Shown: one piece after another, positions 1 through 64,000 of the stretch | Position numbering within the stretch: the first letter of the stretch is position 1 | Layout: every line of letters starts with the position of its first letter | From: Fibrobacter sp. UWB10 | GTDB lineage: Bacteria; Fibrobacterota; Fibrobacteria; Fibrobacterales; Fibrobacteraceae | Direction of reading: 5' to 3' | DNA: 64,000 bases | Assembly: GCF_900182935.1 (NCBI RefSeq) | Contig: NZ_FXUE01000001.1 | Location: 1 to 64,000 of the forward strand | Translations under genes and position numbers: made by a program | The notes under the pieces: generated by a model | What the model saw: the letters and a program-made list of their open reading frames with translations, nothing else | Databases searched by the model: none | Told to the model about the DNA's origin: nothing

Positions 1-365
1 TACGAATGATCTGCGCTAGTATAATCTTTTCTCACAAAACTGCTAGACGACTTCACCACGCTGCTGCTCGAAGCCACAACGCTTGAAGAAGACTGCTTAA
101 CTTCTTCGCTGCTACTGGACTTCGGCGTTACACTAGAGGAAGAAGCAATTACCACGCTACTGCTGGAATCTTCTTTTTTGACAGAGGAAGAAGACTGTTT
201 ATCTTCACTAGAAGTAGGCTTTGCCGAGGAACTAGATTCGTTTGTCTTTTCAACAGAAGAAGATGATTCTTCACTCGGGTCCGGGACAGGCGCAGAACTA
301 CTTGAGTCATCGCCACAAGCGACAAACAAAACGGCAGAAAGCAACAGCGCAGCAAAATATTTCAC
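1..365 (-). CDS. Poly-serine-linker lipoprotein, N-terminal part (runs off the window)
   Basis: The gene reads leftward from a GTG start at 363-365 and leaves the window at base 1, so only about 121 residues are visible. A GGAGG Shine-Dalgarno (SD) lies 6 nt before the GTG. The first 17 residues form a lipoprotein signal ending in a lipobox (LFVACGDDSSS), so the protein should be lipid-anchored and exported. After it come repeated tracts of three to four serines separated by short Lys/Glu/Pro/Val stretches. Such serine linkers are typical of Fibrobacter envelope proteins and usually join the lipid anchor to a downstream domain, often a FISUMP or carbohydrate-active domain. That domain lies outside the window, so the function cannot be stated. 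Confidence 0.8.
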   Translation of the reverse strand, partial: MKYFAALLLSAVLFVACGDDSSSSAPVPDPSEESSSSVEKTNESSSSAKPTSSEDKQSSSSVKKEDSSSSVVIASSSSVTPKSSSSEEVKQSSSSVVASSSSVVKSSSSFVRKDYTSADHS

Positions 366-381
366 AGAAGACCTCCGGTAA

Positions 382-736
382 CCTCATGAATTCAGACTGA
401 ATTTAGCATTTTTCGGCAGAGAATGCTGATGCTGACCTTCGTCAGCATGACAACAGGCGGAGAATGCCGGGGCGTTGCGGGGCGGCGAGCGCCCGCAGAG
501 AGGGTGCTGGAAGACCCGGCGAAAAATGCTAATGGCCGAAGCGAATGTTTTTTAGCAAGCGAACGATTTACGGTTTTTTCCGTCTGTGAGCAATAAGCCC
601 CAAGCGTTAAGCGAGGGCGATTGCGAGAGAGAGGCTGTAAAGCCGAACAGTCTGTCATTGAGCGGGTAAAAACATCGTGAAGGCCATTGCCTGATTAAAG
701 CCGGGGCTGCAAGCAGGGGGATTCTTCCCCCTTTTA
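382..736. other. Gene-free stretch with hairpins and a dispersed repeat copy
   Basis: No credible coding frame lies here. A perfect 8-bp hairpin (ATGCTGAC / GTCAGCAT, 4-nt loop) occupies 429-448. A short ACGG-T6-CCGT palindrome lies near 570-584. A repeat copy occupies 585-653. The stretch is downstream of the FISUMP gene at 737-1336 and upstream of the lipoprotein at 1-365, both on the minus strand, so it may hold the terminator of one and the promoter of the other, but neither could be fixed. Confidence 0.5.
585..653. repeat. Dispersed intergenic repeat, copy A
   Basis: The first 51 bases match 39481-39531 with 6 mismatches. The core TTGCGAGAG followed by GAG also occurs at 17181-17193. 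The copy ends in GCCGAACAGTCT, which resembles GCCGAGCRGTCT near 39470 and 39561. All copies lie between genes. Confidence 0.65.
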
Positions 737-1336
737 TCATCTAACACACCGTACAGAGAATCCGAAGTTCTTGGGTTTGGACATATAGCCAAATGCCATG
801 GATTTGCTGGTGAGATACCACACACGGGCAGAGCCCGGGGCAATGCCTTCGGAGGAATCGTCGGAGCTCCAGAAGAAGGCGAATTTGGCGGTATTGCCGT
901 AGGTTTCGTCGTCGAAACGGTTGCCAGCAGGCATCGCCGAGAATTTGAGAGTATCGTTGCCGTTGGTGTCGCCCGACCAGCCGTAATCAGCCTTAATCAA
1001 GTAGCCCGCGTTAAAGTCGGCGCCTGCCGCAGTCCAGAGGCTTTCAAAGTCGGCGTGAGTCGGCAAGCGGAACCCGGCGGGGCATGCCTTTTTGGCCGCA
1101 TCCCAAGTGTAGAGCCTGCCGAAAACCATGCACTGGTCGTCTTCATCTTTGTAGCAGAAACTGCCCTCGGTTTTGTAATTCAGGTTGTCGCCCAGCCATT
1201 CGAGGCCGGCAATTTTCACCGTACGATACATCTGCTTGTCGCGCGGGTCCTTGAACTCGTTTTTCTTTTTAGACTTGGGAGCCGCCGAGGCGTAGACTAC
1301 AAACAAACTAACAAACAAGACCAGCCAGAATTTCAT
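737..1336 (-). CDS. Secreted FISUMP-domain protein
   Basis: A 199-residue protein with a cleavable signal peptide (about residues 1-18, ending ASA-AP). The rest is one Fibrobacter succinogenes major paralogous domain (TIGR02145/PF09603), recognised by the order KIAGLEWLGDNLNY, GRLYTWDAAKKACPAGFRLPT, and a C-terminal FGFSVRCVR. The molecular role of this domain is not established; it is usually surface-exposed. The ATG at 1334-1336 is preferred over an upstream frame extension because it begins the signal peptide. No SD precedes it; a TATTTT hexamer sits 6 nt upstream, as at other predicted leaderless starts in the window. It is divergent from the gene at 1411. Confidence 0.85.
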   Translation of the reverse strand: MKFWLVLFVSLFVVYASAAPKSKKKNEFKDPRDKQMYRTVKIAGLEWLGDNLNYKTEGSFCYKDEDDQCMVFGRLYTWDAAKKACPAGFRLPTHADFESLWTAAGADFNAGYLIKADYGWSGDTNGNDTLKFSAMPAGNRFDDETYGNTAKFAFFWSSDDSSEGIAPGSARVWYLTSKSMAFGYMSKPKNFGFSVRCVR

Positions 1337-1410
1337 GGTGTAAAAATAGCATAATAAAGGGGTCTCCCCCAAGCTTTTTTGCTATTTTCTACCCAAACTC
1401 AAGGAGTCCT

Positions 1411-1935
1411 ATGCTTTTCAAACGAATTTCAGCCGCTATCCTATGCGCCGTAGCCATGAGCCTTGCAGCCCCCGATGCCGATTCCGGGGAAGACATGATG
1501 ATTTTCAAGGCGATTCTGCAGAGCCCGATTTTCAAAGATAACTTTGTGCAATCGTGTACCGCACAGTCCATGGAATGGCTCGGTGCAAGCCAGGCCGACA
1601 AGACCTGCAATTGCGCTTTTGACCGCATGGTGAAAGACAGCAAGTTCATCAACCGGATCCTGAGTTCGATAAACAGCGAAAACATTGACTTTCAAAAATG
1701 GGGATTCGACTTTATCGAGCCGTGCATTCCCCAGAACTACCCCGCCGAAACAGACATTGCCTTCGTGAAGGAATGCCTGAAGGCCGGCGACGTGGACAAA
1801 GCAACCTGCGAATGCGTGCTGAATTCGATCAAGAAAGATTACAGCGTGCGCGACCTGATGAAAACCGCTTTCGAAGACCAAAAGAAGCTGGAAGTCGACC
1901 TAATGCTCAAATCGGCGCAGTGCCTTTCGAAATAA
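1411..1935 (+). CDS. Secreted cysteine-patterned protein, internal duplication, unknown function
   Basis: A 174-residue protein with a signal peptide ending near residue 20 (MSLAAPDA). An AAGGAG SD precedes the ATG. The mature part contains two tandem units, each starting FV-x-x-C, then a C-x-C pair (TCNCAF; TCECVL), then a later single Cys (EPC; QC). That gives eight mature cysteines in a repeated C...CxC...C pattern. This suggests disulfide-stabilised helical repeats in the periplasm, but no known family was recognised. A TATTTT -10-like hexamer lies near 1383. Gene reality is well supported by the signal peptide and duplication; function is unknown. Confidence 0.75.
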   Translation: MLFKRISAAILCAVAMSLAAPDADSGEDMMIFKAILQSPIFKDNFVQSCTAQSMEWLGASQADKTCNCAFDRMVKDSKFINRILSSINSENIDFQKWGFDFIEPCIPQNYPAETDIAFVKECLKAGDVDKATCECVLNSIKKDYSVRDLMKTAFEDQKKLEVDLMLKSAQCLSK

Positions 1936-1962
1936 TTCAGGAAATACCCCTATAAAAAACTA

Positions 1963-1988
1963 ACGGCATCCCCCCCAAGGGATGCCGT
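1963..1988. terminator. Stem-loop, possible terminator
   Basis: ACGGCATCCC pairs perfectly with GGGATGCCGT around a 6-nt loop. On the + strand no T-run follows. On the minus strand the stem is followed by TTAGTTTTTT, so the T-tract favours leftward transcription, yet no minus-strand gene lies upstream. It probably still ends the gene at 1411-1935. Confidence 0.45.
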
Positions 1989-2067
1989 AGTTGGTGTTTG
2001 GGATGTTTGGTTTCGTATCCATAAGATAGATTCGTATGCAAGCAAAAGGTATACTTGCAGCTTACAA

Positions 2068-2187
2068 AGCGTTGTTGTACTTTACAACACCCCGACCCCC
2101 GTTTCAGTCTCAAAATGAGCCAAAATGGCGTAAATTTTTGAAAAAACGGCATTTTTTTATTAAACACCCCCCAATAGCGTTGTTATA
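2068..2187 (+). promoter_or_regulatory. Repeated AGCGTTGTTnTA boxes, candidate activator sites
   Basis: Two 12-bp boxes at 2068-2079 and 2176-2187 differ at one base and lie 108 bp apart. They are roughly 75 and 180 bp upstream of the sigma-54 promoter, the usual range for enhancer-binding activators. The first box is followed by TTTACAACAC, which makes it partly palindromic (GTTGT/ACAAC). Confidence 0.45.
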
Positions 2188-2248
2188 AAACTGCTGTTTT
2201 GGGGCAAAAAAAACGCCCAAAACGGCCAAATTTTCACATTTCGAGGCG

Positions 2249-2266
2249 TTGGCACGGCCTTTGCAT
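2249..2266 (+). promoter_or_regulatory. Sigma-54 (-24/-12) promoter of clpB
   Basis: The sequence TTGGCACGGCCTTTGCAT matches the RpoN consensus TGGCAC-N5-TTGC(A/T) at every position. The invariant GG (2251-2252) and GC (2263-2264) are 10 nt apart, as required. A start site about 12 nt downstream of the GC would leave a leader of about 20 nt that contains the AGAGAGG SD of clpB. Confidence 0.8.
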
Positions 2267-2296
2267 ATAGTATGGCGGTAAAAAAAGAGAGGTTTT

Positions 2297-4849
2297 ATGT
2301 CCGATTTTAATAACGATGCAGAAAAAGTGTTGGCCAAGGCGCAGAGCCTGCGTGACCGTTGCTCGCATTCCTACCTGGGTGCGGCCCATTTGGCCGTGGG
2401 TCTAGTCGAAGGCCCCGATGCCACCCTGAAGAAACTTTATAAATCCAAAGGCGCGAAGACCAACGAACTCCGCGGCAAGCTGGAACCGTTCGTGCAGAAG
2501 ATTCCCCGTATGGAAGGCGTGAACCCCGACGTGGAACCGGATAACGACTTGAACCGCATCTTGCGTGCTTCCGTGCAGGCGGCGCGCCAAGTGAACCGTA
2601 TGGTGACCCCGGGCGATATGCTCGTGGCCTTGATGAAGTTCTCGGGCGACCGAGGCCTTGCGAAGGTGTTCGAAGATGCTTTGGGAAGCGTCGAGGTCGT
2701 GGAAACATGGCTTTCGGACCCGTTTGCGGGAGCCGCCAATGCCGAGGAACAGTCTCCCTTGAAATTGTACGGGCGTGAACTCGTGGAAATGGCTGCCGAC
2801 GGAAAGCTTTCGCCGGTGATTGGCCGTGAAGAAGAAATCCGCCGCGTCATCTTGATCTTGAGCCGAAAGACGAAAAACAACCCGTGCCTGGTCGGTGAAC
2901 CTGGCGTGGGTAAGACCGCTATTGTCGAAGGGCTCGCCGAGCGAATCTATCGCGGCGATGTGCCTGACGCTCTGAAGGGCAAGAAGTTGTTTGCGCTCGA
3001 TTTGTCTGCCTTGATGGCGGGCGCAAAGTACCGCGGCGATTTCGAAGAACGTTTGAAAGCCGTGCTGGACGCCCTCGAAGAAGACGGCAATACCTTGCTG
3101 TTCATCGACGAAATCCACACCATCGTGGGTGCGGGCAAGACCGAAGGCTCCATGGACTTGGGCAACATGCTTAAGCCGAAGCTCGCCCGTGGTGAACTGC
3201 ACTGCATCGGTGCGACCACCACGCAGGAATACCGCAAGTACATCGAGAAGGATTCCGCCTTGGAACGCCGTTTCCAGCCCGTGCAGGTTGACGAGCCGAG
3301 CGAAGAGGAATCGATTTCTATTCTGCGTGGCATCAAGGACGGATTCGATGCGCACCACGGCGTGCGTCTGCACGACAACGCGCTTGTGGCGGCGGTAAAA
3401 CTTTCGAACCGCTACATCAGCGACCGTTTCTTGCCGGACAAGGCTATTGACCTGATTGACGAGGCGGCAAGCCTTGTGAAGACGCAGATGGATACCGTGC
3501 CCGAAGCCTTGGACACCTTGCAGCGTAAGGAACTCCAGATGAAAATCGAGGAGCAGGCCTTGGCGAAGGAAACCGACGACACCAGCGTAAAGCGCCTGAA
3601 AGAGTTGCGTGAAGAACTCGCGACGACAGATGCGGCTGTAAAGCTGATGCAGGACCGCTGGCAGGAACGCCGTGCGAAAAACGCCGAGTTGCAGGGCCTT
3701 AAAAAGTCTTTGCAGCAGGCGAAGGACGAGATGGAGCAGGCTGAAGCCCGCTACGACTTGAACCGCGCCGCCGAACTCAAGTACAACAAGATCGTGAACC
3801 TCGAAAAGGAAATCGCCGCGAAGACTGAAGAAATCAGGAAGTCCGCCAGCGACGGCGACTTGAGCGAAGAGGTGACCGAAGAGACGATTGCCCTCGTGGT
3901 AAGCCGCTGGACGGGAATTCCGGTGACCAAGCTTTGCGAAGGCGAAAAGGCCAAGTTGTTGCACTTGGACGAACGCCTGCATGCCCGCGTGATTGGCCAG
4001 GATGAAGCTGTCGAGGCTGTTTCCGAAGCCATCTTGCGTAACCGTAGTGGCCTTAGCCGCGAAAATGCGCCGATTGGTAGTTTCTTGTTCCTTGGCCCGA
4101 CAGGTGTCGGCAAGACGGAACTTGCCCGTGCGCTTTCGACTGAACTGTTCGACAGCGAAGCAGCCCTGGTGCGTATCGACATGAGTGAATACATGGAAAA
4201 GCACAGTGTCAGCCGTTTGATTGGTGCGCCTCCGGGATACGTGGGCTACGAAGAAGGCGGCCAGCTGACCGAAGCCGTGCGTACGCATCCGTACTGCGTG
4301 ATTCTGCTCGACGAAATCGAGAAGGCTCACCCCGACGTGTTCAATACGCTGTTGCAGGTGCTTGACGACGGTCGTTTGACCGATGGCAAGGGCCGTACCG
4401 TGAACTTCAAGAACACCTTGATTCTGATGACGTCGAACCTGGGCGCCGCTCATTTCCAGAACCGCGCGGGTGATGCAAAGCCTGTGACCTTGAAGGAAAT
4501 CGAGCCGGAACTCCGCGGATTCTTCCGTCCGGAATTCCTGAACCGCTTGGACGAAGTGCTGGTATTCCAGAGCCTCACGAAGCCGCAGATCAAGGACATC
4601 GTGAAACTCAAATTCAAGGGTCTGGCCGAACGCGCCGCCCGTCAGGATTTGCAGCTCACGCTGACCGACAAGGCGCTCGATGCCATCGCCGATGGCGCTT
4701 ACCAGCCGGAATTCGGCGCACGCCCGATTCAGCGTTACCTGGAACGGAACGTGGAACGCCCGCTGAGCCACGCCATCCTCGCTGGCGAAGTGAGTGCAGC
4801 AAAGCCCGTAACCATCGACTACGACGGAGCTACATTCACGGTGAAGTAA
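2297..4849 (+). CDS. clpB: ATP-dependent disaggregase ClpB
   Basis: An 850-residue Hsp100 protein, close to the family's usual 860. ClpB hexamers thread aggregated proteins through a central pore, working with DnaK/DnaJ/GrpE in the cytoplasm. Visible parts are the N-terminal Clp domain (about 1-145), the first AAA+ module with Walker A GEPGVGKT (200-207) and the LFIDEIHT Walker B, the coiled-coil M domain (about 400-520) that separates ClpB from ClpA/ClpC, and the second AAA+ module with GPTGVGKT (600-607) and [15 protein letters not shown]. The start follows an AGAGAGG SD. It sits alone between a sigma-54 promoter and a bidirectional terminator. Sigma-54 control is unusual for this gene. Confidence 0.97.
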
Positions 4850-4872
4850 AATTCTCCTCCAATCCCCAAACG

Positions 4873-4904
4873 AAAGACCCGCTTATTATAAGCGGGTCTT
4901 TTCT
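4873..4904. terminator. Bidirectional rho-independent terminator
   Basis: AAAGACCCGCTTA and its complement flank a short TA loop, with A-runs on one side and TTTT on the other. It separates the convergent clpB and hisN-like genes and can serve both. Confidence 0.9.
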
Positions 4905-4923
4905 ATCATATTTTACCGAGTCT

Positions 4924-5736
4924 TTACGGCTTCATGATTTTCGCGACTTCGTCGTGAATCAGTCCGTTCGAGGCCATGCTCGTGTAGCCTTCGTAAATCG
5001 GGGCTACCGGCTTGCCGCTTGCATCGAAGAGTTCCGTGATGCCGTCGATAGTGCTGAACTTGCCGCCCGCCTCCTTGAACAGGAGCGGATACGGGGCGAT
5101 GTCCCACAACGAAACCACAGGGTCAATCATGAGTTCGGCACGGCCGGCGGCAACCAAGTAGTAGCCGTAGCAGTCGCCCCAACCGCGGTGCAATCTAGCA
5201 GCCCGACGTACGGCAGCGTACTTTTCGCCGTAGCCCGCGGTTTCCATGGTATTCACAGTGCCCGAAAGCACAAGCGATTCCGAAAGAGTCGAAACCTTGG
5301 AGCAGCTAACTTCACGGCCGTCTAAGAAAGCGCCGCCATCTTTTACCGCCCAGACCGCCGTATTCATCGCGGGAATGCGAATGAGACTTGCAATCGGCGT
5401 ACCCTTCTTGTACAAGGCTATCAGCGTCCCGAATAACGGCACGCCATGAATAAACGCCTTGGTTCCGTCAATCGGGTCGATGACCCATTGGTATTCGGCA
5501 TCGGGATTTTCAATTCCGTATTCTTCGCCAATCACGCCAAAGCCCGGAGTTTCTTTTTCCCAGAACTTGCGGGCGATTTCTTCGGTGCTTTTGTCAGCGA
5601 TGGTTACAGGAGTGTTGTCCTTTTTCCATTCCACGCCAACGCTTGCCTGAAAATACTTCATGATATTTTCTTGAGCAAGGTCTGCAGCCTTGAGCGCAAT
5701 CTTCAAAAGCTCTTGATTTTCAGCAGTCGCTGCCAT
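4924..5736 (-). CDS. hisN: Inositol-monophosphatase-family phosphatase, probable histidinol-phosphatase (HisN type)
   Basis: A 270-residue Mg2+-dependent phosphatase of the IMPase fold. The metal sites are visible as GEEYGI, then IDPIDGTKAF, then WDIAPYPLL near the C-terminus. IMPase-type enzymes act on inositol phosphates, fructose bisphosphate, PAP or histidinol phosphate. The gene begins 14 nt after hisC, so histidinol-phosphate removal, the step after HisC, is the best reading, and WGDCYGYYLVAAGRAE fits the HisN subgroup. Start: the ATG at 5734-5736 has a perfect GGAGG SD; the frame runs further upstream but would overlap hisC. Specificity is inferred from context; the fold is certain. 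Confidence 0.8.
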   Translation of the reverse strand: MAATAENQELLKIALKAADLAQENIMKYFQASVGVEWKKDNTPVTIADKSTEEIARKFWEKETPGFGVIGEEYGIENPDAEYQWVIDPIDGTKAFIHGVPLFGTLIALYKKGTPIASLIRIPAMNTAVWAVKDGGAFLDGREVSCSKVSTLSESLVLSGTVNTMETAGYGEKYAAVRRAARLHRGWGDCYGYYLVAAGRAELMIDPVVSLWDIAPYPLLFKEAGGKFSTIDGITELFDASGKPVAPIYEGYTSMASNGLIHDEVAKIMKP

Positions 5737-5750
5737 AACACCTCCGGCAA

Positions 5751-6842
5751 TTAAGCCTGAGCCTTCCACTTTTTGACGAGGCTAACCAAGAGTTCGTTTT
5801 CTTCGCGCTTGCCGAGAGTCACGCGGATGTGTTCGGGCAGGCCAAAGCTGGTGAGCCCACGAACGATCATGCCGTTCTGTTCGAGGAACAGCACGAGGTC
5901 CTTCGCCTTAGGGCCAATGTGAATACAAATGAAGTTACCCTGAGTCGGCAACACCTTGAAGCCAAGCGATTCGAATTCCGGAGTCAGGTACTTGATACCT
6001 TCGGCATTGAGTTCGAGAGTCTTCTTGACGTGTTCCTTGTCAGAAAGGGCCGCGATTGCAGCCACTTGGGCAGCCTGGTTCACGTCAAACGGCGGCTTGA
6101 TTTTCCACATGGCCTTGATTACTTCGGCATTTGCCATAGCATAACCAATGCGAAGGCCCGCGAGGCCGTAAATCTTACTGAACGTGCGGTTGATGAACAA
6201 GTTCTTATACTTGTCAAGCATGTCTATCAGCACGGGGTAATCTTCGGCAGTTGCAAATTCAGAATAAGCCTGATCGAGGAATACAAGCACGTTGCTCGGA
6301 ACCTTATCCAGGAATTCAATCAATTCCTGCTTGTTATAGTAAACGCCAGTCGGGTTGTTCGGGCTGCAGATAAAGACCACGCGAGTCTTATCATTCACCA
6401 CCTTCAAAAGTTCCGAAAGCGGAGTCTTCTGGTCGCCCACACCGACACCGATAAAGTCAGCACCGTTCGAAAGCGTCGTAAACTTGTAGACCGAGAACGT
6501 CGGCGTGATGCCGATACAGTTGTCACCCTGACGAATGAAAGCCTTGCCCACCATGTCGATGATTTCGTCGGAACCGTTACCAATCACAATCTGGTTGGTG
6601 TTCACACCGTAAAAATCAGCGATGGCATTAATCAGCTTGGGAGCATCACCACGCGGGTACAAGTGCAATGCGTCCGCAATTTCGTGGTAGGCTTCGACCG
6701 CCTTCGGGGAAGCTCCGAGCGGGTTTTCGTTCGAAGCCAATTTAACGACTTTCGTAAGCCCGTACTTCGCACGGATTTCATCCATGGATTTGCCGGGAAC
6801 GTAATCAGAAAGTTTCAAAAGCTCTGGACGCGGATCAATCAT
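5751..6842 (-). CDS. hisC: Histidinol-phosphate aminotransferase
   Basis: A 363-residue fold-type I PLP enzyme that converts imidazole-acetol phosphate and glutamate to histidinol phosphate. Family marks are SNENPLGASPKA near residue 38, GNGSDEIID, the CSPNNPTG stretch, and the PLP lysine in FSKIYGLAGLRIGYA. The ATG at 6840-6842 has an AAGAGGATATC leader (SD). It heads a two-gene operon with the HisN-type phosphatase. Its -10 hexamer is half of a palindrome shared with the divergent gene at 6889. HisC enzymes can also transaminate aromatic keto acids, but the neighbour supports histidine synthesis; hisF lies elsewhere in the window (23592). Confidence 0.92.
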   Translation of the reverse strand: MIDPRPELLKLSDYVPGKSMDEIRAKYGLTKVVKLASNENPLGASPKAVEAYHEIADALHLYPRGDAPKLINAIADFYGVNTNQIVIGNGSDEIIDMVGKAFIRQGDNCIGITPTFSVYKFTTLSNGADFIGVGVGDQKTPLSELLKVVNDKTRVVFICSPNNPTGVYYNKQELIEFLDKVPSNVLVFLDQAYSEFATAEDYPVLIDMLDKYKNLFINRTFSKIYGLAGLRIGYAMANAEVIKAMWKIKPPFDVNQAAQVAAIAALSDKEHVKKTLELNAEGIKYLTPEFESLGFKVLPTQGNFICIHIGPKAKDLVLFLEQNGMIVRGLTSFGLPEHIRVTLGKREENELLVSLVKKWKAQA

Positions 6843-6867
6843 GATATCCTCTTTTTTTTGCGCCTAA

Positions 6868-6881
6868 AATTTAGCTAAATT
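6868..6881. promoter_or_regulatory. Palindromic shared -10 of divergent promoters
   Basis: AATTTAGCTAAATT is a perfect 14-bp palindrome. Each half supplies a TAAATT hexamer, one facing hisC and one facing the gene at 6889. The rightward hexamer is 7 nt from the ATG. Confidence 0.6.
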
Positions 6882-6888
6882 GGGACTC

Positions 6889-7596
6889 ATGAAAATTTCC
6901 CATTTCATTATTTTTGTGTTAATAAGCCTTTGCATTCAAAACGCATTCGCTTTAGACCGTATTTGGAACATGCGCTATACCCTTGGCCCCGATGCAAGGC
7001 CCGCACCTAGGTTCGGTGCAGGAATCGGCATGCGTTCTGACTTTGGCAGCAACGTTCTATTCCCGGTCAACATTTTGGGTTCACTCAACAAAGAATGGGA
7101 ACTTGGTGTCAAGGTGGACATGTACACCTACAACAAAATGGACAACTTGGAAGCATCCATTGACCTCGGTGGTAGATACCGTATGGGTGCAGGCCGTTTT
7201 ATCGAATTGGACGGCTATTTCGGACTCAACCGCAATAACGGTAGCGCCTTGGTGTTGACCTACGGCAAAGAAGTCTACATTGCAAGCAATTTTTCGAACT
7301 CCTACGAAGCCCGCGCCGGCTTTTTCGAAGGCGTTACCGGCGAAGACGGTTACGTGAAATTCGCCCTCGGCACCATTCCGACACTGCACTTTGGCAAAAG
7401 CTTTCTTTGTATGATCGAAATCACCTCGAGCGGAAGCATTGGCCACTTGCGCGACGACTTTATGGTTGACATTATTCCGAAGCTTGAACTGGCCTTTGGC
7501 GGAACCCGCGTGCGCCTGGAATTCGACATCGGTGTCATGCAAGAAGAAAACAACGACCAAAAGAGCATCGGTCTGTACGTGCAGACCGCCTTGTAA
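6889..7596 (+). CDS. Outer-membrane beta-barrel-like protein, unknown
   Basis: A 235-residue protein with a signal peptide (about residues 1-21, ending NAFA). The mature part alternates polar and hydrophobic residues with many Gly and aromatic residues (VLFPVNILGSLNKEWELGVK, ASIDLGGRYRMG), as in small outer-membrane barrels. No specific family was recognised. The ATG at 6889 is chosen because it starts the signal peptide; a TTG 9 nt upstream is less likely. There is no SD, and TAAATT lies 7 nt before the ATG, so a leaderless mRNA is predicted. Its stop codon abuts the stop of the convergent comEC. Confidence 0.7.
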   Translation: MKISHFIIFVLISLCIQNAFALDRIWNMRYTLGPDARPAPRFGAGIGMRSDFGSNVLFPVNILGSLNKEWELGVKVDMYTYNKMDNLEASIDLGGRYRMGAGRFIELDGYFGLNRNNGSALVLTYGKEVYIASNFSNSYEARAGFFEGVTGEDGYVKFALGTIPTLHFGKSFLCMIEITSSGSIGHLRDDFMVDIIPKLELAFGGTRVRLEFDIGVMQEENNDQKSIGLYVQTAL

Positions 7597-9958
7597 TTAT
7601 TCCCACATTGTATTTACGAGCATGGAATCCTTTCGAAAGAGGATTTCTATTGTTCCCTTTTCTGCCGTATTCAAATACGGAATCTTGAGAGAATCAAGCC
7701 TTTGAATTACCTGCTTGCTCGGATGGCGGAACCGGTTCTTGCGCCCGCTCGAAATAAGGGCTAGCTTTGGTTCCACCTGATTCAAGAACTTGCGACTGCT
7801 TGATGTTTTTGATCCGTGATGTCCGAGCTTGAGCACATCGCTTTTCAGGTACGCATCGGTTTTCATGATTTCTTTTTCGCCTTGCACCGTCAAGTCGCCC
7901 GTCAGCAAAGCGGAATGCCCGAGTCCCTTTGCCCGAAACGCAATACTTTGTGTATTCGCATCGACACAACGCTTGGTATCTGGATGGAGCACCTTGATTT
8001 CAAAGAAGTTTTCTTTGTACAAGATTCCGCGAGAAATGTCGCGAATTAGAATTCCCCGCCGGTAGGCTTCAGAAACCACCCGTTGCCAGTTTTCTTTTTC
8101 ATCGATTCTTGCGCATTCCGTTATCCAGAGTTCCTTGACCGGAAACATCTTGATGATTGATTCTGCGCCGCCGAAATGGTCTTGGTCTGCATGCGTGATG
8201 ACTAAAGCATCTAGCTTGGAAGCCCCGATATGGTGCAGGTACGGAACGATGATATCTTTCCCGGAATCTTGCCGTTTGATATCGCCCGCATCCACCAGAA
8301 TATGCGAGCCCGAAGGTGTCGTGAGCAAAAGGCTATCGCCCTGCCCGATATCGATGGCCGTCAGTTTCCAGCTCGGTTTTAGAATAGCATAGTATCCTTT
8401 GTATGCGAAAACGATTGCAAAAAGGAGCATGCAACAAAGCGAAAACCGCCTAGCGACTCGGTTCTTGCTTGCAACAGGAACCAAGACTATCAACGCCCCG
8501 CACAAAAGCAATATGGAGGGGTCAAACGGCCCAACAGTCACAGAGGCCTGCGAAGAATCCGACAGCAAGCGCGTCAAGAGCGATGCCAGCCGTAAAAAGA
8601 ATCGCGCCGCATAACAAAAATGTTCCCGCAGTAAATCAATCGGCGAGAGCAACGCAAAAAGTCCCGCCTGCATGCCCATCGAAATCGCAGGCACCACCAC
8701 AATATTGCCAAGCCACGCAAACGGAGAAAGCGTCTTGAAATGGTGAATCAAAAATGGAGCCGTCGAAAGTGTGGCGCACAGAGTCACGTAAGTCGGCTCC
8801 ACCACAAATGCCTGCAAGCGGGCCCACCACTTATTCTTACGAAGTTCATCGGGCAATTTCTTAAGCGGATTCCAAGAGCCGCCCATCAGAATGCCCATGG
8901 TCGCCGCCACCGACAGCTGGAAACCAGGATTCCAGATAACAGAAGGCTCCGGAATCATAATAAAAAGGAGAGCGACCCCCAGGCTATTCAATGTATTCGC
9001 AGTCCTTTGGAACAATGCGCCGACCTGCGGCACGGCGAACATGAGCACCGCCCGCCTTACGGCGGGCGATCCGCCGGTCACAGGAATGTACAAGAACAAA
9101 AGCGCAATCGCCAAAATGCGCACCACTCGATGCGGAAGCCCAGTTGCCTTCAAGAAAATCATCAGCATGCCCGCCAAGAGCACCACATGAAAACCACTTA
9201 TCGCTAAAACATGCACAAGCCCCGAGCGCTGAAAATCACTGCGCAAAGCATCGGGAATGCCCCCGCGGTCCCCCGCCAAAAGCCCAAGCAACAAGCCTGT
9301 TTCAGACGGATCCAGATAATCGCTAAACCTCGACGCAATCCACTTGCGAAAATGATAAAAACTGCGTTCCGGCACCCAAGTTTCACTGAAAACGGTCCAA
9401 TGGACAAATTTTCCGTACGCCAAGAGTCCTTGCGACTTAAGCCACCCTTTGGTATCGAATGCCCCCGGCACTGTAGGCGGTAAAACCGGGTAATACGAAG
9501 CCTCGTAACACAGAGAATCGCCTGGCATGGGGTACTCGGGCAACGAGCGTTTTTCAGTCAGTCGAACACGATAAGGCTCAAGAGACTCGCCCGCCATCGT
9601 CTGAGTCGTACGAATCACGATAGCCATTCCACTTTTTTTGGATTGCGCCGTCTCAACAATCCCGCAAGCCGTGGTCAAAGCACCTGCCGCAGGCGAATTC
9701 TTTTCTTGTTGACTCACCGAAAACTCATGAGCCACAATCGCCACCACTATGCTAATCAAGACCACCCATTGGAGCGACCTTTTAAAAACATGCGTCACGA
9801 GCCCTAAAATAGGCCATAAAAAGCAGGCATACATCGGTTCGTCTATTCCTGCAAAAATAATCGTGATGACAATCGCGCTCAACAACGCGGGTTTTCCCAT
9901 GAGCGGGGTGAGTAAGTTTTGCAAATCGGTCAGAATTTTATTTTTTTTGCTAGATTTC
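7597..9958 (-). CDS. comEC: ComEC/Rec2-family DNA-uptake channel protein
   Basis: A protein of about 787 residues (start codon 9958-9960). ComEC forms the inner-membrane channel for single-stranded DNA during natural transformation. Several N-terminal membrane segments are followed by the competence domain with its hallmark HVLAISGFHVVLLAG, further membrane segments, and a C-terminal metallo-beta-lactamase domain with THADQDHFGG (about 586-595) and LGHHGSK. Both halves and the N-terminal OB-like part are present, so the protein looks complete. No other competence gene is nearby. It ends exactly where the convergent gene at 6889-7596 ends, with no spacer. Confidence 0.93.
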
Positions 9959-10027
9959 ATTGTTATAAAGCCCTTAAAAGAGTCCTATCCTATACACGCT
10001 TTTTTTGGGGCAATGGAACCTGTTTTT

Positions 10028-11302
10028 ATGAAAAATTTTTGTAAAAAATTTCGTGCATTATTATTTTTAGGCTTAGCGCTTCTCGTTGCCGGCTGTGGAG
10101 ATGACTCTTCACAGGAATTTATCCTTTACCCGGATAGCGGACTTGCCTTTGGCCTTCACCCCAATGACTATGCCCGCAACGATTCTTCGGCCGCAAACCT
10201 TGCCCATGGTATCACGCTGACGGTTCATCCCAAGGCAACTTACCAGCTATCGTTTGACATAGACCCCAATTTTGAAGCACCCAAGCTCCAGCTTTTTAGA
10301 ATTTACACCACCGATGACGGCGAAGAACTGCACGCCAAAATGGTCCGCACGCTAGACCCTGATATCCAAAATGGTCGATACGTCTACAGTTTTGTCTGCG
10401 AAGAACGCGAAAGCACTCTGTGGGCAACCTCTTTAATTCTGGACAAGACATTCTATCCGGGCCGCGTTTCAAACATTCTTTTCACCGGCGACGGCGCCTA
10501 TTCTGACCATTTTTCAATCAACTTGATTTTGGTCGGCAATATTGAAGAAGACCTTGAAGACTATTCCGTTGACGAACTCGCCTCGAATCTACTCGCCGAA
10601 TACCGCAAACATTACTCCTCGGTAACCATCGACACATTGTACATCAATCGCGCCGAATCCCACCCGAAATTGGGTAAAAAATACCCGGCAAACGCACCAT
10701 GGATTGCAGGGCGTTCTTCGGATGATGTGATGCTTTCTGAATTAGGCGGTTGGCCAGGAATCGAATACGCCTTAGACATCACTTTAGTTCATTTTATCGA
10801 CAACGAAGGCATTTTGGGCTATTCGAACCTGTTCAGTGCAAATCTTGGCTCGGGAGTCGGAAGCACGGTCGTTCTCGGCACACACATCAAGACTCTTATT
10901 GGCGAAGAAAAAATCGATATGCGAGGAATTATCGAAACTGCTCTACACGAAACAGGGCACTTCTTTGGGCTCCGCCACACGACTGCAACTCAGGCAGACA
11001 TTGAAAATATCTTCATGGGCTACGATTTTGGCGATTATTCAAACATCGATGACGGACTTGATGACACGCCCTCTTGCATTGGCGAGGCAACCGTAAACCT
11101 CATGAAACTTCAAAAATCGGACATTCAATACAGACATTTAATGCCCCGTATCCGAATTTCCGCAGGCTCTTCGTTCGAGGTCGAAGATTGCCCGGATGCA
11201 AGCAACTACATGTTCCCCGTTACCGTAGACAATGTAGACCTCCAGTTTAGCGAACAGCAACTTGACATTATCCGCCGTAACTTGATGATTTTCCCCCACT
11301 GA
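10028..11302 (+). CDS. Metzincin-like zinc metalloprotease lipoprotein
   Basis: A 424-residue lipoprotein: signal peptide with lipobox LLVAGC near residue 25, then a beta-rich N-terminal half. The zinc motif HETGHFFGLRH (H307, E308, H311, H317) is the extended metzincin signature HExxHxxGxxH. A following DDTPSC segment and a NYMFPVTVD candidate Met-turn recall the M43 (pappalysin/cytophagalysin) family, so extracellular protein cleavage is the likely role. The start is the ATG that begins the signal peptide; the open frame runs further upstream inside comEC, but that part is antisense to a real gene. It is followed 5 nt later by the DUF4416 gene, perhaps in one operon. Family placement within metzincins is inference. 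Confidence 0.8.
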   Translation: MKNFCKKFRALLFLGLALLVAGCGDDSSQEFILYPDSGLAFGLHPNDYARNDSSAANLAHGITLTVHPKATYQLSFDIDPNFEAPKLQLFRIYTTDDGEELHAKMVRTLDPDIQNGRYVYSFVCEERESTLWATSLILDKTFYPGRVSNILFTGDGAYSDHFSINLILVGNIEEDLEDYSVDELASNLLAEYRKHYSSVTIDTLYINRAESHPKLGKKYPANAPWIAGRSSDDVMLSELGGWPGIEYALDITLVHFIDNEGILGYSNLFSANLGSGVGSTVVLGTHIKTLIGEEKIDMRGIIETALHETGHFFGLRHTTATQADIENIFMGYDFGDYSNIDDGLDDTPSCIGEATVNLMKLQKSDIQYRHLMPRIRISAGSSFEVEDCPDASNYMFPVTVDNVDLQFSEQQLDIIRRNLMIFPH

Positions 11303-11307
11303 TTTTT

Positions 11308-11874
11308 ATGAAAGCATCGCAATTTTCTGAAAACGCACAACTTTTAGCATTTGTCTTGCAACCCGGTGCCGAATGGCTCCCCGAGGTTATTGACGCCTTG
11401 GAACGGACATGGGGAAAAATCCGCCACAAAGGGAAACTTTTTGCTTTCGACAAAACGCCTTATTACACCCCCGAAATGGGCGAAGGCCTGTACCGCGGCG
11501 TACTTTCGTTCGAATGTACGATTCCGCCTGAAACGATAGCCCTCGAAAAGGAACGTAGCAACGCCTTGGAACTCACCATGGCGCAAGCGTCGGATCCCAA
11601 CGCCCGCAGAGTAAATATTGACATCGGCTACATGGACTTGGACAAGGTCGTGCTCCCGAGCTACAAGCGAGGGCCCTTCAAACTTTACGCCGGCAACGGC
11701 GTGTGGCTCGACATGCTCTTGACGTACGCGAAAGGACAATTCCACCCAACGGCATGGGCTTTCGAAGACTTCAAGCGCAATCCCTACCAGCATGACTTAC
11801 AGCTTATTCGCGAGCGCTACAAGAAGGCCGGCAGCGGGAAAGATTCTTCTAACGAAACGGCGGTTAGGCTTTGA
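11308..11874 (+). CDS. DUF4416 family protein
   Basis: A 188-residue cytoplasmic protein that matches the DUF4416 family by its overall pattern: an N-terminal LLAFVLQPGAEWLPEVIDALE segment, FDKTPYYTPEMGEGLYRGVLSF, a central RRVNIDIGYMDLDKVVLPSYKRGPFKLY, and a C-terminal TAWAFEDFKRNPYQHDLQLIRERYK. The family is sometimes labelled GTP-binding, but no P-loop is visible here. The role is unknown. Its TGA overlaps the TTG start of the next gene by 3 nt, which suggests translational coupling. Confidence 0.8.
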   Translation: MKASQFSENAQLLAFVLQPGAEWLPEVIDALERTWGKIRHKGKLFAFDKTPYYTPEMGEGLYRGVLSFECTIPPETIALEKERSNALELTMAQASDPNARRVNIDIGYMDLDKVVLPSYKRGPFKLYAGNGVWLDMLLTYAKGQFHPTAWAFEDFKRNPYQHDLQLIRERYKKAGSGKDSSNETAVRL

Positions 11875-12857
11875 AAAATCTGATCTCGATTGTCGTAGGC
11901 GTCATCGTCTTGCTTATTGGTGTCCGCTGGTTCATGCAACAGTCGGCGGCCAAAGAAGCTTTCGATAAGCACGAAGCGTTAATCGCCGAGACAAACGAAT
12001 GCCTTGAAATGGCCGAATGGAACTGCGCCGAAAAGAATGTGCGCACGCTCCTCAAAGAAACGCCTGATGACCAAAATTTGCAACTGCACTTAGCAGGAAT
12101 CCTTTTCGAGCAAGAACGCTACGAAGACTGCATCGCCTACGCTCAGTCGCGCAATTTTAAGCATGAAGACCTGGATTTCCTTAAGCAGAAATCTGAATCG
12201 CTGATGCGAGAAATGGCCGAATTGCAGTTGGAACGATCTATGCATTTCCGCGTGGAATTCGAAGGTCGCCCTTCCCGCAGCGATGTAATGGAAGCGCTCT
12301 CGGTTCTTGAAGTGGCCTACGATTCGCTTTGCAGGCTATTCGATTTCCACCCCGAAAACAAAATGCACTTGGTTCTTTACGAATCGTCGCAATACCAAGG
12401 AATCGGGCCGCGCCCAGAATGGGTGGGGGCCGTATTCGACGGCAAATTACGCATTCCGGTGAACGTGATGGCCTACCGTGAAATTTACCGCCCGATGTTC
12501 TTCCACGAGTTGACGCACGCGTTTGTACGCGCCATGACGCGCCATCATGTACCGCTGTGGGTCAACGAGGGCATTGCCCAAGTGATTGATGCATCTCGCA
12601 CGGGCATGGCAAGGCCCGAAGGCGGCGCCCCCAGTATCGAAGCACTTACGACGCCGTTCGTGAACGAAAACAACACTTCGGCGGCAGTCAAACTCTACTG
12701 GTATTCGCAGGCCATGGTCGAACGACTTTTAGCACGCAACGCAAGCCTTGTACACTTTAGAGATTATATTCAAAACATGCGGCAATTGGGCGACGAAGAA
12801 GCCCTCCAGAAATTCTATGGCGTAACAACGCAACAGTTGCTCGACGAAGTAAGGTAA
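11871..12857 (+). CDS. Membrane-anchored HExxH peptidase (peptidase MA-like)
   Basis: A 328-residue protein with an N-terminal transmembrane anchor (residues 4-18), a helical repeat-like region (about 30-110) and a C-terminal gluzincin-like domain. The zinc ligands are H212-E213-x-x-H216 (FFHELTHAF) with E233 in VNEGIAQV, the arrangement of the peptidase-MA-like family. The catalytic domain should face the periplasm. The start is a TTG at 11871 that overlaps the TGA of the DUF4416 gene; the next internal Met would cut the membrane segment. Substrate unknown. The asparaginase gene follows after 19 nt. Confidence 0.75.
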   Translation: MKNLISIVVGVIVLLIGVRWFMQQSAAKEAFDKHEALIAETNECLEMAEWNCAEKNVRTLLKETPDDQNLQLHLAGILFEQERYEDCIAYAQSRNFKHEDLDFLKQKSESLMREMAELQLERSMHFRVEFEGRPSRSDVMEALSVLEVAYDSLCRLFDFHPENKMHLVLYESSQYQGIGPRPEWVGAVFDGKLRIPVNVMAYREIYRPMFFHELTHAFVRAMTRHHVPLWVNEGIAQVIDASRTGMARPEGGAPSIEALTTPFVNENNTSAAVKLYWYSQAMVERLLARNASLVHFRDYIQNMRQLGDEEALQKFYGVTTQQLLDEVR

Positions 12858-12876
12858 TTTTGGCAGCGGAGTTCTT

Positions 12877-13827
12877 ATGGCAAATCGCAAAAAACACATC
12901 GTGATTCTTGCAACCGGCGGCACCATCGCAGGCGTCGGTGAACCCGGCAAAAATACGGGCTACGTGTCCGGGCAAATCTCTGCCGAAGACCTAGTCAAAT
13001 CCGTGCCCGAGCTTTCGGACTACGCCGAAATTACAACCGAGCAGATTTGCAACGTAAATTCCGACGACATCACGGACAAGCTCTGGATTAAGCTTTCAAA
13101 CCGCATCACGGAACTGCAAGAAGACGAATCTGTCGATGGAATCGTCGTGACTCACGGCACCGACACCATGGACGAAACCGCCTACTTTATCAGTCTGACT
13201 GTCAAGTGCGAAAAAGCCGTCATTGTAACCGGATCCATGAAGCCCGCCACCGCCAAAAATCCAGATGGTCCCGAAAACTTACTCGGTGCCGTTCGTGCCG
13301 CCGCAGGCTTTGCCGTCGATGACGACCCTCCGGCAAATTTAGTGTGGGTGTATTTTGCTGGCGAACTCTTTGATGCACGCAATGTGCAAAAATGCTCTGC
13401 CTCGGCGATTAATGCCATGGGCGTCAACGCTCCCGGCGAAGGCTCCAATTGGAATGCCCTCAAGGAACAGAACTTCTTTGATGTTTCCAAGTTCGAAAGC
13501 CTCCCCCGCGTCAATGTAGTCTACTTTACCGTAGACGCGAATCCGAAAATTCTGGAATACGCCGCCTGCGTTTCCGACGGCCTCGTGATTGCAGGCGCAG
13601 GCTCGGGTGAATTCAGCCTTGCGTGGGCGAAAGTCCTTGAAAACATCGACATTCCGGTCGTCATTGCAAGCCGCACTCATCACGGACTTGTGACTCTGAA
13701 CAAGTCACTTGCGCCCGGCCGCATTTGCGCCGGTCGCCTCGCCCCGCAAAAGGCAGCAGTCCTCCTGAAACTCGTGCTCACGCAAACTAGCCGCACCGAC
13801 GATATCAAGCGCGTTTTCGCCCTATAA
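12877..13827 (+). CDS. ansB: L-asparaginase, type II-like, without signal peptide
   Basis: A 316-residue asparaginase that hydrolyses asparagine to aspartate and ammonia. The first catalytic Thr lies in ATGGTIAG (near residue 15) and the second in VVTHGTDTMDETAYF, with ASRTHHG further on. The sequence resembles the periplasmic type II enzymes, yet it starts directly with MANRKKHIVILATGG and has no signal peptide, so a cytoplasmic enzyme is expected and the symbol is tentative. A GGAG SD precedes the ATG. It ends the run that starts at 10028. Confidence 0.9.
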   Translation: MANRKKHIVILATGGTIAGVGEPGKNTGYVSGQISAEDLVKSVPELSDYAEITTEQICNVNSDDITDKLWIKLSNRITELQEDESVDGIVVTHGTDTMDETAYFISLTVKCEKAVIVTGSMKPATAKNPDGPENLLGAVRAAAGFAVDDDPPANLVWVYFAGELFDARNVQKCSASAINAMGVNAPGEGSNWNALKEQNFFDVSKFESLPRVNVVYFTVDANPKILEYAACVSDGLVIAGAGSGEFSLAWAKVLENIDIPVVIASRTHHGLVTLNKSLAPGRICAGRLAPQKAAVLLKLVLTQTSRTDDIKRVFAL

Positions 13828-13835
13828 AAGACCAT

Positions 13836-13866
13836 AAAAAAGACGCGGTTTTACCCGCGCCTTTTT
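13836..13866. terminator. Bidirectional terminator
   Basis: AAAAAG-a-CGCGG and CCGCG-c-CTTTTT pair with one mismatch around a TTTTAC loop. It separates convergent asparaginase and fabV genes. Confidence 0.88.
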
Positions 13867-13889
13867 AGCTTCACAACATAAAACACGAA

Positions 13890-15095
13890 TTAAATCGTCT
13901 CGACGCTCTTCACGTCGGCGCTGTAATCTACGCCTTCGATGTCAAAACCATTGGTTGCCAAGAAGTCGTGACGGTAGCCTTCCAAGTCGCCCACCTGAGC
14001 AAGATTTTCCTGCGTGATGGTCGCCATGCGCTTGTTCACTTCTTCTTGCACCTTCGGGTCCAATTCCCAATCGTCAATACGAATCAGGTGGTTTTCATCC
14101 GTCGGAACAGCACTACCCGTATAAAGACGTTCGTTCATCAAGCGTTCCATCTGTTCAATGCAACCTTCGTGACTACCCTGTTCCTTCATCACCTTAAAGA
14201 GCACCGAAAGGTACAGCGGGATAATAGGAATCACGGCACTAGAGCGCGTGACCAAGCCCTTATTCACCGACACATAGGCTTCGCCCTTTAATTCCTTCTG
14301 AAGTTCTGCGTCAAGTTCCCTAGCAGTTGCTTCCAAGTGCTTCTTGGCGCCACCAATCGTACCGTCGCGGTAAATCGCATGCGACAAAGCCGGGCCAATG
14401 TAAGAATAGGCAACCGTCTTTACACCTTCGGCAAGCACGCCAGCAGCCTTAAGCTGACGAATCCAAAGAGCCCAATCTTCGCCACCCATCACCTTCACGG
14501 TGTTTGCCATTTCTTCTTCGTTGGCGGGCTCTGCGCTAATTGTGCTGATTTTACCGGTCATGCAGTCAATCGTTGCACCCGAGAAGGTTTCGCCAATCGG
14601 CTTCAACACGCTACGATAAAGCGTTCCGTTGTCCGGATCCACGCGCACGCTCGATGCCACGCTATATACCAACAAATCGACCTTACGACCCATCTTGTTC
14701 AACGTATCAATCACGTTCTTGCGCATTTCATGGGAGAATGCATCGCCATTAAACGTTACCGCTTCGAGGCCTGCTTCATGAGCGAACTTGTCAAAAGCCA
14801 TGTTGTTATACCAGCCAGGTGTACCCGATTTCTGGCGAGGTTCATCAGTACCTTCTTTTTCAAACGACACGCCGATTGTTGCTGCACCAAATTCAAAGGC
14901 TGCAGAAATTCGGCTAGCAAGTCCATAACCTGTCGAGCAACCAAGCACAAGAACCGTTTCCGGAGCATCTTTCAGGGTTCCGCGTTCAGCGCGCTTCTTT
15001 TGTACGTATTCAATTTGGCGCTTCACATCCATGGCGCAACCCTGAGGGTGGGCATTCACGCACATATTGCTGCGGATCATCGGTTCAATTACCAT
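13890..15095 (-). CDS. fabV: Trans-2-enoyl-ACP/CoA reductase FabV
   Basis: A 401-residue NADH-dependent enoyl reductase that completes fatty-acid elongation. It shows the FabV-specific N-terminus (GCAMDVKRQIEYV), the nucleotide site VLVLGCSTGYGLASRIS, and the Y-x8-K active site in AIYRDGTIGGAKKHLE, which distinguishes FabV from FabI (Y-x6-K). FabV enzymes are insensitive to triclosan. The ATG has an AGAGGTG SD. A TACATT hexamer about 40 nt upstream may be its -10. It is a single-gene unit. Confidence 0.94.
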   Translation of the reverse strand: MVIEPMIRSNMCVNAHPQGCAMDVKRQIEYVQKKRAERGTLKDAPETVLVLGCSTGYGLASRISAAFEFGAATIGVSFEKEGTDEPRQKSGTPGWYNNMAFDKFAHEAGLEAVTFNGDAFSHEMRKNVIDTLNKMGRKVDLLVYSVASSVRVDPDNGTLYRSVLKPIGETFSGATIDCMTGKISTISAEPANEEEMANTVKVMGGEDWALWIRQLKAAGVLAEGVKTVAYSYIGPALSHAIYRDGTIGGAKKHLEATARELDAELQKELKGEAYVSVNKGLVTRSSAVIPIIPLYLSVLFKVMKEQGSHEGCIEQMERLMNERLYTGSAVPTDENHLIRIDDWELDPKVQEEVNKRMATITQENLAQVGDLEGYRHDFLATNGFDIEGVDYSADVKSVETI

Positions 15096-15352
15096 CTTTA
15101 CACCTCTTTCTTAACTATTTGTTTACAAACCGCGCCAAATGTAGCAAAGAGAGGCCCTTTTTTGAACCCTTTTGGAGCCTTCCCCGTCCTTTTTGTAAGG
15201 AAAAAGTAATTTTATAACCTTTTTGAAAGTTTGAGCCAAGCCATAAATAAAAGCTATAACTAAATATCACCATTTAAACAATATTCTTCGTTTTTCTTCA
15301 TTTTTAATTAGTCATTGTTCATTATTTAGCCCTAATTTGGGCAACCATTTTC

Positions 15353-15358
15353 TAAATT
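15353..15358 (+). promoter_or_regulatory. -10 hexamer predicting leaderless metX-metW
   Basis: TAAATT lies 7 nt before the ATG at 15366, in the context ATTTTCTAAATTT that also occurs before the gene at 30500. GCCC-TAATTT-GGGC just upstream (about 15329-15342) is a short inverted repeat of unknown meaning. No SAM-riboswitch-like structure was seen. Confidence 0.5.
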
Positions 15359-15365
15359 TATGCAT

Positions 15366-17168
15366 ATGAGTGAATTTTTGCATAAAAACAGCGTCGGCCC
15401 CGTAGTTCCCCAGACTTTCGAAAAAGATTATGGCGAACAGGGCTTCATGCTGGAGTGTGGTAAGACACTCCCGGCGCTGACTATCCGTTACGAAACGTAC
15501 GGAACACTGAACGCAGACAAGAGCAACGTAGTCTGGGTGTGTTCCCCGTTAACGGCCGATGCCCACGTAGCCGGATACTATACCGAAAACGACAAGAAAC
15601 CCGGTTGGTGGGACGCCTTGATTGGCCCCGGAAAACCGGTCGACACAGACAAATTCTTTGTCGTGTGCAGTAACATTTTGGGTGGTTGCAAAGGCACAAC
15701 TGGCCCCGCCTCCATTAACCCGCGCACCGGCAAGCCTTACGGCAGCACCTTCCCGATGATTACCATCGGCGACATGGTGAACGCCCAGCGTGAACTCGCC
15801 AAGGGACTCGGCATCGATCAGCTCTGCTGCGTAATCGGTGGTTCCATGGGTGGTTTCCAAGCCATGAAATGGGCCATTTACTACCCGGACCTTGTACGCC
15901 GTTGCATTGTGATTGCAAGCTCTCCGCGTTTCAGCAGTCAGGCCCTCGGTTTTGAAATCGTCGCCCGCGATGTGATTACTCAAGACCCGAACTTCAACGG
16001 TGGCGACTACTACGAATCCGCCCACCCCGATGTCGGCCTTTCGAACGCCCGCAAACTCGCCCACATTACCTATCTCAGCGCTGTGGGCATGGAACAAAAG
16101 TTCAAGCGCGCACAAGACCAGGAAAGCCGCAACCACGCAGTCACCTACAGCACGCCTTTCGATCTAAATCTTCCGCTCGAAAGCTACCTGCGTTATCAGG
16201 GTGCCAAATTCGTGGACCGCTTCGACGCCAACAGCTACCTGCACATTGCACACGCTACCGACAGTTTCGATCTCGAAACGGAATACGGTTCTTTAGAGGC
16301 CGCATTCAAAGACGTGAAGGCGGAATTCCTGAACGTGAATCTCAGCACCGACTGGCTTTTCCCGCCGCATGAATCACGCCGTATTACAAGCGCACTCTTG
16401 AATGCCGGCAAGGTCGTTACGAGCCTCGAACTCGACACGCAATTCGGTCACGACGGCTTCCTTATCGAAGTCGGCGACCTCGGAAAGGCCGTGGGCCGTT
16501 TCCTCGACAGCAAAATTATTCCGACCTCGACCGATACGCAGGTCATGCCGGTATTCCATGACACCGAAGACTTCGACTACATCGGAAGCCTCGTCAAGGA
16601 AAACAGCAAGGTGCTTGACCTCGGCTGCGGTAACGGCGAACTGCTCGACTTTTTGAACAAGAAAAAGCATGTTGAAGTTCTCGGCATCGAACGCAACTTC
16701 AAGAGCATCATGGATTGCCTTGAAAACGATGTGCCCGTGATCCAACGCGACCTCGACGAAAGTGGAATCAGCGACTTCAAAGACAATAGCTTCGACTATG
16801 CGATTATCAACCGCACCATTCAAGAAATCCGCGACCCGGTCGCCCTCTTGAACGAGCTCTTGCGTGTGGCCAAGCGCGCCATCGTGACCTTCCCGAATTT
16901 CGGCCACTGGACAACTCGCGGAAGCCTGATGCTGCGCGGTCGCATGCCGAAGTCCAAGGAATTGCCTTACGAATGGTATGACACGCCGAACATCCGTGTG
17001 CTCACGCTCAAAGATTTCTATACTCTTTGTGAAAAGGAAGGCCTGAAGGTCGAAACCATTCATTACCAGAACGAACACAAGTTCAGCAAGTTCCTGACGG
17101 CTATTGGCCTCACGACCTTCGGCGCTGAACACGTGATTGCTATGGTGAGCAAAAAGTCCCAAACGTAA
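15366..17168 (+). CDS. metXW: Fused homoserine O-acetyltransferase MetX and MetW-like methyltransferase
   Basis: A 600-residue two-domain protein. Residues 1-375 are an alpha/beta-hydrolase MetX, which acetylates homoserine for methionine synthesis: nucleophile Ser160 in GGSMGGFQAMKWA, Asp in STDWLFPP, His in FGHDGFL. Residues about 395-600 are a class I methyltransferase like MetW: VLDLGCGNGE (416-425), GIERNFKSI, DYAIINRTIQEI, TFPNFGHWTTRG, and ELPYEWYDTPNIR. In proteobacteria metX and metW are usually separate adjacent genes and MetW supports MetX activity; here they are one chain. Two in-frame ATGs exist (15360, 15366). The second is chosen because TAAATT lies 7 nt upstream and no SD is present. 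Confidence 0.92.
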   Translation: MSEFLHKNSVGPVVPQTFEKDYGEQGFMLECGKTLPALTIRYETYGTLNADKSNVVWVCSPLTADAHVAGYYTENDKKPGWWDALIGPGKPVDTDKFFVVCSNILGGCKGTTGPASINPRTGKPYGSTFPMITIGDMVNAQRELAKGLGIDQLCCVIGGSMGGFQAMKWAIYYPDLVRRCIVIASSPRFSSQALGFEIVARDVITQDPNFNGGDYYESAHPDVGLSNARKLAHITYLSAVGMEQKFKRAQDQESRNHAVTYSTPFDLNLPLESYLRYQGAKFVDRFDANSYLHIAHATDSFDLETEYGSLEAAFKDVKAEFLNVNLSTDWLFPPHESRRITSALLNAGKVVTSLELDTQFGHDGFLIEVGDLGKAVGRFLDSKIIPTSTDTQVMPVFHDTEDFDYIGSLVKENSKVLDLGCGNGELLDFLNKKKHVEVLGIERNFKSIMDCLENDVPVIQRDLDESGISDFKDNSFDYAIINRTIQEIRDPVALLNELLRVAKRAIVTFPNFGHWTTRGSLMLRGRMPKSKELPYEWYDTPNIRVLTLKDFYTLCEKEGLKVETIHYQNEHKFSKFLTAIGLTTFGAEHVIAMVSKKSQT

Positions 17169-17178
17169 AGTTTGGGAC
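17156..17178. terminator. Hairpin across the metX-metW stop codon
   Basis: GTCCCAAAC and GTTTGGGAC form a perfect 9-bp stem with the TAA in its loop. No T-run follows, so it is a weak terminator candidate or an mRNA-end stabiliser. Confidence 0.45.
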
Positions 17179-17215
17179 GATTGCGAGAGTGAGCAACGAA
17201 TGTGCGAACGGTCTT
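17178..17215. repeat. Dispersed intergenic repeat, partial copy C
   Basis: It carries CGATTGCGAGAG-n-GAG followed by a GCGAACGGTCTT end that resembles copies A (585-653) and B (39481 onward). It lies between metX-metW and yicC. Confidence 0.5.
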
Positions 17216-17250
17216 ATAAAGTGAGCAAGAAATAAATTTAGGGATTAATT

Positions 17251-18132
17251 ATGGCTATTTTATCGATGACGGGGTTTGGGAAGAGCGAGTCCATGTACCA
17301 GGGCGCAAGTTGCGTGATTGAAGTCCGCAGCGTGAATAACCGCTTTCTGGATATCTCTTGCAAGTTGCCCAAGAACCTGGCCTACCTCGAAAATAGTTTC
17401 AAGAACCAGATTAAGGATAAGCTGGTCCGCGGTTCGGTCATCTTTAGCGTAACGCTTGGCGCAGGCACGGGCGGAAACATTCCCGTTTCCTACAACGACG
17501 CCGCCATCAAAAAGTTTGTCGAAATCACGCACGCCATGCAGCTGAAATACCACATTGCAGGCGACATCCAGCTGGAACATATTCTGGCCCTCCCCGAAGT
17601 TTTGCAATTCACCGATGCCGACGCCGACTCCGACGCGCTTGAAAAGCACCTCGCTGCCGAACTCGACAAGGCTCTCGATCAGGTGAACGAAATGCGTGCC
17701 AAGGAAGGCGCCAACCTCGCCCGCGATCTCGAAGGCCGCGTGAATCACTTGAACGCCGTTCTCGACAAGATTGAAGTTCTTGACCCGCAGCGCATCGAAG
17801 TCTGGAAAGACAAGTTCAAGGAACGCATCAACGTGCTCTTGAAGGATAGCGAAATCGACGACGTCCGCCTGCTGCAGGAAGCCTGCATCATGGCAGACAA
17901 ACTCGACATCCACGAAGAAATCACGCGCTTCCGCAGTCACAACAAGCTTTTCTTGAACGCCCTCAAGGAAGGCGGCGCTCAAGGCAAGAACCTCGGATTC
18001 ATTCTGCAAGAAATGGGCCGCGAAGCCAACACCCTCGGCACAAAGTGCCAGAGTGCCGACATCGCCGCCCTTGCTATCGAGCTCAAGAACGAAGTCGAAT
18101 GTATCCGCGAACAGAGCCTCAACATCGCTTAA
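17251..18132 (+). CDS. yicC: YicC/YloC-family endoribonuclease
   Basis: A 293-residue protein of the YicC family. Family marks are the N-terminal SMTGFGKSE, VEVRSVNNRFLDI-like EVRSVNNRFLDISCKLP, the IKDKLVRGSVIFSV stretch, and the conserved C-terminal half with KNLGFILQEMGREANTLGTK and ELKNEVECIREQSLNI. Members cleave RNA and are linked to stationary-phase survival and small-RNA turnover. An AGGGA box 8 nt before the ATG serves as SD, and TAAATT lies 12 nt upstream. In many bacteria gmk follows; here it does not. Confidence 0.92.
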   Translation: MAILSMTGFGKSESMYQGASCVIEVRSVNNRFLDISCKLPKNLAYLENSFKNQIKDKLVRGSVIFSVTLGAGTGGNIPVSYNDAAIKKFVEITHAMQLKYHIAGDIQLEHILALPEVLQFTDADADSDALEKHLAAELDKALDQVNEMRAKEGANLARDLEGRVNHLNAVLDKIEVLDPQRIEVWKDKFKERINVLLKDSEIDDVRLLQEACIMADKLDIHEEITRFRSHNKLFLNALKEGGAQGKNLGFILQEMGREANTLGTKCQSADIAALAIELKNEVECIREQSLNIA

Positions 18133-18144
18133 GGCGAGTGTTGC

Positions 18145-18199
18145 GGGCAAGCTTGCTTGCCCATGACCGAGCCGAGCGAGGCGCGCTACAAAGTAGCGC
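18145..18199. repeat. Two consecutive intergenic hairpins after yicC
   Basis: GGGCAAG-CTTG-CTTGCCC (about 18145-18163) and GCGCTAC-AAA-GTAGCGC (about 18183-18199) are perfect inverted repeats without T-runs. With the terminator at 18233 they make three stem-loops in about 120 nt. Confidence 0.5.
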
Positions 18200-18232
18200 C
18201 ACATCGCATAATCGCGACACATTTCAAACCAT

Positions 18233-18266
18233 TAAAAAAGGCGCTCCGTGGAGCGCCTTTCTTTTT
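18233..18266. terminator. Bidirectional terminator
   Basis: A-run, GGCGCTCC-GT-GGAGCGCC, then TTTCTTTTTT. It lies between the convergent yicC and FISUMP/MORN genes. Confidence 0.9.
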
Positions 18267-18281
18267 TCATTTTAAATCGAA

Positions 18282-19220
18282 TTAATCCTTAATGCAACGC
18301 AAGCTTGCGCCGTATTCCGGATTGAACTTTTCGAACTTGGCGATATCCTTGTCGTGGAAGAACACCAGCACTTCGCCTTCAGCCGTCCAGAAGAAAGCCT
18401 TCTGACCAGCAGCTTCGAACTTGCGTTCCTTCAGCGGGACATCGCTCTTAGCAAAGTGTGCACCACCGGCCTTGGCACCGAATCCAAGTTCATCCTTTCC
18501 GTTGCCGTAATTGTTGGTACCCTTGATTGGATCCCAGCCGTAGCCAGCCTTCAGCACAACGCCCACCGGCTTTTCCTTACCTGCAAAGGCAAGCAATTCA
18601 TTCCATTCCTGCTTAGTCGGCATGTGGAAGCCTTCAAGGCAAGCCTTCTTGGCGTTTTCAAAATTGTAGAGACGGCCCCAGTGATTGCACTGCGAGCAAA
18701 GCGAACCCGACGCCGTGCCGTAATTCATGTTTTCGGCCGTCCAAAGTTGCGAGCCAATACGAATCCATTCGTAAGCATAGCCATCGCGCGGATCCTTGTA
18801 AGAACCACTCGTAGCCGGTTCGCCCGATTCATCGAAATATTCGCCGAATGCAATCTGCTTGTTCTGCTTGTATTCAGCCTTAGACGCAACCTTGCCATTC
18901 TTGTGGTAGCGAATCACCGTACCTTCGATATAGCCATCGACATAATTGTATTCCGCTTCGGGAATACCGTCTTCATAATATTCCTTGACAACCCCTTCGC
19001 GGCGATCGTTCACGTAATTGGCTTCGCGCTTTACGTTACCGTTTTCGTAGTATTCCTTTTCGGGGCCTTCCTTCTTGTCTTTGACATAGGTTGTCTCGAT
19101 ACGGACTTTTCCACTGGGGTAATTTTCAACGCGCACGTCTTCGCACGCACTAAAAATCATGGCAGAAGCGAATACGCCCGCAAGAACCACCGGACGCACC
19201 ATGTAATTTAATTTGTTCAT
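18282..19220 (-). CDS. Lipoprotein with MORN-type repeats and a FISUMP domain
   Basis: A 312-residue lipoprotein: lipobox MIFSAC near residue 26. Residues about 35-135 hold five MORN_2/YwqK-like repeats of the form YYENGNVKREANYVNDRREG. Residues about 150-312 are a FISUMP domain (IRIGSQLWTAENMNY, WGRLYNFENAKKACLEGFHMPTKQEW, ending YGASLRCIKD). The combination is presumably surface-exposed; MORN_2 repeats often mediate contacts, and FISUMP has no known activity. The ATG is followed by a normal signal peptide and preceded by AAAGGAATAGAAG. It is the second FISUMP protein in the window, and the two are distinct in their N-terminal parts. Confidence 0.88.
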   Translation of the reverse strand: MNKLNYMVRPVVLAGVFASAMIFSACEDVRVENYPSGKVRIETTYVKDKKEGPEKEYYENGNVKREANYVNDRREGVVKEYYEDGIPEAEYNYVDGYIEGTVIRYHKNGKVASKAEYKQNKQIAFGEYFDESGEPATSGSYKDPRDGYAYEWIRIGSQLWTAENMNYGTASGSLCSQCNHWGRLYNFENAKKACLEGFHMPTKQEWNELLAFAGKEKPVGVVLKAGYGWDPIKGTNNYGNGKDELGFGAKAGGAHFAKSDVPLKERKFEAAGQKAFFWTAEGEVLVFFHDKDIAKFEKFNPEYGASLRCIKD

Positions 19221-19264
19221 CTTCTATTCCTTTATTTGTAACCCACACAAATTCCAAGATTCAT

Positions 19265-20380
19265 TTAAATTCGGATTTTACCTGCGGTTGCAAGGAGTCC
19301 AAGCATGTAAAGCATGCCATCGTAATAGCGCCAGAAACGGTATGGCACAGAAAGCGCTGCCAAATCCTTCACAAACGGTTTGATGCGCGGATCGTCCGTC
19401 GGCAACACCTGAGTTGCAGCCGCATTCATTGCAATCACACCCGGGGTCGCATTACGGCCTGGGCGCGGAAAGTCGCCACCATCAATAGCGTAATCTGCCA
19501 AGTAGGGGCGCTTGCCGTTAAAGTAGTTCAAAAGCTTTTCGCAGATTTGCTTTTCACATTCGTGTCCGCGGAACAACGCATAGTCCAAGCTCAAGTTCAT
19601 AGCCACACGCCAAGCATCACCACTAAAGCAATCACTTTCGGGGTACCAAGGCGTTGCCTTCGGAGTTCCATCGTATTCGGAATATTCGCTGCAAAGACCC
19701 GTTACCGGGTGGGCCGCCTTTTGAATGTATTCAAGGCTTTTTTCTACAGTCGTATACCATCTTTCATCTCCGGTTGCTTCGGCAAAAGCGCGGTAGAAGG
19801 CAATGGTGTTGTAGCTCGGGTCCGTAAAATCGTTGCCCAATACAGGAGAGAACTTCACCAAGTTGCGTTCAGGGTCAATCATCGGGCCCACAATTCCATT
19901 ATTCGGCTTATTGCGCATCCAGTTAATCAGTCCCACGGCCTCGTCTTTGAGGTCAGGACGATTGAACTTTTCAGCCGCAATCAAAAGAGCCATGGCAAAG
20001 TATTCTTCGCCATCGGGAGCAGCCCCCGGATCCATCTTGCTAAAGTCCGTTGTCGAAACCTGCCAGGCAAAGTAACCCACATGCGGGCCGTCATCATTTC
20101 TCAGATAACGCTTGGTAAAATTCCAAAGTTTGTCGAACTGACGTTCATGGCCCGTGAGCGCCGTAATATACATGCCGTAGCTCATGCCTTCAGAGCGGAT
20201 ATCGTCATGACCGATATCAATGATATAGCTCATGTTTTCAGAAGCATCAAAGCAAACTCGTTCGTCGATCGGGTCTCCTTCAAATAGCTTGCTATAGGCA
20301 TTTTGTATAAGCTGATTAGCAAAGTTCGGCCCATAGCCGGCTTCAACAAACATATCACGCGGTGTCAGTCGTTCCATCAT
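19265..20380 (-). CDS. GH8 enzyme, probable reducing-end xylose-releasing exo-oligoxylanase
   Basis: A 371-residue glycoside hydrolase family 8 protein. The proton-donor region is DDIRSEGMSYGMY (about residues 63-75), followed by GYFAWQV, AAPDGEEYFAMALL and WRVAMNLSLDYALF, all typical of the (alpha/alpha)6 barrel. The start MMERLTPRDMF has no signal peptide, so it should act in the cytoplasm on imported xylo-oligosaccharides, as Rex enzymes do, trimming xylose from reducing ends. Extracellular GH8 cellulases and xylanases carry signal peptides. A GGAAA SD precedes tandem ATGs; the second, at 20375-20377, is equally possible. Substrate choice is inference from size, location and motifs. Confidence 0.85.
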   Translation of the reverse strand: MMERLTPRDMFVEAGYGPNFANQLIQNAYSKLFEGDPIDERVCFDASENMSYIIDIGHDDIRSEGMSYGMYITALTGHERQFDKLWNFTKRYLRNDDGPHVGYFAWQVSTTDFSKMDPGAAPDGEEYFAMALLIAAEKFNRPDLKDEAVGLINWMRNKPNNGIVGPMIDPERNLVKFSPVLGNDFTDPSYNTIAFYRAFAEATGDERWYTTVEKSLEYIQKAAHPVTGLCSEYSEYDGTPKATPWYPESDCFSGDAWRVAMNLSLDYALFRGHECEKQICEKLLNYFNGKRPYLADYAIDGGDFPRPGRNATPGVIAMNAAATQVLPTDDPRIKPFVKDLAALSVPYRFWRYYDGMLYMLGLLATAGKIRI

Positions 20381-20475
20381 TTTCCTTTAAGTTTTTTTAC
20401 CACAAACCACCTATTCCATAAGATAAATAATTTGTATTTTAGTTATATAAGAATTACAGAGATATGGAGTCATTT

Positions 20476-21342
20476 ATGACAGATATGCTGATTTTGGGCT
20501 ACGGCCCCGCAGGTATTTCGGCCGCGCTCTATGGTTTGAGAGCAGGTCTTTCTGTCCAATTGATTGGTAAAGACGGCGGTGCACTCGCCAAAGCCCACAT
20601 GATTCAGAACTACTACGGACTTGAAAAGCCCCTTTCGGGCGAACAACTCTTGGAAGTGGGCCACAAGCAGGCAATGGCCCTTGGCGCGAAAATTATCGAC
20701 GACGAAATCACCGACCTCATGTTCGATGGTCAGGGCTTCTCGGCAAAAGGTCTAGTGGGCGAATACCACGGAAAAGTTTGCATCATGGCTACAGGGGCCG
20801 CCCGCAACAAGCACCCGGTGGCCGGCATGGCAGAACTCGAAGGCCATGGCGTAAGCTATTGCGCCGTTTGCGACGCCTTCTTCTACCGCCAGAAAAACGT
20901 AGCGGTTCTTGGAAGCGGCGAATACGCCCTCCACGAAGTCCAAGAGCTTTTGTCTATCGTCAAGAGCGTCACGCTCCTTACAAACGGAGCAGCCTTGTCC
21001 ACCTCGTTCCCGCCCAGCGTCCGCATCGAAAATCGCCACCTGCAATCCTTGGTTGGCGAAGGCCAGTTCAAGGGAGTGCATTACGAAGACGGCTCCGAAG
21101 AACAATTCGACGGACTCTTTGTCGCTCTCGGAAGCGCAAACGCTACAGATCTTGCCAAGAAGGCCGGTGCAGGCTTTGACGGTCCCACGCTGGTTCTCGA
21201 CAAAGATTTCCAAACGACACTTCCAGGCCTTTTCGCTGCAGGCGACTGCACCGGAGGCACACTCCAAGTTGCCGTTGCTGTTGGCGAAGGCGCCAAGGCA
21301 GGACTCGCCGCCATCAAGTATATCAGGGAGCATAGGGCCTAG
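20476..21342 (+). CDS. Thioredoxin-reductase-like FAD/NAD(P) oxidoreductase
   Basis: A 288-residue two-Rossmann flavoprotein. FAD site LILGYGPAGISAALYGLRAG (residues 5-24), redox-active CxxC as YCAVCDAFFY (near residue 135), second dinucleotide site VAVLGSGEYALHEV, and C-terminal FAAGDCTGGTLQVAVAVGEG. The layout fits thioredoxin reductase (TrxB), which passes electrons from NADPH to thioredoxin. The NADPH-site GSGEYA differs from the usual GGGDSA, and the protein is slightly short, so a TrxB paralogue cannot be excluded. Start: the ATG at 20476 has a GGAG SD 6 nt upstream; an earlier in-frame ATG (20464) overlaps that SD. TrxA is encoded at 24389. Confidence 0.82.
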   Translation: MTDMLILGYGPAGISAALYGLRAGLSVQLIGKDGGALAKAHMIQNYYGLEKPLSGEQLLEVGHKQAMALGAKIIDDEITDLMFDGQGFSAKGLVGEYHGKVCIMATGAARNKHPVAGMAELEGHGVSYCAVCDAFFYRQKNVAVLGSGEYALHEVQELLSIVKSVTLLTNGAALSTSFPPSVRIENRHLQSLVGEGQFKGVHYEDGSEEQFDGLFVALGSANATDLAKKAGAGFDGPTLVLDKDFQTTLPGLFAAGDCTGGTLQVAVAVGEGAKAGLAAIKYIREHRA

Positions 21343-21377
21343 ATCGAATTTAGAATTCGTTCAGTTCTAATTAGATC

Positions 21378-22211
21378 ATGCATCGTATTACTCTACTCAC
21401 CAACCCTGACAAGTGCAACTTACGTTGCGCCCTATGCTTTTTAAGACAGAATGGCATTGTATCCTTTTCAGGAGAAATGCCCTTTGAAACAGCCAAGGCG
21501 GCTATTGAAAAATACGCCGCCGAAAAAGATTCTTCTGGCAACTCCTTGCTTAAAGAAGTCATTCCCTCGACCATGGGGGAACCGTTACTTTATTCCAGAT
21601 TCGAAAATCTGCTGCACCTTTGCGAAATGTCCGGCATCAAAATGAACCTCACCACCAACGGGACATTCCCGGGTAAATGGAGTTCGCCGTCCCTCATGTT
21701 CGAACTGGTTCAGGCATGCAGCGACATCAAGGTCAGCACTCTTGCCTACGAAATGGGCGGATTCCTTCGTCACCTTTGGCGTGAAAATGTAGAGAAGCTT
21801 ATCGAATGCCGTAAAAGGCGACTCGATTCCAGCGCCCGCATTTCTTTGCAAGTGGCCCTGCATCGCGAAAACCTTCAAGACCTTCAGGACATTGTCACTT
21901 GGGCAGAACAAGCAGGCGTTCAGCGCATCAAATGGAACCCGGCCGTATTCATGCCGAATTCGGCAATCCTCGAAAGGCGTTTTAAGCTGAACAAGCAGGA
22001 ACTTGACACAATCCGTCAAGAACTTCTCAAAGGCTCTCTCCATTCAGATAAAATCAAATATGAAGGATCCCTGTTCCTGGATGACCCTACCGAAGACTGC
22101 CCCATGAGCGGTTCATGCGAAAAATGCCCCTTTACAGACGAGGTCTGGATATGGCCCGATGGTCATGAAGACCATTGTCCCAATCCTAAAAAACGTTGGG
22201 GTAAATTTTAG
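21378..22211 (+). CDS. Radical SAM protein with C-terminal cysteine cluster
   Basis: A 277-residue radical SAM enzyme. The [4Fe-4S] motif is CNLRCALC near residue 13, followed by a TMGEPLLY glycine-motif region and NLTTNGTF. The C-terminal part carries CPMSGSCEKCPF and a DHCP end, which resembles a SPASM/Twitch auxiliary cluster site. Such proteins often modify peptides or proteins or mature enzymes; no substrate peptide gene is obvious next to it. No clear SD precedes the ATG. Its TAG overlaps the stop of the convergent tldD by 3 nt. Confidence 0.85.
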   Translation: MHRITLLTNPDKCNLRCALCFLRQNGIVSFSGEMPFETAKAAIEKYAAEKDSSGNSLLKEVIPSTMGEPLLYSRFENLLHLCEMSGIKMNLTTNGTFPGKWSSPSLMFELVQACSDIKVSTLAYEMGGFLRHLWRENVEKLIECRKRRLDSSARISLQVALHRENLQDLQDIVTWAEQAGVQRIKWNPAVFMPNSAILERRFKLNKQELDTIRQELLKGSLHSDKIKYEGSLFLDDPTEDCPMSGSCEKCPFTDEVWIWPDGHEDHCPNPKKRWGKF

Positions 22212-23590
22212 CGGCCACCGACCAGAATCTGGTCAACCTTAATAGAAGGCTGTCCAACAGTCACAGGTACATGTCCAGAACTTGCGCCGCAGACACCTGC
22301 GGCCAATTCCCAGTCAGAACCCACCATGCTAATGCGGGGCATGATTTCGTGACCCTTGCCAATCAAGGTAGCACCGCGCACCGGTTCACAAATCTTGCCG
22401 CCACGAATCACGTAGCCTTCGTCCACGGCAAAATTGAATTCGCCTGTTGCCGGATTCACCGAACCGCCTGCCATGCGAGCAGCATAGAGACCGTTATCGA
22501 CACTTGCAATCATTGAATCGAGCGAATCCTTACCGGGAGCGATAAAGGTATTACGCATACGGCTTACCGGCGCATACTTGTAGCTTTCGCGGCGGGCAGA
22601 CCCCGTGCGAGCAATTCCGACTTCCTGGGCGCCCACGCGGTCGCTCATATAAGTCTTCAAAATACCGTTTTCAATCAAGGTCGTGCGCTGAGTGGGAGTG
22701 CCTTCGTCATCGAAATTCAGACTACCCCACACGCCATCCATGGTACCGTCGTCAATCGCTGTCAAACAAGGCTGACCAATCGCTTCGCCAATTTTACCGC
22801 AGAACGGGCTTGCACCACGACGGACCGATTCCGTTTCGAGCGGATGTCCGCAAGCTTCATGGAAAATCACGCCGCCAAAGCCATTGCCCATTACGACAGG
22901 CATCTGGCCACCCTTAATGTAGCCCGCCGAAAGCATGCGCAACAAGCGTTCCGTTGCTTCGGTCGACAAGTCCTCGGGCGAATAATTGGCTAAAAGTTCA
23001 TAACCACCGAGCGCACCAGGAGCTTCATGTGTCGTCAGTCTTTCAGTTCCATCGGACACCGTCACCGTCACGTTCACACGCAAACGGGCACGGTTCATCG
23101 ACAAATTCAGCCCTTCGCTGTTCATGAGCGAAATCGTAGAGCAAGAATCAGTCACCGAAGCGCCTACCTGCACTACTTTATCCGAAATCTTGCGAGCAGC
23201 CTGGTCTGCGCGGAACAAGAAATCCTGCTTGACCGCCTGGCCTAGAACGCGGGGATCCTTGAATGCGGCGACATTGTAATCGGCCACGCGCTTTTCAGGC
23301 GCAAATTCAATCGGAGCCTTGCTCATTTGGGCGATGCGGCCAAAAGCGAGCGTCTTCACGAGCTTCACAAGAGCTTCTTCGGAATCATCGCTCGTAAAGC
23401 CGTAGAGCACCTCGGTTCCATAAATTAAACGGATACCGATACCATACTCGGTGCCAGCCGTTGCGGACTCAATCTGACTAGACTTCAGCCCGAGCGTCGA
23501 GCTACGGGTTTCTTCTTCGAAAATTTCAACAAAGTCCGCGCCGGCGCTTTTGCCCGCTTCAAAAATCTTGACCGCAACAGAAGTGTTCAA
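22208..23590 (-). CDS. tldD: Metalloprotease TldD
   Basis: A 460-residue TldD subunit of the TldD/TldE(PmbA) protease, which trims unfolded or ribosomally made peptides. The zinc site is HEACGH in GFGGVIFHEACGHPLETE, and the downstream RRESYKYAPVSRMRNTFI and GYVIRGGKI are conserved. The start is a TTG at 23588-23590, one base after the hisF stop; the SD (GAGGTG) is made of the last two hisF codons. The partner TldE/PmbA is not seen in the window. A neighbouring radical SAM gene is notable because TldD/E often process modified peptides, but here the genes are convergent. Confidence 0.93.
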   Translation of the reverse strand: MNTSVAVKIFEAGKSAGADFVEIFEEETRSSTLGLKSSQIESATAGTEYGIGIRLIYGTEVLYGFTSDDSEEALVKLVKTLAFGRIAQMSKAPIEFAPEKRVADYNVAAFKDPRVLGQAVKQDFLFRADQAARKISDKVVQVGASVTDSCSTISLMNSEGLNLSMNRARLRVNVTVTVSDGTERLTTHEAPGALGGYELLANYSPEDLSTEATERLLRMLSAGYIKGGQMPVVMGNGFGGVIFHEACGHPLETESVRRGASPFCGKIGEAIGQPCLTAIDDGTMDGVWGSLNFDDEGTPTQRTTLIENGILKTYMSDRVGAQEVGIARTGSARRESYKYAPVSRMRNTFIAPGKDSLDSMIASVDNGLYAARMAGGSVNPATGEFNFAVDEGYVIRGGKICEPVRGATLIGKGHEIMPRISMVGSDWELAAGVCGASSGHVPVTVGQPSIKVDQILVGGR

Positions 23591-23591
23591 A

Positions 23592-24383
23592 CTACACCTC
23601 GCCGTTCATTTTCTTGCGCACCGGGATCCCCGCGGCAAGCATTTCTTTCTTGATTCCAGGCACGGTGTAATCGCCAAAGTGAACCATCGAGGCCACCAGC
23701 GCTGCATCGGCAGAAGTCTTGCGGAACAAGTCCACAATGTGAGCCGGAGTTCCGGCACCACCGCTAGCAATCACCGGCACCTGCACCGCACGTGCCACCT
23801 GGTCCGTAATATTCAATTCATAACCATTACGAACGCCGTCGGTATCGATTGCGTTCAGGCAAATTTCACCAACGCCCAAGTCCTCGGCCTTCTTGGCCCA
23901 TTCCACGGCATCGATGCCCATCGCCTGGCGACCGCCACGAATATACACTTCGTAGCCGCTCTTGAACTTGTCCGAAACGCCAACGAACTTGGCATCCATG
24001 CCCAAGACCACACACTGGCGACCAAAGGCCTTCGCGCCTTCGGCAATAATTTCAGGGTGCAACACGGCAAGGCTGTTCACGCTCACCTTTTCGGCTCCAG
24101 CCAAAAGGGCTTCGTGCATATCGTCCAAATTACGAATACCGCCTCCCACCGCAAACGGAATAAAAACACGGTGAGCAATCTGGCGAATCATTTCCATATC
24201 GCACGGACGATTTTCGGCACTGGCCGTAATATCATAAAAAACTAATTCATCGACACCGTCAGCGCTATACTGCGCACCCATTTCAACTGGGTCACCGATA
24301 TCGATATTACCCTTAAACTTGACGCCCTTCGTCACCTTGCGGTTGCGGACATCAAGACATACAATCAATCGTTTAGTCAGCAT
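23592..24383 (-). CDS. hisF: Imidazole glycerol phosphate synthase subunit HisF
   Basis: A 263-residue (beta/alpha)8 barrel that uses ammonia from HisH to form imidazole glycerol phosphate and AICAR in histidine synthesis. Marks: LIVCLDVRNRKVTKGVKF with the catalytic Asp near residue 11, ADELVFYDITAS-type DGVDELVFYDITAS, VGGGIRNLDD and VIASGGAG. It lies between trxA (5-nt gap) and tldD (1-nt gap), so the three form an operon. hisH is not in the window. Confidence 0.95.
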   Translation of the reverse strand: MLTKRLIVCLDVRNRKVTKGVKFKGNIDIGDPVEMGAQYSADGVDELVFYDITASAENRPCDMEMIRQIAHRVFIPFAVGGGIRNLDDMHEALLAGAEKVSVNSLAVLHPEIIAEGAKAFGRQCVVLGMDAKFVGVSDKFKSGYEVYIRGGRQAMGIDAVEWAKKAEDLGVGEICLNAIDTDGVRNGYELNITDQVARAVQVPVIASGGAGTPAHIVDLFRKTSADAALVASMVHFGDYTVPGIKKEMLAAGIPVRKKMNGEV

Positions 24384-24388
24384 GAGAA

Positions 24389-24712
24389 TTACAGATTGCG
24401 GTCGATAACGCCTTTAACGGTAGCCTTCGGTACGGCTCCCACCACATTGCCCACTTCGACTCCATTCTTAAAGAGTTTCATGTTAGGAATGTTCGTGATT
24501 CCAAAGCGGGTGCAGATATCACCTACACCGGCATCATCCACATTTATCTTCGCAATAATTGCTCGACCATCGTATTCATCGGCAAGTTCATCGATCACGG
24601 GGCCCATCATCATGCACGGACGGCACCAAGTTGCCCAGAAGTCAACAAAGACCAACTGGCCCGAGGAAATCACCGAATCAAAGTTTTCAGCAGTCAAATG
24701 AATTGCTGGCAT
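24389..24712 (-). CDS. trxA: Thioredoxin with a CRPC active site
   Basis: A 107-residue thioredoxin. The active site reads FWATWCRPCMMM, where almost all thioredoxins have CGPC; the Gly-to-Arg change may raise the redox potential. The cis-Pro loop NIPNMKLFKNG and the C-terminal GAVPK are normal. A CGGAG SD precedes the ATG at 24710-24712. It heads the trxA-hisF-tldD operon. Confidence 0.93.
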   Translation of the reverse strand: MPAIHLTAENFDSVISSGQLVFVDFWATWCRPCMMMGPVIDELADEYDGRAIIAKINVDDAGVGDICTRFGITNIPNMKLFKNGVEVGNVVGAVPKATVKGVIDRNL

Positions 24713-24749
24713 ATAATCTCCGTTTTTCTATTAAAATAGAAAATTACAA

Positions 24750-25397
24750 CTAGAACGCGATTCCTATCGTGTAATTTATGTCTAGACCAGCACCCACAGC
24801 GGTAATTTCGTCAATATCATCTTTCGCATCCTTCGATGCAGAGAACCGGGTGTAGGTAAAACCGACGTCCCACGACGATGTGAATATCCCCGTACGGACC
24901 TTATGCCCCAAATACAAGCCAAAACCAAAGCCGTTCACATGAATTTCATCATTTTTGTCAGGATGACCATCATAGGTATATTCCAACCCTACGCGGTCAT
25001 ACTTGAAATGGGCCGCAGCAAAGAAGCCCCGGTGTCCCTCTTTCAAATAAAAACGCAGGCCTTCCGAAATACCGAACAAGAATATATCCAGGTCTTCATC
25101 GGAATCCGAAAAATCTTTCCAAATAATATAGGGGCGAGTAATCAAGGATACATGACTTGCAAGATTGCCTTCGACCGTCATATAAACAGACGGGACATCG
25201 AACAGCGACAATATCAGCATCGAAATCGGATGGATTGACACTGCGAAAGTCGGTTCGTTGCTTGGCGTATGATTGATATTCATCACCGGAAGGTCGCTTT
25301 GTGGCGCCCCAGAAGTGAATACATAGGGATCATCAACAAGCTGGGCCGACGCCAATGCAATCGAAAGCAAGCAAACCGAAAGAACCTTTTTAAACAT
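24750..25397 (-). CDS. Outer-membrane beta-barrel-like protein, unknown
   Basis: A 215-residue protein with a signal peptide (MFKKVLSVCLLSIALASAQ). The rest alternates short hydrophobic strands with polar turns (HVSLITRPYIIWKDF, GLRFYLKEGHRGFFAAAHFKY, GFGFGLYLGHKVRTGIF) and ends YTIGIAF, an aromatic C-terminus as seen in outer-membrane barrels. No named family. The ATG at 25397 follows a purine-rich GGGGAGGGGAG leader. It follows the PEGA-domain gene by 18 nt, and the pair is likely co-transcribed. Confidence 0.72.
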   Translation of the reverse strand: MFKKVLSVCLLSIALASAQLVDDPYVFTSGAPQSDLPVMNINHTPSNEPTFAVSIHPISMLILSLFDVPSVYMTVEGNLASHVSLITRPYIIWKDFSDSDEDLDIFLFGISEGLRFYLKEGHRGFFAAAHFKYDRVGLEYTYDGHPDKNDEIHVNGFGFGLYLGHKVRTGIFTSSWDVGFTYTRFSASKDAKDDIDEITAVGAGLDINYTIGIAF

Positions 25398-25415
25398 ACT
25401 CCCCTCCCCCAATCG

Positions 25416-26966
25416 CTAGAACGCGAGTATAATGCCTGCCGTCAGGAGGCCCACGCCCAAAGCGCCAAGTCCAATGGCAACGCCACACTTGGTGTCACCG
25501 CTGTCATTCAACTTGTGGTTATCCTTAACCATCTGGCGAGTATCGTCGCTATCGAATGCAGACAAATTCTCATAAGCATGCTTTTTATCAGCAGCCTTGC
25601 TCCAATCGCGTTCTGCCAAGTACCACATGACACCACCGGCAATGAGCGGAACAATGGAACTCCACAAGAGTCCACGACCAATACGTCTCTGACCGCGTTC
25701 CTTGTTAAAGGCATTCTGTTCTTCGATAAATTCAAGATCATCAAGAACAGGCGTCATATCCACATACACCAGGTTCGGCATATACGGTTTGATTTCTGTA
25801 ATCACCGTAGTATCACGGTAACCCACCTTTCTAAAGTGAATGGTCGCCTTAACCTGAGGCTTGACATTATCCACAATGGCATCCGTCATATAATCAGGCA
25901 TCTTGTTCAACGAAGGATCCTGATTCACGTAGACTTCGGCCGCTTCAGGGTTCGAATTAAGCGTCAAGCGCGTCGAGGGACGAAGCACCGGAATCGTCAC
26001 CTTGTTTACGCTATCGGCATTAATCTTCACGACAGCAGAGCCCCACCATTCAACATCTTTCAAGACCTTCATCACCGAAATCGTGTACTTGCCCGGCTTG
26101 ATATTCTTGATTGTATCAGGAGCCACAATCTTCAGCGGAATACCGTTCACATACAAAGAGCAAGCTTCAGGTTCCGAAACCACCAGCAAGTTGGCCTTTC
26201 CCGGCGGATACAGTTCGATTGTTTCTTCGATAACCTTCACAATGGGAACGACATAATTCGAAAGCGAAAGGTCGATCATCACGTCGTCTTCCATATTATA
26301 AAGACGCTTCAATTCATACCTGAATATCTTAATATACGGGTTCTTCTTGGCTGCGGCGATACTGTCCTGGATTTCGCGGTCGCGGATTTCCTTTTCCACC
26401 TTCGCGATTTCTTCCATTTTCACACGCTTGTCTTCTTTAGCCATAGCGGTCGCAAGGTCGTCGTCGGCACCGTCATCTACCGGAGCCGCCTCAGCCTTGG
26501 TCGTATCGGCCTGAGCCGCCATCGAATCCTTGACCGCATCGGTCATAATGATATCGGCGGGTTTTGCGTTCAAATCAACTTCTTCATTTTCATCTTCAGT
26601 CAGTTCCACTTCCTGGCCGTTGCTTTCCTGCAAGGCAATAGCCTTTTTGTCGGCAAGGCGTTCCATGTGGCGCAATTCCGCTTCGGTCGGCTTCTTCAGG
26701 AAAACCGTATCGTTTTCAATTTTTACGAAAATGGCTTCGAGTTCCGAAGAATCCCCATTTACCCAATAACGGACAGGCACTTCACGCCATTTGGGGGCCT
26801 CGGATTCCGAAGATGCGGGAGCCACCTGCGACGAAGACGACATCACAGAAGAAGATACCGCCTGCACAGCCGAAGAGTCAACCTGCGTAGCAGGTGCAGC
26901 ATCGTCAGCAAAAGCAAAAACGCTCGCCAACGTAAAAAACGACGAAAAGAAAATTCGCTTAAACAT
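25416..26966 (-). CDS. PEGA-domain envelope protein
   Basis: A 516-residue exported protein: signal peptide to about residue 20 (ASVFAFADD), a Ser/Ala-rich linker, an acidic region (about 90-180), a charged helical stretch, two PEGA-like domains (LLVVSEPEACSLYVNG and LTLNSNPEAAEVYVNQD), then two hydrophobic segments near the C-terminus (LLWSSIVPLIAGGVMWYLA and VGLLTAGIILAF). PEGA domains are found in surface and S-layer-associated proteins. A role at the inner face of the envelope is inferred. No SD precedes the ATG; TATCTT sits 6 nt upstream. Confidence 0.78.
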   Translation of the reverse strand: MFKRIFFSSFFTLASVFAFADDAAPATQVDSSAVQAVSSSVMSSSSQVAPASSESEAPKWREVPVRYWVNGDSSELEAIFVKIENDTVFLKKPTEAELRHMERLADKKAIALQESNGQEVELTEDENEEVDLNAKPADIIMTDAVKDSMAAQADTTKAEAAPVDDGADDDLATAMAKEDKRVKMEEIAKVEKEIRDREIQDSIAAAKKNPYIKIFRYELKRLYNMEDDVMIDLSLSNYVVPIVKVIEETIELYPPGKANLLVVSEPEACSLYVNGIPLKIVAPDTIKNIKPGKYTISVMKVLKDVEWWGSAVVKINADSVNKVTIPVLRPSTRLTLNSNPEAAEVYVNQDPSLNKMPDYMTDAIVDNVKPQVKATIHFRKVGYRDTTVITEIKPYMPNLVYVDMTPVLDDLEFIEEQNAFNKERGQRRIGRGLLWSSIVPLIAGGVMWYLAERDWSKAADKKHAYENLSAFDSDDTRQMVKDNHKLNDSGDTKCGVAIGLGALGVGLLTAGIILAF

Positions 26967-27013
26967 ATTGTAAAGATAAATAAAAAATTGCAAAAAAGCT
27001 CTTTTTTATGCCG

Positions 27014-27775
27014 CTATTTTTGCTTCACGAGCTTTGCACAATAAATCGGGCCGCGTCCACCGGAGCGATCCGGCAGAATATGGACGCCTAATTCGGTACG
27101 GTCCGCGCCAGGAAGCAGATTTTCAATCATTTCGAAGCGCATGGCAGGCCTTTTTTTCAGGATTTTCTTGACGACATCGTCATTTTCCATCGGAGAAAGC
27201 GCACAAGTGCCATAAATAACGGTTCCACCCGGTTTCAAGGCATCTACAGCCGAAGCCAAGAGCGCCCCCTGCTCTACCGAAAGCCTTTTCACACGCTTTG
27301 CAGACCACACTTCCAAATGTGCCGGCGAATTCAGCACATGACGATCCGAAGAACAAGGCGCATCCAACAAAACCTTGTCAAAGCATTCTTTCTTATGAAG
27401 TCCAAACTTCATGCCGTCGTAACCCGTCACCTTAATCACGGAACGCCAGTTTTCGGGCAAAGAATTTTCAATCACATGCTGGAGCCTCAAGCGGCGATCC
27501 GGCGAACGGTCGTTGCTCTGCAAAGACCCTTCGCCTTTAAGCTGAGACGCAATCACGAGAGTCTTTCCACCCGGTGCCGCACACATGTCAAGCACATCGT
27601 CACCCGGTTCTACACCAAGAGCTTTCGCCGCAAAGACCGAAGCCTCATCCAAAAAATATGGTTCCAAGCCTTCACCAAAACGCAATTCCATTGCACAGCC
27701 TTCTCCCTTCAGGGATTCCAACAAGGCCGGCCAACGGTCACCAAAAAGCTTCTCGTAGTAGTCGAAAAATTCCAT
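27014..27775 (-). CDS. RsmB/NOP2/Sun-family RNA m5C methyltransferase
   Basis: A 253-residue class I methyltransferase. SAM site VLDMCAAPGGKTLVIA (near residue 60) and both catalytic cysteines are visible, in LLDAPCSSDRHV and IYGTCALSPMEND. It lacks the N-terminal NusB-like and PUA domains of RsmB/RsmF, so it is a minimal core like NSUN4-type enzymes; the RNA target (rRNA or tRNA) cannot be told. No SD; TATATT is 6 nt upstream of the ATG, so a leaderless mRNA is predicted. Confidence 0.88.
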   Translation of the reverse strand: MEFFDYYEKLFGDRWPALLESLKGEGCAMELRFGEGLEPYFLDEASVFAAKALGVEPGDDVLDMCAAPGGKTLVIASQLKGEGSLQSNDRSPDRRLRLQHVIENSLPENWRSVIKVTGYDGMKFGLHKKECFDKVLLDAPCSSDRHVLNSPAHLEVWSAKRVKRLSVEQGALLASAVDALKPGGTVIYGTCALSPMENDDVVKKILKKRPAMRFEMIENLLPGADRTELGVHILPDRSGGRGPIYCAKLVKQK

Positions 27776-27840
27776 AGTATAAATATAGTAGACAGTAGGA
27801 AGTTAGAAGTAGACTGTAATTAGTCGTAGCGACCTTATAA

Positions 27841-27877
27841 AAAAAACTCTCTGCTCTGGGGTAAGAGCAAAGAGTTA
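27841..27877 (-). terminator. Terminator of tRNA-Gln
   Basis: On the minus strand AACTCT-TT-GCTCT pairs with AGAGC-AG-AGAGTT, followed by eight T residues. It lies 6 nt past the tRNA. Confidence 0.9.
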
Positions 27878-27882
27878 TATCG

Positions 27883-27953
27883 TTGAGCTACCAGGATTCG
27901 AACCTAGACAAACAGAGTCAGAATCTGTTGTGCTACCATTACACCATAGCTCA
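27883..27953 (-). tRNA. tRNA-Gln (anticodon CTG)
   Basis: The minus strand folds into a full cloverleaf: acceptor TGAGCTA/TAGCTCA with discriminator A, D arm GTGT-AATGGTA-GCAC, anticodon stem ACAGA/TCTGT with loop TTCTGAC (CTG reads CAG codons), and T arm with GGTTCGAATCC. Length is 71 nt. The 3' CCA is not encoded. Its aminoacyl-tRNA synthetase glnS is at 43445. Confidence 0.93.
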
Positions 27954-27964
27954 ATGCGCCCCCA

Positions 27965-27993
27965 AAGTTAGTAAAAGAATTTCACCTCGGCAA
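27965..27993 (-). promoter_or_regulatory. Promoter of tRNA-Gln
   Basis: On the minus strand TTGCCG, a 17-nt spacer and TAACTT lie just ahead of the tRNA 5' end. The -10 fits the TAnnTT form seen elsewhere in the window. Confidence 0.6.
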
Positions 27994-27997
27994 GGGG

Positions 27998-29389
27998 TTA
28001 TTTAAAAATATTTTGAGAAGGAGGCGTATAAGTCATCCATTGTTGCTGTTGCACGGCTCCTTCAGGCAAAGTTACCGGAGTCAGTGTTACATAATAATGC
28101 AATGCGATATCCGATTTGCGCAAAGTAGACATCACCTTCGGATCTCCAGAATAGAGAACCACCTGTTGTTCGCCCATGGGCAAATCCGAAAGCATCAACA
28201 TATTGCAAGTCACATCGCGAACAAAATGAGACGTACCCTTGATTCCCACGACAACGCTATTCACCATGCAATTGCTAGACTGAGTAGTATCTTCGCGATC
28301 GATTACCAAGGAAACTCCGCTCACCAATGTGGCCGGACGAGTAAGTTTCACTTCACCCACTTTCAGGGTGTCCTTCAAGTTCTTGATTTCCTTTACGGTC
28401 AGGTAACGGGAAACGCCTTCCTGAGTCACGAGGTCATCTTGCAACTTGCGGAATTCAATTCTAAAGGAATCACCCGGCAGAGAATCCGGAAGCGGCAACC
28501 ACCAGCGACCAAGACTGTCAGTCGTGGTCTGAGCCACAAACTGCATTGAATCACCTTCGGTAAAGTTGAAGCCATAAATATCCTTAATGGTCATCACTTC
28601 GACATCGGCGCAAGGATTACCATTCTTGCAAAGAACCGTACCCGAAAGGCGGGCCACATTCTTCGCTTCCTTTTCAGATTCCTTGATCAAGGAATCAGCT
28701 TCCGACGTCGTACTCCAGACAATCGGACCCGAATTAACGGAGTCGCCCGACTTAATCTTTCCAAGATCAAGAGTACGGTAGATAAGGCTATCGGCAAAAC
28801 CAAGAGACTGCATGCGAGCAACCATCATAGAATCGCCCGGGAAAATTTCCATGGACCATTCACCTTCAGGCACCAGCATCGAGAAGCTGTCGGCAGCGAA
28901 CACGTCGTTGCAGAACGGCGTTCCCGAAAGGCATGTCATAAAGTGGCCACCCACAGAAACTGCAGAATCTTCCACTTCTTCAAAATAGAGCACACTGCTG
29001 ACAACTGCAGCCTTCGCAAGCTGAATGCTGTCGTAGGCCTTTGCCTTCAACGTCGTGCGCGGCAAGTAGAACACTTCGATTGCCGATGTATCAATAACAG
29101 CCAGCTGGAAGGTATCCGACAATGCAGAATCGAAAGCGTACACGCCATTGGAATCTGTCACGACTTCGATCTGTTCAGGAATATGCAGAACGCTATCGTA
29201 AACAGCCATGCGGGCCATACGGACCATGGCTTCCGAGGCAGGAGATCCATCTACGCGAAGCACCACACCCGACACAGCAACCGTATTGCCTGTATCCGTC
29301 ACGGTACCGGCGACCTTTTCGTTACTGCAACCAATCAAGGCAACCGCAAACGAGGCTAGGCAAGCTAACAATGAAAATTTCTTGCTCAT
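27998..29389 (-). CDS. Lipoprotein with carboxypeptidase-regulatory-like domains
   Basis: A 463-residue lipoprotein (lipobox ALIGCSNEK near residue 21). At least two beta-sandwich modules resemble carboxypeptidase regulatory-like domains: VSGVVLRVDGSPASEAMVRM... with VTDSNGVYAFDS, and ARLSGTVLCKNGNPCADVEV... with TTDSLGRWWLPLPDS. Such domains occur in surface proteins, and no enzymatic domain is seen. The ATG overlaps the TGA of the TIGR02147 gene (ATGA), with an embedded GAGGAGG SD, so the two are translationally coupled. Confidence 0.8.
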   Translation of the reverse strand: MSKKFSLLACLASFAVALIGCSNEKVAGTVTDTGNTVAVSGVVLRVDGSPASEAMVRMARMAVYDSVLHIPEQIEVVTDSNGVYAFDSALSDTFQLAVIDTSAIEVFYLPRTTLKAKAYDSIQLAKAAVVSSVLYFEEVEDSAVSVGGHFMTCLSGTPFCNDVFAADSFSMLVPEGEWSMEIFPGDSMMVARMQSLGFADSLIYRTLDLGKIKSGDSVNSGPIVWSTTSEADSLIKESEKEAKNVARLSGTVLCKNGNPCADVEVMTIKDIYGFNFTEGDSMQFVAQTTTDSLGRWWLPLPDSLPGDSFRIEFRKLQDDLVTQEGVSRYLTVKEIKNLKDTLKVGEVKLTRPATLVSGVSLVIDREDTTQSSNCMVNSVVVGIKGTSHFVRDVTCNMLMLSDLPMGEQQVVLYSGDPKVMSTLRKSDIALHYYVTLTPVTLPEGAVQQQQWMTYTPPSQNIFK

Positions 29390-30237
29390 TCTTCCTCCTC
29401 TGTTTCTGGCGGCAGATCCACCTTTTCCTTACTCAGCGGGAAAAACTGGATATTCATCTGGCACACCATGGTTTCACCTTCGTCCGAACGGATAATGTCA
29501 ACCACTTCCTTACGGAACAAATCAATCTTACTAATGATGCGTTCGAGCCCTTCAGCAGAAACGCTCATCGTCATACAAGATACATTTCTACGTTCGGTAC
29601 TGTAATGGTCAAGGGCGTCTTTACCCAAATCCATCATCTGTTTCTGGAACTGGTGAACAAAGAGCGACGAAATTTCGGAGCCGCTAAAGATAGCCTTGTT
29701 CACGGAACGATAGAATCCCTTTTCGTCCAGTTCAATCAACTGCATCGACAAAAGCAACTGAATCGCTTGCTTTGCCTGCGGAAGAGAAATGCGCGGGTTC
29801 AGGAACAAAGCGAGTTCCTGAATATTCTTCGGGCCCACATTCAAGACGGACAACGCCTCGCGGACCGCCACGTAATACCACTTACTGTAGTATTCCTGCT
29901 GGCTCTTGGTCAAAGACTTGATAGCGCTCGGGAGAAGCGCCGACATCTGTTCGAAGATTGCCTGCTTAGACGCCGGCGTAGTGGCATGCGTGAAGTCCAC
30001 CATCAGCGTGAAGTAGCGACCTTCCTTTTCATTCAGGCCTAGAGCCGCAATAAACTTGGGCAACATCTGAGGCGTAAGCGACTTGCGCCCGCGGACCAAG
30101 TCCAAATAAAAGCCCGACGAGGAATACCCCGCCTTCTTAGCAAAGGACCTGTAAGAAAAGTATCGCTGCACAGACTTACGGTAGTCGTAGTAGTCCTGCA
30201 GGAACTTTCGATAGTTGTAGTAAGCGTATACGTTCAT
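29386..30237 (-). CDS. TIGR02147/DUF4423 family protein (Fibrobacter-type)
   Basis: A 283-residue cytoplasmic protein with the family's N-terminus (YYNYRKFLQDYYDYRK), a helix-turn-helix-like YFSYRSFAKKAGYSSSGFYLDLVRGRKSLT, and KSQQEYYSKWYYVAVREAL. The family is greatly expanded in Fibrobacter and its members are often next to lipoprotein or paralogous-surface-protein genes, as here. The HTH-like N-terminus suggests a regulator, which is inference. The ATG at 30237 is preferred over ATG 30243 because the family starts at this point and TATATT lies 7 nt upstream; no SD exists. Confidence 0.88.
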   Translation of the reverse strand: MNVYAYYNYRKFLQDYYDYRKSVQRYFSYRSFAKKAGYSSSGFYLDLVRGRKSLTPQMLPKFIAALGLNEKEGRYFTLMVDFTHATTPASKQAIFEQMSALLPSAIKSLTKSQQEYYSKWYYVAVREALSVLNVGPKNIQELALFLNPRISLPQAKQAIQLLLSMQLIELDEKGFYRSVNKAIFSGSEISSLFVHQFQKQMMDLGKDALDHYSTERRNVSCMTMSVSAEGLERIISKIDLFRKEVVDIIRSDEGETMVCQMNIQFFPLSKEKVDLPPETEEEE

Positions 30238-30379
30238 CGCCATAAATATAATTTTTTTGTCAAATTTTGGGAACACTCTTTTTTCTTACAAGAAGCCATA
30301 ATTGCGTTAATTTTTGTTAAAAGAACAATTCGAGAACACTTTTGAAAAAAAAGGTGATACGCTTGCCGATTTTTTTAGA

Positions 30380-30446
30380 TATATTCAAGGAACACCCAAT
30401 CCCATCCTTTGGACTTTCGTCTGGAACCAGGCGAAAGTCCTTTTTC
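30380..30446 (+). ncRNA. Candidate small RNA (orphan promoter plus terminator)
   Basis: A TATATT -10-like hexamer (30380-30385) is followed, 26 nt later, by a strong terminator. GGACTTTCG pairs with CGAAAGTCC, and CTGG with CCAG, around AA (30411-30440), then TTTTT. No + strand gene lies upstream within 260 nt, because the TIGR02147 gene is divergent. A transcript of roughly 50 nt starting near 30393 is predicted. The gene at 30500 has its own -10. Confidence 0.45.
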
Positions 30447-30486
30447 GTTAATCAATCTTTTACTTCTTTACAAGCCATTCATTTTC

Positions 30487-30492
30487 TAAATT
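30487..30492 (+). promoter_or_regulatory. -10 hexamer 7 nt before a start codon
   Basis: TAAATT in ATTTTCTAAATTT, the same 13-mer as before metX-metW, lies 7 nt before the ATG at 30500. No SD is present. Confidence 0.5.
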
Positions 30493-30499
30493 TGGCGCC

Positions 30500-31303
30500 A
30501 TGAACAATATTTCGGAGAAAATCATACACTTCTTTAGGGATTCCGCTTTCAAGCTTTTACGCTTTGTAGGCATATTAGCAGTTATATATATTAGTATGGT
30601 ATTCTATCTCGCTCTCACCGAACGAAGGAATGCTTTCCCGCGAGCAATTTATCACAAAGAAGCAAACGAAGCAATTCAAGGCAAGGCGAAAACTCTCACT
30701 TGTACCCTTGAAGACGGAACCGTTCTCAACGGATTCACTCTTGGAAACGAGAACGCACCGGTCATGCTCTACTATCCCGAAGCCGACGAAGACGCTGCCC
30801 AATTTTTGGCACAGGTCGATACACTCTCTGACATAAACATTGTCACGTTCAACTACCGAGGCTCTGCTCAGAATAAAGGAACGCCCAGCGAAGAAACCTT
30901 CGCACAAGACGCAAGGCATATTGCAGAATGCGCAGCCCAGGTAAATGGCAGGGCACCGCAAATCCTTGTGGGACGCGGCATGGGAGCGATTTCAGCAATT
31001 AATCAATACTCAAATAACGAACAAATTATCCTAATCGATCCAATCTTTGATATTGCCGATGCAATCCATCAAAAATACGGATTCATGTATCCCAAATTCT
31101 TGGTTCGTACAAATTTCATGGTAGACACAGACAAGCTAAAAAGCACTCAAAATAACATAACTGTAATCTTTGACAAGAAAAATCTTGAGTCCAGAACAAG
31201 GTTAGAATATTCCAAATTGGAAGGCTCAAAATTTTTTGTTCGAAATGGAGAGTCTTTAAAAAAAGTGCTTTTTTTAGCGTTTAAAGGCAATTTATCTCCA
31301 TAA
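30500..31303 (+). CDS. Membrane-anchored alpha/beta-hydrolase-fold protein lacking the nucleophile
   Basis: A 267-residue protein with a transmembrane segment at about residues 18-38 and an alpha/beta-hydrolase-like core: ENAPVMLYYPEADEDA, NIVTFNYRGSAQNKGTP (the oxyanion/strand 4 region), then the elbow. The elbow reads GRGMG with Gly160 where a catalytic Ser is expected in GxSxG. An Asp follows strand 7 (ITVIFDKK), but no catalytic His is evident near the C-terminus. A non-enzymatic role is likely. It has no SD and a predicted leaderless start. Confidence 0.72.
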   Translation: MNNISEKIIHFFRDSAFKLLRFVGILAVIYISMVFYLALTERRNAFPRAIYHKEANEAIQGKAKTLTCTLEDGTVLNGFTLGNENAPVMLYYPEADEDAAQFLAQVDTLSDINIVTFNYRGSAQNKGTPSEETFAQDARHIAECAAQVNGRAPQILVGRGMGAISAINQYSNNEQIILIDPIFDIADAIHQKYGFMYPKFLVRTNFMVDTDKLKSTQNNITVIFDKKNLESRTRLEYSKLEGSKFFVRNGESLKKVLFLAFKGNLSP

Positions 31304-31447
31304 AATCGGACAAACTCTATGTGCATTTCCGCACAAAAAAAACTTTTTGGGAACAGAATTTAGTGCTTTTTTTCTTATCGGCATTGAATTTATTTACGAA
31401 AATTATTAGTTTACCAAGAAAACCACAAATAAACAAAAGAGGTGTTT

Positions 31448-32194
31448 ATGGAAACAATCATTGTAAAAATGGATATACGCGGTTTTCTGCGTTTTCCCAA
31501 TCAGGCCATCAAGACGATGAAACTCGACAAGATGGCTAAGCAAGAATCCTCCAAGAAGGGCGAAGTCATCGAGATCGGTCCTTATGCCGACATTGAAGTC
31601 GACCCCGTGGGCAAGCGAGTCGCAATCACGCCCACCAAAGAAGCCAAGACGACATCATTCCGTTTTATCGTCGGCGTCAACTCTACCAAATCTAAATTCC
31701 TTTATTTCAAGGGCGCTCTGAACGCCATTGGCGAAAAAATTGTTACCGGTCCGTACGAACTCGAAAAAGACGGCAACAAGTACATTTTCACAAGCAAGAA
31801 CTCCACCAAGAAAAAAGGCCCGTGGAAGCTGATTGCTTGCCGTAACTCCATTGCTAACAAGACCATGCTTTCGATCGATTCTCGCGGCACGATTATTTTC
31901 GACCGCAAGACTAGAGATGCCGTGAACACCCAGGTGAACAAGACCATGATCGCTGATTACGATCGCGCCAAGAAGGTCTTCAAGCTCTCCTTCAGCAAGG
32001 ACAAGGGCTTTATCAATGTGCGCACCATCGCTAGCCACGCTAACGCTTCCTTCATGGGCACCTTCTCTTCGCACGGACTCGCCCTCCCCAAGCAGAGCTT
32101 CCGTACCGAATGTAAGGTCGAAGGCAAGACGATTACTTTCAGCGTTGCCTCGCTGGTAGCCGAACAGAAAGCGGCTGAAAAAACCAAGAAGTAA
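31448..32194 (+). CDS. Basic protein of unknown function
   Basis: A 248-residue protein, rich in Lys, without signal peptide or membrane segment. The body reads as alternating beta-strands (VIEIGPYADIEVDPVGKRVAITP, GKTITFSVASLVAEQ) with a repeated FKLSF/FRFIV pattern and a C-terminal Lys-rich tail. No family was recognised. The ATG at 31448 has an AGAGGTG SD; a GTG 6 nt upstream is less likely. Codon use is like that of the neighbouring highly expressed-type genes. It is followed by the small membrane-protein gene after 16 nt. Confidence 0.65.
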   Translation: METIIVKMDIRGFLRFPNQAIKTMKLDKMAKQESSKKGEVIEIGPYADIEVDPVGKRVAITPTKEAKTTSFRFIVGVNSTKSKFLYFKGALNAIGEKIVTGPYELEKDGNKYIFTSKNSTKKKGPWKLIACRNSIANKTMLSIDSRGTIIFDRKTRDAVNTQVNKTMIADYDRAKKVFKLSFSKDKGFINVRTIASHANASFMGTFSSHGLALPKQSFRTECKVEGKTITFSVASLVAEQKAAEKTKK

Positions 32195-32210
32195 TTAGTC
32201 GGAGTATCCT

Positions 32211-32663
32211 ATGATCGACATTCTCAAGTTGTTCTATACGACGCACTATAATTTGGGTGCATTGGCAATTCTTTTCGTATTCCTTTTAATCTTCTTTTTA
32301 ACCAAGAAAAATTATAAGGGAGCGATTATTGTCGTCATCATTCTTATAGTCTATAATGTCGGCATTTATAAAAGAACCGAAGGCAAGTCCTGGACCATCG
32401 AAATCGATCCTCCTGCAGCGACTCCGAACGAATACGGAACCTACAACGAGCCCGAACCGATCAAGATGACATTCTCCGCTACCCCGGAGAAATGGACCAT
32501 TACCGATTCAAAAGGTGAAACCCACCATTGGTGTTGGCTAGACGCCCTTTGGGATCAATTCGCAAATACTGACATTGTCGCCTGGATTTGGGGCGAAAAT
32601 GCCAGCAAGAAGATGATGAAGTCAACGGAAACTCGCGCAAACAGCGCCGGAACCCAAGATTAA
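32211..32663 (+). CDS. Small membrane protein of unknown function
   Basis: A 150-residue protein with two adjacent transmembrane segments (about residues 11-26 and 32-47), then a soluble C-terminal region with Trp residues (TIEIDPPAATPNEYGTYNEP, HHWCWLDALWDQFAN). A CGGAG SD precedes the ATG. No family was recognised. It ends with a 4-nt overlap with the convergent lpxH. Confidence 0.65.
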   Translation: MIDILKLFYTTHYNLGALAILFVFLLIFFLTKKNYKGAIIVVIILIVYNVGIYKRTEGKSWTIEIDPPAATPNEYGTYNEPEPIKMTFSATPEKWTITDSKGETHHWCWLDALWDQFANTDIVAWIWGENASKKMMKSTETRANSAGTQD

Positions 32664-33385
32664 TCATCGAAATTCAGAATATCAAGCTCACCTGCTTCCA
32701 TACGGAGGTAGGTGAGTTTTTTTATCCATTCTCCCGACGACGCAACAATGCCATTTTCGACATTCCAAATGCCCGAAACATGATGATGGCCAATCACACA
32801 ATATTGGCTATCCGTTTTCTTGAGCATTTTATTGGCCCATTGCAAGTATTCATCCATCTTAATAACGCGGGACTCGCCCACCTTACGACTGTTACGACCC
32901 ACAAAACGGGCAAGAGCCATCCCCCAATCCGGATGGATTTGACGAAACAAGAATCGGTTCAGCGGGAAATCAAGCACTCGACGGAATAACCGGTAACCGA
33001 AGTCAGACTTGGCAACGCCATCGCCATGACGGAAATAAAGCCTTTTTCCTTGAATTTCAAGAACCAAATCCTTATGGGTCTGCACTCCTATGGATTTCGG
33101 GAAAAAATCGCCATAAGCAAAATCATGATTTCCTTGAATCAAATGAACTTCACAGCCCGATTTCACCAATTCGCGCAATGCAAAAAACAAATCAAAATGG
33201 TTACGGCACACATAATCGTTGTACTCGTACCAAAATTCGAACAAATCGCCCACAATCACCAAATGCGAAGCATGCCCCTTGATAGATTCCAGGAATCGAA
33301 CTAAGGCTTGCTCACGATTAGGCACAGAGCCCGGCGGGTTTACCCCAAGGTGCGCATCAGATAAAAAATATGCAGGCAGAGACAT
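32660..33385 (-). CDS. lpxH: UDP-2,3-diacylglucosamine pyrophosphatase (LpxH-like)
   Basis: A 241-residue calcineurin-type metallophosphatase with all metal motifs in order: SDAHLG (residues 9-14), GDLFEFW, GNHDF, RHGDG and GHHHV. LpxH removes UMP from UDP-diacylglucosamine in lipid A synthesis at the inner membrane; the F-W after GDL and the Arg-rich middle part fit LpxH/LpxH2. The ATG at 33385 starts the conserved core; the frame extends upstream without family similarity. TATATT lies 8 nt before it, with no SD. It is divergent from the lipoprotein gene at 33475. Confidence 0.87.
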   Translation of the reverse strand: MSLPAYFLSDAHLGVNPPGSVPNREQALVRFLESIKGHASHLVIVGDLFEFWYEYNDYVCRNHFDLFFALRELVKSGCEVHLIQGNHDFAYGDFFPKSIGVQTHKDLVLEIQGKRLYFRHGDGVAKSDFGYRLFRRVLDFPLNRFLFRQIHPDWGMALARFVGRNSRKVGESRVIKMDEYLQWANKMLKKTDSQYCVIGHHHVSGIWNVENGIVASSGEWIKKLTYLRMEAGELDILNFDD

Positions 33386-33474
33386 CGAGAATGAATATAG
33401 AAAACTATAATAAATGAGGAATGCGAGATGAGAGAGGAGTAATTGCACTTTGCACGAGTTTGTTATATTTTGTG

Positions 33475-34050
33475 ATGATGAGATGGATTCATGCAAAATT
33501 TGCGGTCCTTGCGGCAATTACCACCATCTGTGGCGAACTTTTCACGGGTTGCTCCATCGGCCTCACCAAATACGACCTACAAGAATACCCGAAAACAATT
33601 CCCTTTTTTGAACCGATTACACTTACTTTCGGCGAAAAAACGGTTTATCTGGACACGAATCTGCAAAGAGCGTACTCTTTTGCGGTAGATTCCGCAAGCT
33701 ACCCCATGGAATCCTGCCGCGGAGTAGCACATATCGACGCCTCCGTCACTCCCGATGACGAACCCAGCGCATGGAATATCGGAGCAGCAATCATTCCCTT
33801 CTGGCCAATGCTTCCTGTAAGCGAAACATGGCATTACCACATGGAAGCCCGAATTTTCTGCCACGGAGCATTAACCTTCAAAGTGGAATTCGATGAAAGC
33901 GAGCATGTAAAAGCATTCTGGTACGGACGTATGCGCGCAGACCTCGTAAACGACGCCTCCCAAGAAATGCACCGCAAGCTCTTGGAACGCCTTAAATTTG
34001 AAACCCGCCTCGTCCGAAATACTGACCTAAATCTGGCACAGGATTTTTAG
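33475..34050 (+). CDS. Small lipoprotein of unknown function
   Basis: A 191-residue lipoprotein with signal MMRWIHAKFAVLAAITTICGELFTGCS (Cys near residue 26). The mature part is beta-rich with no recognised domain. Two adjacent ATGs (33475, 33478) follow a TATATT hexamer by 5 and 8 nt and no SD is present, so either could be a leaderless start. The upstream open frame in the same phase would place the signal peptide internally and is rejected. rsmI follows after 2 nt. Confidence 0.7.
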   Translation: MMRWIHAKFAVLAAITTICGELFTGCSIGLTKYDLQEYPKTIPFFEPITLTFGEKTVYLDTNLQRAYSFAVDSASYPMESCRGVAHIDASVTPDDEPSAWNIGAAIIPFWPMLPVSETWHYHMEARIFCHGALTFKVEFDESEHVKAFWYGRMRADLVNDASQEMHRKLLERLKFETRLVRNTDLNLAQDF

Positions 34051-34052
34051 CT

Positions 34053-34736
34053 ATGCACACTCTCTATATTGTAGCCACCCCCATCGGGAACATGGAAGAC
34101 ATCACCTACCGTGCCGTACGGACATTAAAGGAAGTTCCGCTGGTGCTTGCCGAAGATACGCGCCACACACGCGTGTTATTCGACAATTACGGGATTAACA
34201 CGCCCATGGAAGCCTACCATGACTTCAATAAAGAGAAGGTGACGCCCAAATATGTGGAATTCTTAAAAAACGAAGGCGATATCGCTCTCGTGAGTGACGC
34301 AGGCACACCCGGCGTCGCAGACCCGGCATTCAATTTGGTGCGCGAATGCGTCCGCGAAGGCATCGATGTCCGCGCGATTCCTGGCCCCTGCGCCATGATT
34401 ACCGCACTTGTTTCTAGCGGCATGCCCACCGATCACTTTTGCTTCCAGTACTTTTCGCCCAAAAAGAGCGCCCAGCGCATTCACTTGCTCGAAAAATTGA
34501 AAGACGAAGAAGCAACCCAAATTTTCTACGCAAGCCCGCACAACATCGACAAGTTCGTCGAAGAAATCGGTCAAGTCTTTGGTGAAATCAAAATCGCATT
34601 GATGCGCGAGCTCACCAAGAAATTCGAAGAGCACTTGATTGGGACTCCAAGCGAGATTACAGCACATTTTAAAGCTCACCCGCCTAAAGGCGAATTCGTT
34701 CTGATATTCAATCCCCAAGACAAGAGCGGACTGTAA
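34053..34736 (+). CDS. rsmI: 16S rRNA C1402 ribose 2'-O-methyltransferase RsmI
   Basis: A 227-residue tetrapyrrole-methylase-fold enzyme that methylates the ribose of C1402 in 16S rRNA. Family marks: YIVATPIGNMEDITYRAVRTLKEV at the N-terminus, AEDTRHTRVLFDNYGI, LVSDAGTPGVADPAF and IPGPCAMITALVSSGMP. The protein is shorter than the E. coli enzyme because the C-terminal accessory part is missing. It probably shares an mRNA with the preceding lipoprotein. Confidence 0.94.
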   Translation: MHTLYIVATPIGNMEDITYRAVRTLKEVPLVLAEDTRHTRVLFDNYGINTPMEAYHDFNKEKVTPKYVEFLKNEGDIALVSDAGTPGVADPAFNLVRECVREGIDVRAIPGPCAMITALVSSGMPTDHFCFQYFSPKKSAQRIHLLEKLKDEEATQIFYASPHNIDKFVEEIGQVFGEIKIALMRELTKKFEEHLIGTPSEITAHFKAHPPKGEFVLIFNPQDKSGL

Positions 34737-34739
34737 AGA

Positions 34740-34797
34740 TGTGGAATGTGAGATGGGTGATTTGAAATTAATCATTACACATTCCACATTACACATC
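34740..34797. repeat. Long inverted repeat downstream of rsmI
   Basis: ATGTGGAATGTG near 34740 pairs with CACATTCCACAT near 34780, with GATT/AATC pairing further in. The left arm GGAATGTGAGATGGG also resembles GGAATGCGAGATGAG at 33418-33432. It may act as terminator or mRNA-end structure, but there is no T-run. Confidence 0.5.
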
Positions 34798-34844
34798 AGT
34801 TAATGACTTTGTGATTTTAAATTAGAGACTAGAAAAACAAGATT

Positions 34845-36785
34845 ATGTTGAATAGGATCAAGACACGACTTAAAGCGCTCCCGAAAGTTTATTGGATTTA
34901 TATAGCTATTCTCTTTGTTGCCGAGATCATAGCCTTTTCACTGCGTCCAGATACGCCAGGGCTTTACACTCATGTTTTGCAGATTCTACCCTTAGTCGTA
35001 ACGCTCCCGTTTCTGATTTTCAAGAACATCCGCAAAAACTTTAAGCGTACCCTTTTTGCCTTTGCAATCATTTCGTTTATATTCCTCGCACTCGATTACA
35101 ACTTGGGAGACCTGAACAGAATTGGCCATGCCGGCTTGATCCAGCTCATTCTTACCGCATGCCCCATCGGACTTTTCTGGATTATTCTTTTTGCCCGTTG
35201 GAACTTTAGGCATATTAAAACGAAAGAATCCCGAACGGCCCTAATCCTTTCGTGCATCGCATGGGGTTTGTACGCTTTAGCCTACCCGCCCATGCCCTTG
35301 GGCCCAGCAGCACTCTTGATTCTTGTTCCCTGGTTCATTGTCTTAAGCAGATTCAGCCGCGGACAAGCATTGTTCGCAACTTTCTGGTCGGGCATGCTCT
35401 ACAACAGCATCAACTACTACTGGATTTATAACGTGATGCATGTAGAAACCGCCCCTTCGGGACTGATTCTCTTTGGCCTGTTCCTGCTCATCGCCTTCTT
35501 TAGCGCATACAACACCTTGGCCGGATTCGTCTACACACTCGCCAAAAATGCCCCGACCAAAATCCGCCCGATTTTATTGGTTCTTTATCCCGTATTTTAT
35601 GCCGGTCTTGAAATGACCCGAACCTACGGTGACTTTGCATTCCCGTGGAGCCACTTGGGCTATGTTTTCGGCAACAGTTTGGAACTTTTGCAGATGCTTT
35701 CTTATATCGGAATTTTCGGATATACAATTCTTGTGATTGCATCGAACCAAGCCGTGGCACACGCTCTCTGCAAAGTTCAAGACATCAAAAAAGCCATCCC
35801 TGTTTTAGCGGTTCCCGTATCCATCTTTGTTTTGTTGCTCGTTCATGGAAGCATCGTTTTATCGAATTCCGAAGCAAAGCCATTCTATAATGCCGAAGCC
35901 GAAGGCAACCCTTCCATAGCCCTTATTCAGCCAAGCATTGAACAAGGCGCCAAGTGGAGCAAGGAACGTTTCGACAACATTGTCAACAAAACTCTCGGCA
36001 TGGTAAACGATAGCGTCAAGGAACATGCCGACATCATCGTCCTTGCCGAAACGGCAATTCCAGACCACATTCGCAGACAACCAGGCGTCATCGAACGCTT
36101 TCATGAAGTCGCCGACCATAAGAACGCACAGCTTTTGACTGGCGCACTCGACTACCGCCGCAATCCGCGCGGAAGCATTCGCAAATTCGATGTCTACAAT
36201 GCATCTTTCCTGTTCACTCCGGGCGACTTTCACTTCCCGAAACGCTACATCAAAAAGCACTTGGTGCCTTTTAGCGAACGAATTCCTTTCGATGAAATCT
36301 TCCCGATTCTGAACTACGTGGATCTCGGCGAAGGCGATTTTGTCGCCGGCAAAGAAACACCTGTCTACAAGCCGTTCCTTTGGACTCCTTACATTTGTTA
36401 CGACGCCATTTTTGGCGATCTAGTTCGTGAAGCCATTCGCGAAGGTTCCCGCTTAATGGTGAATATCACCAACGATGGCTGGTTCGGCCGTAGTACCGCC
36501 CCCTACCAGCACCTGAACTTGATCCGCTACCGCGCTATTGAAAACGGCATGCCGGTTGCCCGCCTTGCCAACAGTGGCGTTTCGGCATTCATTGACCAGT
36601 ATGGTCACTACGACGGCAACACCGAAATATTTACCGACCGCGTTGTACAAAGAAAGGTGCCGCTCAAAACTCGCGACACCCTTTACAGCCACATTGGCGA
36701 CATTGTTGAAAAGTTCTTGCTTTTGTTCTTTGCAGTCTATCTGCTCTCCGCTCTGTTGCTCTCCTTTAAAAGCCGCAAAGCGTAG
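34845..36785 (+). CDS. lnt: Apolipoprotein N-acyltransferase
   Basis: A 646-residue inner-membrane enzyme that adds the third acyl chain to lipoproteins. About eight N-terminal membrane segments (to residue about 340) precede a nitrilase domain with the catalytic Glu in VLAETAIPDH (about 401), a Lys in the YIKKHLVPFSE region (about 470) and the Cys in YICYDAIFGD (about 517), followed by NITNDGWFGRSTAPYQH. It is roughly 130 residues longer than the E. coli enzyme because of extra N-terminal membrane segments. The many lipoproteins in the window would be its substrates. Confidence 0.93.
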   Translation: MLNRIKTRLKALPKVYWIYIAILFVAEIIAFSLRPDTPGLYTHVLQILPLVVTLPFLIFKNIRKNFKRTLFAFAIISFIFLALDYNLGDLNRIGHAGLIQLILTACPIGLFWIILFARWNFRHIKTKESRTALILSCIAWGLYALAYPPMPLGPAALLILVPWFIVLSRFSRGQALFATFWSGMLYNSINYYWIYNVMHVETAPSGLILFGLFLLIAFFSAYNTLAGFVYTLAKNAPTKIRPILLVLYPVFYAGLEMTRTYGDFAFPWSHLGYVFGNSLELLQMLSYIGIFGYTILVIASNQAVAHALCKVQDIKKAIPVLAVPVSIFVLLLVHGSIVLSNSEAKPFYNAEAEGNPSIALIQPSIEQGAKWSKERFDNIVNKTLGMVNDSVKEHADIIVLAETAIPDHIRRQPGVIERFHEVADHKNAQLLTGALDYRRNPRGSIRKFDVYNASFLFTPGDFHFPKRYIKKHLVPFSERIPFDEIFPILNYVDLGEGDFVAGKETPVYKPFLWTPYICYDAIFGDLVREAIREGSRLMVNITNDGWFGRSTAPYQHLNLIRYRAIENGMPVARLANSGVSAFIDQYGHYDGNTEIFTDRVVQRKVPLKTRDTLYSHIGDIVEKFLLLFFAVYLLSALLLSFKSRKA

Positions 36786-37424
36786 CTAGAACAAAAGCAT
36801 CGGCGGCCAGTGTCCTGCCTTGGGGCGTTCCTTGAATTCTACCCCAGGCATAAACTCCTTGAGTTCCAACGTCATTGCTGGCGGCACGGCGCCATCCATT
36901 CTGCCATACAACACCTGGGTTTCAGCCGTTATAGGCACAGGCTCATCAATGCGATTTTTCGCAATATACGATAGCCCCTTATACATGGCTTCAGGATTAA
37001 TTGCCTTTGCGGCTTTCATCCAATCATCTTGCCATTCGCCAAATTCATTTTCGATTAATTCATAAAAAGCATTCAAGGTCGCATCTACGGCAGTCTTTGT
37101 CTGGTGCGCAATAAACGATAAATTTTCATTATTCCATTCACTATGTTCCGAACAATAATCTGCATAGGGAGCAAGTAAAATCCATTTCTGGTTCTTAGGG
37201 CGATTCTTTGCATTCTTCAAAAGCACAAACGCCCCGAAGCCCCATCCTACAACGGTAGATGCCTCGGCAAGACCATCCAATTCATAGAGATTATCAAGAA
37301 CAGAAACCATTTTTTCATAGGTAACAAACTGATGATCCGCGTCAGGCGCAACGCCCATAAGATCATCTTCCCAAATCCCCATATCCGAGGCAAAATCCGG
37401 AAGCCATATCCACTTTTCGTTCAT
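36786..37424 (-). CDS. Alpha/beta-hydrolase-fold protein with Gly in place of the catalytic Ser
   Basis: A 212-residue cytoplasmic protein that resembles BioH-like esterases: WIWLPDFASDMGIWED start, elbow VVGWGFGAFVLL, YGRMDGAVPP with the acid, and KAGHWPPMLLF with the His. The elbow has Gly62 where Ser is expected (GWSxG), although the acid and His positions look intact. An esterase lacking its nucleophile is unlikely to work by the usual mechanism; a binding role, an alternative nucleophile, or recent inactivation are possible. An AGGAA SD precedes the ATG. Convergent with lnt, stop codons adjacent. Confidence 0.75.
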   Translation of the reverse strand: MNEKWIWLPDFASDMGIWEDDLMGVAPDADHQFVTYEKMVSVLDNLYELDGLAEASTVVGWGFGAFVLLKNAKNRPKNQKWILLAPYADYCSEHSEWNNENLSFIAHQTKTAVDATLNAFYELIENEFGEWQDDWMKAAKAINPEAMYKGLSYIAKNRIDEPVPITAETQVLYGRMDGAVPPAMTLELKEFMPGVEFKERPKAGHWPPMLLF

Positions 37425-37642
37425 AACGTGTTCCTAGAATTCTGTTCGTAATACACTTCTAAATATACAGAGTTTTTTCTGAATAGAACACTTATCTCAA
37501 AAAAAAATTAATTTCTTTCGTTTTTCTTATTCCAAGAAAGAATATTCCATTTTAGAAGATACGAATAAATTTTACAGTAAAAATTCGTATGAAAAATAAT
37601 GTTCACGCTATCCTTTTTTAAAATAAACATTATATTTTCAAA

Positions 37643-38461
37643 GTGATGTTTCAATTAAGGCGACTATCTATCCGTATTACACTCCTTTGCCTGAGTCTTA
37701 CACTCGGAGCACTGGCTGAAACATCTTTTGAATCGCAAACATTTCCGCAAAGGCCTAGTGAAAGTCAGATTTACGACGACAACCACTTACTTAACGCATC
37801 TGAAACACAACTTTTTAACAACCTCGCCTACAAATTCCAGCAAGAAACAGGGATTGAACTCACCTGTGTGCTTGTAGACGACATCGGACACGCCAACCAA
37901 TTCGAAAAAGGGGACAAGTACGCCAAGTACACGGCCGAACAATGGAACCTCGGCAAAGAAAATGGTGAAGGCATCATGATCTTTGTCGCCCAAAAGCAAC
38001 GTTGGAAAAACATTGTCGTCACCCCAGGCCTAGAAAAAATCTACAGCGAAAAAAATCTCGCCAAGATTCAACAAAAGACACTCCTCCCCGCCTTCCGCGA
38101 AAACAATTACAGCGAAGGAATTCTTTCGCTTTCATACGCACTTGCTAAAATGGGAGCAAAAGCCAAAGGCAAATCTCTTGGTATCGACGAAACCCCATAC
38201 AAGCTCCGCGAAAATAGTGTTTCGTCACTCATGATTTTATTTATTCTCTTTGTTTCGTTCATGCTTTTAATGGCAAAATTCAGCGGCGGACGCGGAAATG
38301 GTATTTTCTGGTTCCTGTTCGGAGGCGCCATCAAGAACAAAAAGAAAGACGAACCCGAAATCGGATTCGGCGGCGGATTCGGAAGCAATCCGCGTGGTTT
38401 TGGCGGTGGGTTCGGAAGCGGTTTTGGCAACAGCGGATTCGGGAACAGGGATTCCTGGTGA
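37643..38461 (+). CDS. TPM-domain (YgcG/DUF477) membrane protein
   Basis: A 272-residue exported protein: signal peptide to about residue 28, TPM domain (about 33-180: SQIYDDNHLLNASETQLFNNLAY, GEGIMIFVAQ, VTPGLEKIYSE), a transmembrane helix (about 195-212), then a glycine-rich tail (GFGGGFGSNPRGFGGG). TPM proteins are implicated in photosystem repair in plants and in envelope functions in bacteria; the bacterial role is unclear. GTG (37643) and ATG (37646) are adjacent; TATATT lies 6 nt before the GTG and no SD exists. Confidence 0.82.
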   Translation: MMFQLRRLSIRITLLCLSLTLGALAETSFESQTFPQRPSESQIYDDNHLLNASETQLFNNLAYKFQQETGIELTCVLVDDIGHANQFEKGDKYAKYTAEQWNLGKENGEGIMIFVAQKQRWKNIVVTPGLEKIYSEKNLAKIQQKTLLPAFRENNYSEGILSLSYALAKMGAKAKGKSLGIDETPYKLRENSVSSLMILFILFVSFMLLMAKFSGGRGNGIFWFLFGGAIKNKKKDEPEIGFGGGFGSNPRGFGGGFGSGFGNSGFGNRDSW

Positions 38462-38468
38462 GGTGATT

Positions 38469-39158
38469 ATGAAAAAGAACCTAAGCATCGTAGAACTTCA
38501 AAGGTCCAACTGGCCGGGCATGCTACAGCAAGCCCTGGGCGACAACCTGATTTCGGCGTTCCTGCACGGAGATTGCCTAGTCGAAGGATTCAACGCACTC
38601 GAAAGACCTTGGACCGTAAGCTTTATCTTGCGTGACAATTCTACTGCAAGCATCAAGCCTCTGCAAGATCTTTTACGCGAAGCCAAGAAAGAAAACATCG
38701 AATTCCGTTACTTCTTTACGCTTAAAGAAATCCAGACCTCCGAAGACGTATTCCCGCTCGAATTCTTGCATATCGCAAACAGGAATGTGGCACTCGCTGG
38801 CGCAAAACCGCTGCCCAATTACCAGCCGAATGCAGAATGCCTGCGCCTTGAATGCGAACGCGAACTGCGCGGGCTCTTGATTCACCTGCGCGAAGCCTAC
38901 ATTTACTTACAGCAAGACCGCAATCCGCTCGGATTCTTCGCCCGAGCAAACGCGACATTACTGCCGATTATGTACGGGGTTTACTACCTGATTCACAAGA
39001 CTTACCCCGAAAACCACCAGCAAATCTTTAATGCCTACCCCGCACTCCGTGCACCAATCAGTAGCAGGAACGAAAAGGCATTCATCGAAAGCATAAATAG
39101 CTATATTGCGACCGTCACAGAAATCGTAAACCAGGTCGACACCATGGATGCGGTTTAA
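38469..39158 (+). CDS. Unknown cytoplasmic protein, nucleotidyltransferase-like start
   Basis: A 229-residue protein with GAGGTG SD before the ATG at 38469, 7 nt after the TPM gene. The N-terminal ALGDNLISAFLHGDCLVEGFNALERPWTVSFILRD loosely resembles the start of KNTase-like nucleotidyltransferases, but the usual GS-x9-DxD motif is missing (HGDCL instead). The C-terminal half is helical (LRLECERELRGLLIHLREAYIYL). The function is unknown. It is likely in one operon with the genes on either side. Confidence 0.65.
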   Translation: MKKNLSIVELQRSNWPGMLQQALGDNLISAFLHGDCLVEGFNALERPWTVSFILRDNSTASIKPLQDLLREAKKENIEFRYFFTLKEIQTSEDVFPLEFLHIANRNVALAGAKPLPNYQPNAECLRLECERELRGLLIHLREAYIYLQQDRNPLGFFARANATLLPIMYGVYYLIHKTYPENHQQIFNAYPALRAPISSRNEKAFIESINSYIATVTEIVNQVDTMDAV

Positions 39159-39172
39159 CGCGGGAAAACTAA

Positions 39173-39442
39173 ATGATTTGCAACAGCATTTTAGGCACCA
39201 TTCACCATGGTACCTACAAGAAAGTTATCGACGTTCCGTTCGAACGCCACGAGCTCAAAGAGCATTCTATTCGCCGCATCGCCCGTGATGGCGTAGAAAT
39301 TGAAATCGACATCAACGAAGACATGCAAGAAGGCGATATTCTCGTCGAAACGGACCATTACGTGTACGCCGTCAAAATCTATGTGCCCAAGCCCCCAAAA
39401 GAAAACCTTGACCCTGTAAACAAGGTCAAGCATTATCTTTAG
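39173..39442 (+). CDS. Small protein resembling the UreE N-terminal domain
   Basis: An 89-residue protein. The pattern DVPFERHELKEHSIRRIARDG-EIEIDINEDMQEGDILVE resembles the N-terminal (peptide-binding) domain of the urease nickel chaperone UreE, with dGxev-l-L-GD order. The C-terminal metal-binding UreE domain and His tail are missing, and no urease genes are nearby. The match is weak and by eye only. A GGGAAAA leader precedes the ATG. It is the last gene of the 37643 operon. Confidence 0.55.
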   Translation: MICNSILGTIHHGTYKKVIDVPFERHELKEHSIRRIARDGVEIEIDINEDMQEGDILVETDHYVYAVKIYVPKPPKENLDPVNKVKHYL

Positions 39443-39443
39443 C

Positions 39444-39572
39444 ATCACATTTTTAATCCGCGATAGAGCCGAGCAGTCTTTGTGAGCAACAAACCCCAAG
39501 CGTTAAGCTGGGGCGGTTGCGAGAGCGAGGCGATATCACATTTTTAATCTGCGATAGAGCCGAGCGGTCTTT
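39444..39572. repeat. Dispersed repeat, copy B, flanked by a 38-bp direct repeat
   Basis: The 38-bp units 39444-39481 and 39535-39572 agree except at two bases and lie 91 bp apart. Each starts ATCACATTTTTAATC and ends GAGCCGAGCRGTCTTT. Between them, 39481-39531 matches copy A (585-635) with 6 mismatches. The second unit runs right up to the cotH stop codon. Confidence 0.7.
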
Positions 39573-41371
39573 TAACGTCCGAGCATTTTCCCGTTGAGAG
39601 TTGCAATCCAATGCTTGTTCATCGCCTTGGCCGGAATTCTCATTGTCGTAAGCCCCTTATTGATACGGGTCTTAAACAACACAGCGCCATTCAAGTCTAT
39701 GAGGGCAAAGGTTCCGCCCAGGCTTGTTTGAATTTCAAGAGATTCGCCGTTTACTGTAAAGAAGTTCGTCGGAGAAAGTCTGCTGAAATCATCCAAACCG
39801 ACATTCATCGGAGGGGGGTCTGTCTTGTTTTTTTCGTCGCTCTTCCAGTCCGGATCATGAATCACGGGTTCCGTTACAATCGGATTGGCCGGTTCCGAGA
39901 ATCCGAGTTGCTGGTCCATCCAGGCAATTCTTTCTTTCATTTTCTTACGAAGATGTTCAAATTCGCCATCCCAAGTAGTAGCATTATAGCCGCCCATAGC
40001 CATTCCAAAGCCGCCACTCTGGCTGTTGCAGTACTTCATCGGCTCCGGGTCAGTATCGTTTTGGCCACTAGCCTTGCCCAAGTTCGGCCAACGCTTGAAG
40101 TTTCTGTCGGCAGCGTTCTTCAAATAGATTTTCATGGAATCCAAGTATGCATCCATCGTCTTGGTGTGCCATACACCGCTACGGAGTTCCGCCCAGCGCT
40201 TCTTCAGTTCGCTCTGGTAATGGCTGTCTTTCCACATTCCCAAAAGCCAGTTCGGAGCTTTCAGAGAGCTTCCCATACCCCACATGCCACCGTTGCCTGA
40301 TTTCTGGCTATTTTCGATTTGCCAACCGGTGACGCCGGAACTTCCAAAGCCGTTTCCACCGCCGCCAAAGCCCCACATACCACCCTGGCCGCCTTGGCCA
40401 CCGCCATTTTCAGGCTGGCTTCCGTTACTCATGGCAAGGTTAAAGTCCCATGCCGGGCCAAGCGTCACCTTACCGCCCTTACTGTCCTTGGGCTTGTGCA
40501 AGAAGAAACTGCACCAGTAAGAGTCCGCATTGTTGGTAATTTCTTCGTGCAACACGTAATCGAGTGCCGAAGTCATGTCCACATAGTTTTCGTATCCGCT
40601 ACCGTTCTTGCCGTTCTTGAACAAGCCTTCAAGATCGTTCAGGTATTTTTTCAGGTATTCTTCCTGGGCCTTCTGGATATTTTCCTTTTTCGGGTAATGC
40701 AAAATGACGTTCAGGCCGTCCGAAGTATTAAAGCCTTCCTTTTCGATGGGACCGCTGCCTGCACCACCCGTATTGGTACCCGTCTTGTCGAATGCCCAAA
40801 TGTAACCGCCGGTAACGCTGTCGCCCGCGACATCGGTTTCTTTAAGCTTGCTCACGTTTACACGATACTTGCCACGCTTAATCTTTTCGAGAAGCACGTA
40901 CACACCGCGATAAACACCGTTGATGTACAAGTCAAAATGTCTGCTACGGGGGCTATAATGCCCGGCCTGCCTAAAGAGCCAATGGGCAAGCGCATTACGC
41001 ATCATACTCTTGTCTACATACGGACCGTGGAACACCCAGTCGTCTCCAGGAGGGAGCCCAAACAGGCTCACGTCCATGCCTTCGCCTTTTTCGTCGCGGA
41101 CTTCCACGCCGTAACCCGGTTTCGGGAACAAGGCAGAAGATTGACCTCTAACCTTGATGCCAATATCGTAAAGGGTACCCTTGGCACTGTCAGCCACATT
41201 GTTCGTCTTACCATCCAACACACGCATGGTTGCCGGAATCTTTTCGGTGACATTCTTGTCAAGGCATTTCTGCTTGGTGTCAACGAAAATAATAGGCAGA
41301 TCATAGGTCTGTGCAAAGGAGAAAGACGCCAAAAGCGCCGTGCCAGATATAATTTTAGCCCAATAGCCCAT
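39572..41371 (-). CDS. Secreted CotH-kinase-family protein
   Basis: A 599-residue exported protein. After a signal peptide (MGYWAKIISGTALLASFSFAQ) comes a CotH kinase domain: VRGQSSALFPKPGYGVEVRDEKG, WVFHGPYVDKSMMRNALAHWLF, INGVYRGVYVLLEKIKRGK, and the metal-site region GPAWDFNLAMSN. CotH proteins are atypical protein kinases or surface proteins also linked to cellulose-degrading systems. A Gly/Trp/Met-rich insert lies at about 325-365. The C-terminus (ALIDLNGAVLFKTRINKGLTTMR) looks like a T9SS-type beta-sandwich sorting domain. The start is the ATG at 41371 with a TTGGAGG SD. Confidence 0.85.
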   Translation of the reverse strand: MGYWAKIISGTALLASFSFAQTYDLPIIFVDTKQKCLDKNVTEKIPATMRVLDGKTNNVADSAKGTLYDIGIKVRGQSSALFPKPGYGVEVRDEKGEGMDVSLFGLPPGDDWVFHGPYVDKSMMRNALAHWLFRQAGHYSPRSRHFDLYINGVYRGVYVLLEKIKRGKYRVNVSKLKETDVAGDSVTGGYIWAFDKTGTNTGGAGSGPIEKEGFNTSDGLNVILHYPKKENIQKAQEEYLKKYLNDLEGLFKNGKNGSGYENYVDMTSALDYVLHEEITNNADSYWCSFFLHKPKDSKGGKVTLGPAWDFNLAMSNGSQPENGGGQGGQGGMWGFGGGGNGFGSSGVTGWQIENSQKSGNGGMWGMGSSLKAPNWLLGMWKDSHYQSELKKRWAELRSGVWHTKTMDAYLDSMKIYLKNAADRNFKRWPNLGKASGQNDTDPEPMKYCNSQSGGFGMAMGGYNATTWDGEFEHLRKKMKERIAWMDQQLGFSEPANPIVTEPVIHDPDWKSDEKNKTDPPPMNVGLDDFSRLSPTNFFTVNGESLEIQTSLGGTFALIDLNGAVLFKTRINKGLTTMRIPAKAMNKHWIATLNGKMLGR

Positions 41372-41731
41372 ATAGTGCCTCCAACTATCTATTGTAAAAA
41401 TAGATTCAAATGTGTAAGAATTTATGTTAATTTTAGTTAATGTGTTGTGCAATTCAACAACACTCCAACTGCAAAAAACGCGCTATTTTTAACAGAATCA
41501 AGGCTTTATTAAGCCATTTTAAAGCATTTTTCACACATTTCGCACACACAGTCAAAACCATATTTTCGTTTAAGAAGTGTGTAAAAATAAAAATATCCAC
41601 CATGGACAAATCTCAACGCAAGCATTTCATCGCCTAAATAATACCTTCTGCAACCAAAGTTCCCGATTATTCATCCAATAAGCATAAAATTTTTATATAA
41701 TAATGTAAACCTTAGGCTACAGGAGGTAAAC
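41372..41731. other. AT-rich gene-free stretch between cotH and the DUF3300 gene
   Basis: The 360-nt region holds a TATTTT hexamer for cotH (about 41394 on the minus strand), inverted repeats GTTGT/ACAAC (about 41444-41461) and CACACA/TGTGTG, and an 11-codon frame at about 41602-41637 without SD that is not counted as a gene. An AATGTAAACC segment with TATATAATAAT at about 41694-41706 may be the DUF3300 promoter. Confidence 0.45.
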
Positions 41732-43018
41732 ATGTTTACCGAATCAAAAGCACAAAAATGTTTTGCGATTCCGTTTGCGGTCAAGCACGCTTGGCTGTGG
41801 ATTTTTCTCGCGGTCGTTTTATGCCTTCCGAGCACGACACGCGCAAATGAAAGATTTACTCCCGCGGAACTCGACACACTCGTTTCAACCATAGCATTGT
41901 ACCCCGACCCACTCCTGGTACAAGTGCTCGCCGCCTCGGTCCATGGCGATGAAATCCCGGGAGCCGCGGATTGGGCAAACCAACACAAGCATCTCAAAGG
42001 TCAAGAACTAGCCGACCGAATCGAGTTTGAAGACCTTCCCTATGACGAAAGCGTTCAAGCCCTGATTCCTTTCCCGACCGTGCTTGCCACCATGGCCAAA
42101 TACCAAATATGGACAGACCAGTTGGGCGACGCTGTTGCTACCCAAAAAGAAGAAGTGATGGACGCCGTTCAGCGTATGCGTAATGCGGCCTATAATTATG
42201 GTCACTTACAAAGTAACGAACATGTAAAAGTCATCAAAGAAAAGACGATTATCATCGAACCGGTTCAAAAAGAATACGTTTACGTTCCGGTATACAACCC
42301 GCACGTCGTTTTCTACGCTTATTCCAACGGATACCCGGGACTGCGTTACCGCTACGGAGTCTGGCTGGGAGCCTATTACGATTCCTGGGGTTGGGGAACC
42401 AGCCGTTTTGAATGGGACACGCACCTGATTTACGTACACGATTATCGTTGGTACCATAACAGGCCTCGCCCGCACCATCCGCTCCGCCACCACAATCCGC
42501 CTCCTCCCCATAGGTACCACAGCGCACCTTCCCCGAGGCACGACCACCATATGGCACCCCCTCCGCCAAGACATGACCACCACGCAGTTCCCCCTCCGCC
42601 AAGACATGACCACCACGCAGCTCCCCCTGCGCCAAGACACGACCATCATGCGGCACCTCCTACACCAAGACATGACAATCACATGGCTCCTCCGCAGCCT
42701 AGGCAACACGACACATACACTCAGCCTTCTAGCAGGCCGACCAAGGTCCCCATGAGCCATGATAACGCGCCGAGGTCTAAAGCCGAAATCGAACGTTCAG
42801 TCATACACTCGGACAAGAGAGTTACAGTCAGATCGTCCAACAACAACTGGCAAGACGATTACAACAACCAGGGAAACAATCAAGGTTATGGTAACGCAAG
42901 GGATTCTCATAGCAGCCCGAGGCATTACGACGATTCCCACAACAGCAGCCGAAGCCATGGCGACAACGGTCATAACGGTAACAGCCGCGGTGGCTTTAGC
43001 AAAAGTATGAGACGATAA
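41732..43018 (+). CDS. DUF3300 protein with His/Pro tandem repeats
   Basis: A 428-residue exported protein: N-terminal membrane/signal segment (about 17-39, ending TTRANE), then the DUF3300 domain (about 41-230) with TLVSTIALYPDPLLVQVLAAS, AADWANQH and YVYVPVYNPHVVFYAY. The C-terminal third is low complexity. Residues 268-322 are five 11-residue repeats PRHDHHxAPPP, flanked by more His and Pro. Histidine clusters of this kind suggest metal binding, which is inference. The tail (about 340-428) is rich in Asn, Ser, His and Gly. A perfect AGGAGG SD precedes the ATG. Confidence 0.88.
   Translation: MFTESKAQKCFAIPFAVKHAWLWIFLAVVLCLPSTTRANERFTPAELDTLVSTIALYPDPLLVQVLAASVHGDEIPGAADWANQHKHLKGQELADRIEFEDLPYDESVQALIPFPTVLATMAKYQIWTDQLGDAVATQKEEVMDAVQRMRNAAYNYGHLQSNEHVKVIKEKTIIIEPVQKEYVYVPVYNPHVVFYAYSNGYPGLRYRYGVWLGAYYDSWGWGTSRFEWDTHLIYVHDYRWYHNRPRPHHPLRHHNPPPPHRYHSAPSPRHDHHMAPPPPRHDHHAVPPPPRHDHHAAPPAPRHDHHAAPPTPRHDNHMAPPQPRQHDTYTQPSSRPTKVPMSHDNAPRSKAEIERSVIHSDKRVTVRSSNNNWQDDYNNQGNNQGYGNARDSHSSPRHYDDSHNSSRSHGDNGHNGNSRGGFSKSMRR
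42533..42697 (+). repeat. Five in-frame 33-bp repeats
   Basis: Units start at 42533, 42566, 42599, 42632 and 42665 and encode PRHDHHMAPPP-type 11-mers. They are imperfect, with the changes mainly at the seventh, eighth and last residues. Confidence 0.9.
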
Positions 43019-43020
43019 TC

Positions 43021-43037
43021 CACATCTTTAAGATGTG
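43021..43037. other. Palindrome CACATCTT-T-AAGATGTG
   Basis: A perfect 8-bp inverted repeat lies between the DUF3300 gene and the small lipoprotein start. It could be an operator or a weak hairpin; no T-run follows. Confidence 0.4.
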
Positions 43038-43046
43038 CAAACATTC

Positions 43047-43400
43047 ATGAAATCTTTATTCAGCATTCTACCCGTAGCCTTTTTACTCGCCGCTTGTGGC
43101 GGGAAAGGCTCTACTGACGCATCGACCGATTCGGATCACGATTCCAAGAATAATCCCCAATATTCGCAATACCCCTGTAAGACAGCCTTAGAGGGGGTTA
43201 TTGTATATCTAAACAAAGAGAAAGTTGGCTACATATGCCAAGATGAGTATTGGGTTGACTATGAAGATCAGGAGCTGTTTTCAAAACTTGAAAATGGACC
43301 CGCCTGTACCGACATAGATAAAATCGCCGTCATTTCCAACAGGACATCGCACACTACCATTGTCTGCCATGACCGCGACTGGTTCTTCGGTGACGAATAA
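43047..43400 (+). CDS. Small lipoprotein, unknown
   Basis: A 117-residue lipoprotein ([21 protein letters not shown], lipobox near residue 17), a Ser/Asp-rich linker, then a compact domain with four Cys (YPCKTA, GYICQDE, GPACTD, TIVCHDR) that could form two disulfides. No family was recognised. The ATG at 43047 begins the signal peptide; it lacks a clear SD. Confidence 0.7.
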
Positions 43401-43444
43401 CCATTTTACTATATTTTCCAGCGTTAAAAACTAAAGGATTAACC

Positions 43445-45124
43445 ATGGAAATCCCCGAATCTTCGAATTTTGTACAGGACATTATCGTTAACGACCTCGC
43501 CACGGGCAAGCGCAAGAGCGTGCACACCCGTTTCCCGCCGGAACCGAACGGATACATTCATATCGGACACGCAAAGTCCATCTGCCTGAACTTCGGTACG
43601 GCAAACAAGTACAAGGACTTCGGTGGCGTTACGAACCTGCGCTTTGACGATACGAATCCCACTAAAGAAGATGTGGAATACGTCGATTCCATCCGCGAAG
43701 ACGTGAAGTGGCTCGGCTTTGAATGGAAGGGCGGCGAATACTTCGCCAGCGACTACTACGACCAGATTTACGCCTTTGCCGAAAAGCTGATTGAAATGGG
43801 CAAGGCTTATGTGGAAGACCTGACCCGCGACGAGATGCAGGAATACCGTGGCAACGATGCCGGTAAGCCGAGCCGTCCGAGCCCCTACCGCGACCGCAGC
43901 GTCGAAGAGAACATGAAGCTCTTCCGCGAAATGCGCGACGGCAAGTATGCCGACGGTGAAAAGTGCCTCCGTGCCAAGGTGGACCTTTCTAGCCCGAACA
44001 TGAACATGCGCGACCCGGTCATCTACCGCATTAAGCACTGCACCCACCACCGCACCGGTGACAAGTGGTGCATCTACCCGATGTATGACTTTGCCCACCC
44101 GCTCAGCGACTGGATCGAGGGCATTACCCACTCCATCTGTACGCTTGAATTTGAAGCTCACCGTCCGCTGTACGACTGGTTCCTGATTGAACTGGGCCTC
44201 GATAACCGCCCGCAGCAGATTGAATTTGCCCGTTTGAACCTCACCTACACCATGATGAGTAAGCGTAAGCTCTTGGAACTGGTGCAGACGAAGGCCGTGA
44301 TGGGCTGGAACGACCCGCGTATGCCGACCGTTTGCGGTTACCGCCGCCGCGGCTTTACCCCGAGTTCCATCCGTGAATTCTGCGACCGTATCGGCGTTTC
44401 CAAAGCCGACTCCATGGTCGATGTGAACTTGCTCTACTTCTGCATCCGCGAAGAATTGAACCAGACCGCCAACCGCGTGATGGCCGTGATTGATCCGGTC
44501 AAGCTCGTGATTGACAACTGGGAAGCCGGCAAGGTCGAAATGATCGAAGTGGAAAACAACCCGAACGATCCGAACGCCGGTACGCGCCAAGTTCCGTTCA
44601 GCGGAGAACTCTACATCGAAGCCGACGACTTTATGGAAGAACCGCCCAAGAAGTACTTCCGTTTAAAACCCGAAGGCGAAGTCCGCCTGAAGGGCGCTTA
44701 CTTCGTGACCTGCAAGAGTGTCGAAAAGGACGCCGATGGCAAGGTGAAGGTGATTCACTGCGTCTATGACCCGCAGAGCAAGGGTGGTGAAACTCCCGAT
44801 GGCCGCAAGGTCAAGGGCACCATCCACTGGGTTTCCGCCGCTCACGCCGTGGACGCCGAAGTACGCCTGATCGACAACCTCTTCACACTCGAAGATCCGG
44901 CCGCAGTTCCCGAAGGCGAAGACTGGCACGACTACCTGAACCCGGAATCCATGGTCATCAAGCAGGCCAAGGTGGAACCGAGCCTCGCCAACGCAAAGCT
45001 CGAAGACCGCTTCCAGTTCATGCGTCAGGGTTACTTCTGCCTCGACAGCGAGGATTCCAAGCCGGGTCACTTGGTGTTCAACAGAACGGTTGGTCTGAAG
45101 GATAGTTTCAACCCGTCGAAGTAA
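43445..45124 (+). CDS. glnS: Glutaminyl-tRNA synthetase
   Basis: A 559-residue class Ic synthetase that charges tRNA-Gln. It carries the HIGH motif in [16 protein letters not shown] (about 31-46), the KMSKS variant MMSKRKL, the GlnRS-specific FDDTNP and [10 protein letters not shown] segments, and a C-terminal anticodon-binding beta-barrel (about 340-550). It is not GltX because of these and its length. The ATG has an AAAGGA SD and an upstream TATATT. Its presence implies direct glutaminylation of the tRNA-Gln encoded at 27883. A terminator follows. Confidence 0.96.
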
Positions 45125-45144
45125 TTCGAGACTACAAACAAATT

Positions 45145-45182
45145 AAAAAGAACGTTCCGGAGCGATTCCGGGGCGTTTTTTC
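45145..45182 (+). terminator. Rho-independent terminator after glnS
   Basis: AACG-tt-CCGGA pairs with T-CCGG-gg-CGTT, followed by TTTTTT. An A-run precedes the stem. Confidence 0.85.
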
Positions 45183-45258
45183 GTGCATTTTGCACTTTTA
45201 AGTACCCTTTTGTAAATAAAAAAGCTACATTCAGTATGATAAAGCATCTGAGGCGCTT

Positions 45259-47019
45259 ATGGAAAATGCAAAAAAGACCATTAACCTGTTCCTCAAGAAC
45301 AAGTTTAACAGCGTAAACGAACTGAAAGCCGAATTGTACAAGGCTGGTGTTGCCGCCATGGAAGAAGGCTGGACGTTCATGGACGCCAGTTTCCAGCTAG
45401 GCGGCAAGGCCCGCGACGACGGCATGGACGGCGAAGAGGTCGAACAGACTCTTCGCCGTGCGTTCTCCGCTGAAAAACGCACCACGGAACGCCCAGAAGA
45501 AAAGCCTGCAACGCAGAACGCCCAACCGGCTGCGGAAGGCGCCATGCCCCAGACACAAGCTGCGGCCGCCCCGCAGACAGTTGCCATGCCGATTATCACC
45601 CCGCTGTCGGCAAACATGATTTCCATGGAACAGATGCTTGCCATGGGCCTCGATACTCAATCCTTGGAATTGTTGCAAAACTTCAAGATTGACCCCGAAG
45701 CACTTTCCATTCCTTGGCCCGCAGCAGACTGGCGTAAAGACTTAGCCAAACTTTTGGAAGCGACTTTTGATCCCGAAGAAACGATTTCGTTCAAGGTTTC
45801 AAACACTCCCGAAACAACCGAAGAACTTGTATCGAACATTATCGGGCAAGATGACTCTATCAAGAAAATCATGAAGAGTCTCGACAGTCCCGAAGGCGCC
45901 CTATTGTGCATTAACGCCGTAAAGGGCGGCGACGACGTCACAGATGAATCTTTCCGTTACCGCTATGTGGTAGTCGACAACCCCAAGATGTCCTTGGCCA
46001 AGCAGCTCGCCTACTACAAAGCCTTGAACTTGCCCTGCGCAGCCCTCGTGAACACTGGCGCAAATTCAGTGCAGGCTTGGGTAAAGATTTTTGCAAACGA
46101 CGAAGAAGAATACAACGAACGCGTAGACTTCCTTTTCAAGACACTTGATTCCCAAGGATTCAAGGTCGACCCGAGCAACAGCAACCCGCACATGATGGTG
46201 CGTATGCCGGGCGTGCTCCGCGGCGGTAAGCAGCAATACCTGATTGGCCTGGAACAAGGTGCCAAGAACTTTAAGGAATGGCAAGAATGGGTGGAATATT
46301 CTTTGGACGGAAAACCGCTCATTGAACTGGCTAGCGACACCGAAGAAGCCCCCAAGAAAGACCAGACCATTGTCGAAAACATGCTCCGTGCGGGTGAATT
46401 CTTCTTGTTCACCGCACCTCCGAAGAGCGGTAAGTCTCTTGCGCTCATGGATTTAGGCCTATCCATTTGCTACGGCGAAGACTGGTTCGGCAATTCAACG
46501 TCTTCTAGCGACGTGTTGTTCATCAACTTCGAACTGACCAAGTCTGTGTTCCTGAACCGCCTTTACCTATTGGCCGGCAAGCGCAACTTGAACGCCAGCA
46601 CCCCGAAATTCGGTTTCTTGAACTTGCGCGGTACGGCTCTTTCACCGATTGAAACAGCCCAGCTCATTGCAAAGCGTATTCAAGGTGCCAAGCGACTCGA
46701 AAACCATGATTACCGCGTCGTTGTCATCGACCCGATTTCGGCCGTATTGCACAATCCGAAGTCTACACGCTTGAATGGAGCCCCGCACCAGATTTTGATG
46801 CAGATGGTCGACACCATTATCGCCCTCACAGGGTGCGCCGTAGTGTCGTCTTGCAACATTGATGAATACCCCTACCTCGAAGCCCGCGCCGACTCGCTTA
46901 TCAAGCTTTCGCCGGTGGAAGGCAGCCTGAACCTTTACCAGATTAATGGAACATTCCGCGAATTCCCGAAGATGCTCGCCCGTGAATGCTCCTGGATTTA
47001 CCCGAGATTCCTTGTATAG
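45259..47019 (+). CDS. Primase-helicase-like protein (degenerate PrimPol domain plus AAA_25 RecA-like ATPase)
   Basis: A 586-residue protein. Residues 1-75 are helical, 76-120 an Ala/Pro/Gln-rich linker, about 190-350 an archaeo-eukaryotic-primase-like domain, and about 360-586 a RecA-like AAA_25 ATPase with Walker A APPKSGKS (386-393) and VVVIDPIS as Walker B. In related primases the middle part reads ESD, then SGGKSxHAW, then RLPG. Here these are VVDNP (near 240), TGANSVQAW with Gln272 in place of His, and RMPG (315-318). So the primase is probably inactive while the ATPase looks intact. A GAGGCG SD precedes the ATG. Such proteins are usual on plasmids and phages; the context here is chromosomal. 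Confidence 0.72.
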   Translation: MENAKKTINLFLKNKFNSVNELKAELYKAGVAAMEEGWTFMDASFQLGGKARDDGMDGEEVEQTLRRAFSAEKRTTERPEEKPATQNAQPAAEGAMPQTQAAAAPQTVAMPIITPLSANMISMEQMLAMGLDTQSLELLQNFKIDPEALSIPWPAADWRKDLAKLLEATFDPEETISFKVSNTPETTEELVSNIIGQDDSIKKIMKSLDSPEGALLCINAVKGGDDVTDESFRYRYVVVDNPKMSLAKQLAYYKALNLPCAALVNTGANSVQAWVKIFANDEEEYNERVDFLFKTLDSQGFKVDPSNSNPHMMVRMPGVLRGGKQQYLIGLEQGAKNFKEWQEWVEYSLDGKPLIELASDTEEAPKKDQTIVENMLRAGEFFLFTAPPKSGKSLALMDLGLSICYGEDWFGNSTSSSDVLFINFELTKSVFLNRLYLLAGKRNLNASTPKFGFLNLRGTALSPIETAQLIAKRIQGAKRLENHDYRVVVIDPISAVLHNPKSTRLNGAPHQILMQMVDTIIALTGCAVVSSCNIDEYPYLEARADSLIKLSPVEGSLNLYQINGTFREFPKMLARECSWIYPRFLV

Positions 47020-47083
47020 CACGAGCCTGCGGCCCTTTGAGCAAAGAGGTCGCAACTACGTTGCTTTGAGGCATGAGTTTATA

Positions 47084-48412
47084 ATGAAGAACGAAAGAAT
47101 GAAGAACAATTTTAAAGGTACAAACAATCGCGCACGCGGAAATTCCTTGCGTCGCGGCAAAGAACAGACGGAAACCCCGAAAGAAGAAAAGCCGGTACGT
47201 AAAGCTCCGGTGACATTCGAAGACATTAAGCAACAGCTCGCCGCCTGGGTTGAAAACGAACATATTCCCGGAAAATTTCAGGCATGGTTTACGGCTGATG
47301 CAATACCGGATCACGCAGATTGGCGCATTCTAAAGACTTACCGCGGCAAGCAAGAAATTTTCACAATCGAAGCACCTGCCCGCGGCATGGAAGCCCCCGA
47401 ACTTGTGACCCGCGTTTTTGAACAAATCAAGAAAGAGCACTTGCATATCTTTAAGAAGGCTCTTCGCCAGATTTGGTTCCGCGCCGTTGGTGACGGACGC
47501 TACGCCATGCTTGTACAAGTAAACCTGAAGGGCCGATTCTCAGCCCACGGTTACAAGACTTTCATTGATTTCGTACAAAGAAACTGTCCTGAAGTTATCA
47601 GTTGCCACCACATTCAATGCTTGCCCGACCAGCCTTTTGATCCGGCAGGAACTATTCCGATGAAGGTCGAAGCCAAGAGCGCCTTCGGTAGCGACTTTAT
47701 GCCAATAGGCGAAACTGGAATCAGCATGCATGTGCTGGATTGGACGCCGCGTATTCACGACGCCTGGATTGGCCTCCCGAAACGTATCGAAGATGCAATC
47801 CACCCGAATGCAGAAGACAGCTTCTTTGAATTCTATTCCGGAAGTTCTTTTGTAAGCGCCATGCTTGCAAACCGATTCAAACGCGTTGTTTCGATGGATT
47901 GCCGCGAATATGCCATGATGTCTTCGCGCTTGAATGCTCGTAACGCCTTGGATGACAACATGAAATTCATCCGCAGTCATGTAGAGCAGGAATTTTTCGG
48001 CAAATTCTTCAGCAAGCCCGAAAACGAAGGCCGTTGGACATTCTATTTCAACCTGCCCGGCGACGAACCATTGGCACAGGGAGTTGCTCAAGCTGCAGCC
48101 CTTTCGAGACCGGAACGAATTCTTTTGCAGACATCGAACCTTGAAGTAGCGGCACGCACCATCAAGCAATTCAGGAATGAAGGCTACATGCTGCGTAAGA
48201 ATATCCCGCTTTACCTGGAACCCGGTTCTGGAAAATTCGAGATTCTGTTCCTGTTCGTGCCCGACCGAGTAGGCGTTTTAGGGCAGAATCCGGCTCAAAA
48301 ACAGCGTTCTAGGACCATTCAGCGCCCACAAGAACGCGTTTCTGGCCGAAAAACGCAAGAAATTCCGCATTTTAGTCAAAAAAGCCCTTCTTTTAAGCAA
48401 AGAAAAGGTTAA
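47084..48412 (+). CDS. TrmA/RlmD-like methyltransferase-fold protein lacking catalytic motifs
   Basis: A 442-residue protein with a basic N-terminus. The layout follows RNA m5U methyltransferases: a substrate domain (about 60-220), then a SAM-type fold with FFEFYSGSSFVSAML (near 249) and RVVSMDCREYAMMSSRLNARNAL. The catalytic features are gone: the DPPR loop reads LPGDE (near 324), and the SC[ND]P active-site cysteine motif reads QTSNLE (near 348). The SAM loop also lacks the usual DLYCGxG. A non-catalytic RNA-binding role is possible. The start is uncertain between 47084 and 47099; the first ATG overlaps a TATAAT. It follows the degenerate primase-helicase by 64 nt and may share its mRNA. 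Confidence 0.68.
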   Translation: MKNERMKNNFKGTNNRARGNSLRRGKEQTETPKEEKPVRKAPVTFEDIKQQLAAWVENEHIPGKFQAWFTADAIPDHADWRILKTYRGKQEIFTIEAPARGMEAPELVTRVFEQIKKEHLHIFKKALRQIWFRAVGDGRYAMLVQVNLKGRFSAHGYKTFIDFVQRNCPEVISCHHIQCLPDQPFDPAGTIPMKVEAKSAFGSDFMPIGETGISMHVLDWTPRIHDAWIGLPKRIEDAIHPNAEDSFFEFYSGSSFVSAMLANRFKRVVSMDCREYAMMSSRLNARNALDDNMKFIRSHVEQEFFGKFFSKPENEGRWTFYFNLPGDEPLAQGVAQAAALSRPERILLQTSNLEVAARTIKQFRNEGYMLRKNIPLYLEPGSGKFEILFLFVPDRVGVLGQNPAQKQRSRTIQRPQERVSGRKTQEIPHFSQKSPSFKQRKG

Positions 48413-48444
48413 ATTATTGATATAACAGTCTTTAAGGGATTATT

Positions 48445-49626
48445 ATGCGACTTTTAAAATGTGCATCCATCTGTCTGGGTCTTTCGGCATTGTTGGCGTC
48501 TGCCTACATTGTTAAGGAAGGCGATACCCTTTGGGACTTGAGTGACGAATTCCTCAAGGACCCTTTTGCCTGGCCAGACCTTTGGGAAAATAACCGCCAC
48601 ATCGAAGACCCGCACTGGATTTATCCGGGCGACTCCATTTACCTGGGCGATTCAATTCGCGAAGGCAATGTGTTGCAGGTCGAAAAGAAGAGCAAATATC
48701 CCTGTAATGCATCTATTTCGGACTCCGCTCTCCCGAAGGGCAAGGGTCTGACGGTTGCCAACGCAGGCTGTGACGACGGCGACGAACGCAATAGCGATTT
48801 CGAAGGTATGCTCGGCAACCTGCGCGATAAGGACAAGAAGGCCGTCAAGAAGGCCAAACCCAGCGACGAATACTATTATAAGCAGCGTCCGGCACCCAAG
48901 ATTTTCAACGGCTATTACCAGATTCACGCGCCCGAAATCTATACGCTCGATTCCTTGAAAAAAGACAAGCGCTTTATTTCCATTAAATCGGGCGAAAAGA
49001 AGGAACCCCTGATTCACATGCCTGAAACGGAAGTGGTCGTGGGTATCGGTAAGAAAACTGACGCCAATCTGAAGCGTGGCGACCTCGTGGAAATCGTTGA
49101 TGCTAAAGCAATTAACGTTCCGGCAGCCAAGGGCAGCAGCTTTGACCGCTATGCCTTGCTCCGCCTTGCTGGCATTGCAAAAATCACCGCCATCGGTGAC
49201 ACGCTTTCTCGCGCCAAGATCGTAACGAGCTTCCGCGAAATCAAGATTCACCAGGCCAAGGCAAGACTCAAGCAGCCGCTCAAGACCATCAATGTGTCCG
49301 GCTATAGCAAGGTCAAGGAAGCCAAGTTGGACGATTTGGCCATGATCCGCTATTCCATGGACCCGATGCTGATTATCGGCGCATTCTCGTATGTGCTTGC
49401 TGATAAAGGCATTAACGAAGGTTACAATACTGGTGACGCGGTCGCTATTTGGGAAGAAGACAAGACTGATGAATCGCTCCCGCCCCGCCTGATTGGCCGA
49501 GGCATCATTGCCAGAGCTGCTGACAACGAATCGAGCATTCTCATTCGCGAACTCTATTCCAACAGCAGAAGAATTGAAGTTGGACACAGGGTATCGGTGA
49601 CCCACCGTGCGCAGATTGTCAAGTAA
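48445..49626 (+). CDS. LysM-domain exported protein
   Basis: A 393-residue protein: signal peptide to about residue 18, immediately followed by a LysM-like domain ([30 protein letters not shown]...[11 protein letters not shown]), which binds peptidoglycan. The long C-terminal part is beta-rich ([42 protein letters not shown]) and resembles a repeated beta-barrel module found in other LysM proteins of unknown role. The ATG has an AAGGGA SD. It lies 40 nt ahead of the histidine kinase and may be part of the same operon. Confidence 0.85.
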
Positions 49627-49666
49627 GAGAATCGCACCAAGCCTACAAGTTCTATAAGGACTGGCA

Positions 49667-51730
49667 ATGCAGGTTTCACGTAATAATCTGCTGTTCGTCC
49701 TATTGTTTGCGGGAGGAATTGTCCTCCCGACGGCGATTCTTTCTTTCTTAAGCTTTAGGAACATCCAAAACGAGATTTACCTTTCGCAAAAGAACTTCGA
49801 CGAAAACCTGAATGCATTCCAAAGCGAAGTCGAAGAAGCGATTGAAAAGGAACAATCCAAAATTTACCAAGAGACCAAAGCGGCCTCATTGTTCTTGTAC
49901 GAACAGCCACAAGGGCTTTTGGACTTCGGGCATGCGGCTGAATTCAAGTCTGTCGAAGGTCTAGACGCCATATTCCTGTTCAATAACGGAAACTTGATTT
50001 ACCCGGACATGACGTCCAAAAAATTTTTCAAGTCTTCCAATTTTTCAAATAGCGTACCTTCGCTCCTTGACAAAAAACTTTATCAAGTAGAAACCAGCGG
50101 TTTAAAGGACAGCGTTGCCCAAAAGATTTATCTGGAACAGCGGTCCCGGAGTCTTAGACCCACCAGCTTTTTCTTTGAATCCAAAGAAGAACAAGTCCAG
50201 AATATTCTGGGGCTGATTCGTTTCTACTACAAGAACAAGAAGTATGACGAAGCATTACACCTGCTCGAAATTCTTGAAAACAACCCGCACCAGCAGGGCT
50301 ACCTACATGCCGACTTGACCTACGCCGTCTACATGCTCCACTTTGAAATTCTCGTATTCCAAAGAAAGCATCAAGAAGCGCAGGACTACTGCCTTTCTGT
50401 TTTAGCTCAATTTTTAGACAAGCAGAACATCGACGACATATCTTCGTCCAGGTACTTCTTTGAATCGGCATTCACGCAAATTCTTTCGTTTGAAAGTCTC
50501 TCGCAGGAAAAGCGCGAAGCCTTTTGGAACCTGCGCGAAAACTTCAACCGCCAGTTGGGGTACATGGACATTCTTTTCTACAACAAGGACTTGTTCCACG
50601 AAATCTTAAACGACGATGTTTCTTCGAAAGAAGGCATTCTTTACAAGAATACCGAAGAAATTACCTTGTTTAAAATGTCTTACCCATACCTTTCGGGCGA
50701 CCAAGTAGTAATTGCGGTAATCAACAAAGACGCCTACAAAGCAAGACTGCTGAACAAGATTAAAACGGTCATACAGAGTTACAAGAACATTCCGTTCTCT
50801 ATTACCGAAAACAGCGACAAACTTGTTATAGGTGAAATCCCGGAAGGGGCTCCGATTATCGCACAACACTACATTTCCGAAGCGTTCGAATGGGAATTTA
50901 CCTTGTACGAAAAAGACATGCAGGACATTCATAAAGAAACTAGACACCGCATGTTCTTGATGTACGGACTCATGCTGTTTGCGCTGATTACCGTCATTTT
51001 CGGTTCGTTCTTCATGTTCAGATTCATTACGCAGGAACGCAAGCTCTTGGCCATGAAGGCAAACTTCTTGTCTAGCGTTTCGCACGAACTGAAAACTCCG
51101 CTGACATCCATCAAGATGTTTGCCGAAATGATGGCCCGCGGGCGCTTACAGCGAGCTGAAAAAGTGCAGGAATATTCAACCCTGATTGGTAAAGAAGCTT
51201 CAAGACTCGAAAACCTGATTGGAGCCATTCTGAATTACACGCGCATGGAACACGGAACAGGCGCTTTCAAGTGGGAAAAACTCGACTTCTCGATTTGCGC
51301 CAAAAAGGTCTTTAACGCTGTTGAAGATATCGGTGTCGAAAAAGGACTTACCTTCTACACGCATTTTGAGCCCAACGTTTTTGTAATGGGCGACTACACA
51401 GCGCTTTACAGTTTAGTGCAGAATCTAATCGATAACGCAATAAAGTACACTAATGCTCCCGGCGACATTCATGTTGAAGTCAAGAGTGACAGTGAGTGGG
51501 TCATATTCTCGGTAGCAGACACCGGAATTGGCATTGCGGCATCTGAGCAAAAAAATATATTTAATGATTTTTATAGAGTGGGTGACGAAATGACCCGCAG
51601 CACCAAGGGGTCGGGACTCGGCCTTGCAACCGTCAAACGCGTTGCCGAAACACACAAGGCAACCATTTCGCTGGTCAGCAAACCCGGGAAAGGATCTACG
51701 TTTATCGTCAAGTTTAAAAAGGCAGAATAA
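49667..51730 (+). CDS. Sensor histidine kinase with a large extracytoplasmic sensor
   Basis: A 687-residue kinase. Transmembrane segments at about residues 10-30 and 425-445 enclose a ~390-residue periplasmic sensor with no recognised domain (helical-repeat-like in the middle, LRLIRFYYKNKKYDEALHLLEIL-type stretch). The cytoplasmic part has HisKA with the phosphorylated His473 in SSVSHELKTPLTS, the N box in LVQNLIDNAIKYT, G1 VADTGIGI and G2 GSGLGLATVK. An AAGGA SD precedes the ATG. The response regulator follows after 2 nt. Confidence 0.93.
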   Translation: MQVSRNNLLFVLLFAGGIVLPTAILSFLSFRNIQNEIYLSQKNFDENLNAFQSEVEEAIEKEQSKIYQETKAASLFLYEQPQGLLDFGHAAEFKSVEGLDAIFLFNNGNLIYPDMTSKKFFKSSNFSNSVPSLLDKKLYQVETSGLKDSVAQKIYLEQRSRSLRPTSFFFESKEEQVQNILGLIRFYYKNKKYDEALHLLEILENNPHQQGYLHADLTYAVYMLHFEILVFQRKHQEAQDYCLSVLAQFLDKQNIDDISSSRYFFESAFTQILSFESLSQEKREAFWNLRENFNRQLGYMDILFYNKDLFHEILNDDVSSKEGILYKNTEEITLFKMSYPYLSGDQVVIAVINKDAYKARLLNKIKTVIQSYKNIPFSITENSDKLVIGEIPEGAPIIAQHYISEAFEWEFTLYEKDMQDIHKETRHRMFLMYGLMLFALITVIFGSFFMFRFITQERKLLAMKANFLSSVSHELKTPLTSIKMFAEMMARGRLQRAEKVQEYSTLIGKEASRLENLIGAILNYTRMEHGTGAFKWEKLDFSICAKKVFNAVEDIGVEKGLTFYTHFEPNVFVMGDYTALYSLVQNLIDNAIKYTNAPGDIHVEVKSDSEWVIFSVADTGIGIAASEQKNIFNDFYRVGDEMTRSTKGSGLGLATVKRVAETHKATISLVSKPGKGSTFIVKFKKAE

Positions 51731-51732
51731 CC

Positions 51733-52437
51733 ATGAATTTCAAAATACTCATCGTAGAAGACGAAGAAATCATCCGCTTGGGCCTCCAAGATAATTTTGA
51801 AATGGAAGGCTATGTCGTAGAAACCGCCTGCGATGGTGAAGAAGCAATTGCCAAGGCTGATTCTTACCAGCCGCATTTGGTGCTTTTGGACTTGATGATT
51901 CCGAAAAAGAGCGGCTTTGAAGTTTGCCGCTATATCAGAAACAAGCATCCGGATACCTATATCATTATGCTCACGGCAAAAACCGAAGAAACGAGCAAGG
52001 TGGCTGGACTTGAAATGGGTGCCGACGACTACGTGACCAAGCCGTTCTCGATTCTGGAACTTTTGGCCCGCGTCAAGGCATTCCGACGCCGCATTGAACC
52101 GCAAAGTGGCAACAACTCGGTTCAGGTTCCTGAAATTCTTGAATTTGCAAACATCAGCATTAACGTCAAGAAGTTTGAAGCAACCAAGGGCGGCATTCCT
52201 CTGGACTTGACCACCCGCGAATACCTGATTATGAAATATTTCTGGGCACATCGCGGCGAAGTCATTCTGCGCGAATCCCTGCTCAAGGAAATCTGGGGCT
52301 ATACCGACGAAAACATGCCTTCTACCCGTACGGTCGACAACCACATTGCAAACCTTCGCCGTAAAATAGAAGACGATTTGGACAACCCTAAGTTTATCAT
52401 TTCTGTTAGAGGCGCCGGATACAAGTTTGATGCATAA
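51733..52437 (+). CDS. OmpR-family response regulator
   Basis: A 234-residue regulator. The receiver domain (1-118) has the acidic pair EDEE, phospho-acceptor Asp53 in LVLLDLMIPKKSG, and the KPF loop. The C-terminal winged helix (about 135-234) carries LDLTTREYLIMKYFWAHRGEVILRE and TVDNHIANLRRKIE for DNA contact, ending RGAGYKFDA. It is the partner of the preceding kinase; targets are unknown. The next gene starts directly after its TAA. Confidence 0.95.
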   Translation: MNFKILIVEDEEIIRLGLQDNFEMEGYVVETACDGEEAIAKADSYQPHLVLLDLMIPKKSGFEVCRYIRNKHPDTYIIMLTAKTEETSKVAGLEMGADDYVTKPFSILELLARVKAFRRRIEPQSGNNSVQVPEILEFANISINVKKFEATKGGIPLDLTTREYLIMKYFWAHRGEVILRESLLKEIWGYTDENMPSTRTVDNHIANLRRKIEDDLDNPKFIISVRGAGYKFDA

Positions 52438-54960
52438 ATGAAACAGATAGGAACAAACATAAGGCTTTTGCAATTACGCACGGCAATTACGCTCGTGTGG
52501 TTATGCGGGCTTGTTTCTTTCGCTTTTGCAGAGAAAATGGAAACAAGCATTCAAGAAGCACTTTATCTGTTTGAAATGAAGGGCGAAACGGCAGACGCCA
52601 TCAAGATGCTTGAAAAAGCTGCCATGCAGGGCGACGAAGACGACAAGGAAAAAGCCTATTTCTATCTGGGAAAAATTCAGGAACTTGCCGGCAACAAGAC
52701 ATCGGCAAACTTTTACTACGAGCAAAGTCTAGCCAGGACGAATGAAGTTGCCAAAGCCTACTGGCTTTCGGAACGCGAAAGCGCAACCAGCAGCAAGCCC
52801 GAAGCGCTACTGAGAGCACCGCTCCAGTTGAAGAGTCCTATTTTAAGAACCTTCGGAAAAGATCCGACCTTTTTGCTTTTACGCGACGGCACGATTAGCA
52901 AAATCGTAGATGACCGCGTCGAAAACATTACTGTCGCTCCCGCCAACAAGCAAATTTTCAATATCGACCGTCAAGGAATCTGGTATCAGCCTATTGACCA
53001 GGACAGCCTTGTTTTTAAGGCTTTATATGCCAGCAGCCCCAGCAAGAGTTTCCCCATTACAGACATTACGCACCTCTTGATTGACGGAAACAGGGCGATT
53101 GTCCAAGGCGAAAAACAGCTTTCCATTTTAAATAACAAGCGCATTGTAACGCAAATCGCTGACAAATACAACGGCTGCGTTCCGGAAGGCTATTTTGCTC
53201 CGACTAACGAATTTGTCTTGAATTGCACCGACAACGCGCTCCATTTTATTTCGCCCGAAGACGGATCGACTAAAAAATCCATTGCCCAATTTGACGTAAT
53301 TAGAAGTGTTCTTATTGACAAGAACATGCTATTCCTGGTTTCGGGCAATTACCTATATGGCTACATTCCTAAAGCAAGAATTTCTCCCCTTTGGAAAATT
53401 TCGGTCAGCAATATCGAAACAATGTTCTCTTTCGAGAAAAGCCTTGTCCTACTTGAAGCTTCCGGAAGAATTTCGCTGATTGACAAAAAAACAGGCCTTA
53501 TCCGAAAGACAATCCGAAGCGAAGCCTCTTCTGTTTATCCGCTCGCAAAGGGAACTCTCGGGCTATTCTCTAGCGAAGGCGCCATTACCGCGGTTGACAC
53601 CGTGCTCAACCCTTTGTGGCATTTCAATTTTGCAAAGCCGATTGAGCAATCCCCCATTTACACTAACGGGAATCTCTATCTGTATTTTGGCGACCGAAAA
53701 CTAGTTTCGCTTTCACCGCATTACTACGGGAAAAAGATTCTGCTCTCTGAAATTATGGCAAGACAGGCAGCCGAAATCACCGAGCACGAAGAATGGGAAG
53801 ACCTGCCTCCCGTTTTAGATTCGCTTTTCAAACTGGAACCGGGAAATGCCGAGGGGTGGTTCTTCAAAGCACTTTATCTCGAACAAAATAAAGGAAGTGA
53901 CCGAGACAAACAGAAAGCCTGGTCCGAGGCCGTCCGACTTTCAAGTAGCAATCCGCAAGCGACACAGCTAATTTTAAACCGATTCAGCAAGGCCATTGGC
54001 GCAAAATTCGTAACGTTACTGCCGATTTCGCCCAAGACCCGTTACCCGCAATTCTTTAGCAGCAAGAAAATGCTGTACACGATCGACCCTGCAGCAGACA
54101 GATTGCTGTGCATTAACGCTGAAACAGGCGAACTGCGCTGGTCAAAATACATTGGAACACTCGACAACAGCCCCGTTATCGATAACGATGAAAACACCCT
54201 CGTTATTGCCTCGGGTTACAACATTTTCATTTACGACTTGAACAAGGATACCTCTCCCGCCTCCTTGCAGCTTCCGGGAAAGGCATTCAAGATGAATGTT
54301 ACCGAAGACGCCATTTACGTTTCTACCTGGAACGGATTCTTGCTCAAAATCCAGAAACCCGACAATAAACTCGCTTGGTCCAGAAAGATATTCTCTGTCC
54401 CGTTCCTGCATACCAAATCGGACAAGACAATTTTTGCATGTAACCTCGAAGGAGAACTCGTTTCCCTTGATGACGAAGCCGGACAGACCCAAGAAAATTC
54501 TGCTCGCAAGATTCCTGGCCAGGTTTCGCACATGCTCAGCGCAGATTCCATTATTACGGTCGCAAGCGGAAACAAGCTTTATCTATTCAACCAAAAGAAA
54601 AAGGATACCCCGCCGCTGCAGATTCTAATGGAAAACGACGTTTCTTCGCTGCAAGTGATTTCTGATGCGGGCGAAAGAAAAATCCTTGTCGGACTTTCGG
54701 ATCAATCCTTCTTGCTCTACTCTGAAGCAGGCGCCCCTCTGTGGAAATTTAACGGCAAGAACGCTGTATTCCCCAAGCCCTTTGTCAAAGATGGTTTTGC
54801 CTGGATAGACCAAGGAAACGAAGTCATTGGAATCTCTTTAAAGACCGGAAAGAAAGAAAGAAAATACAGTACTCCAGGTGGAGCAGGCACACCGTTTATA
54901 CTAAATCATACTTTGTTCAGTGCCTCTCCAAAGCGCTTGTTGTACGGATTCACTCTATAG
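52438..54960 (+). CDS. Exported TPR plus PQQ-type beta-propeller protein
   Basis: An 840-residue protein with a signal peptide (about residues 1-31, ending AFAE), a short TPR-like region (about 36-115: AIKMLEKAAMQGDEDDKEKAYFYLGK), and then repeated beta-propeller strands of the PQQ/WD-like kind (for example GELRWSKYIGTLDNSPVIDNDE and SLKTGKKERKYSTPGGAGTPF). A helical segment sits near residues 430-520. The ATG immediately follows the response regulator stop (TAAATG). A periplasmic scaffold or accessory sensor for the kinase is inferred only from the operon. Confidence 0.8.
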   Translation: MKQIGTNIRLLQLRTAITLVWLCGLVSFAFAEKMETSIQEALYLFEMKGETADAIKMLEKAAMQGDEDDKEKAYFYLGKIQELAGNKTSANFYYEQSLARTNEVAKAYWLSERESATSSKPEALLRAPLQLKSPILRTFGKDPTFLLLRDGTISKIVDDRVENITVAPANKQIFNIDRQGIWYQPIDQDSLVFKALYASSPSKSFPITDITHLLIDGNRAIVQGEKQLSILNNKRIVTQIADKYNGCVPEGYFAPTNEFVLNCTDNALHFISPEDGSTKKSIAQFDVIRSVLIDKNMLFLVSGNYLYGYIPKARISPLWKISVSNIETMFSFEKSLVLLEASGRISLIDKKTGLIRKTIRSEASSVYPLAKGTLGLFSSEGAITAVDTVLNPLWHFNFAKPIEQSPIYTNGNLYLYFGDRKLVSLSPHYYGKKILLSEIMARQAAEITEHEEWEDLPPVLDSLFKLEPGNAEGWFFKALYLEQNKGSDRDKQKAWSEAVRLSSSNPQATQLILNRFSKAIGAKFVTLLPISPKTRYPQFFSSKKMLYTIDPAADRLLCINAETGELRWSKYIGTLDNSPVIDNDENTLVIASGYNIFIYDLNKDTSPASLQLPGKAFKMNVTEDAIYVSTWNGFLLKIQKPDNKLAWSRKIFSVPFLHTKSDKTIFACNLEGELVSLDDEAGQTQENSARKIPGQVSHMLSADSIITVASGNKLYLFNQKKKDTPPLQILMENDVSSLQVISDAGERKILVGLSDQSFLLYSEAGAPLWKFNGKNAVFPKPFVKDGFAWIDQGNEVIGISLKTGKKERKYSTPGGAGTPFILNHTLFSASPKRLLYGFTL

Positions 54961-55088
54961 TCTAGAAATATGCCCTAAAACAGCATATTTCTGCATCTTG
55001 TAAACAAATTTTGGTGGTTTTTTTGTTAAAAACACACTAAATTTATGATATGGTTTACAGGATTACAAAGAAGACTTTGGGAAACATC

Positions 55089-56858
55089 ATGAAAATACGT
55101 GCAAGGCAAATATTCACCCTGGCAACAGCCCTAGGCTGCGTTTTCACCGTTGGTTGCAACGAAGAAACTAAGCCCACCGCCGATAAGATCCAGTCGGAAT
55201 ACGATCGCAGCGAAACCCTGTACATCGGAGGCTTTGACTGGACTCCGCCATCTTCGTTTAATCCGTTGGATTACAACCCCAACTTCCCTATCGATGGCAA
55301 TTGCCGTATTACCTACGAAGCTTTGCTCGCTTACAACCAGTTAAGCGGCGAACTCGAACCCATGCTTGCTGACAGCTACAAGAGCGACGAAAACAAGATT
55401 ACAGTCCATCTTGATCCTAAGGCAAAATGGAGTAACGGAACCCCCGTTACTGTCGAAGATGTTCTTTACACATTCAAGATTGACTCCCTGCTTCCTACGC
55501 CGCGCCATGACAACTGGCAATTCCTGAGCCAAATTACCGACGACGGTAACAACAACATTTCTTTCCATTTCAGCAGCAACAAGAATCCCTTGATTATCTT
55601 GAATGCTCTTGCTGAAACATCTATTCTGCCGAAGGCCGTATTCGAGCCGCTCGTCCAGGGGGCGAAGTCCGGTAAGAGCTACGACATGAACCGCATTGCC
55701 GAATTCAAGAACGATTCGATGCCTGTGGTTTCAGGTCCTTACAACATCAAGACCTATTCGCCGGACCAGATTGTTTTGGAACGTAATGACAACTACTGGG
55801 GCAACTATAAGTTCGGCGGAAAGAAGCCGACTCCCAAGTACATTATTCATTCCCTGTACAATAGCAACAACCAGTTTAACAGCGCCATGACCAAGGGCAA
55901 CTTGGACATTTCTTCGGTGTTCCTGCCCCGCATTTGGGATAAGGCCAAGGACAGCATTCGCGCCTGGAGCCGCAACGAACCCTACCATCTTCCGGGTTCG
56001 ATTACGACACTCTTTATTGCCCATACACGTGCTCCGTTTGACGACGTGAACATCCGTCGCGCCATGGTGCACGCCATCAATTTCGAAAAAATCAAGGCAC
56101 GCGCCGTTTCAAACTACACCCCTGTTATTCAGCCCGGATTCATTCTGCCCTTCGGTACAGAATCCAAGTTCTTTAACAAGGAAGACGCAGACAAGTACGG
56201 ATATTCCTACGATGTCGAAGAGGCCAAGGAAATCTTGACGAAGGCCGGCTACAGCTGGGATGAAAGTGGCAGACTGCTCGACAAGAACAAAGAGCAGGTT
56301 CGCAATATTACCATTGAATGCCCGCAAGGCTGGACCGACTGGGAAGACGCTATCAAGGTTATCGTAGAATCCTTGAACGAAATCGGGCTTGCCGCCGAAG
56401 AAAAATTTGTGGACTACAGCGTTTGGGACAAAAACTTGCGCTTGGGTACATTCGATCTCGCCATGAAAACACAGACTGCTGAACTTTCTGCAGCATCTCC
56501 TTGGAACAGGTTCGACCAGGTGATGAGTTCTGTTTCTCTCAAGCCCACTGGCGAAGAAGCTTTTGCTAACCAGGGTCGCTACAAGAATGACGATGCAGAC
56601 AAACTATTATTGAAGATTCCGGCAATCACCAACGAAAAGGAACTGGTCGAAGCTTATCGCGCTTTGAACAGAATCTTTATGGAAACGATTCCGGTACTTC
56701 CGGTCATGTATCGTCCTACACAGTATTACCAGTTCTCGACAAAGCACTGGACCAATTTCCCGACCGAAGAAGACCCGTATGCACCGCCGCAGAGCCTTGT
56801 GGTTGCCGCCGGCGTGAAGGGTCTCTGGAAGATTACTCCGCAGGCAAATGCGAAGTAA
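55089..56858 (+). CDS. Peptide-type ABC transporter substrate-binding lipoprotein (SBP_bac_5)
   Basis: A 589-residue lipoprotein with signal MKIRARQIFTLATALGCVFTVGC (Cys23). It matches the OppA/DppA-like family: LDPKAKWSNGTPVTVEDVLYTFKI, VSGPYNIKTYSPDQIVLERNDNYWG and RRAMVHAINFEKI. It should bind oligopeptides or similar ligands in the periplasm. The start at 55089 gives a normal signal peptide. An in-frame ATG at 55050, 6 nt after TAAATT, would be leaderless but would add 13 residues to the n-region. No permease or ATPase genes flank it, so it is an orphan. Confidence 0.88.
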   Translation: MKIRARQIFTLATALGCVFTVGCNEETKPTADKIQSEYDRSETLYIGGFDWTPPSSFNPLDYNPNFPIDGNCRITYEALLAYNQLSGELEPMLADSYKSDENKITVHLDPKAKWSNGTPVTVEDVLYTFKIDSLLPTPRHDNWQFLSQITDDGNNNISFHFSSNKNPLIILNALAETSILPKAVFEPLVQGAKSGKSYDMNRIAEFKNDSMPVVSGPYNIKTYSPDQIVLERNDNYWGNYKFGGKKPTPKYIIHSLYNSNNQFNSAMTKGNLDISSVFLPRIWDKAKDSIRAWSRNEPYHLPGSITTLFIAHTRAPFDDVNIRRAMVHAINFEKIKARAVSNYTPVIQPGFILPFGTESKFFNKEDADKYGYSYDVEEAKEILTKAGYSWDESGRLLDKNKEQVRNITIECPQGWTDWEDAIKVIVESLNEIGLAAEEKFVDYSVWDKNLRLGTFDLAMKTQTAELSAASPWNRFDQVMSSVSLKPTGEEAFANQGRYKNDDADKLLLKIPAITNEKELVEAYRALNRIFMETIPVLPVMYRPTQYYQFSTKHWTNFPTEEDPYAPPQSLVVAAGVKGLWKITPQANAK

Positions 56859-56880
56859 AAAAATCAGATTTTCCACTTTT

Positions 56881-56914
56881 GAAAACGCCCGTTTACAGGG
56901 CGTTTTTCTGTTTT
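56881..56914 (+). terminator. Rho-independent terminator
   Basis: GAAAACGCCC-GTTTACA-GGGCGTTTTTC followed by TGTTTTT. It ends the substrate-binding-protein gene. Confidence 0.88.
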
Positions 56915-56965
56915 TAGCCCACAAAAAAACTATCTTTATTTCGATACTTCTTAATGGAGGACCCT

Positions 56966-57760
56966 ATGGGTAAGTCTCGTTTTATTTTGCCGAATGCGTT
57001 CACTAGCATGAACTTTCTTTTGGGCGTTTTTGCCATTTGCTGGGTGACCGGCGCATTCAGTTCTTTTACCTCTTCTGACCCCATCCGCACCGGTGCTTAT
57101 TTCATTATCTTGAGCGTTCTCTTGGATAAGCTGGACGGATTTGCCGCTCGTCTCGTGAATGCAAGTTCCGAGTTCGGGGCCCAGTTCGACAGCCTTGCTG
57201 ACCTGATTGCCTTCGGTCTCGCTCCGGCATTTACCGTTTTCTTTACCTACAAGACCCAGAGCCCGGAATGGTTCCAGGCCAACGGAGTGCTCCTGATTGT
57301 CGCATTTGCAATCTACGTGCTTTGCGCCGCCATGCGCCTTGCCAAGTACAATGCCTGCGATAGCGACACCTACCACCACCACTTCTCCGGCCTTCCGTCT
57401 ACCTTTGCCGGTGCCATCAACGCTATTCTGATTGTCTACCTCAAGCAGAACGGTCTGTTTGAAAACGCAGAAAGCCCGCTCCTGGTTATCCCGGTACTCG
57501 TGATGCTGGTAACCGGACTTTTGATGGTAAGCCCGCTCTTCTTGCCCAAGCTCCAGCCCCGCAAGAATCAGCTCTTGAACATTGGCCAGGCAATCCTGAT
57601 TGTGATTACCTATATCTGCGGATTCCTGTTCATTTCTGACAAGGTTCCGTTTATTTTGGAATACCTGCTCACGCTCTGCTCTGTATACCTGATTGCAGGC
57701 TTTACCTTAGGCTTGATTCAGCGTAAGAAGATTATCGAAGAAGCGAAAGAAGGAAAGTAA
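56966..57760 (+). CDS. pssA: CDP-diacylglycerol-serine O-phosphatidyltransferase
   Basis: A 264-residue membrane enzyme that makes phosphatidylserine, the precursor of phosphatidylethanolamine. The CDP-alcohol phosphotransferase motif D-x2-DG-x2-AR-x8-G-x3-D-x3-D is present as DKLDGFAAR...GAQFDSLAD (about residues 57-80). About seven membrane segments follow. The start at 56966 has a GGAGG SD; an upstream in-frame ATG overlaps that SD. Its 3' end overlaps the convergent M14 peptidase gene by 29 nt. Confidence 0.92.
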   Translation: MGKSRFILPNAFTSMNFLLGVFAICWVTGAFSSFTSSDPIRTGAYFIILSVLLDKLDGFAARLVNASSEFGAQFDSLADLIAFGLAPAFTVFFTYKTQSPEWFQANGVLLIVAFAIYVLCAAMRLAKYNACDSDTYHHHFSGLPSTFAGAINAILIVYLKQNGLFENAESPLLVIPVLVMLVTGLLMVSPLFLPKLQPRKNQLLNIGQAILIVITYICGFLFISDKVPFILEYLLTLCSVYLIAGFTLGLIQRKKIIEEAKEGK

Positions 57761-58430
57761 CAAAGCTTTCGCTATAGCGATCAAAGAGCGCTTCTAGCGA
57801 CATTCGAGGAAGTTCCAGAGTGATGCACTCTGGACTTTTTTGTTCTTTGCACCAAGTGCCGAGACTCCCTGGTGTGGGGTATCCAATGTCGGCATGCCAA
57901 GGCAAATTGAAGGATTCGCACAAACTTTTTACAAGATCTGTACATGCCGGAGCATCGACACAAGCCATAGGAGCGTGCATCGAAATAATGCTTTCGGGCG
58001 AAAGTTTTTGAATGAGTGCTACGAGCGCAGCCGTTTCCGGCTCACTGCCAGGAGCATTCCCTGCCGACAGGAACGTATCGCGCGGGGCTTCTAGAATGGA
58101 GCGTGAGCCTACGGGTTCCTTGCTCCAATTTGCCGTCGGAAAGTTGCGGTTCAAGTCTACCCCATTTGCGTTTCCGCGGGTTCCAAGCGTCATGCCGTCG
58201 GGATTTGCACAAAGCACGAAAGCGACCGATTCAAAAGGGTTTTCGAACGCCCGAAGGACTCGGCTCAGCAGAAACGTGGTTTCGGGCTCTTCGCCATGGA
58301 TTCCAGCAACCACAAGCACGCGGCATGAGTCGGAGCACGGAATGTAGCGCAAGGGCGTACCGAGAACGGAGTGCCCGTATTCAGCAAAGGGCAAGCGAAG
58401 GATTCCACGGGTTTCAGGAGCAAAGGGCAT
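57732..58430 (-). CDS. M14-family zinc carboxypeptidase, MpaA-like
   Basis: A 232-residue zinc carboxypeptidase. The zinc ligands lie in VVAGIHGEEPET (H-x-x-E) and in the SMHAP region, with NPDGMTLGTRGNANGVDLNRNFP for substrate binding. The size and lack of signal peptide fit MpaA, which cleaves gamma-D-Glu-diaminopimelate in murein tripeptide in the cytoplasm. It lies 14 nt downstream of a VanY-like peptidase without a signal peptide, so both may recycle murein peptides. The SD is weak. Confidence 0.82.
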   Translation of the reverse strand: MPFAPETRGILRLPFAEYGHSVLGTPLRYIPCSDSCRVLVVAGIHGEEPETTFLLSRVLRAFENPFESVAFVLCANPDGMTLGTRGNANGVDLNRNFPTANWSKEPVGSRSILEAPRDTFLSAGNAPGSEPETAALVALIQKLSPESIISMHAPMACVDAPACTDLVKSLCESFNLPWHADIGYPTPGSLGTWCKEQKSPECITLELPRMSLEALFDRYSESFVTFLLSLLR

Positions 58431-58444
58431 AACAGATTCAAGAC

Positions 58445-59119
58445 CTACACAAAATACGGGTAGATGTAATTTTCAGCGAGCGATTCCAAATTATCCAGCA
58501 ATGCGGATTTGCAAGCGATATCCGTCTTTTCGTAGAGAGCGCGAAGGTCTTTGAGCGAGAAGTTTTCAAGGTATTTTCGCGAGGTCGGCAAGTGCGCGAT
58601 ATGCCACTTTTCGGGCTGAATCTTGCCGCGGCCAGGCACGAATACGCGCTCGAAGCCGAAGGACTCGCCCGCCCCGATTAGTTCGGTCAACTTTTCATGG
58701 AAGGGGCGGAACATGCCGTCACATTCGGCGGGGGTGAGTTCCACCTCGTAGCCGGCAGGGCATGCATTGCCATCGACCACGTCTAAATCAGTGCCCAAAT
58801 GGTGACGGCTTGCGCCAGGGAGCGCCGACCAAGTTAAAATCGCATACATCAATTGTTCTTCGTCTGCCGGGCGCTCCATGGGGAGTCCTTCGGCAGAAAG
58901 CAGTTTGAGTTCACCACTTGCCTTGCGATTCCAAATCGAAAGTTGACGTTCGAACGGGCGGTAGGCGGATTCTATGCGGAGAGCAAAACCGCACTTCGCA
59001 AAAGTCTCTTTTAATTTGTTGTAATCGCCGAGAACCTGTTTGTCAACAATGTAGCCATCGACCTCAACAAAATCAGCAGAGTCAACCGGACGAAGGCCGT
59101 AACAAATCTTGAAGTCCAT
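58445..59119 (-). CDS. M15B D-Ala-D-Ala carboxypeptidase (VanY-like), no signal peptide
   Basis: A 224-residue zinc peptidase of the VanY/DacY fold. Zinc motif SALPGASRHHLGTDLDV (S-x-H-x3-G-x3-D-like) and WHIAHL near the C-terminus are visible. VanY-type enzymes remove terminal D-Ala from peptidoglycan pentapeptides. There is no signal peptide (MDFKICYGLRPVD), so a cytoplasmic role in recycling is favoured. The ATG overlaps the ruvC stop by 1 nt (TGATG), so translation is coupled. Confidence 0.83.
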   Translation of the reverse strand: MDFKICYGLRPVDSADFVEVDGYIVDKQVLGDYNKLKETFAKCGFALRIESAYRPFERQLSIWNRKASGELKLLSAEGLPMERPADEEQLMYAILTWSALPGASRHHLGTDLDVVDGNACPAGYEVELTPAECDGMFRPFHEKLTELIGAGESFGFERVFVPGRGKIQPEKWHIAHLPTSRKYLENFSLKDLRALYEKTDIACKSALLDNLESLAENYIYPYFV

Positions 59120-59697
59120 CAGACATGCCCTCCCATCTTTTCAATCAAATCTAGCCACTGCTTGGTAGTCGCCTTCTTTTTGCGCACGACCTTCTTTTTA
59201 CCGAGAACCTTAGACACCGCATCGTTCAGCGGAGACGGATTCGCATGAGTCCATGCGATTGCTAAAGCATCGGAAGCATCGAGCGGCAAGCCACTCCCTT
59301 GTATTCCGAGGCGCGCAAAAATCATGTTGGCCACTTGTTCCTTGGAAGCGCCACCATCGCCTGTAACCGCCTGTTTGACAACTCGCGGGCTGTATTCGCT
59401 ATACGTAATTCCGCGCTTGCGGCAGGCCACCAGAACCGCGCCACGAATGTGGCCTAGCACTAGAGCACTCTTGGCATTTTTCGCAAAGAAAATACCTTCC
59501 ATGCCAAACGATTCGGGCTTGTATTTGTCCAATAATTCTTCGAGCCCGGACACGATATGCAACAGTCGATCTTCGAGCGCATGGCTTGCTGGAGCATGCA
59601 AAGTTCCGTATTCCAGGACCTTTACTTTTTGTGCGCTAGATTCAATAAATGCATAACCGGTCGTAATGGTGCCGGGGTCAATTCCAAGGACAATCAT
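59119..59697 (-). CDS. ruvC: Crossover junction endodeoxyribonuclease RuvC
   Basis: A 192-residue RNase H-fold nuclease that resolves Holliday junctions. The catalytic acids are D7 in LGIDPGTITTGYA, Glu in GMEGIFFAKN, and the pair in DASDALAIAWTH. A Lys/Arg-rich stretch (KKKVVRKKKATTK) near the C-terminus is an extension beyond the usual ~170 residues. It starts the operon ruvC-vanY-like-mpaA-like. ruvA and ruvB are not in the window. Confidence 0.95.
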   Translation of the reverse strand: MIVLGIDPGTITTGYAFIESSAQKVKVLEYGTLHAPASHALEDRLLHIVSGLEELLDKYKPESFGMEGIFFAKNAKSALVLGHIRGAVLVACRKRGITYSEYSPRVVKQAVTGDGGASKEQVANMIFARLGIQGSGLPLDASDALAIAWTHANPSPLNDAVSKVLGKKKVVRKKKATTKQWLDLIEKMGGHV

Positions 59698-59774
59698 ACC
59701 CTAAAAATAAAAAAGATTTACTACCCTAGCCCAAAAGAAATAACTAGATTTTCAATGTATAAAAGAGGACCGCT

Positions 59775-61670
59775 ATGATTATCGACCAAGAACATGCAGG
59801 AATTGTCATGCGAGCCAAGACCCATCCGCGACAGCTGGGAATCCCTTTAAGTCGCTGGGGCCGAAATCTGATTGCATGCTGCCCGTTTCATTCTCCCGAA
59901 GAAACGTCTCTGTTCTTTTATGACGCTTTAGGATACTGGCGCTATCGTTGCTTGCAGTGCGGCAGCGAAGGTGACCTTGTTGAATTTGTAATGCGCAGTC
60001 GCTTTAACGGCATGGACGAACAAGCCGCTAGAGCGGAAGCTGTAGACTTTTTAGGAACGCTTGAACCGGATCGCGACCGCGAACAAGATGAACATCCGTG
60101 GATCAAGGAAATCGGTGGCGAAAAATCCAAGGTTCTCGAAAACTTTGTGCGCTACTGCCACTGGGCCGCCTGCAGAAGCCCGTCTTCGGCCGACTTCTTG
60201 GCCGCCCGCGGATGGAGCATTGGTCAGGCTCAGCTTTATGGCATTGGCTATTACAGCGGCGACCCGGAACCGTTCGTGAGCTTCTGCATGATGTCGGGCA
60301 TTGAACGCCACCAAATCAGTTTTTATCTGGACAACTTGGATGCCTACCACGAACCGCGTATCACGATTCCTGCCCGCAATTCTAAGGGCTTGATTCACTC
60401 CGTTTACGGTCGCCTGATCGATGAATCTGACGGACCGCACACCTATGTTTCTTACGCCTCGGGCCCGGCAGACATTCCGTTCAACATTCAGTCCGACATT
60501 ACAAAACCTGTAATTGTCGAAGGCTTCTTCGATGCACTGACCGCCGACCTCGCCGGCATTCCGGGTGTGGTTTCGACCATGTACCAGGAACTGAGCCTGA
60601 GCCACCTGTACAAGCTGAAGGCTTGCGGAGCCGAATCGGTAACGGTTATCTTAAGGCGCGAACAGGACCGCCGCGAACAGGAATACCGCATTCAGAAATA
60701 CCTGAAAATGGCCGAGCACCTCGGTCTGAAATTCAAGTCCATCGTTCTCCCGAAAGACGAAACGGTCGACATTGTGGTCCGCAAGAACGGCGCCGACCAG
60801 TTGCTTTCGCTTGTCGAAAATACAGTCGAAGACACGGTACACACCCACCGCCGCTCCATGCTGTTGCAGGACATCAAGGAAAACTTCGATGCCGCCATGG
60901 TTTGCCCGCCGGATGTAAGCGTTGGCTACGCCCTCAACACCTTCCCGAAGTTGACTCAGGAAATTGACGGCATTCAGTCTGGCTGCTTCTATGTGTCATC
61001 GAAGCCCTTCGGCCTGAAGACGACCCTCCTTTCGAGCCTTGCTTTGGATTTGGTCCAAAGTAACCCGAAGCTCAAGCTGATTTACATTGCCCTCGAAACG
61101 CCTCGCCGTCAAATCTTTGACAGGCTCGTCGCCATGCTGATTGGCGAATCGGTGCTGACCGTGCGCAAACAAAGCGAAGACGAAGGCGTAAACCAGAAGA
61201 TTCTGGAAGCGACCCGCGACCTGATGGCATTCGTGCGCAACAACCGCTTGGAAATCTGGGACGACCAATTTGATTTCGACAATATTGAACTGCTTGCGAA
61301 CTTGAGAGAAGAAATCAAACAGCACCACAACTTGGTCGTTGTCATTGACGGCATCGACCATTTGAAGGTTTCGGACTACGCGGAACTTCTGGACATTCAC
61401 GAAAGACGTTCTTCGGTAATCCTCGACTTGTACAAGGCCCTGGACATTCCGATGTTCGTTGGCGGAGAGCTCATCTCTTCTGACGAAGGACTTGTGGGAC
61501 CACGCGCCTACCTGCGCGATTCCGATGCCATTTACTGGCTGGAATCCAAGGACGGGAAAATGGTTCTTACCGTCGATTCCAAGCGCTTGGGCAACAACCA
61601 GCTGTACCAAGGTTCGATTTCAATCGACCCGGCTTCTAACCGCATGCAAGAAGAAGCCGAGATCGACTAA
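59775..61670 (+). CDS. DnaG/Toprim-DnaB-type primase-helicase fusion, catalytically eroded
   Basis: A 631-residue protein with the order of T7 gp4/Twinkle. A CHC2-like zinc finger (C36-x2-H39, C59-x2-C62), a Toprim domain (about 240-345) with Glu249 in VEGFFDAL, and a RecA/DnaB-like ATPase (about 400-625) with Walker B LVVVIDGID. In active primases the second Toprim motif is DxD; here it is R294-R295-E296. Walker A is also off-type, SSKPFGLKTT (408-417), with Leu before the Lys. Priming is therefore unlikely and ATP hydrolysis uncertain. An AGAGGA SD precedes the ATG. Its TAA overlaps the next ATG (TAATG). A chromosomal repair or recombination role near ruvC is speculation. Confidence 0.75.
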   Translation: MIIDQEHAGIVMRAKTHPRQLGIPLSRWGRNLIACCPFHSPEETSLFFYDALGYWRYRCLQCGSEGDLVEFVMRSRFNGMDEQAARAEAVDFLGTLEPDRDREQDEHPWIKEIGGEKSKVLENFVRYCHWAACRSPSSADFLAARGWSIGQAQLYGIGYYSGDPEPFVSFCMMSGIERHQISFYLDNLDAYHEPRITIPARNSKGLIHSVYGRLIDESDGPHTYVSYASGPADIPFNIQSDITKPVIVEGFFDALTADLAGIPGVVSTMYQELSLSHLYKLKACGAESVTVILRREQDRREQEYRIQKYLKMAEHLGLKFKSIVLPKDETVDIVVRKNGADQLLSLVENTVEDTVHTHRRSMLLQDIKENFDAAMVCPPDVSVGYALNTFPKLTQEIDGIQSGCFYVSSKPFGLKTTLLSSLALDLVQSNPKLKLIYIALETPRRQIFDRLVAMLIGESVLTVRKQSEDEGVNQKILEATRDLMAFVRNNRLEIWDDQFDFDNIELLANLREEIKQHHNLVVVIDGIDHLKVSDYAELLDIHERRSSVILDLYKALDIPMFVGGELISSDEGLVGPRAYLRDSDAIYWLESKDGKMVLTVDSKRLGNNQLYQGSISIDPASNRMQEEAEID

Positions 61671-62857
61671 TGTTCACCATAGTTGATTTCAACAACTTCT
61701 GGAGTCCATCGGGCGGTGGCGTACGACGCTACCACCTGCAAAAGATGGCATTTTACGAACAACAAGAAGAAGTCTTGTCGGTGTTCGTGATGCCGGATTC
61801 CAAGACTTATACCGAACAGAAAAGCAACGGGCTCATTATCGAGCACGTGGAAGCGTACCGATTCCCGGGCAAGTGGGAATACCGCTTTATGTGGCGTCCG
61901 TCGCAAATCAAGCCCATCCTTGAGAAGTACAAGCCCCAAGTGATTGAAGTCGGTTCGCCCTATATTTTGCCGACCGTGGTGCGACACGTTGCCAAGAAGG
62001 TTGTGCCCAACGCCATTCTTTTGAGTTTCTGGCATGCGGACTTTCCCATTACCTACGTGCAACGCCCCGTGACAAACAAGTTCGGCCGTACGCTAGGCAT
62101 TTTGGCGAAGAAGGTCGCCTTCTGGTACGCTAGACAAGAATTCAAGCATTTTGACGGCATCCAGGTTTCTTGCGACGAAGTCCTGAAGCGCCTCGAAAAG
62201 AATCGCCTGCCCAAATCGCACTGGATTCCGCTCGGTTGCGATATTCAGATGTTCTCGCCCGCAAAACGCGACGAAGCGCTTGTTCAGAAATTAAAAGCCG
62301 GAAAACCGGAACGACTCACTATCTTTTTCCCGCATCGTTTTTGCGAAGAAAAGGGAATCGAGCTCTTGTTGGGCGCCTACCCCCTGATTGCAGAAAAGCT
62401 GGGATGCGAACCGGCGCTTGTCTTTGCCGGCACAGGCCCGTACCTGCCGCAGGTCGAAGAAGCGGTCAAGAAGCATTCTCACATTCAATACGCCGGATTC
62501 ATTTCGTCGATCGATGAAATGGCAAGACATTACGCCAGCGTAGACATGGGACTGGCCCTTTCGGGCTGGGAAACCTTCGGGCTTTCGATTCTGGAAAGCA
62601 TGGCCTGCGGAAACGCCCAAATTGGGGCAAGCACAGGCGCCGCTGCTGAACATGTGCTGAACTCAGGTGCTGGCGTTGTCTTGAAAAAGCGCACGCCCGA
62701 AGCCCTGGCAGACGCCATTGTAGAACTTTACCGTTCGGACCTGAGCCAAAAGAAGGCAAACGCCCGAACCTACGCCGAAAAATTTAGTTGGAACGATTGC
62801 TTTAAGCGGCAATTGGACCTTTACAAACAAATTTATAATCAAAAGAGGAAATCATGA
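61670..62857 (+). CDS. GT4-family glycosyltransferase
   Basis: A 395-residue GT-B glycosyltransferase. The N-terminal nucleotide-free domain starts VDFNNFWSPSGGGVRRYHLQKMAF; the C-terminal donor-binding domain has HRFCEEKGIELLLGAYPLI, and the conserved E-x7-E as GLALSGWETFGLSILESMACG. It is expected to transfer a sugar from a nucleotide-sugar to a lipid or envelope glycan. Closely related enzymes include mannosyl- and glucosyltransferases. The TGA overlaps the next ATG (ATGA). Confidence 0.92.
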   Translation: MFTIVDFNNFWSPSGGGVRRYHLQKMAFYEQQEEVLSVFVMPDSKTYTEQKSNGLIIEHVEAYRFPGKWEYRFMWRPSQIKPILEKYKPQVIEVGSPYILPTVVRHVAKKVVPNAILLSFWHADFPITYVQRPVTNKFGRTLGILAKKVAFWYARQEFKHFDGIQVSCDEVLKRLEKNRLPKSHWIPLGCDIQMFSPAKRDEALVQKLKAGKPERLTIFFPHRFCEEKGIELLLGAYPLIAEKLGCEPALVFAGTGPYLPQVEEAVKKHSHIQYAGFISSIDEMARHYASVDMGLALSGWETFGLSILESMACGNAQIGASTGAAAEHVLNSGAGVVLKKRTPEALADAIVELYRSDLSQKKANARTYAEKFSWNDCFKRQLDLYKQIYNQKRKS

Positions 62858-63171
62858 TCCGTCACATTGTATTTTGGAAATTGAAGAGTGAAGCTGAAGG
62901 TGCTTCTGCAAAAGAAAACGGCCAGAAGATGGTCGATGCATTCCACGCTTTGGCCGGAAAGATTCCTGGTCTCTTGAGCATTGAATCGGGTTTGAACTTT
63001 AACAAGGCCGAACTGGGCAACGGGGATGTAGAATACGATGTCGCACTCGACACTACATTCCACACCAAAGCAGCACTCGACATTTACCAGAACCATCCGG
63101 AACATTTGGCAATTGTATCGTTTGTTAAAAAAGTCGTAACAGAACGCCATGCAGTTGATTTCGAGTTCTAA
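62854..63171 (+). CDS. Dabb-family (stress-responsive alpha/beta barrel) protein
   Basis: A 105-residue protein with the Dabb signature: IRHIVFWKLK at the N-terminus, IPGLLSIESGLNF, DVALDTTFHTKAALDIYQNHPEH and the C-terminal VVTERHAVDFE. Such proteins form dimers; their roles are varied and mostly unknown. The ATG overlaps the glycosyltransferase stop, with an AAGAGGAAA SD. Confidence 0.9.
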   Translation: MIRHIVFWKLKSEAEGASAKENGQKMVDAFHALAGKIPGLLSIESGLNFNKAELGNGDVEYDVALDTTFHTKAALDIYQNHPEHLAIVSFVKKVVTERHAVDFEF

Positions 63172-63236
63172 TCGTTGAGCTTGGAAAAAACTCATTTTAT
63201 TTTGTAAGACTCACGACAAATCTCATTTCTTTTTGC

Positions 63237-63242
63237 TAAATT
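63237..63242 (+). promoter_or_regulatory. -10 hexamer 7 nt before a start codon
   Basis: TAAATT in CTTTTTGCTAAATTA lies exactly 7 nt before the ATG at 63250; no SD is present. Confidence 0.5.
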
Positions 63243-63249
63243 ATTGAAT

Positions 63250-63744
63250 ATGGTTCAATACAGTCAAACTTCATGGCAGGAATATACTCTGGCAAATTTG
63301 CTGGAGACCATGCGCTATGCGCCCATGAACGTGACTATCGGAAAATCCCCCGTTGTACACTATACGCTGCCCAAGGCAATCGAAGCTGGCGAAATCGTAC
63401 GCTACACTGTTGTAGTCGGGTTCCGCAAGATTTGCTGGACGGGCCGCATTAGTGCAATCAACAAGGGCAAAATCATGGTCCGCCTGGACAAGGGTCCTTT
63501 CCGCGGATTCAATGCGAGCCACGAATTTGTAGACGAAGGCAATTTGACCGCCTGCTACGACGACTTTTCTTTCCAAGGATTCAGCGAATTCCCGGAAGAA
63601 GCTTTTGCAAAAGTGATGGACAACGCTTCGATTGTTTACGCTGTGGCTAGCCGTAAGGACGCCCGCGATACTCTCGCAGCCATCGAAAGCAAGAAACAGA
63701 CCCAAGGGTTCAGCGCCATCGACCAATCCGCTACCGCCGGATAG
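63250..63744 (+). CDS. SRPBCC/polyketide-cyclase-like protein
   Basis: A 164-residue cytoplasmic protein. The segment ICWTGRISAINKGKIMVRLDKGPFRGFNASHEFVDEGNL resembles the START-like SRPBCC fold where a W-x-I strand, a GPF turn and an HEF strand recur (COQ10/cyclase type). Such proteins bind lipids or quinone-like ligands. The next gene is a UbiD-family decarboxylase, which would fit a quinone-related role, as inference. The ATG at 63250 is preceded by TAAATT 7 nt upstream and no SD; a TTG 6 nt upstream is less likely. Confidence 0.65.
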   Translation: MVQYSQTSWQEYTLANLLETMRYAPMNVTIGKSPVVHYTLPKAIEAGEIVRYTVVVGFRKICWTGRISAINKGKIMVRLDKGPFRGFNASHEFVDEGNLTACYDDFSFQGFSEFPEEAFAKVMDNASIVYAVASRKDARDTLAAIESKKQTQGFSAIDQSATAG

Positions 63745-63758
63745 CAGCGGAGATTTCC

Positions 63759-64000
63759 ATGTACAGAAACCTGGAACAGGCACTGCTAGATCTTGAACGA
63801 GCAGGCATGCTCAAGCGCATTCAGCGCGAGGTGGACCCGTACTTGGAAATGGCCGAAATTGCCCGCCAGGCATTTGAAAACAAGGGACCGGCCATTCTTT
63901 TCGAACATGTGAAAGGAAGCCCGTTCAGGGCCGTTTGCAATATCTTTGGCACGCAGGAACGGCTTGATTTTCTGTTCCGCGACACCCTGAAAGGGACTCA
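63759..64000 (+). CDS. UbiD-family prenylated-flavin decarboxylase, N-terminal part
   Basis: The gene runs off the right edge; about 80 residues are visible. MYRNLEQALLDLERAGMLKRIQREVDPYLEMAEIARQAF and GPAILFEHVKGSPFRAVCNIFGT match the UbiD N-terminal domain (YRDL-LE-G-L-RI-VDP-LE). UbiD removes a carboxyl group from hydroxybenzoate-type or futalosine-pathway menaquinone intermediates with prenylated FMN. A GCGGAG SD lies ahead of the ATG, 14 nt after the SRPBCC gene. The substrate cannot be told here. Confidence 0.88.
   Translation, partial: MYRNLEQALLDLERAGMLKRIQREVDPYLEMAEIARQAFENKGPAILFEHVKGSPFRAVCNIFGTQERLDFLFRDTLKGT

Follow-up and report, generated by a model that had tools for sequence, protein, structure and literature searches.

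Most Fibrobacteraceae encode on their chromosome a DnaG-DnaB-like fusion protein whose primase and helicase sites are both degenerate

The window analysed here is the whole stretch of 64,000 nucleotides from Fibrobacter sp. UWB10. On its forward strand, an ORF with an ATG start at 59775-61670 encodes a protein of 631 aa, referred to as X throughout, a DnaG-DnaB-like fusion in which the primase and the helicase sites are both degenerate. The N-terminal part of X contains a CHC2-type (DnaG) zinc ribbon (residues 18-95, 59826-60059), which matches Pfam PF01807 over the cut-off (E = 4e-9); this match is found in 19 out of 19 members of the X family. The zinc ligands are C36, H39, C59 and C62, located in the CPFH (36-39) and CLQC (59-62) motifs. 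Next come the DnaG N-terminal alpha/beta core subdomain (residues 118-242, 60126-60500), delineated with TIGR01391 and a DnaG alignment, and the Toprim subdomain (residues 243-345, 60501-60809), recognized by profile matches, the DnaG alignment and secondary structure. The Toprim subdomain contains the first Toprim motif, EGFFD (residues 249-253, 60519-60533), and R294-R295-E296 (60654-60662) at the position where the DnaG alignment leads one to expect the catalytic DxD. The helical segment at residues 346-385 (60810-60929; predicted helix at 355-374) probably corresponds to a DnaB-type linker, judging from its place ahead of the RecA domain as in DnaB. The DnaB-type RecA domain itself covers residues 386-606 (60930-61592) and is assigned by its fold and by PDB profile matches to DnaB. 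By motif positions, its Walker A is the degenerate SSKPFGLKTT (residues 408-417, 60996-61025), with Leu414 followed by Lys415. X is acidic as a whole (net charge -26, pI 5.2) and its zinc ribbon has no net positive charge.

Sequence and fold matches place bacterial DnaG and bacterial DnaB as the apparent nearest relatives of X. TIGR01391 (dnaG) matches residues 23-357 with an E-value of 9e-24. The score is 84 bits versus a curated cut-off of 283.6, meaning that X is homologous to the DnaG equivalog but is not a member of it. When compared with PDB, the profile of the X family matches Aquifex DnaG (2au3, 1.6e-11) and DnaB chains (6e-6). The predicted RecA part aligns with bacterial DnaB over about 240 residues at 2.5-2.6 Å (Z 26). 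T7 gp4 and Twinkle stand below bacterial DnaB in the same fold list (Z about 22-23), an order that excludes nothing. The predicted model is good for the C-terminal half only, the mean AlphaFold pLDDT of the N-terminal half being 50, and thus DnaG structure matches of the latter half mainly echo the sequence evidence. X shares with bacterial DnaG (TIGR01391; Aquifex 2au3) the order of zinc ribbon, alpha/beta core and Toprim, the four zinc ligands and, within the core, the P-x-R-N-x-K-G and YGR motifs. By contrast, it has RRE for DxD, a threonine for the first downstream metal-binding aspartate and no basic-ridge lysines, and a DnaB-type RecA domain is fused where DnaG has its C-terminal domain. 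With the C-terminal domain of bacterial DnaB (PF03796), X shares the RecA fold, an invariant Walker B aspartate and the preceding linker-like helix, but it has no DnaB N-terminal domain, all members of the family are without the P-loop glycine, and further catalytic residues are missing in some of them. The order along the chain (primase module, linker, SF4 helicase module) is that already known from T7 gp4 and mitochondrial Twinkle. The first-pass annotation, which described the protein as Twinkle-like, was therefore correct as to domain order, whereas bacterial DnaG and DnaB match X best and the pattern of losses differs. Metazoan Twinkle has lost three of the four zinc cysteines and has kept primase motifs II-VI and the helicase (PMC7231222). 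The pattern is different in X, where the zinc ribbon is intact and both catalytic sites are degenerate.

Conservation was assessed in 71 distinct sequences of the X family. The first-pass annotation had read from this single ORF a primase-helicase fusion with an intact zinc finger, RRE in place of the Toprim DxD and a leucine before the Walker A lysine. All of this is confirmed, with the motifs where it had placed them, and the four zinc ligands are invariant (71/71). R294, R295 and E296 align with D-G-D of DnaGs from the same phylum (YLVFDGDAAG in the DnaG of this organism), directly after a predicted Toprim strand (288-293), and the profile alignment with 2au3 agrees. An intact DxD is present in none of the 71 sequences, so that the loss of the Toprim metal site, whose conservation had been proposed as a check, is family-wide. 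The site mostly reads R-R/K-E/D; among the deepest members, G002 has E-R-G and G104 (L086) has D-K-H, i.e., one aspartate is retained. The claim that EGFFD is intact holds for X but not for the whole family, since the glutamate is replaced by glutamine in one subclade and by serine in G002, and the motif is PHIFD in G104. The aspartate of EGFFD is unchanged throughout. In the alignment with DnaGs of the phylum, the first downstream metal-binding aspartate, which we take to be D345 in E. coli numbering, is a threonine in X; in the basic ridge, the K229-equivalent is also a threonine and the K241 region is deleted. In E. coli DnaG, the basic ridge consists of K229, Y230 and K241, and D309 chelates metal, yet the D309A mutant shows wild-type-like relative substrate use (PMC7367122). 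A single aspartate can thus be lost without activity necessarily being abolished, and the case for a dead primase rests on the sum of the losses. The dN/dS values of X are low (0.024-0.071 in five pairs), indicating that the gene is kept by selection. Together with the absence of DxD from the family, they rule out a recent single mutation or a pseudogene; as judged from these sequences, the RRE and P-loop changes are old and fixed.

In the RecA domain, the glycine preceding the P-loop lysine position is found in 0 of the 71 sequences, its place being taken by L, H, Y, F, D or another residue. Lys415, Thr416, Glu441, Asp525 and the K/R (SKR) finger are present in X and most Fibrobacter sequences, and the Walker B aspartate (Asp525) is invariant in the family. 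Given these residues, some ATP binding or hydrolysis by X may persist. The same residues, along with the close match of the RecA fold to DnaB (Z 26), would suit an ATP-driven ring motor, either a helicase or an annealing/strand-exchange factor, which works with an odd P-loop and in which the primase half alone is dead. However, in addition to the glycine missing from every member, L090 has serine for the P-loop lysine and lysine for the helicase glutamate (Glu441 in X), and g6 members have aspartate for this glutamate and have lost the K/R finger (LKNSG for SKRLG). Furthermore, the RecA domain is less conserved than the alpha/beta core, Toprim and the zinc ribbon, the latter being the most conserved domain of X. 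We thus consider a working ring motor unlikely.

X is immediately followed by a gene for a GT4-type glycosyltransferase (GT; 61670-62857, forward strand), the start of which overlaps the stop of X (TAATG). The X-GT pairing is found in all loci examined, including those of G002, G104 and the rearranged G108. On the other side, ruvC (59119-59697, reverse strand) is divergent from X, with 77 bp between the two genes. It adjoins X in most genera, lies a few kb off in G108 and is located elsewhere in G002 and G104, which weakens the case for X as a repair gene by ruvC linkage. The remaining neighbours are housekeeping genes. Membership of X in a defence system was also considered and rejected, as the PADLOC matches span the zinc ribbon only. 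Whole-genome searches for X covered the phylum Fibrobacterota, and relatives from other phyla may thus have escaped them. Full-length X was found in all Fibrobacter genomes searched and in the Fibrobacteraceae genera g3 and g5-g11, with the exception of G109 (71% complete). It was not found in g2 (one genome) or g4 (12 genomes, four of which are at least 90% complete), and the searched Fibrobacterota outside Fibrobacteraceae yielded no full-length X, only partial DnaG-type matches. In the 3.48 Mb genome of this organism, X (contig C1) is the sole gene of its kind, the second, weak match being the ordinary DnaG on C3. In a contig scan, matches were restricted to Fibrobacter/Fibrobacteraceae loci, including a 99.5-100% identical locus in a F. 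succinogenes MAG. A scan of viral contigs revealed no relative, and phage and plasmid searches gave no full-length match. Thus, with its housekeeping neighbours, conserved synteny and presence in all Fibrobacter genomes searched, X is a resident chromosomal gene and not a prophage gene, consistent with the absence of phage context already remarked upon in the first-pass annotation. The glycosyltransferase tree leans towards loss of X in g4, but a later gain in the other genera is not rejected (AU p 0.155).

The adjacency of X and GT in all loci examined, with overlapping stop and start in the window, brings up the possibility that X was recruited outside DNA replication together with its co-transcribed GT, for example, into envelope synthesis or its regulation. 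This appears rather improbable, since GT is found without X, beside other genes, in g4 and in other families, and conservation within X is highest in its nucleic-acid parts, the zinc ribbon and the DnaG core. In g4, GT (L124-L126) adjoins a gene resembling an RNase H/viroplasmin-type protein.

A second degenerate primase-ATPase, P0002, is encoded at 45259-47019 on the forward strand. It combines a degenerate primase (phrog_2597, 3e-71) with a RecA-like ATPase (AAA_25 domain) and is unrelated to X in sequence, as the first-pass annotation had stated for the gene at 45259. In the sequences compared, Walker A of P0002 is intact, whereas motifs I and II of its AEP-like primase seem to be gone. P0002 is followed by a gene for a 488-aa protein (46946-48412) with no Pfam match, which is still beside P0002 in G104 (32% identity). 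In G033, a genome that is 81% complete, full-length X occurs twice, on different contigs (G033:C11:57179-59068 and G033:C15:2540-4417), versus once in the other listed genomes; P0002 and GT are doubled there as well, so that a mixed assembly is possible. Among Fibrobacteraceae genera, the distribution of P0002 nearly equals that of X, both being missing from g2 and g4, and many Fibrobacter genomes have the two genes in the same order, separated by about 14.5 kb. This co-occurrence fits a shared system, though it rests on few events, because the absence from g2 and g4 may reflect one shared loss or a state in which neither ever had the genes. The two proteins might accordingly form one complex, with the ATPase contributed by P0002 and zinc-ribbon template binding by X, capable of primosome-like remodelling without priming. 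Such a second, non-priming primosome-like assembly of X and P0002 (in which the AEP-like primase would be dead and the ATPase live) would load, park or remodel forks beside DnaG and DnaB. We regard this combined system as quite improbable: P0002 occurs without X in f2/g12 (33-34% identity in family f2), and the co-absence from g2 and g4 may be a single event (AU p 0.155).

Standard replication genes are present in the same genome, namely, a canonical DnaG on C3, an ordinary DnaB at C1:479514-480272 and DciA at C1:233735. DciA is found in genomes with and without X, which speaks against the simple form of the idea that X stands in for a missing helicase loader. The DnaG of G009 (L136), a genome of the genus g4, where both X and P0002 are missing, sits on a long branch (1.63) in a small DnaG tree, perhaps due to faster evolution.

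Phages typically encode fusions of zinc ribbon, Toprim and DnaB modules, and phrog profiles of phage primase and helicase match X, but the view that X is a functionless leftover from a primase-helicase of phage or plasmid origin is highly improbable, being contradicted by the dN/dS values (0.02-0.07), the presence of X in every Fibrobacter genome searched with conserved chromosomal neighbours and the lack of a full-length viral or plasmid match; an ancient phage origin may still apply, whereas functionless decay is excluded.

The explanation which we favour, and to which we would give about an even chance, is that X is a domesticated double pseudoenzyme, resident in most Fibrobacteraceae, with a structural or regulatory role at replication forks or on ssDNA. 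A non-catalytic factor of this kind is preferred because it is the best fit to the conserved parts of X. Based on its residues, X most likely makes no primers and probably does not unwind DNA efficiently, and it may still bind nucleic acid. The scaffold would have been retained, with the zinc ribbon, the PxRNxKG/YGR core and the RecA domain with its linker-like helix, and X would thereby keep those parts of DnaG and DnaB that serve ssDNA binding and assembly. It might, for example, occupy the template, hold or block DnaB or DnaG, or assemble with the ATPase P0002, and standard replication would be carried by the cell's own DnaG, DnaB and DciA. The acidic overall charge of X and its linkage to GT call for caution with respect to a role on ssDNA or at forks. 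In particular, the most conserved neighbour of X is a glycosyltransferase and not a replication gene, which counts against this explanation. The accessory replication or repair system suggested in the first-pass annotation is a tentative reading, as the neighbouring ruvC does not adjoin X in G002 and G104.

A search of the open-access literature found no description of X. The double catalytic loss under strong selection, beside normal DnaG and DnaB, points to non-catalytic use of a primosome scaffold, and X represents a bacterial contrast to Twinkle, with another set of losses. For the Fibrobacteraceae, a little-studied group of importance in the rumen, X would predict a replication or repair factor, or else an exapted protein.
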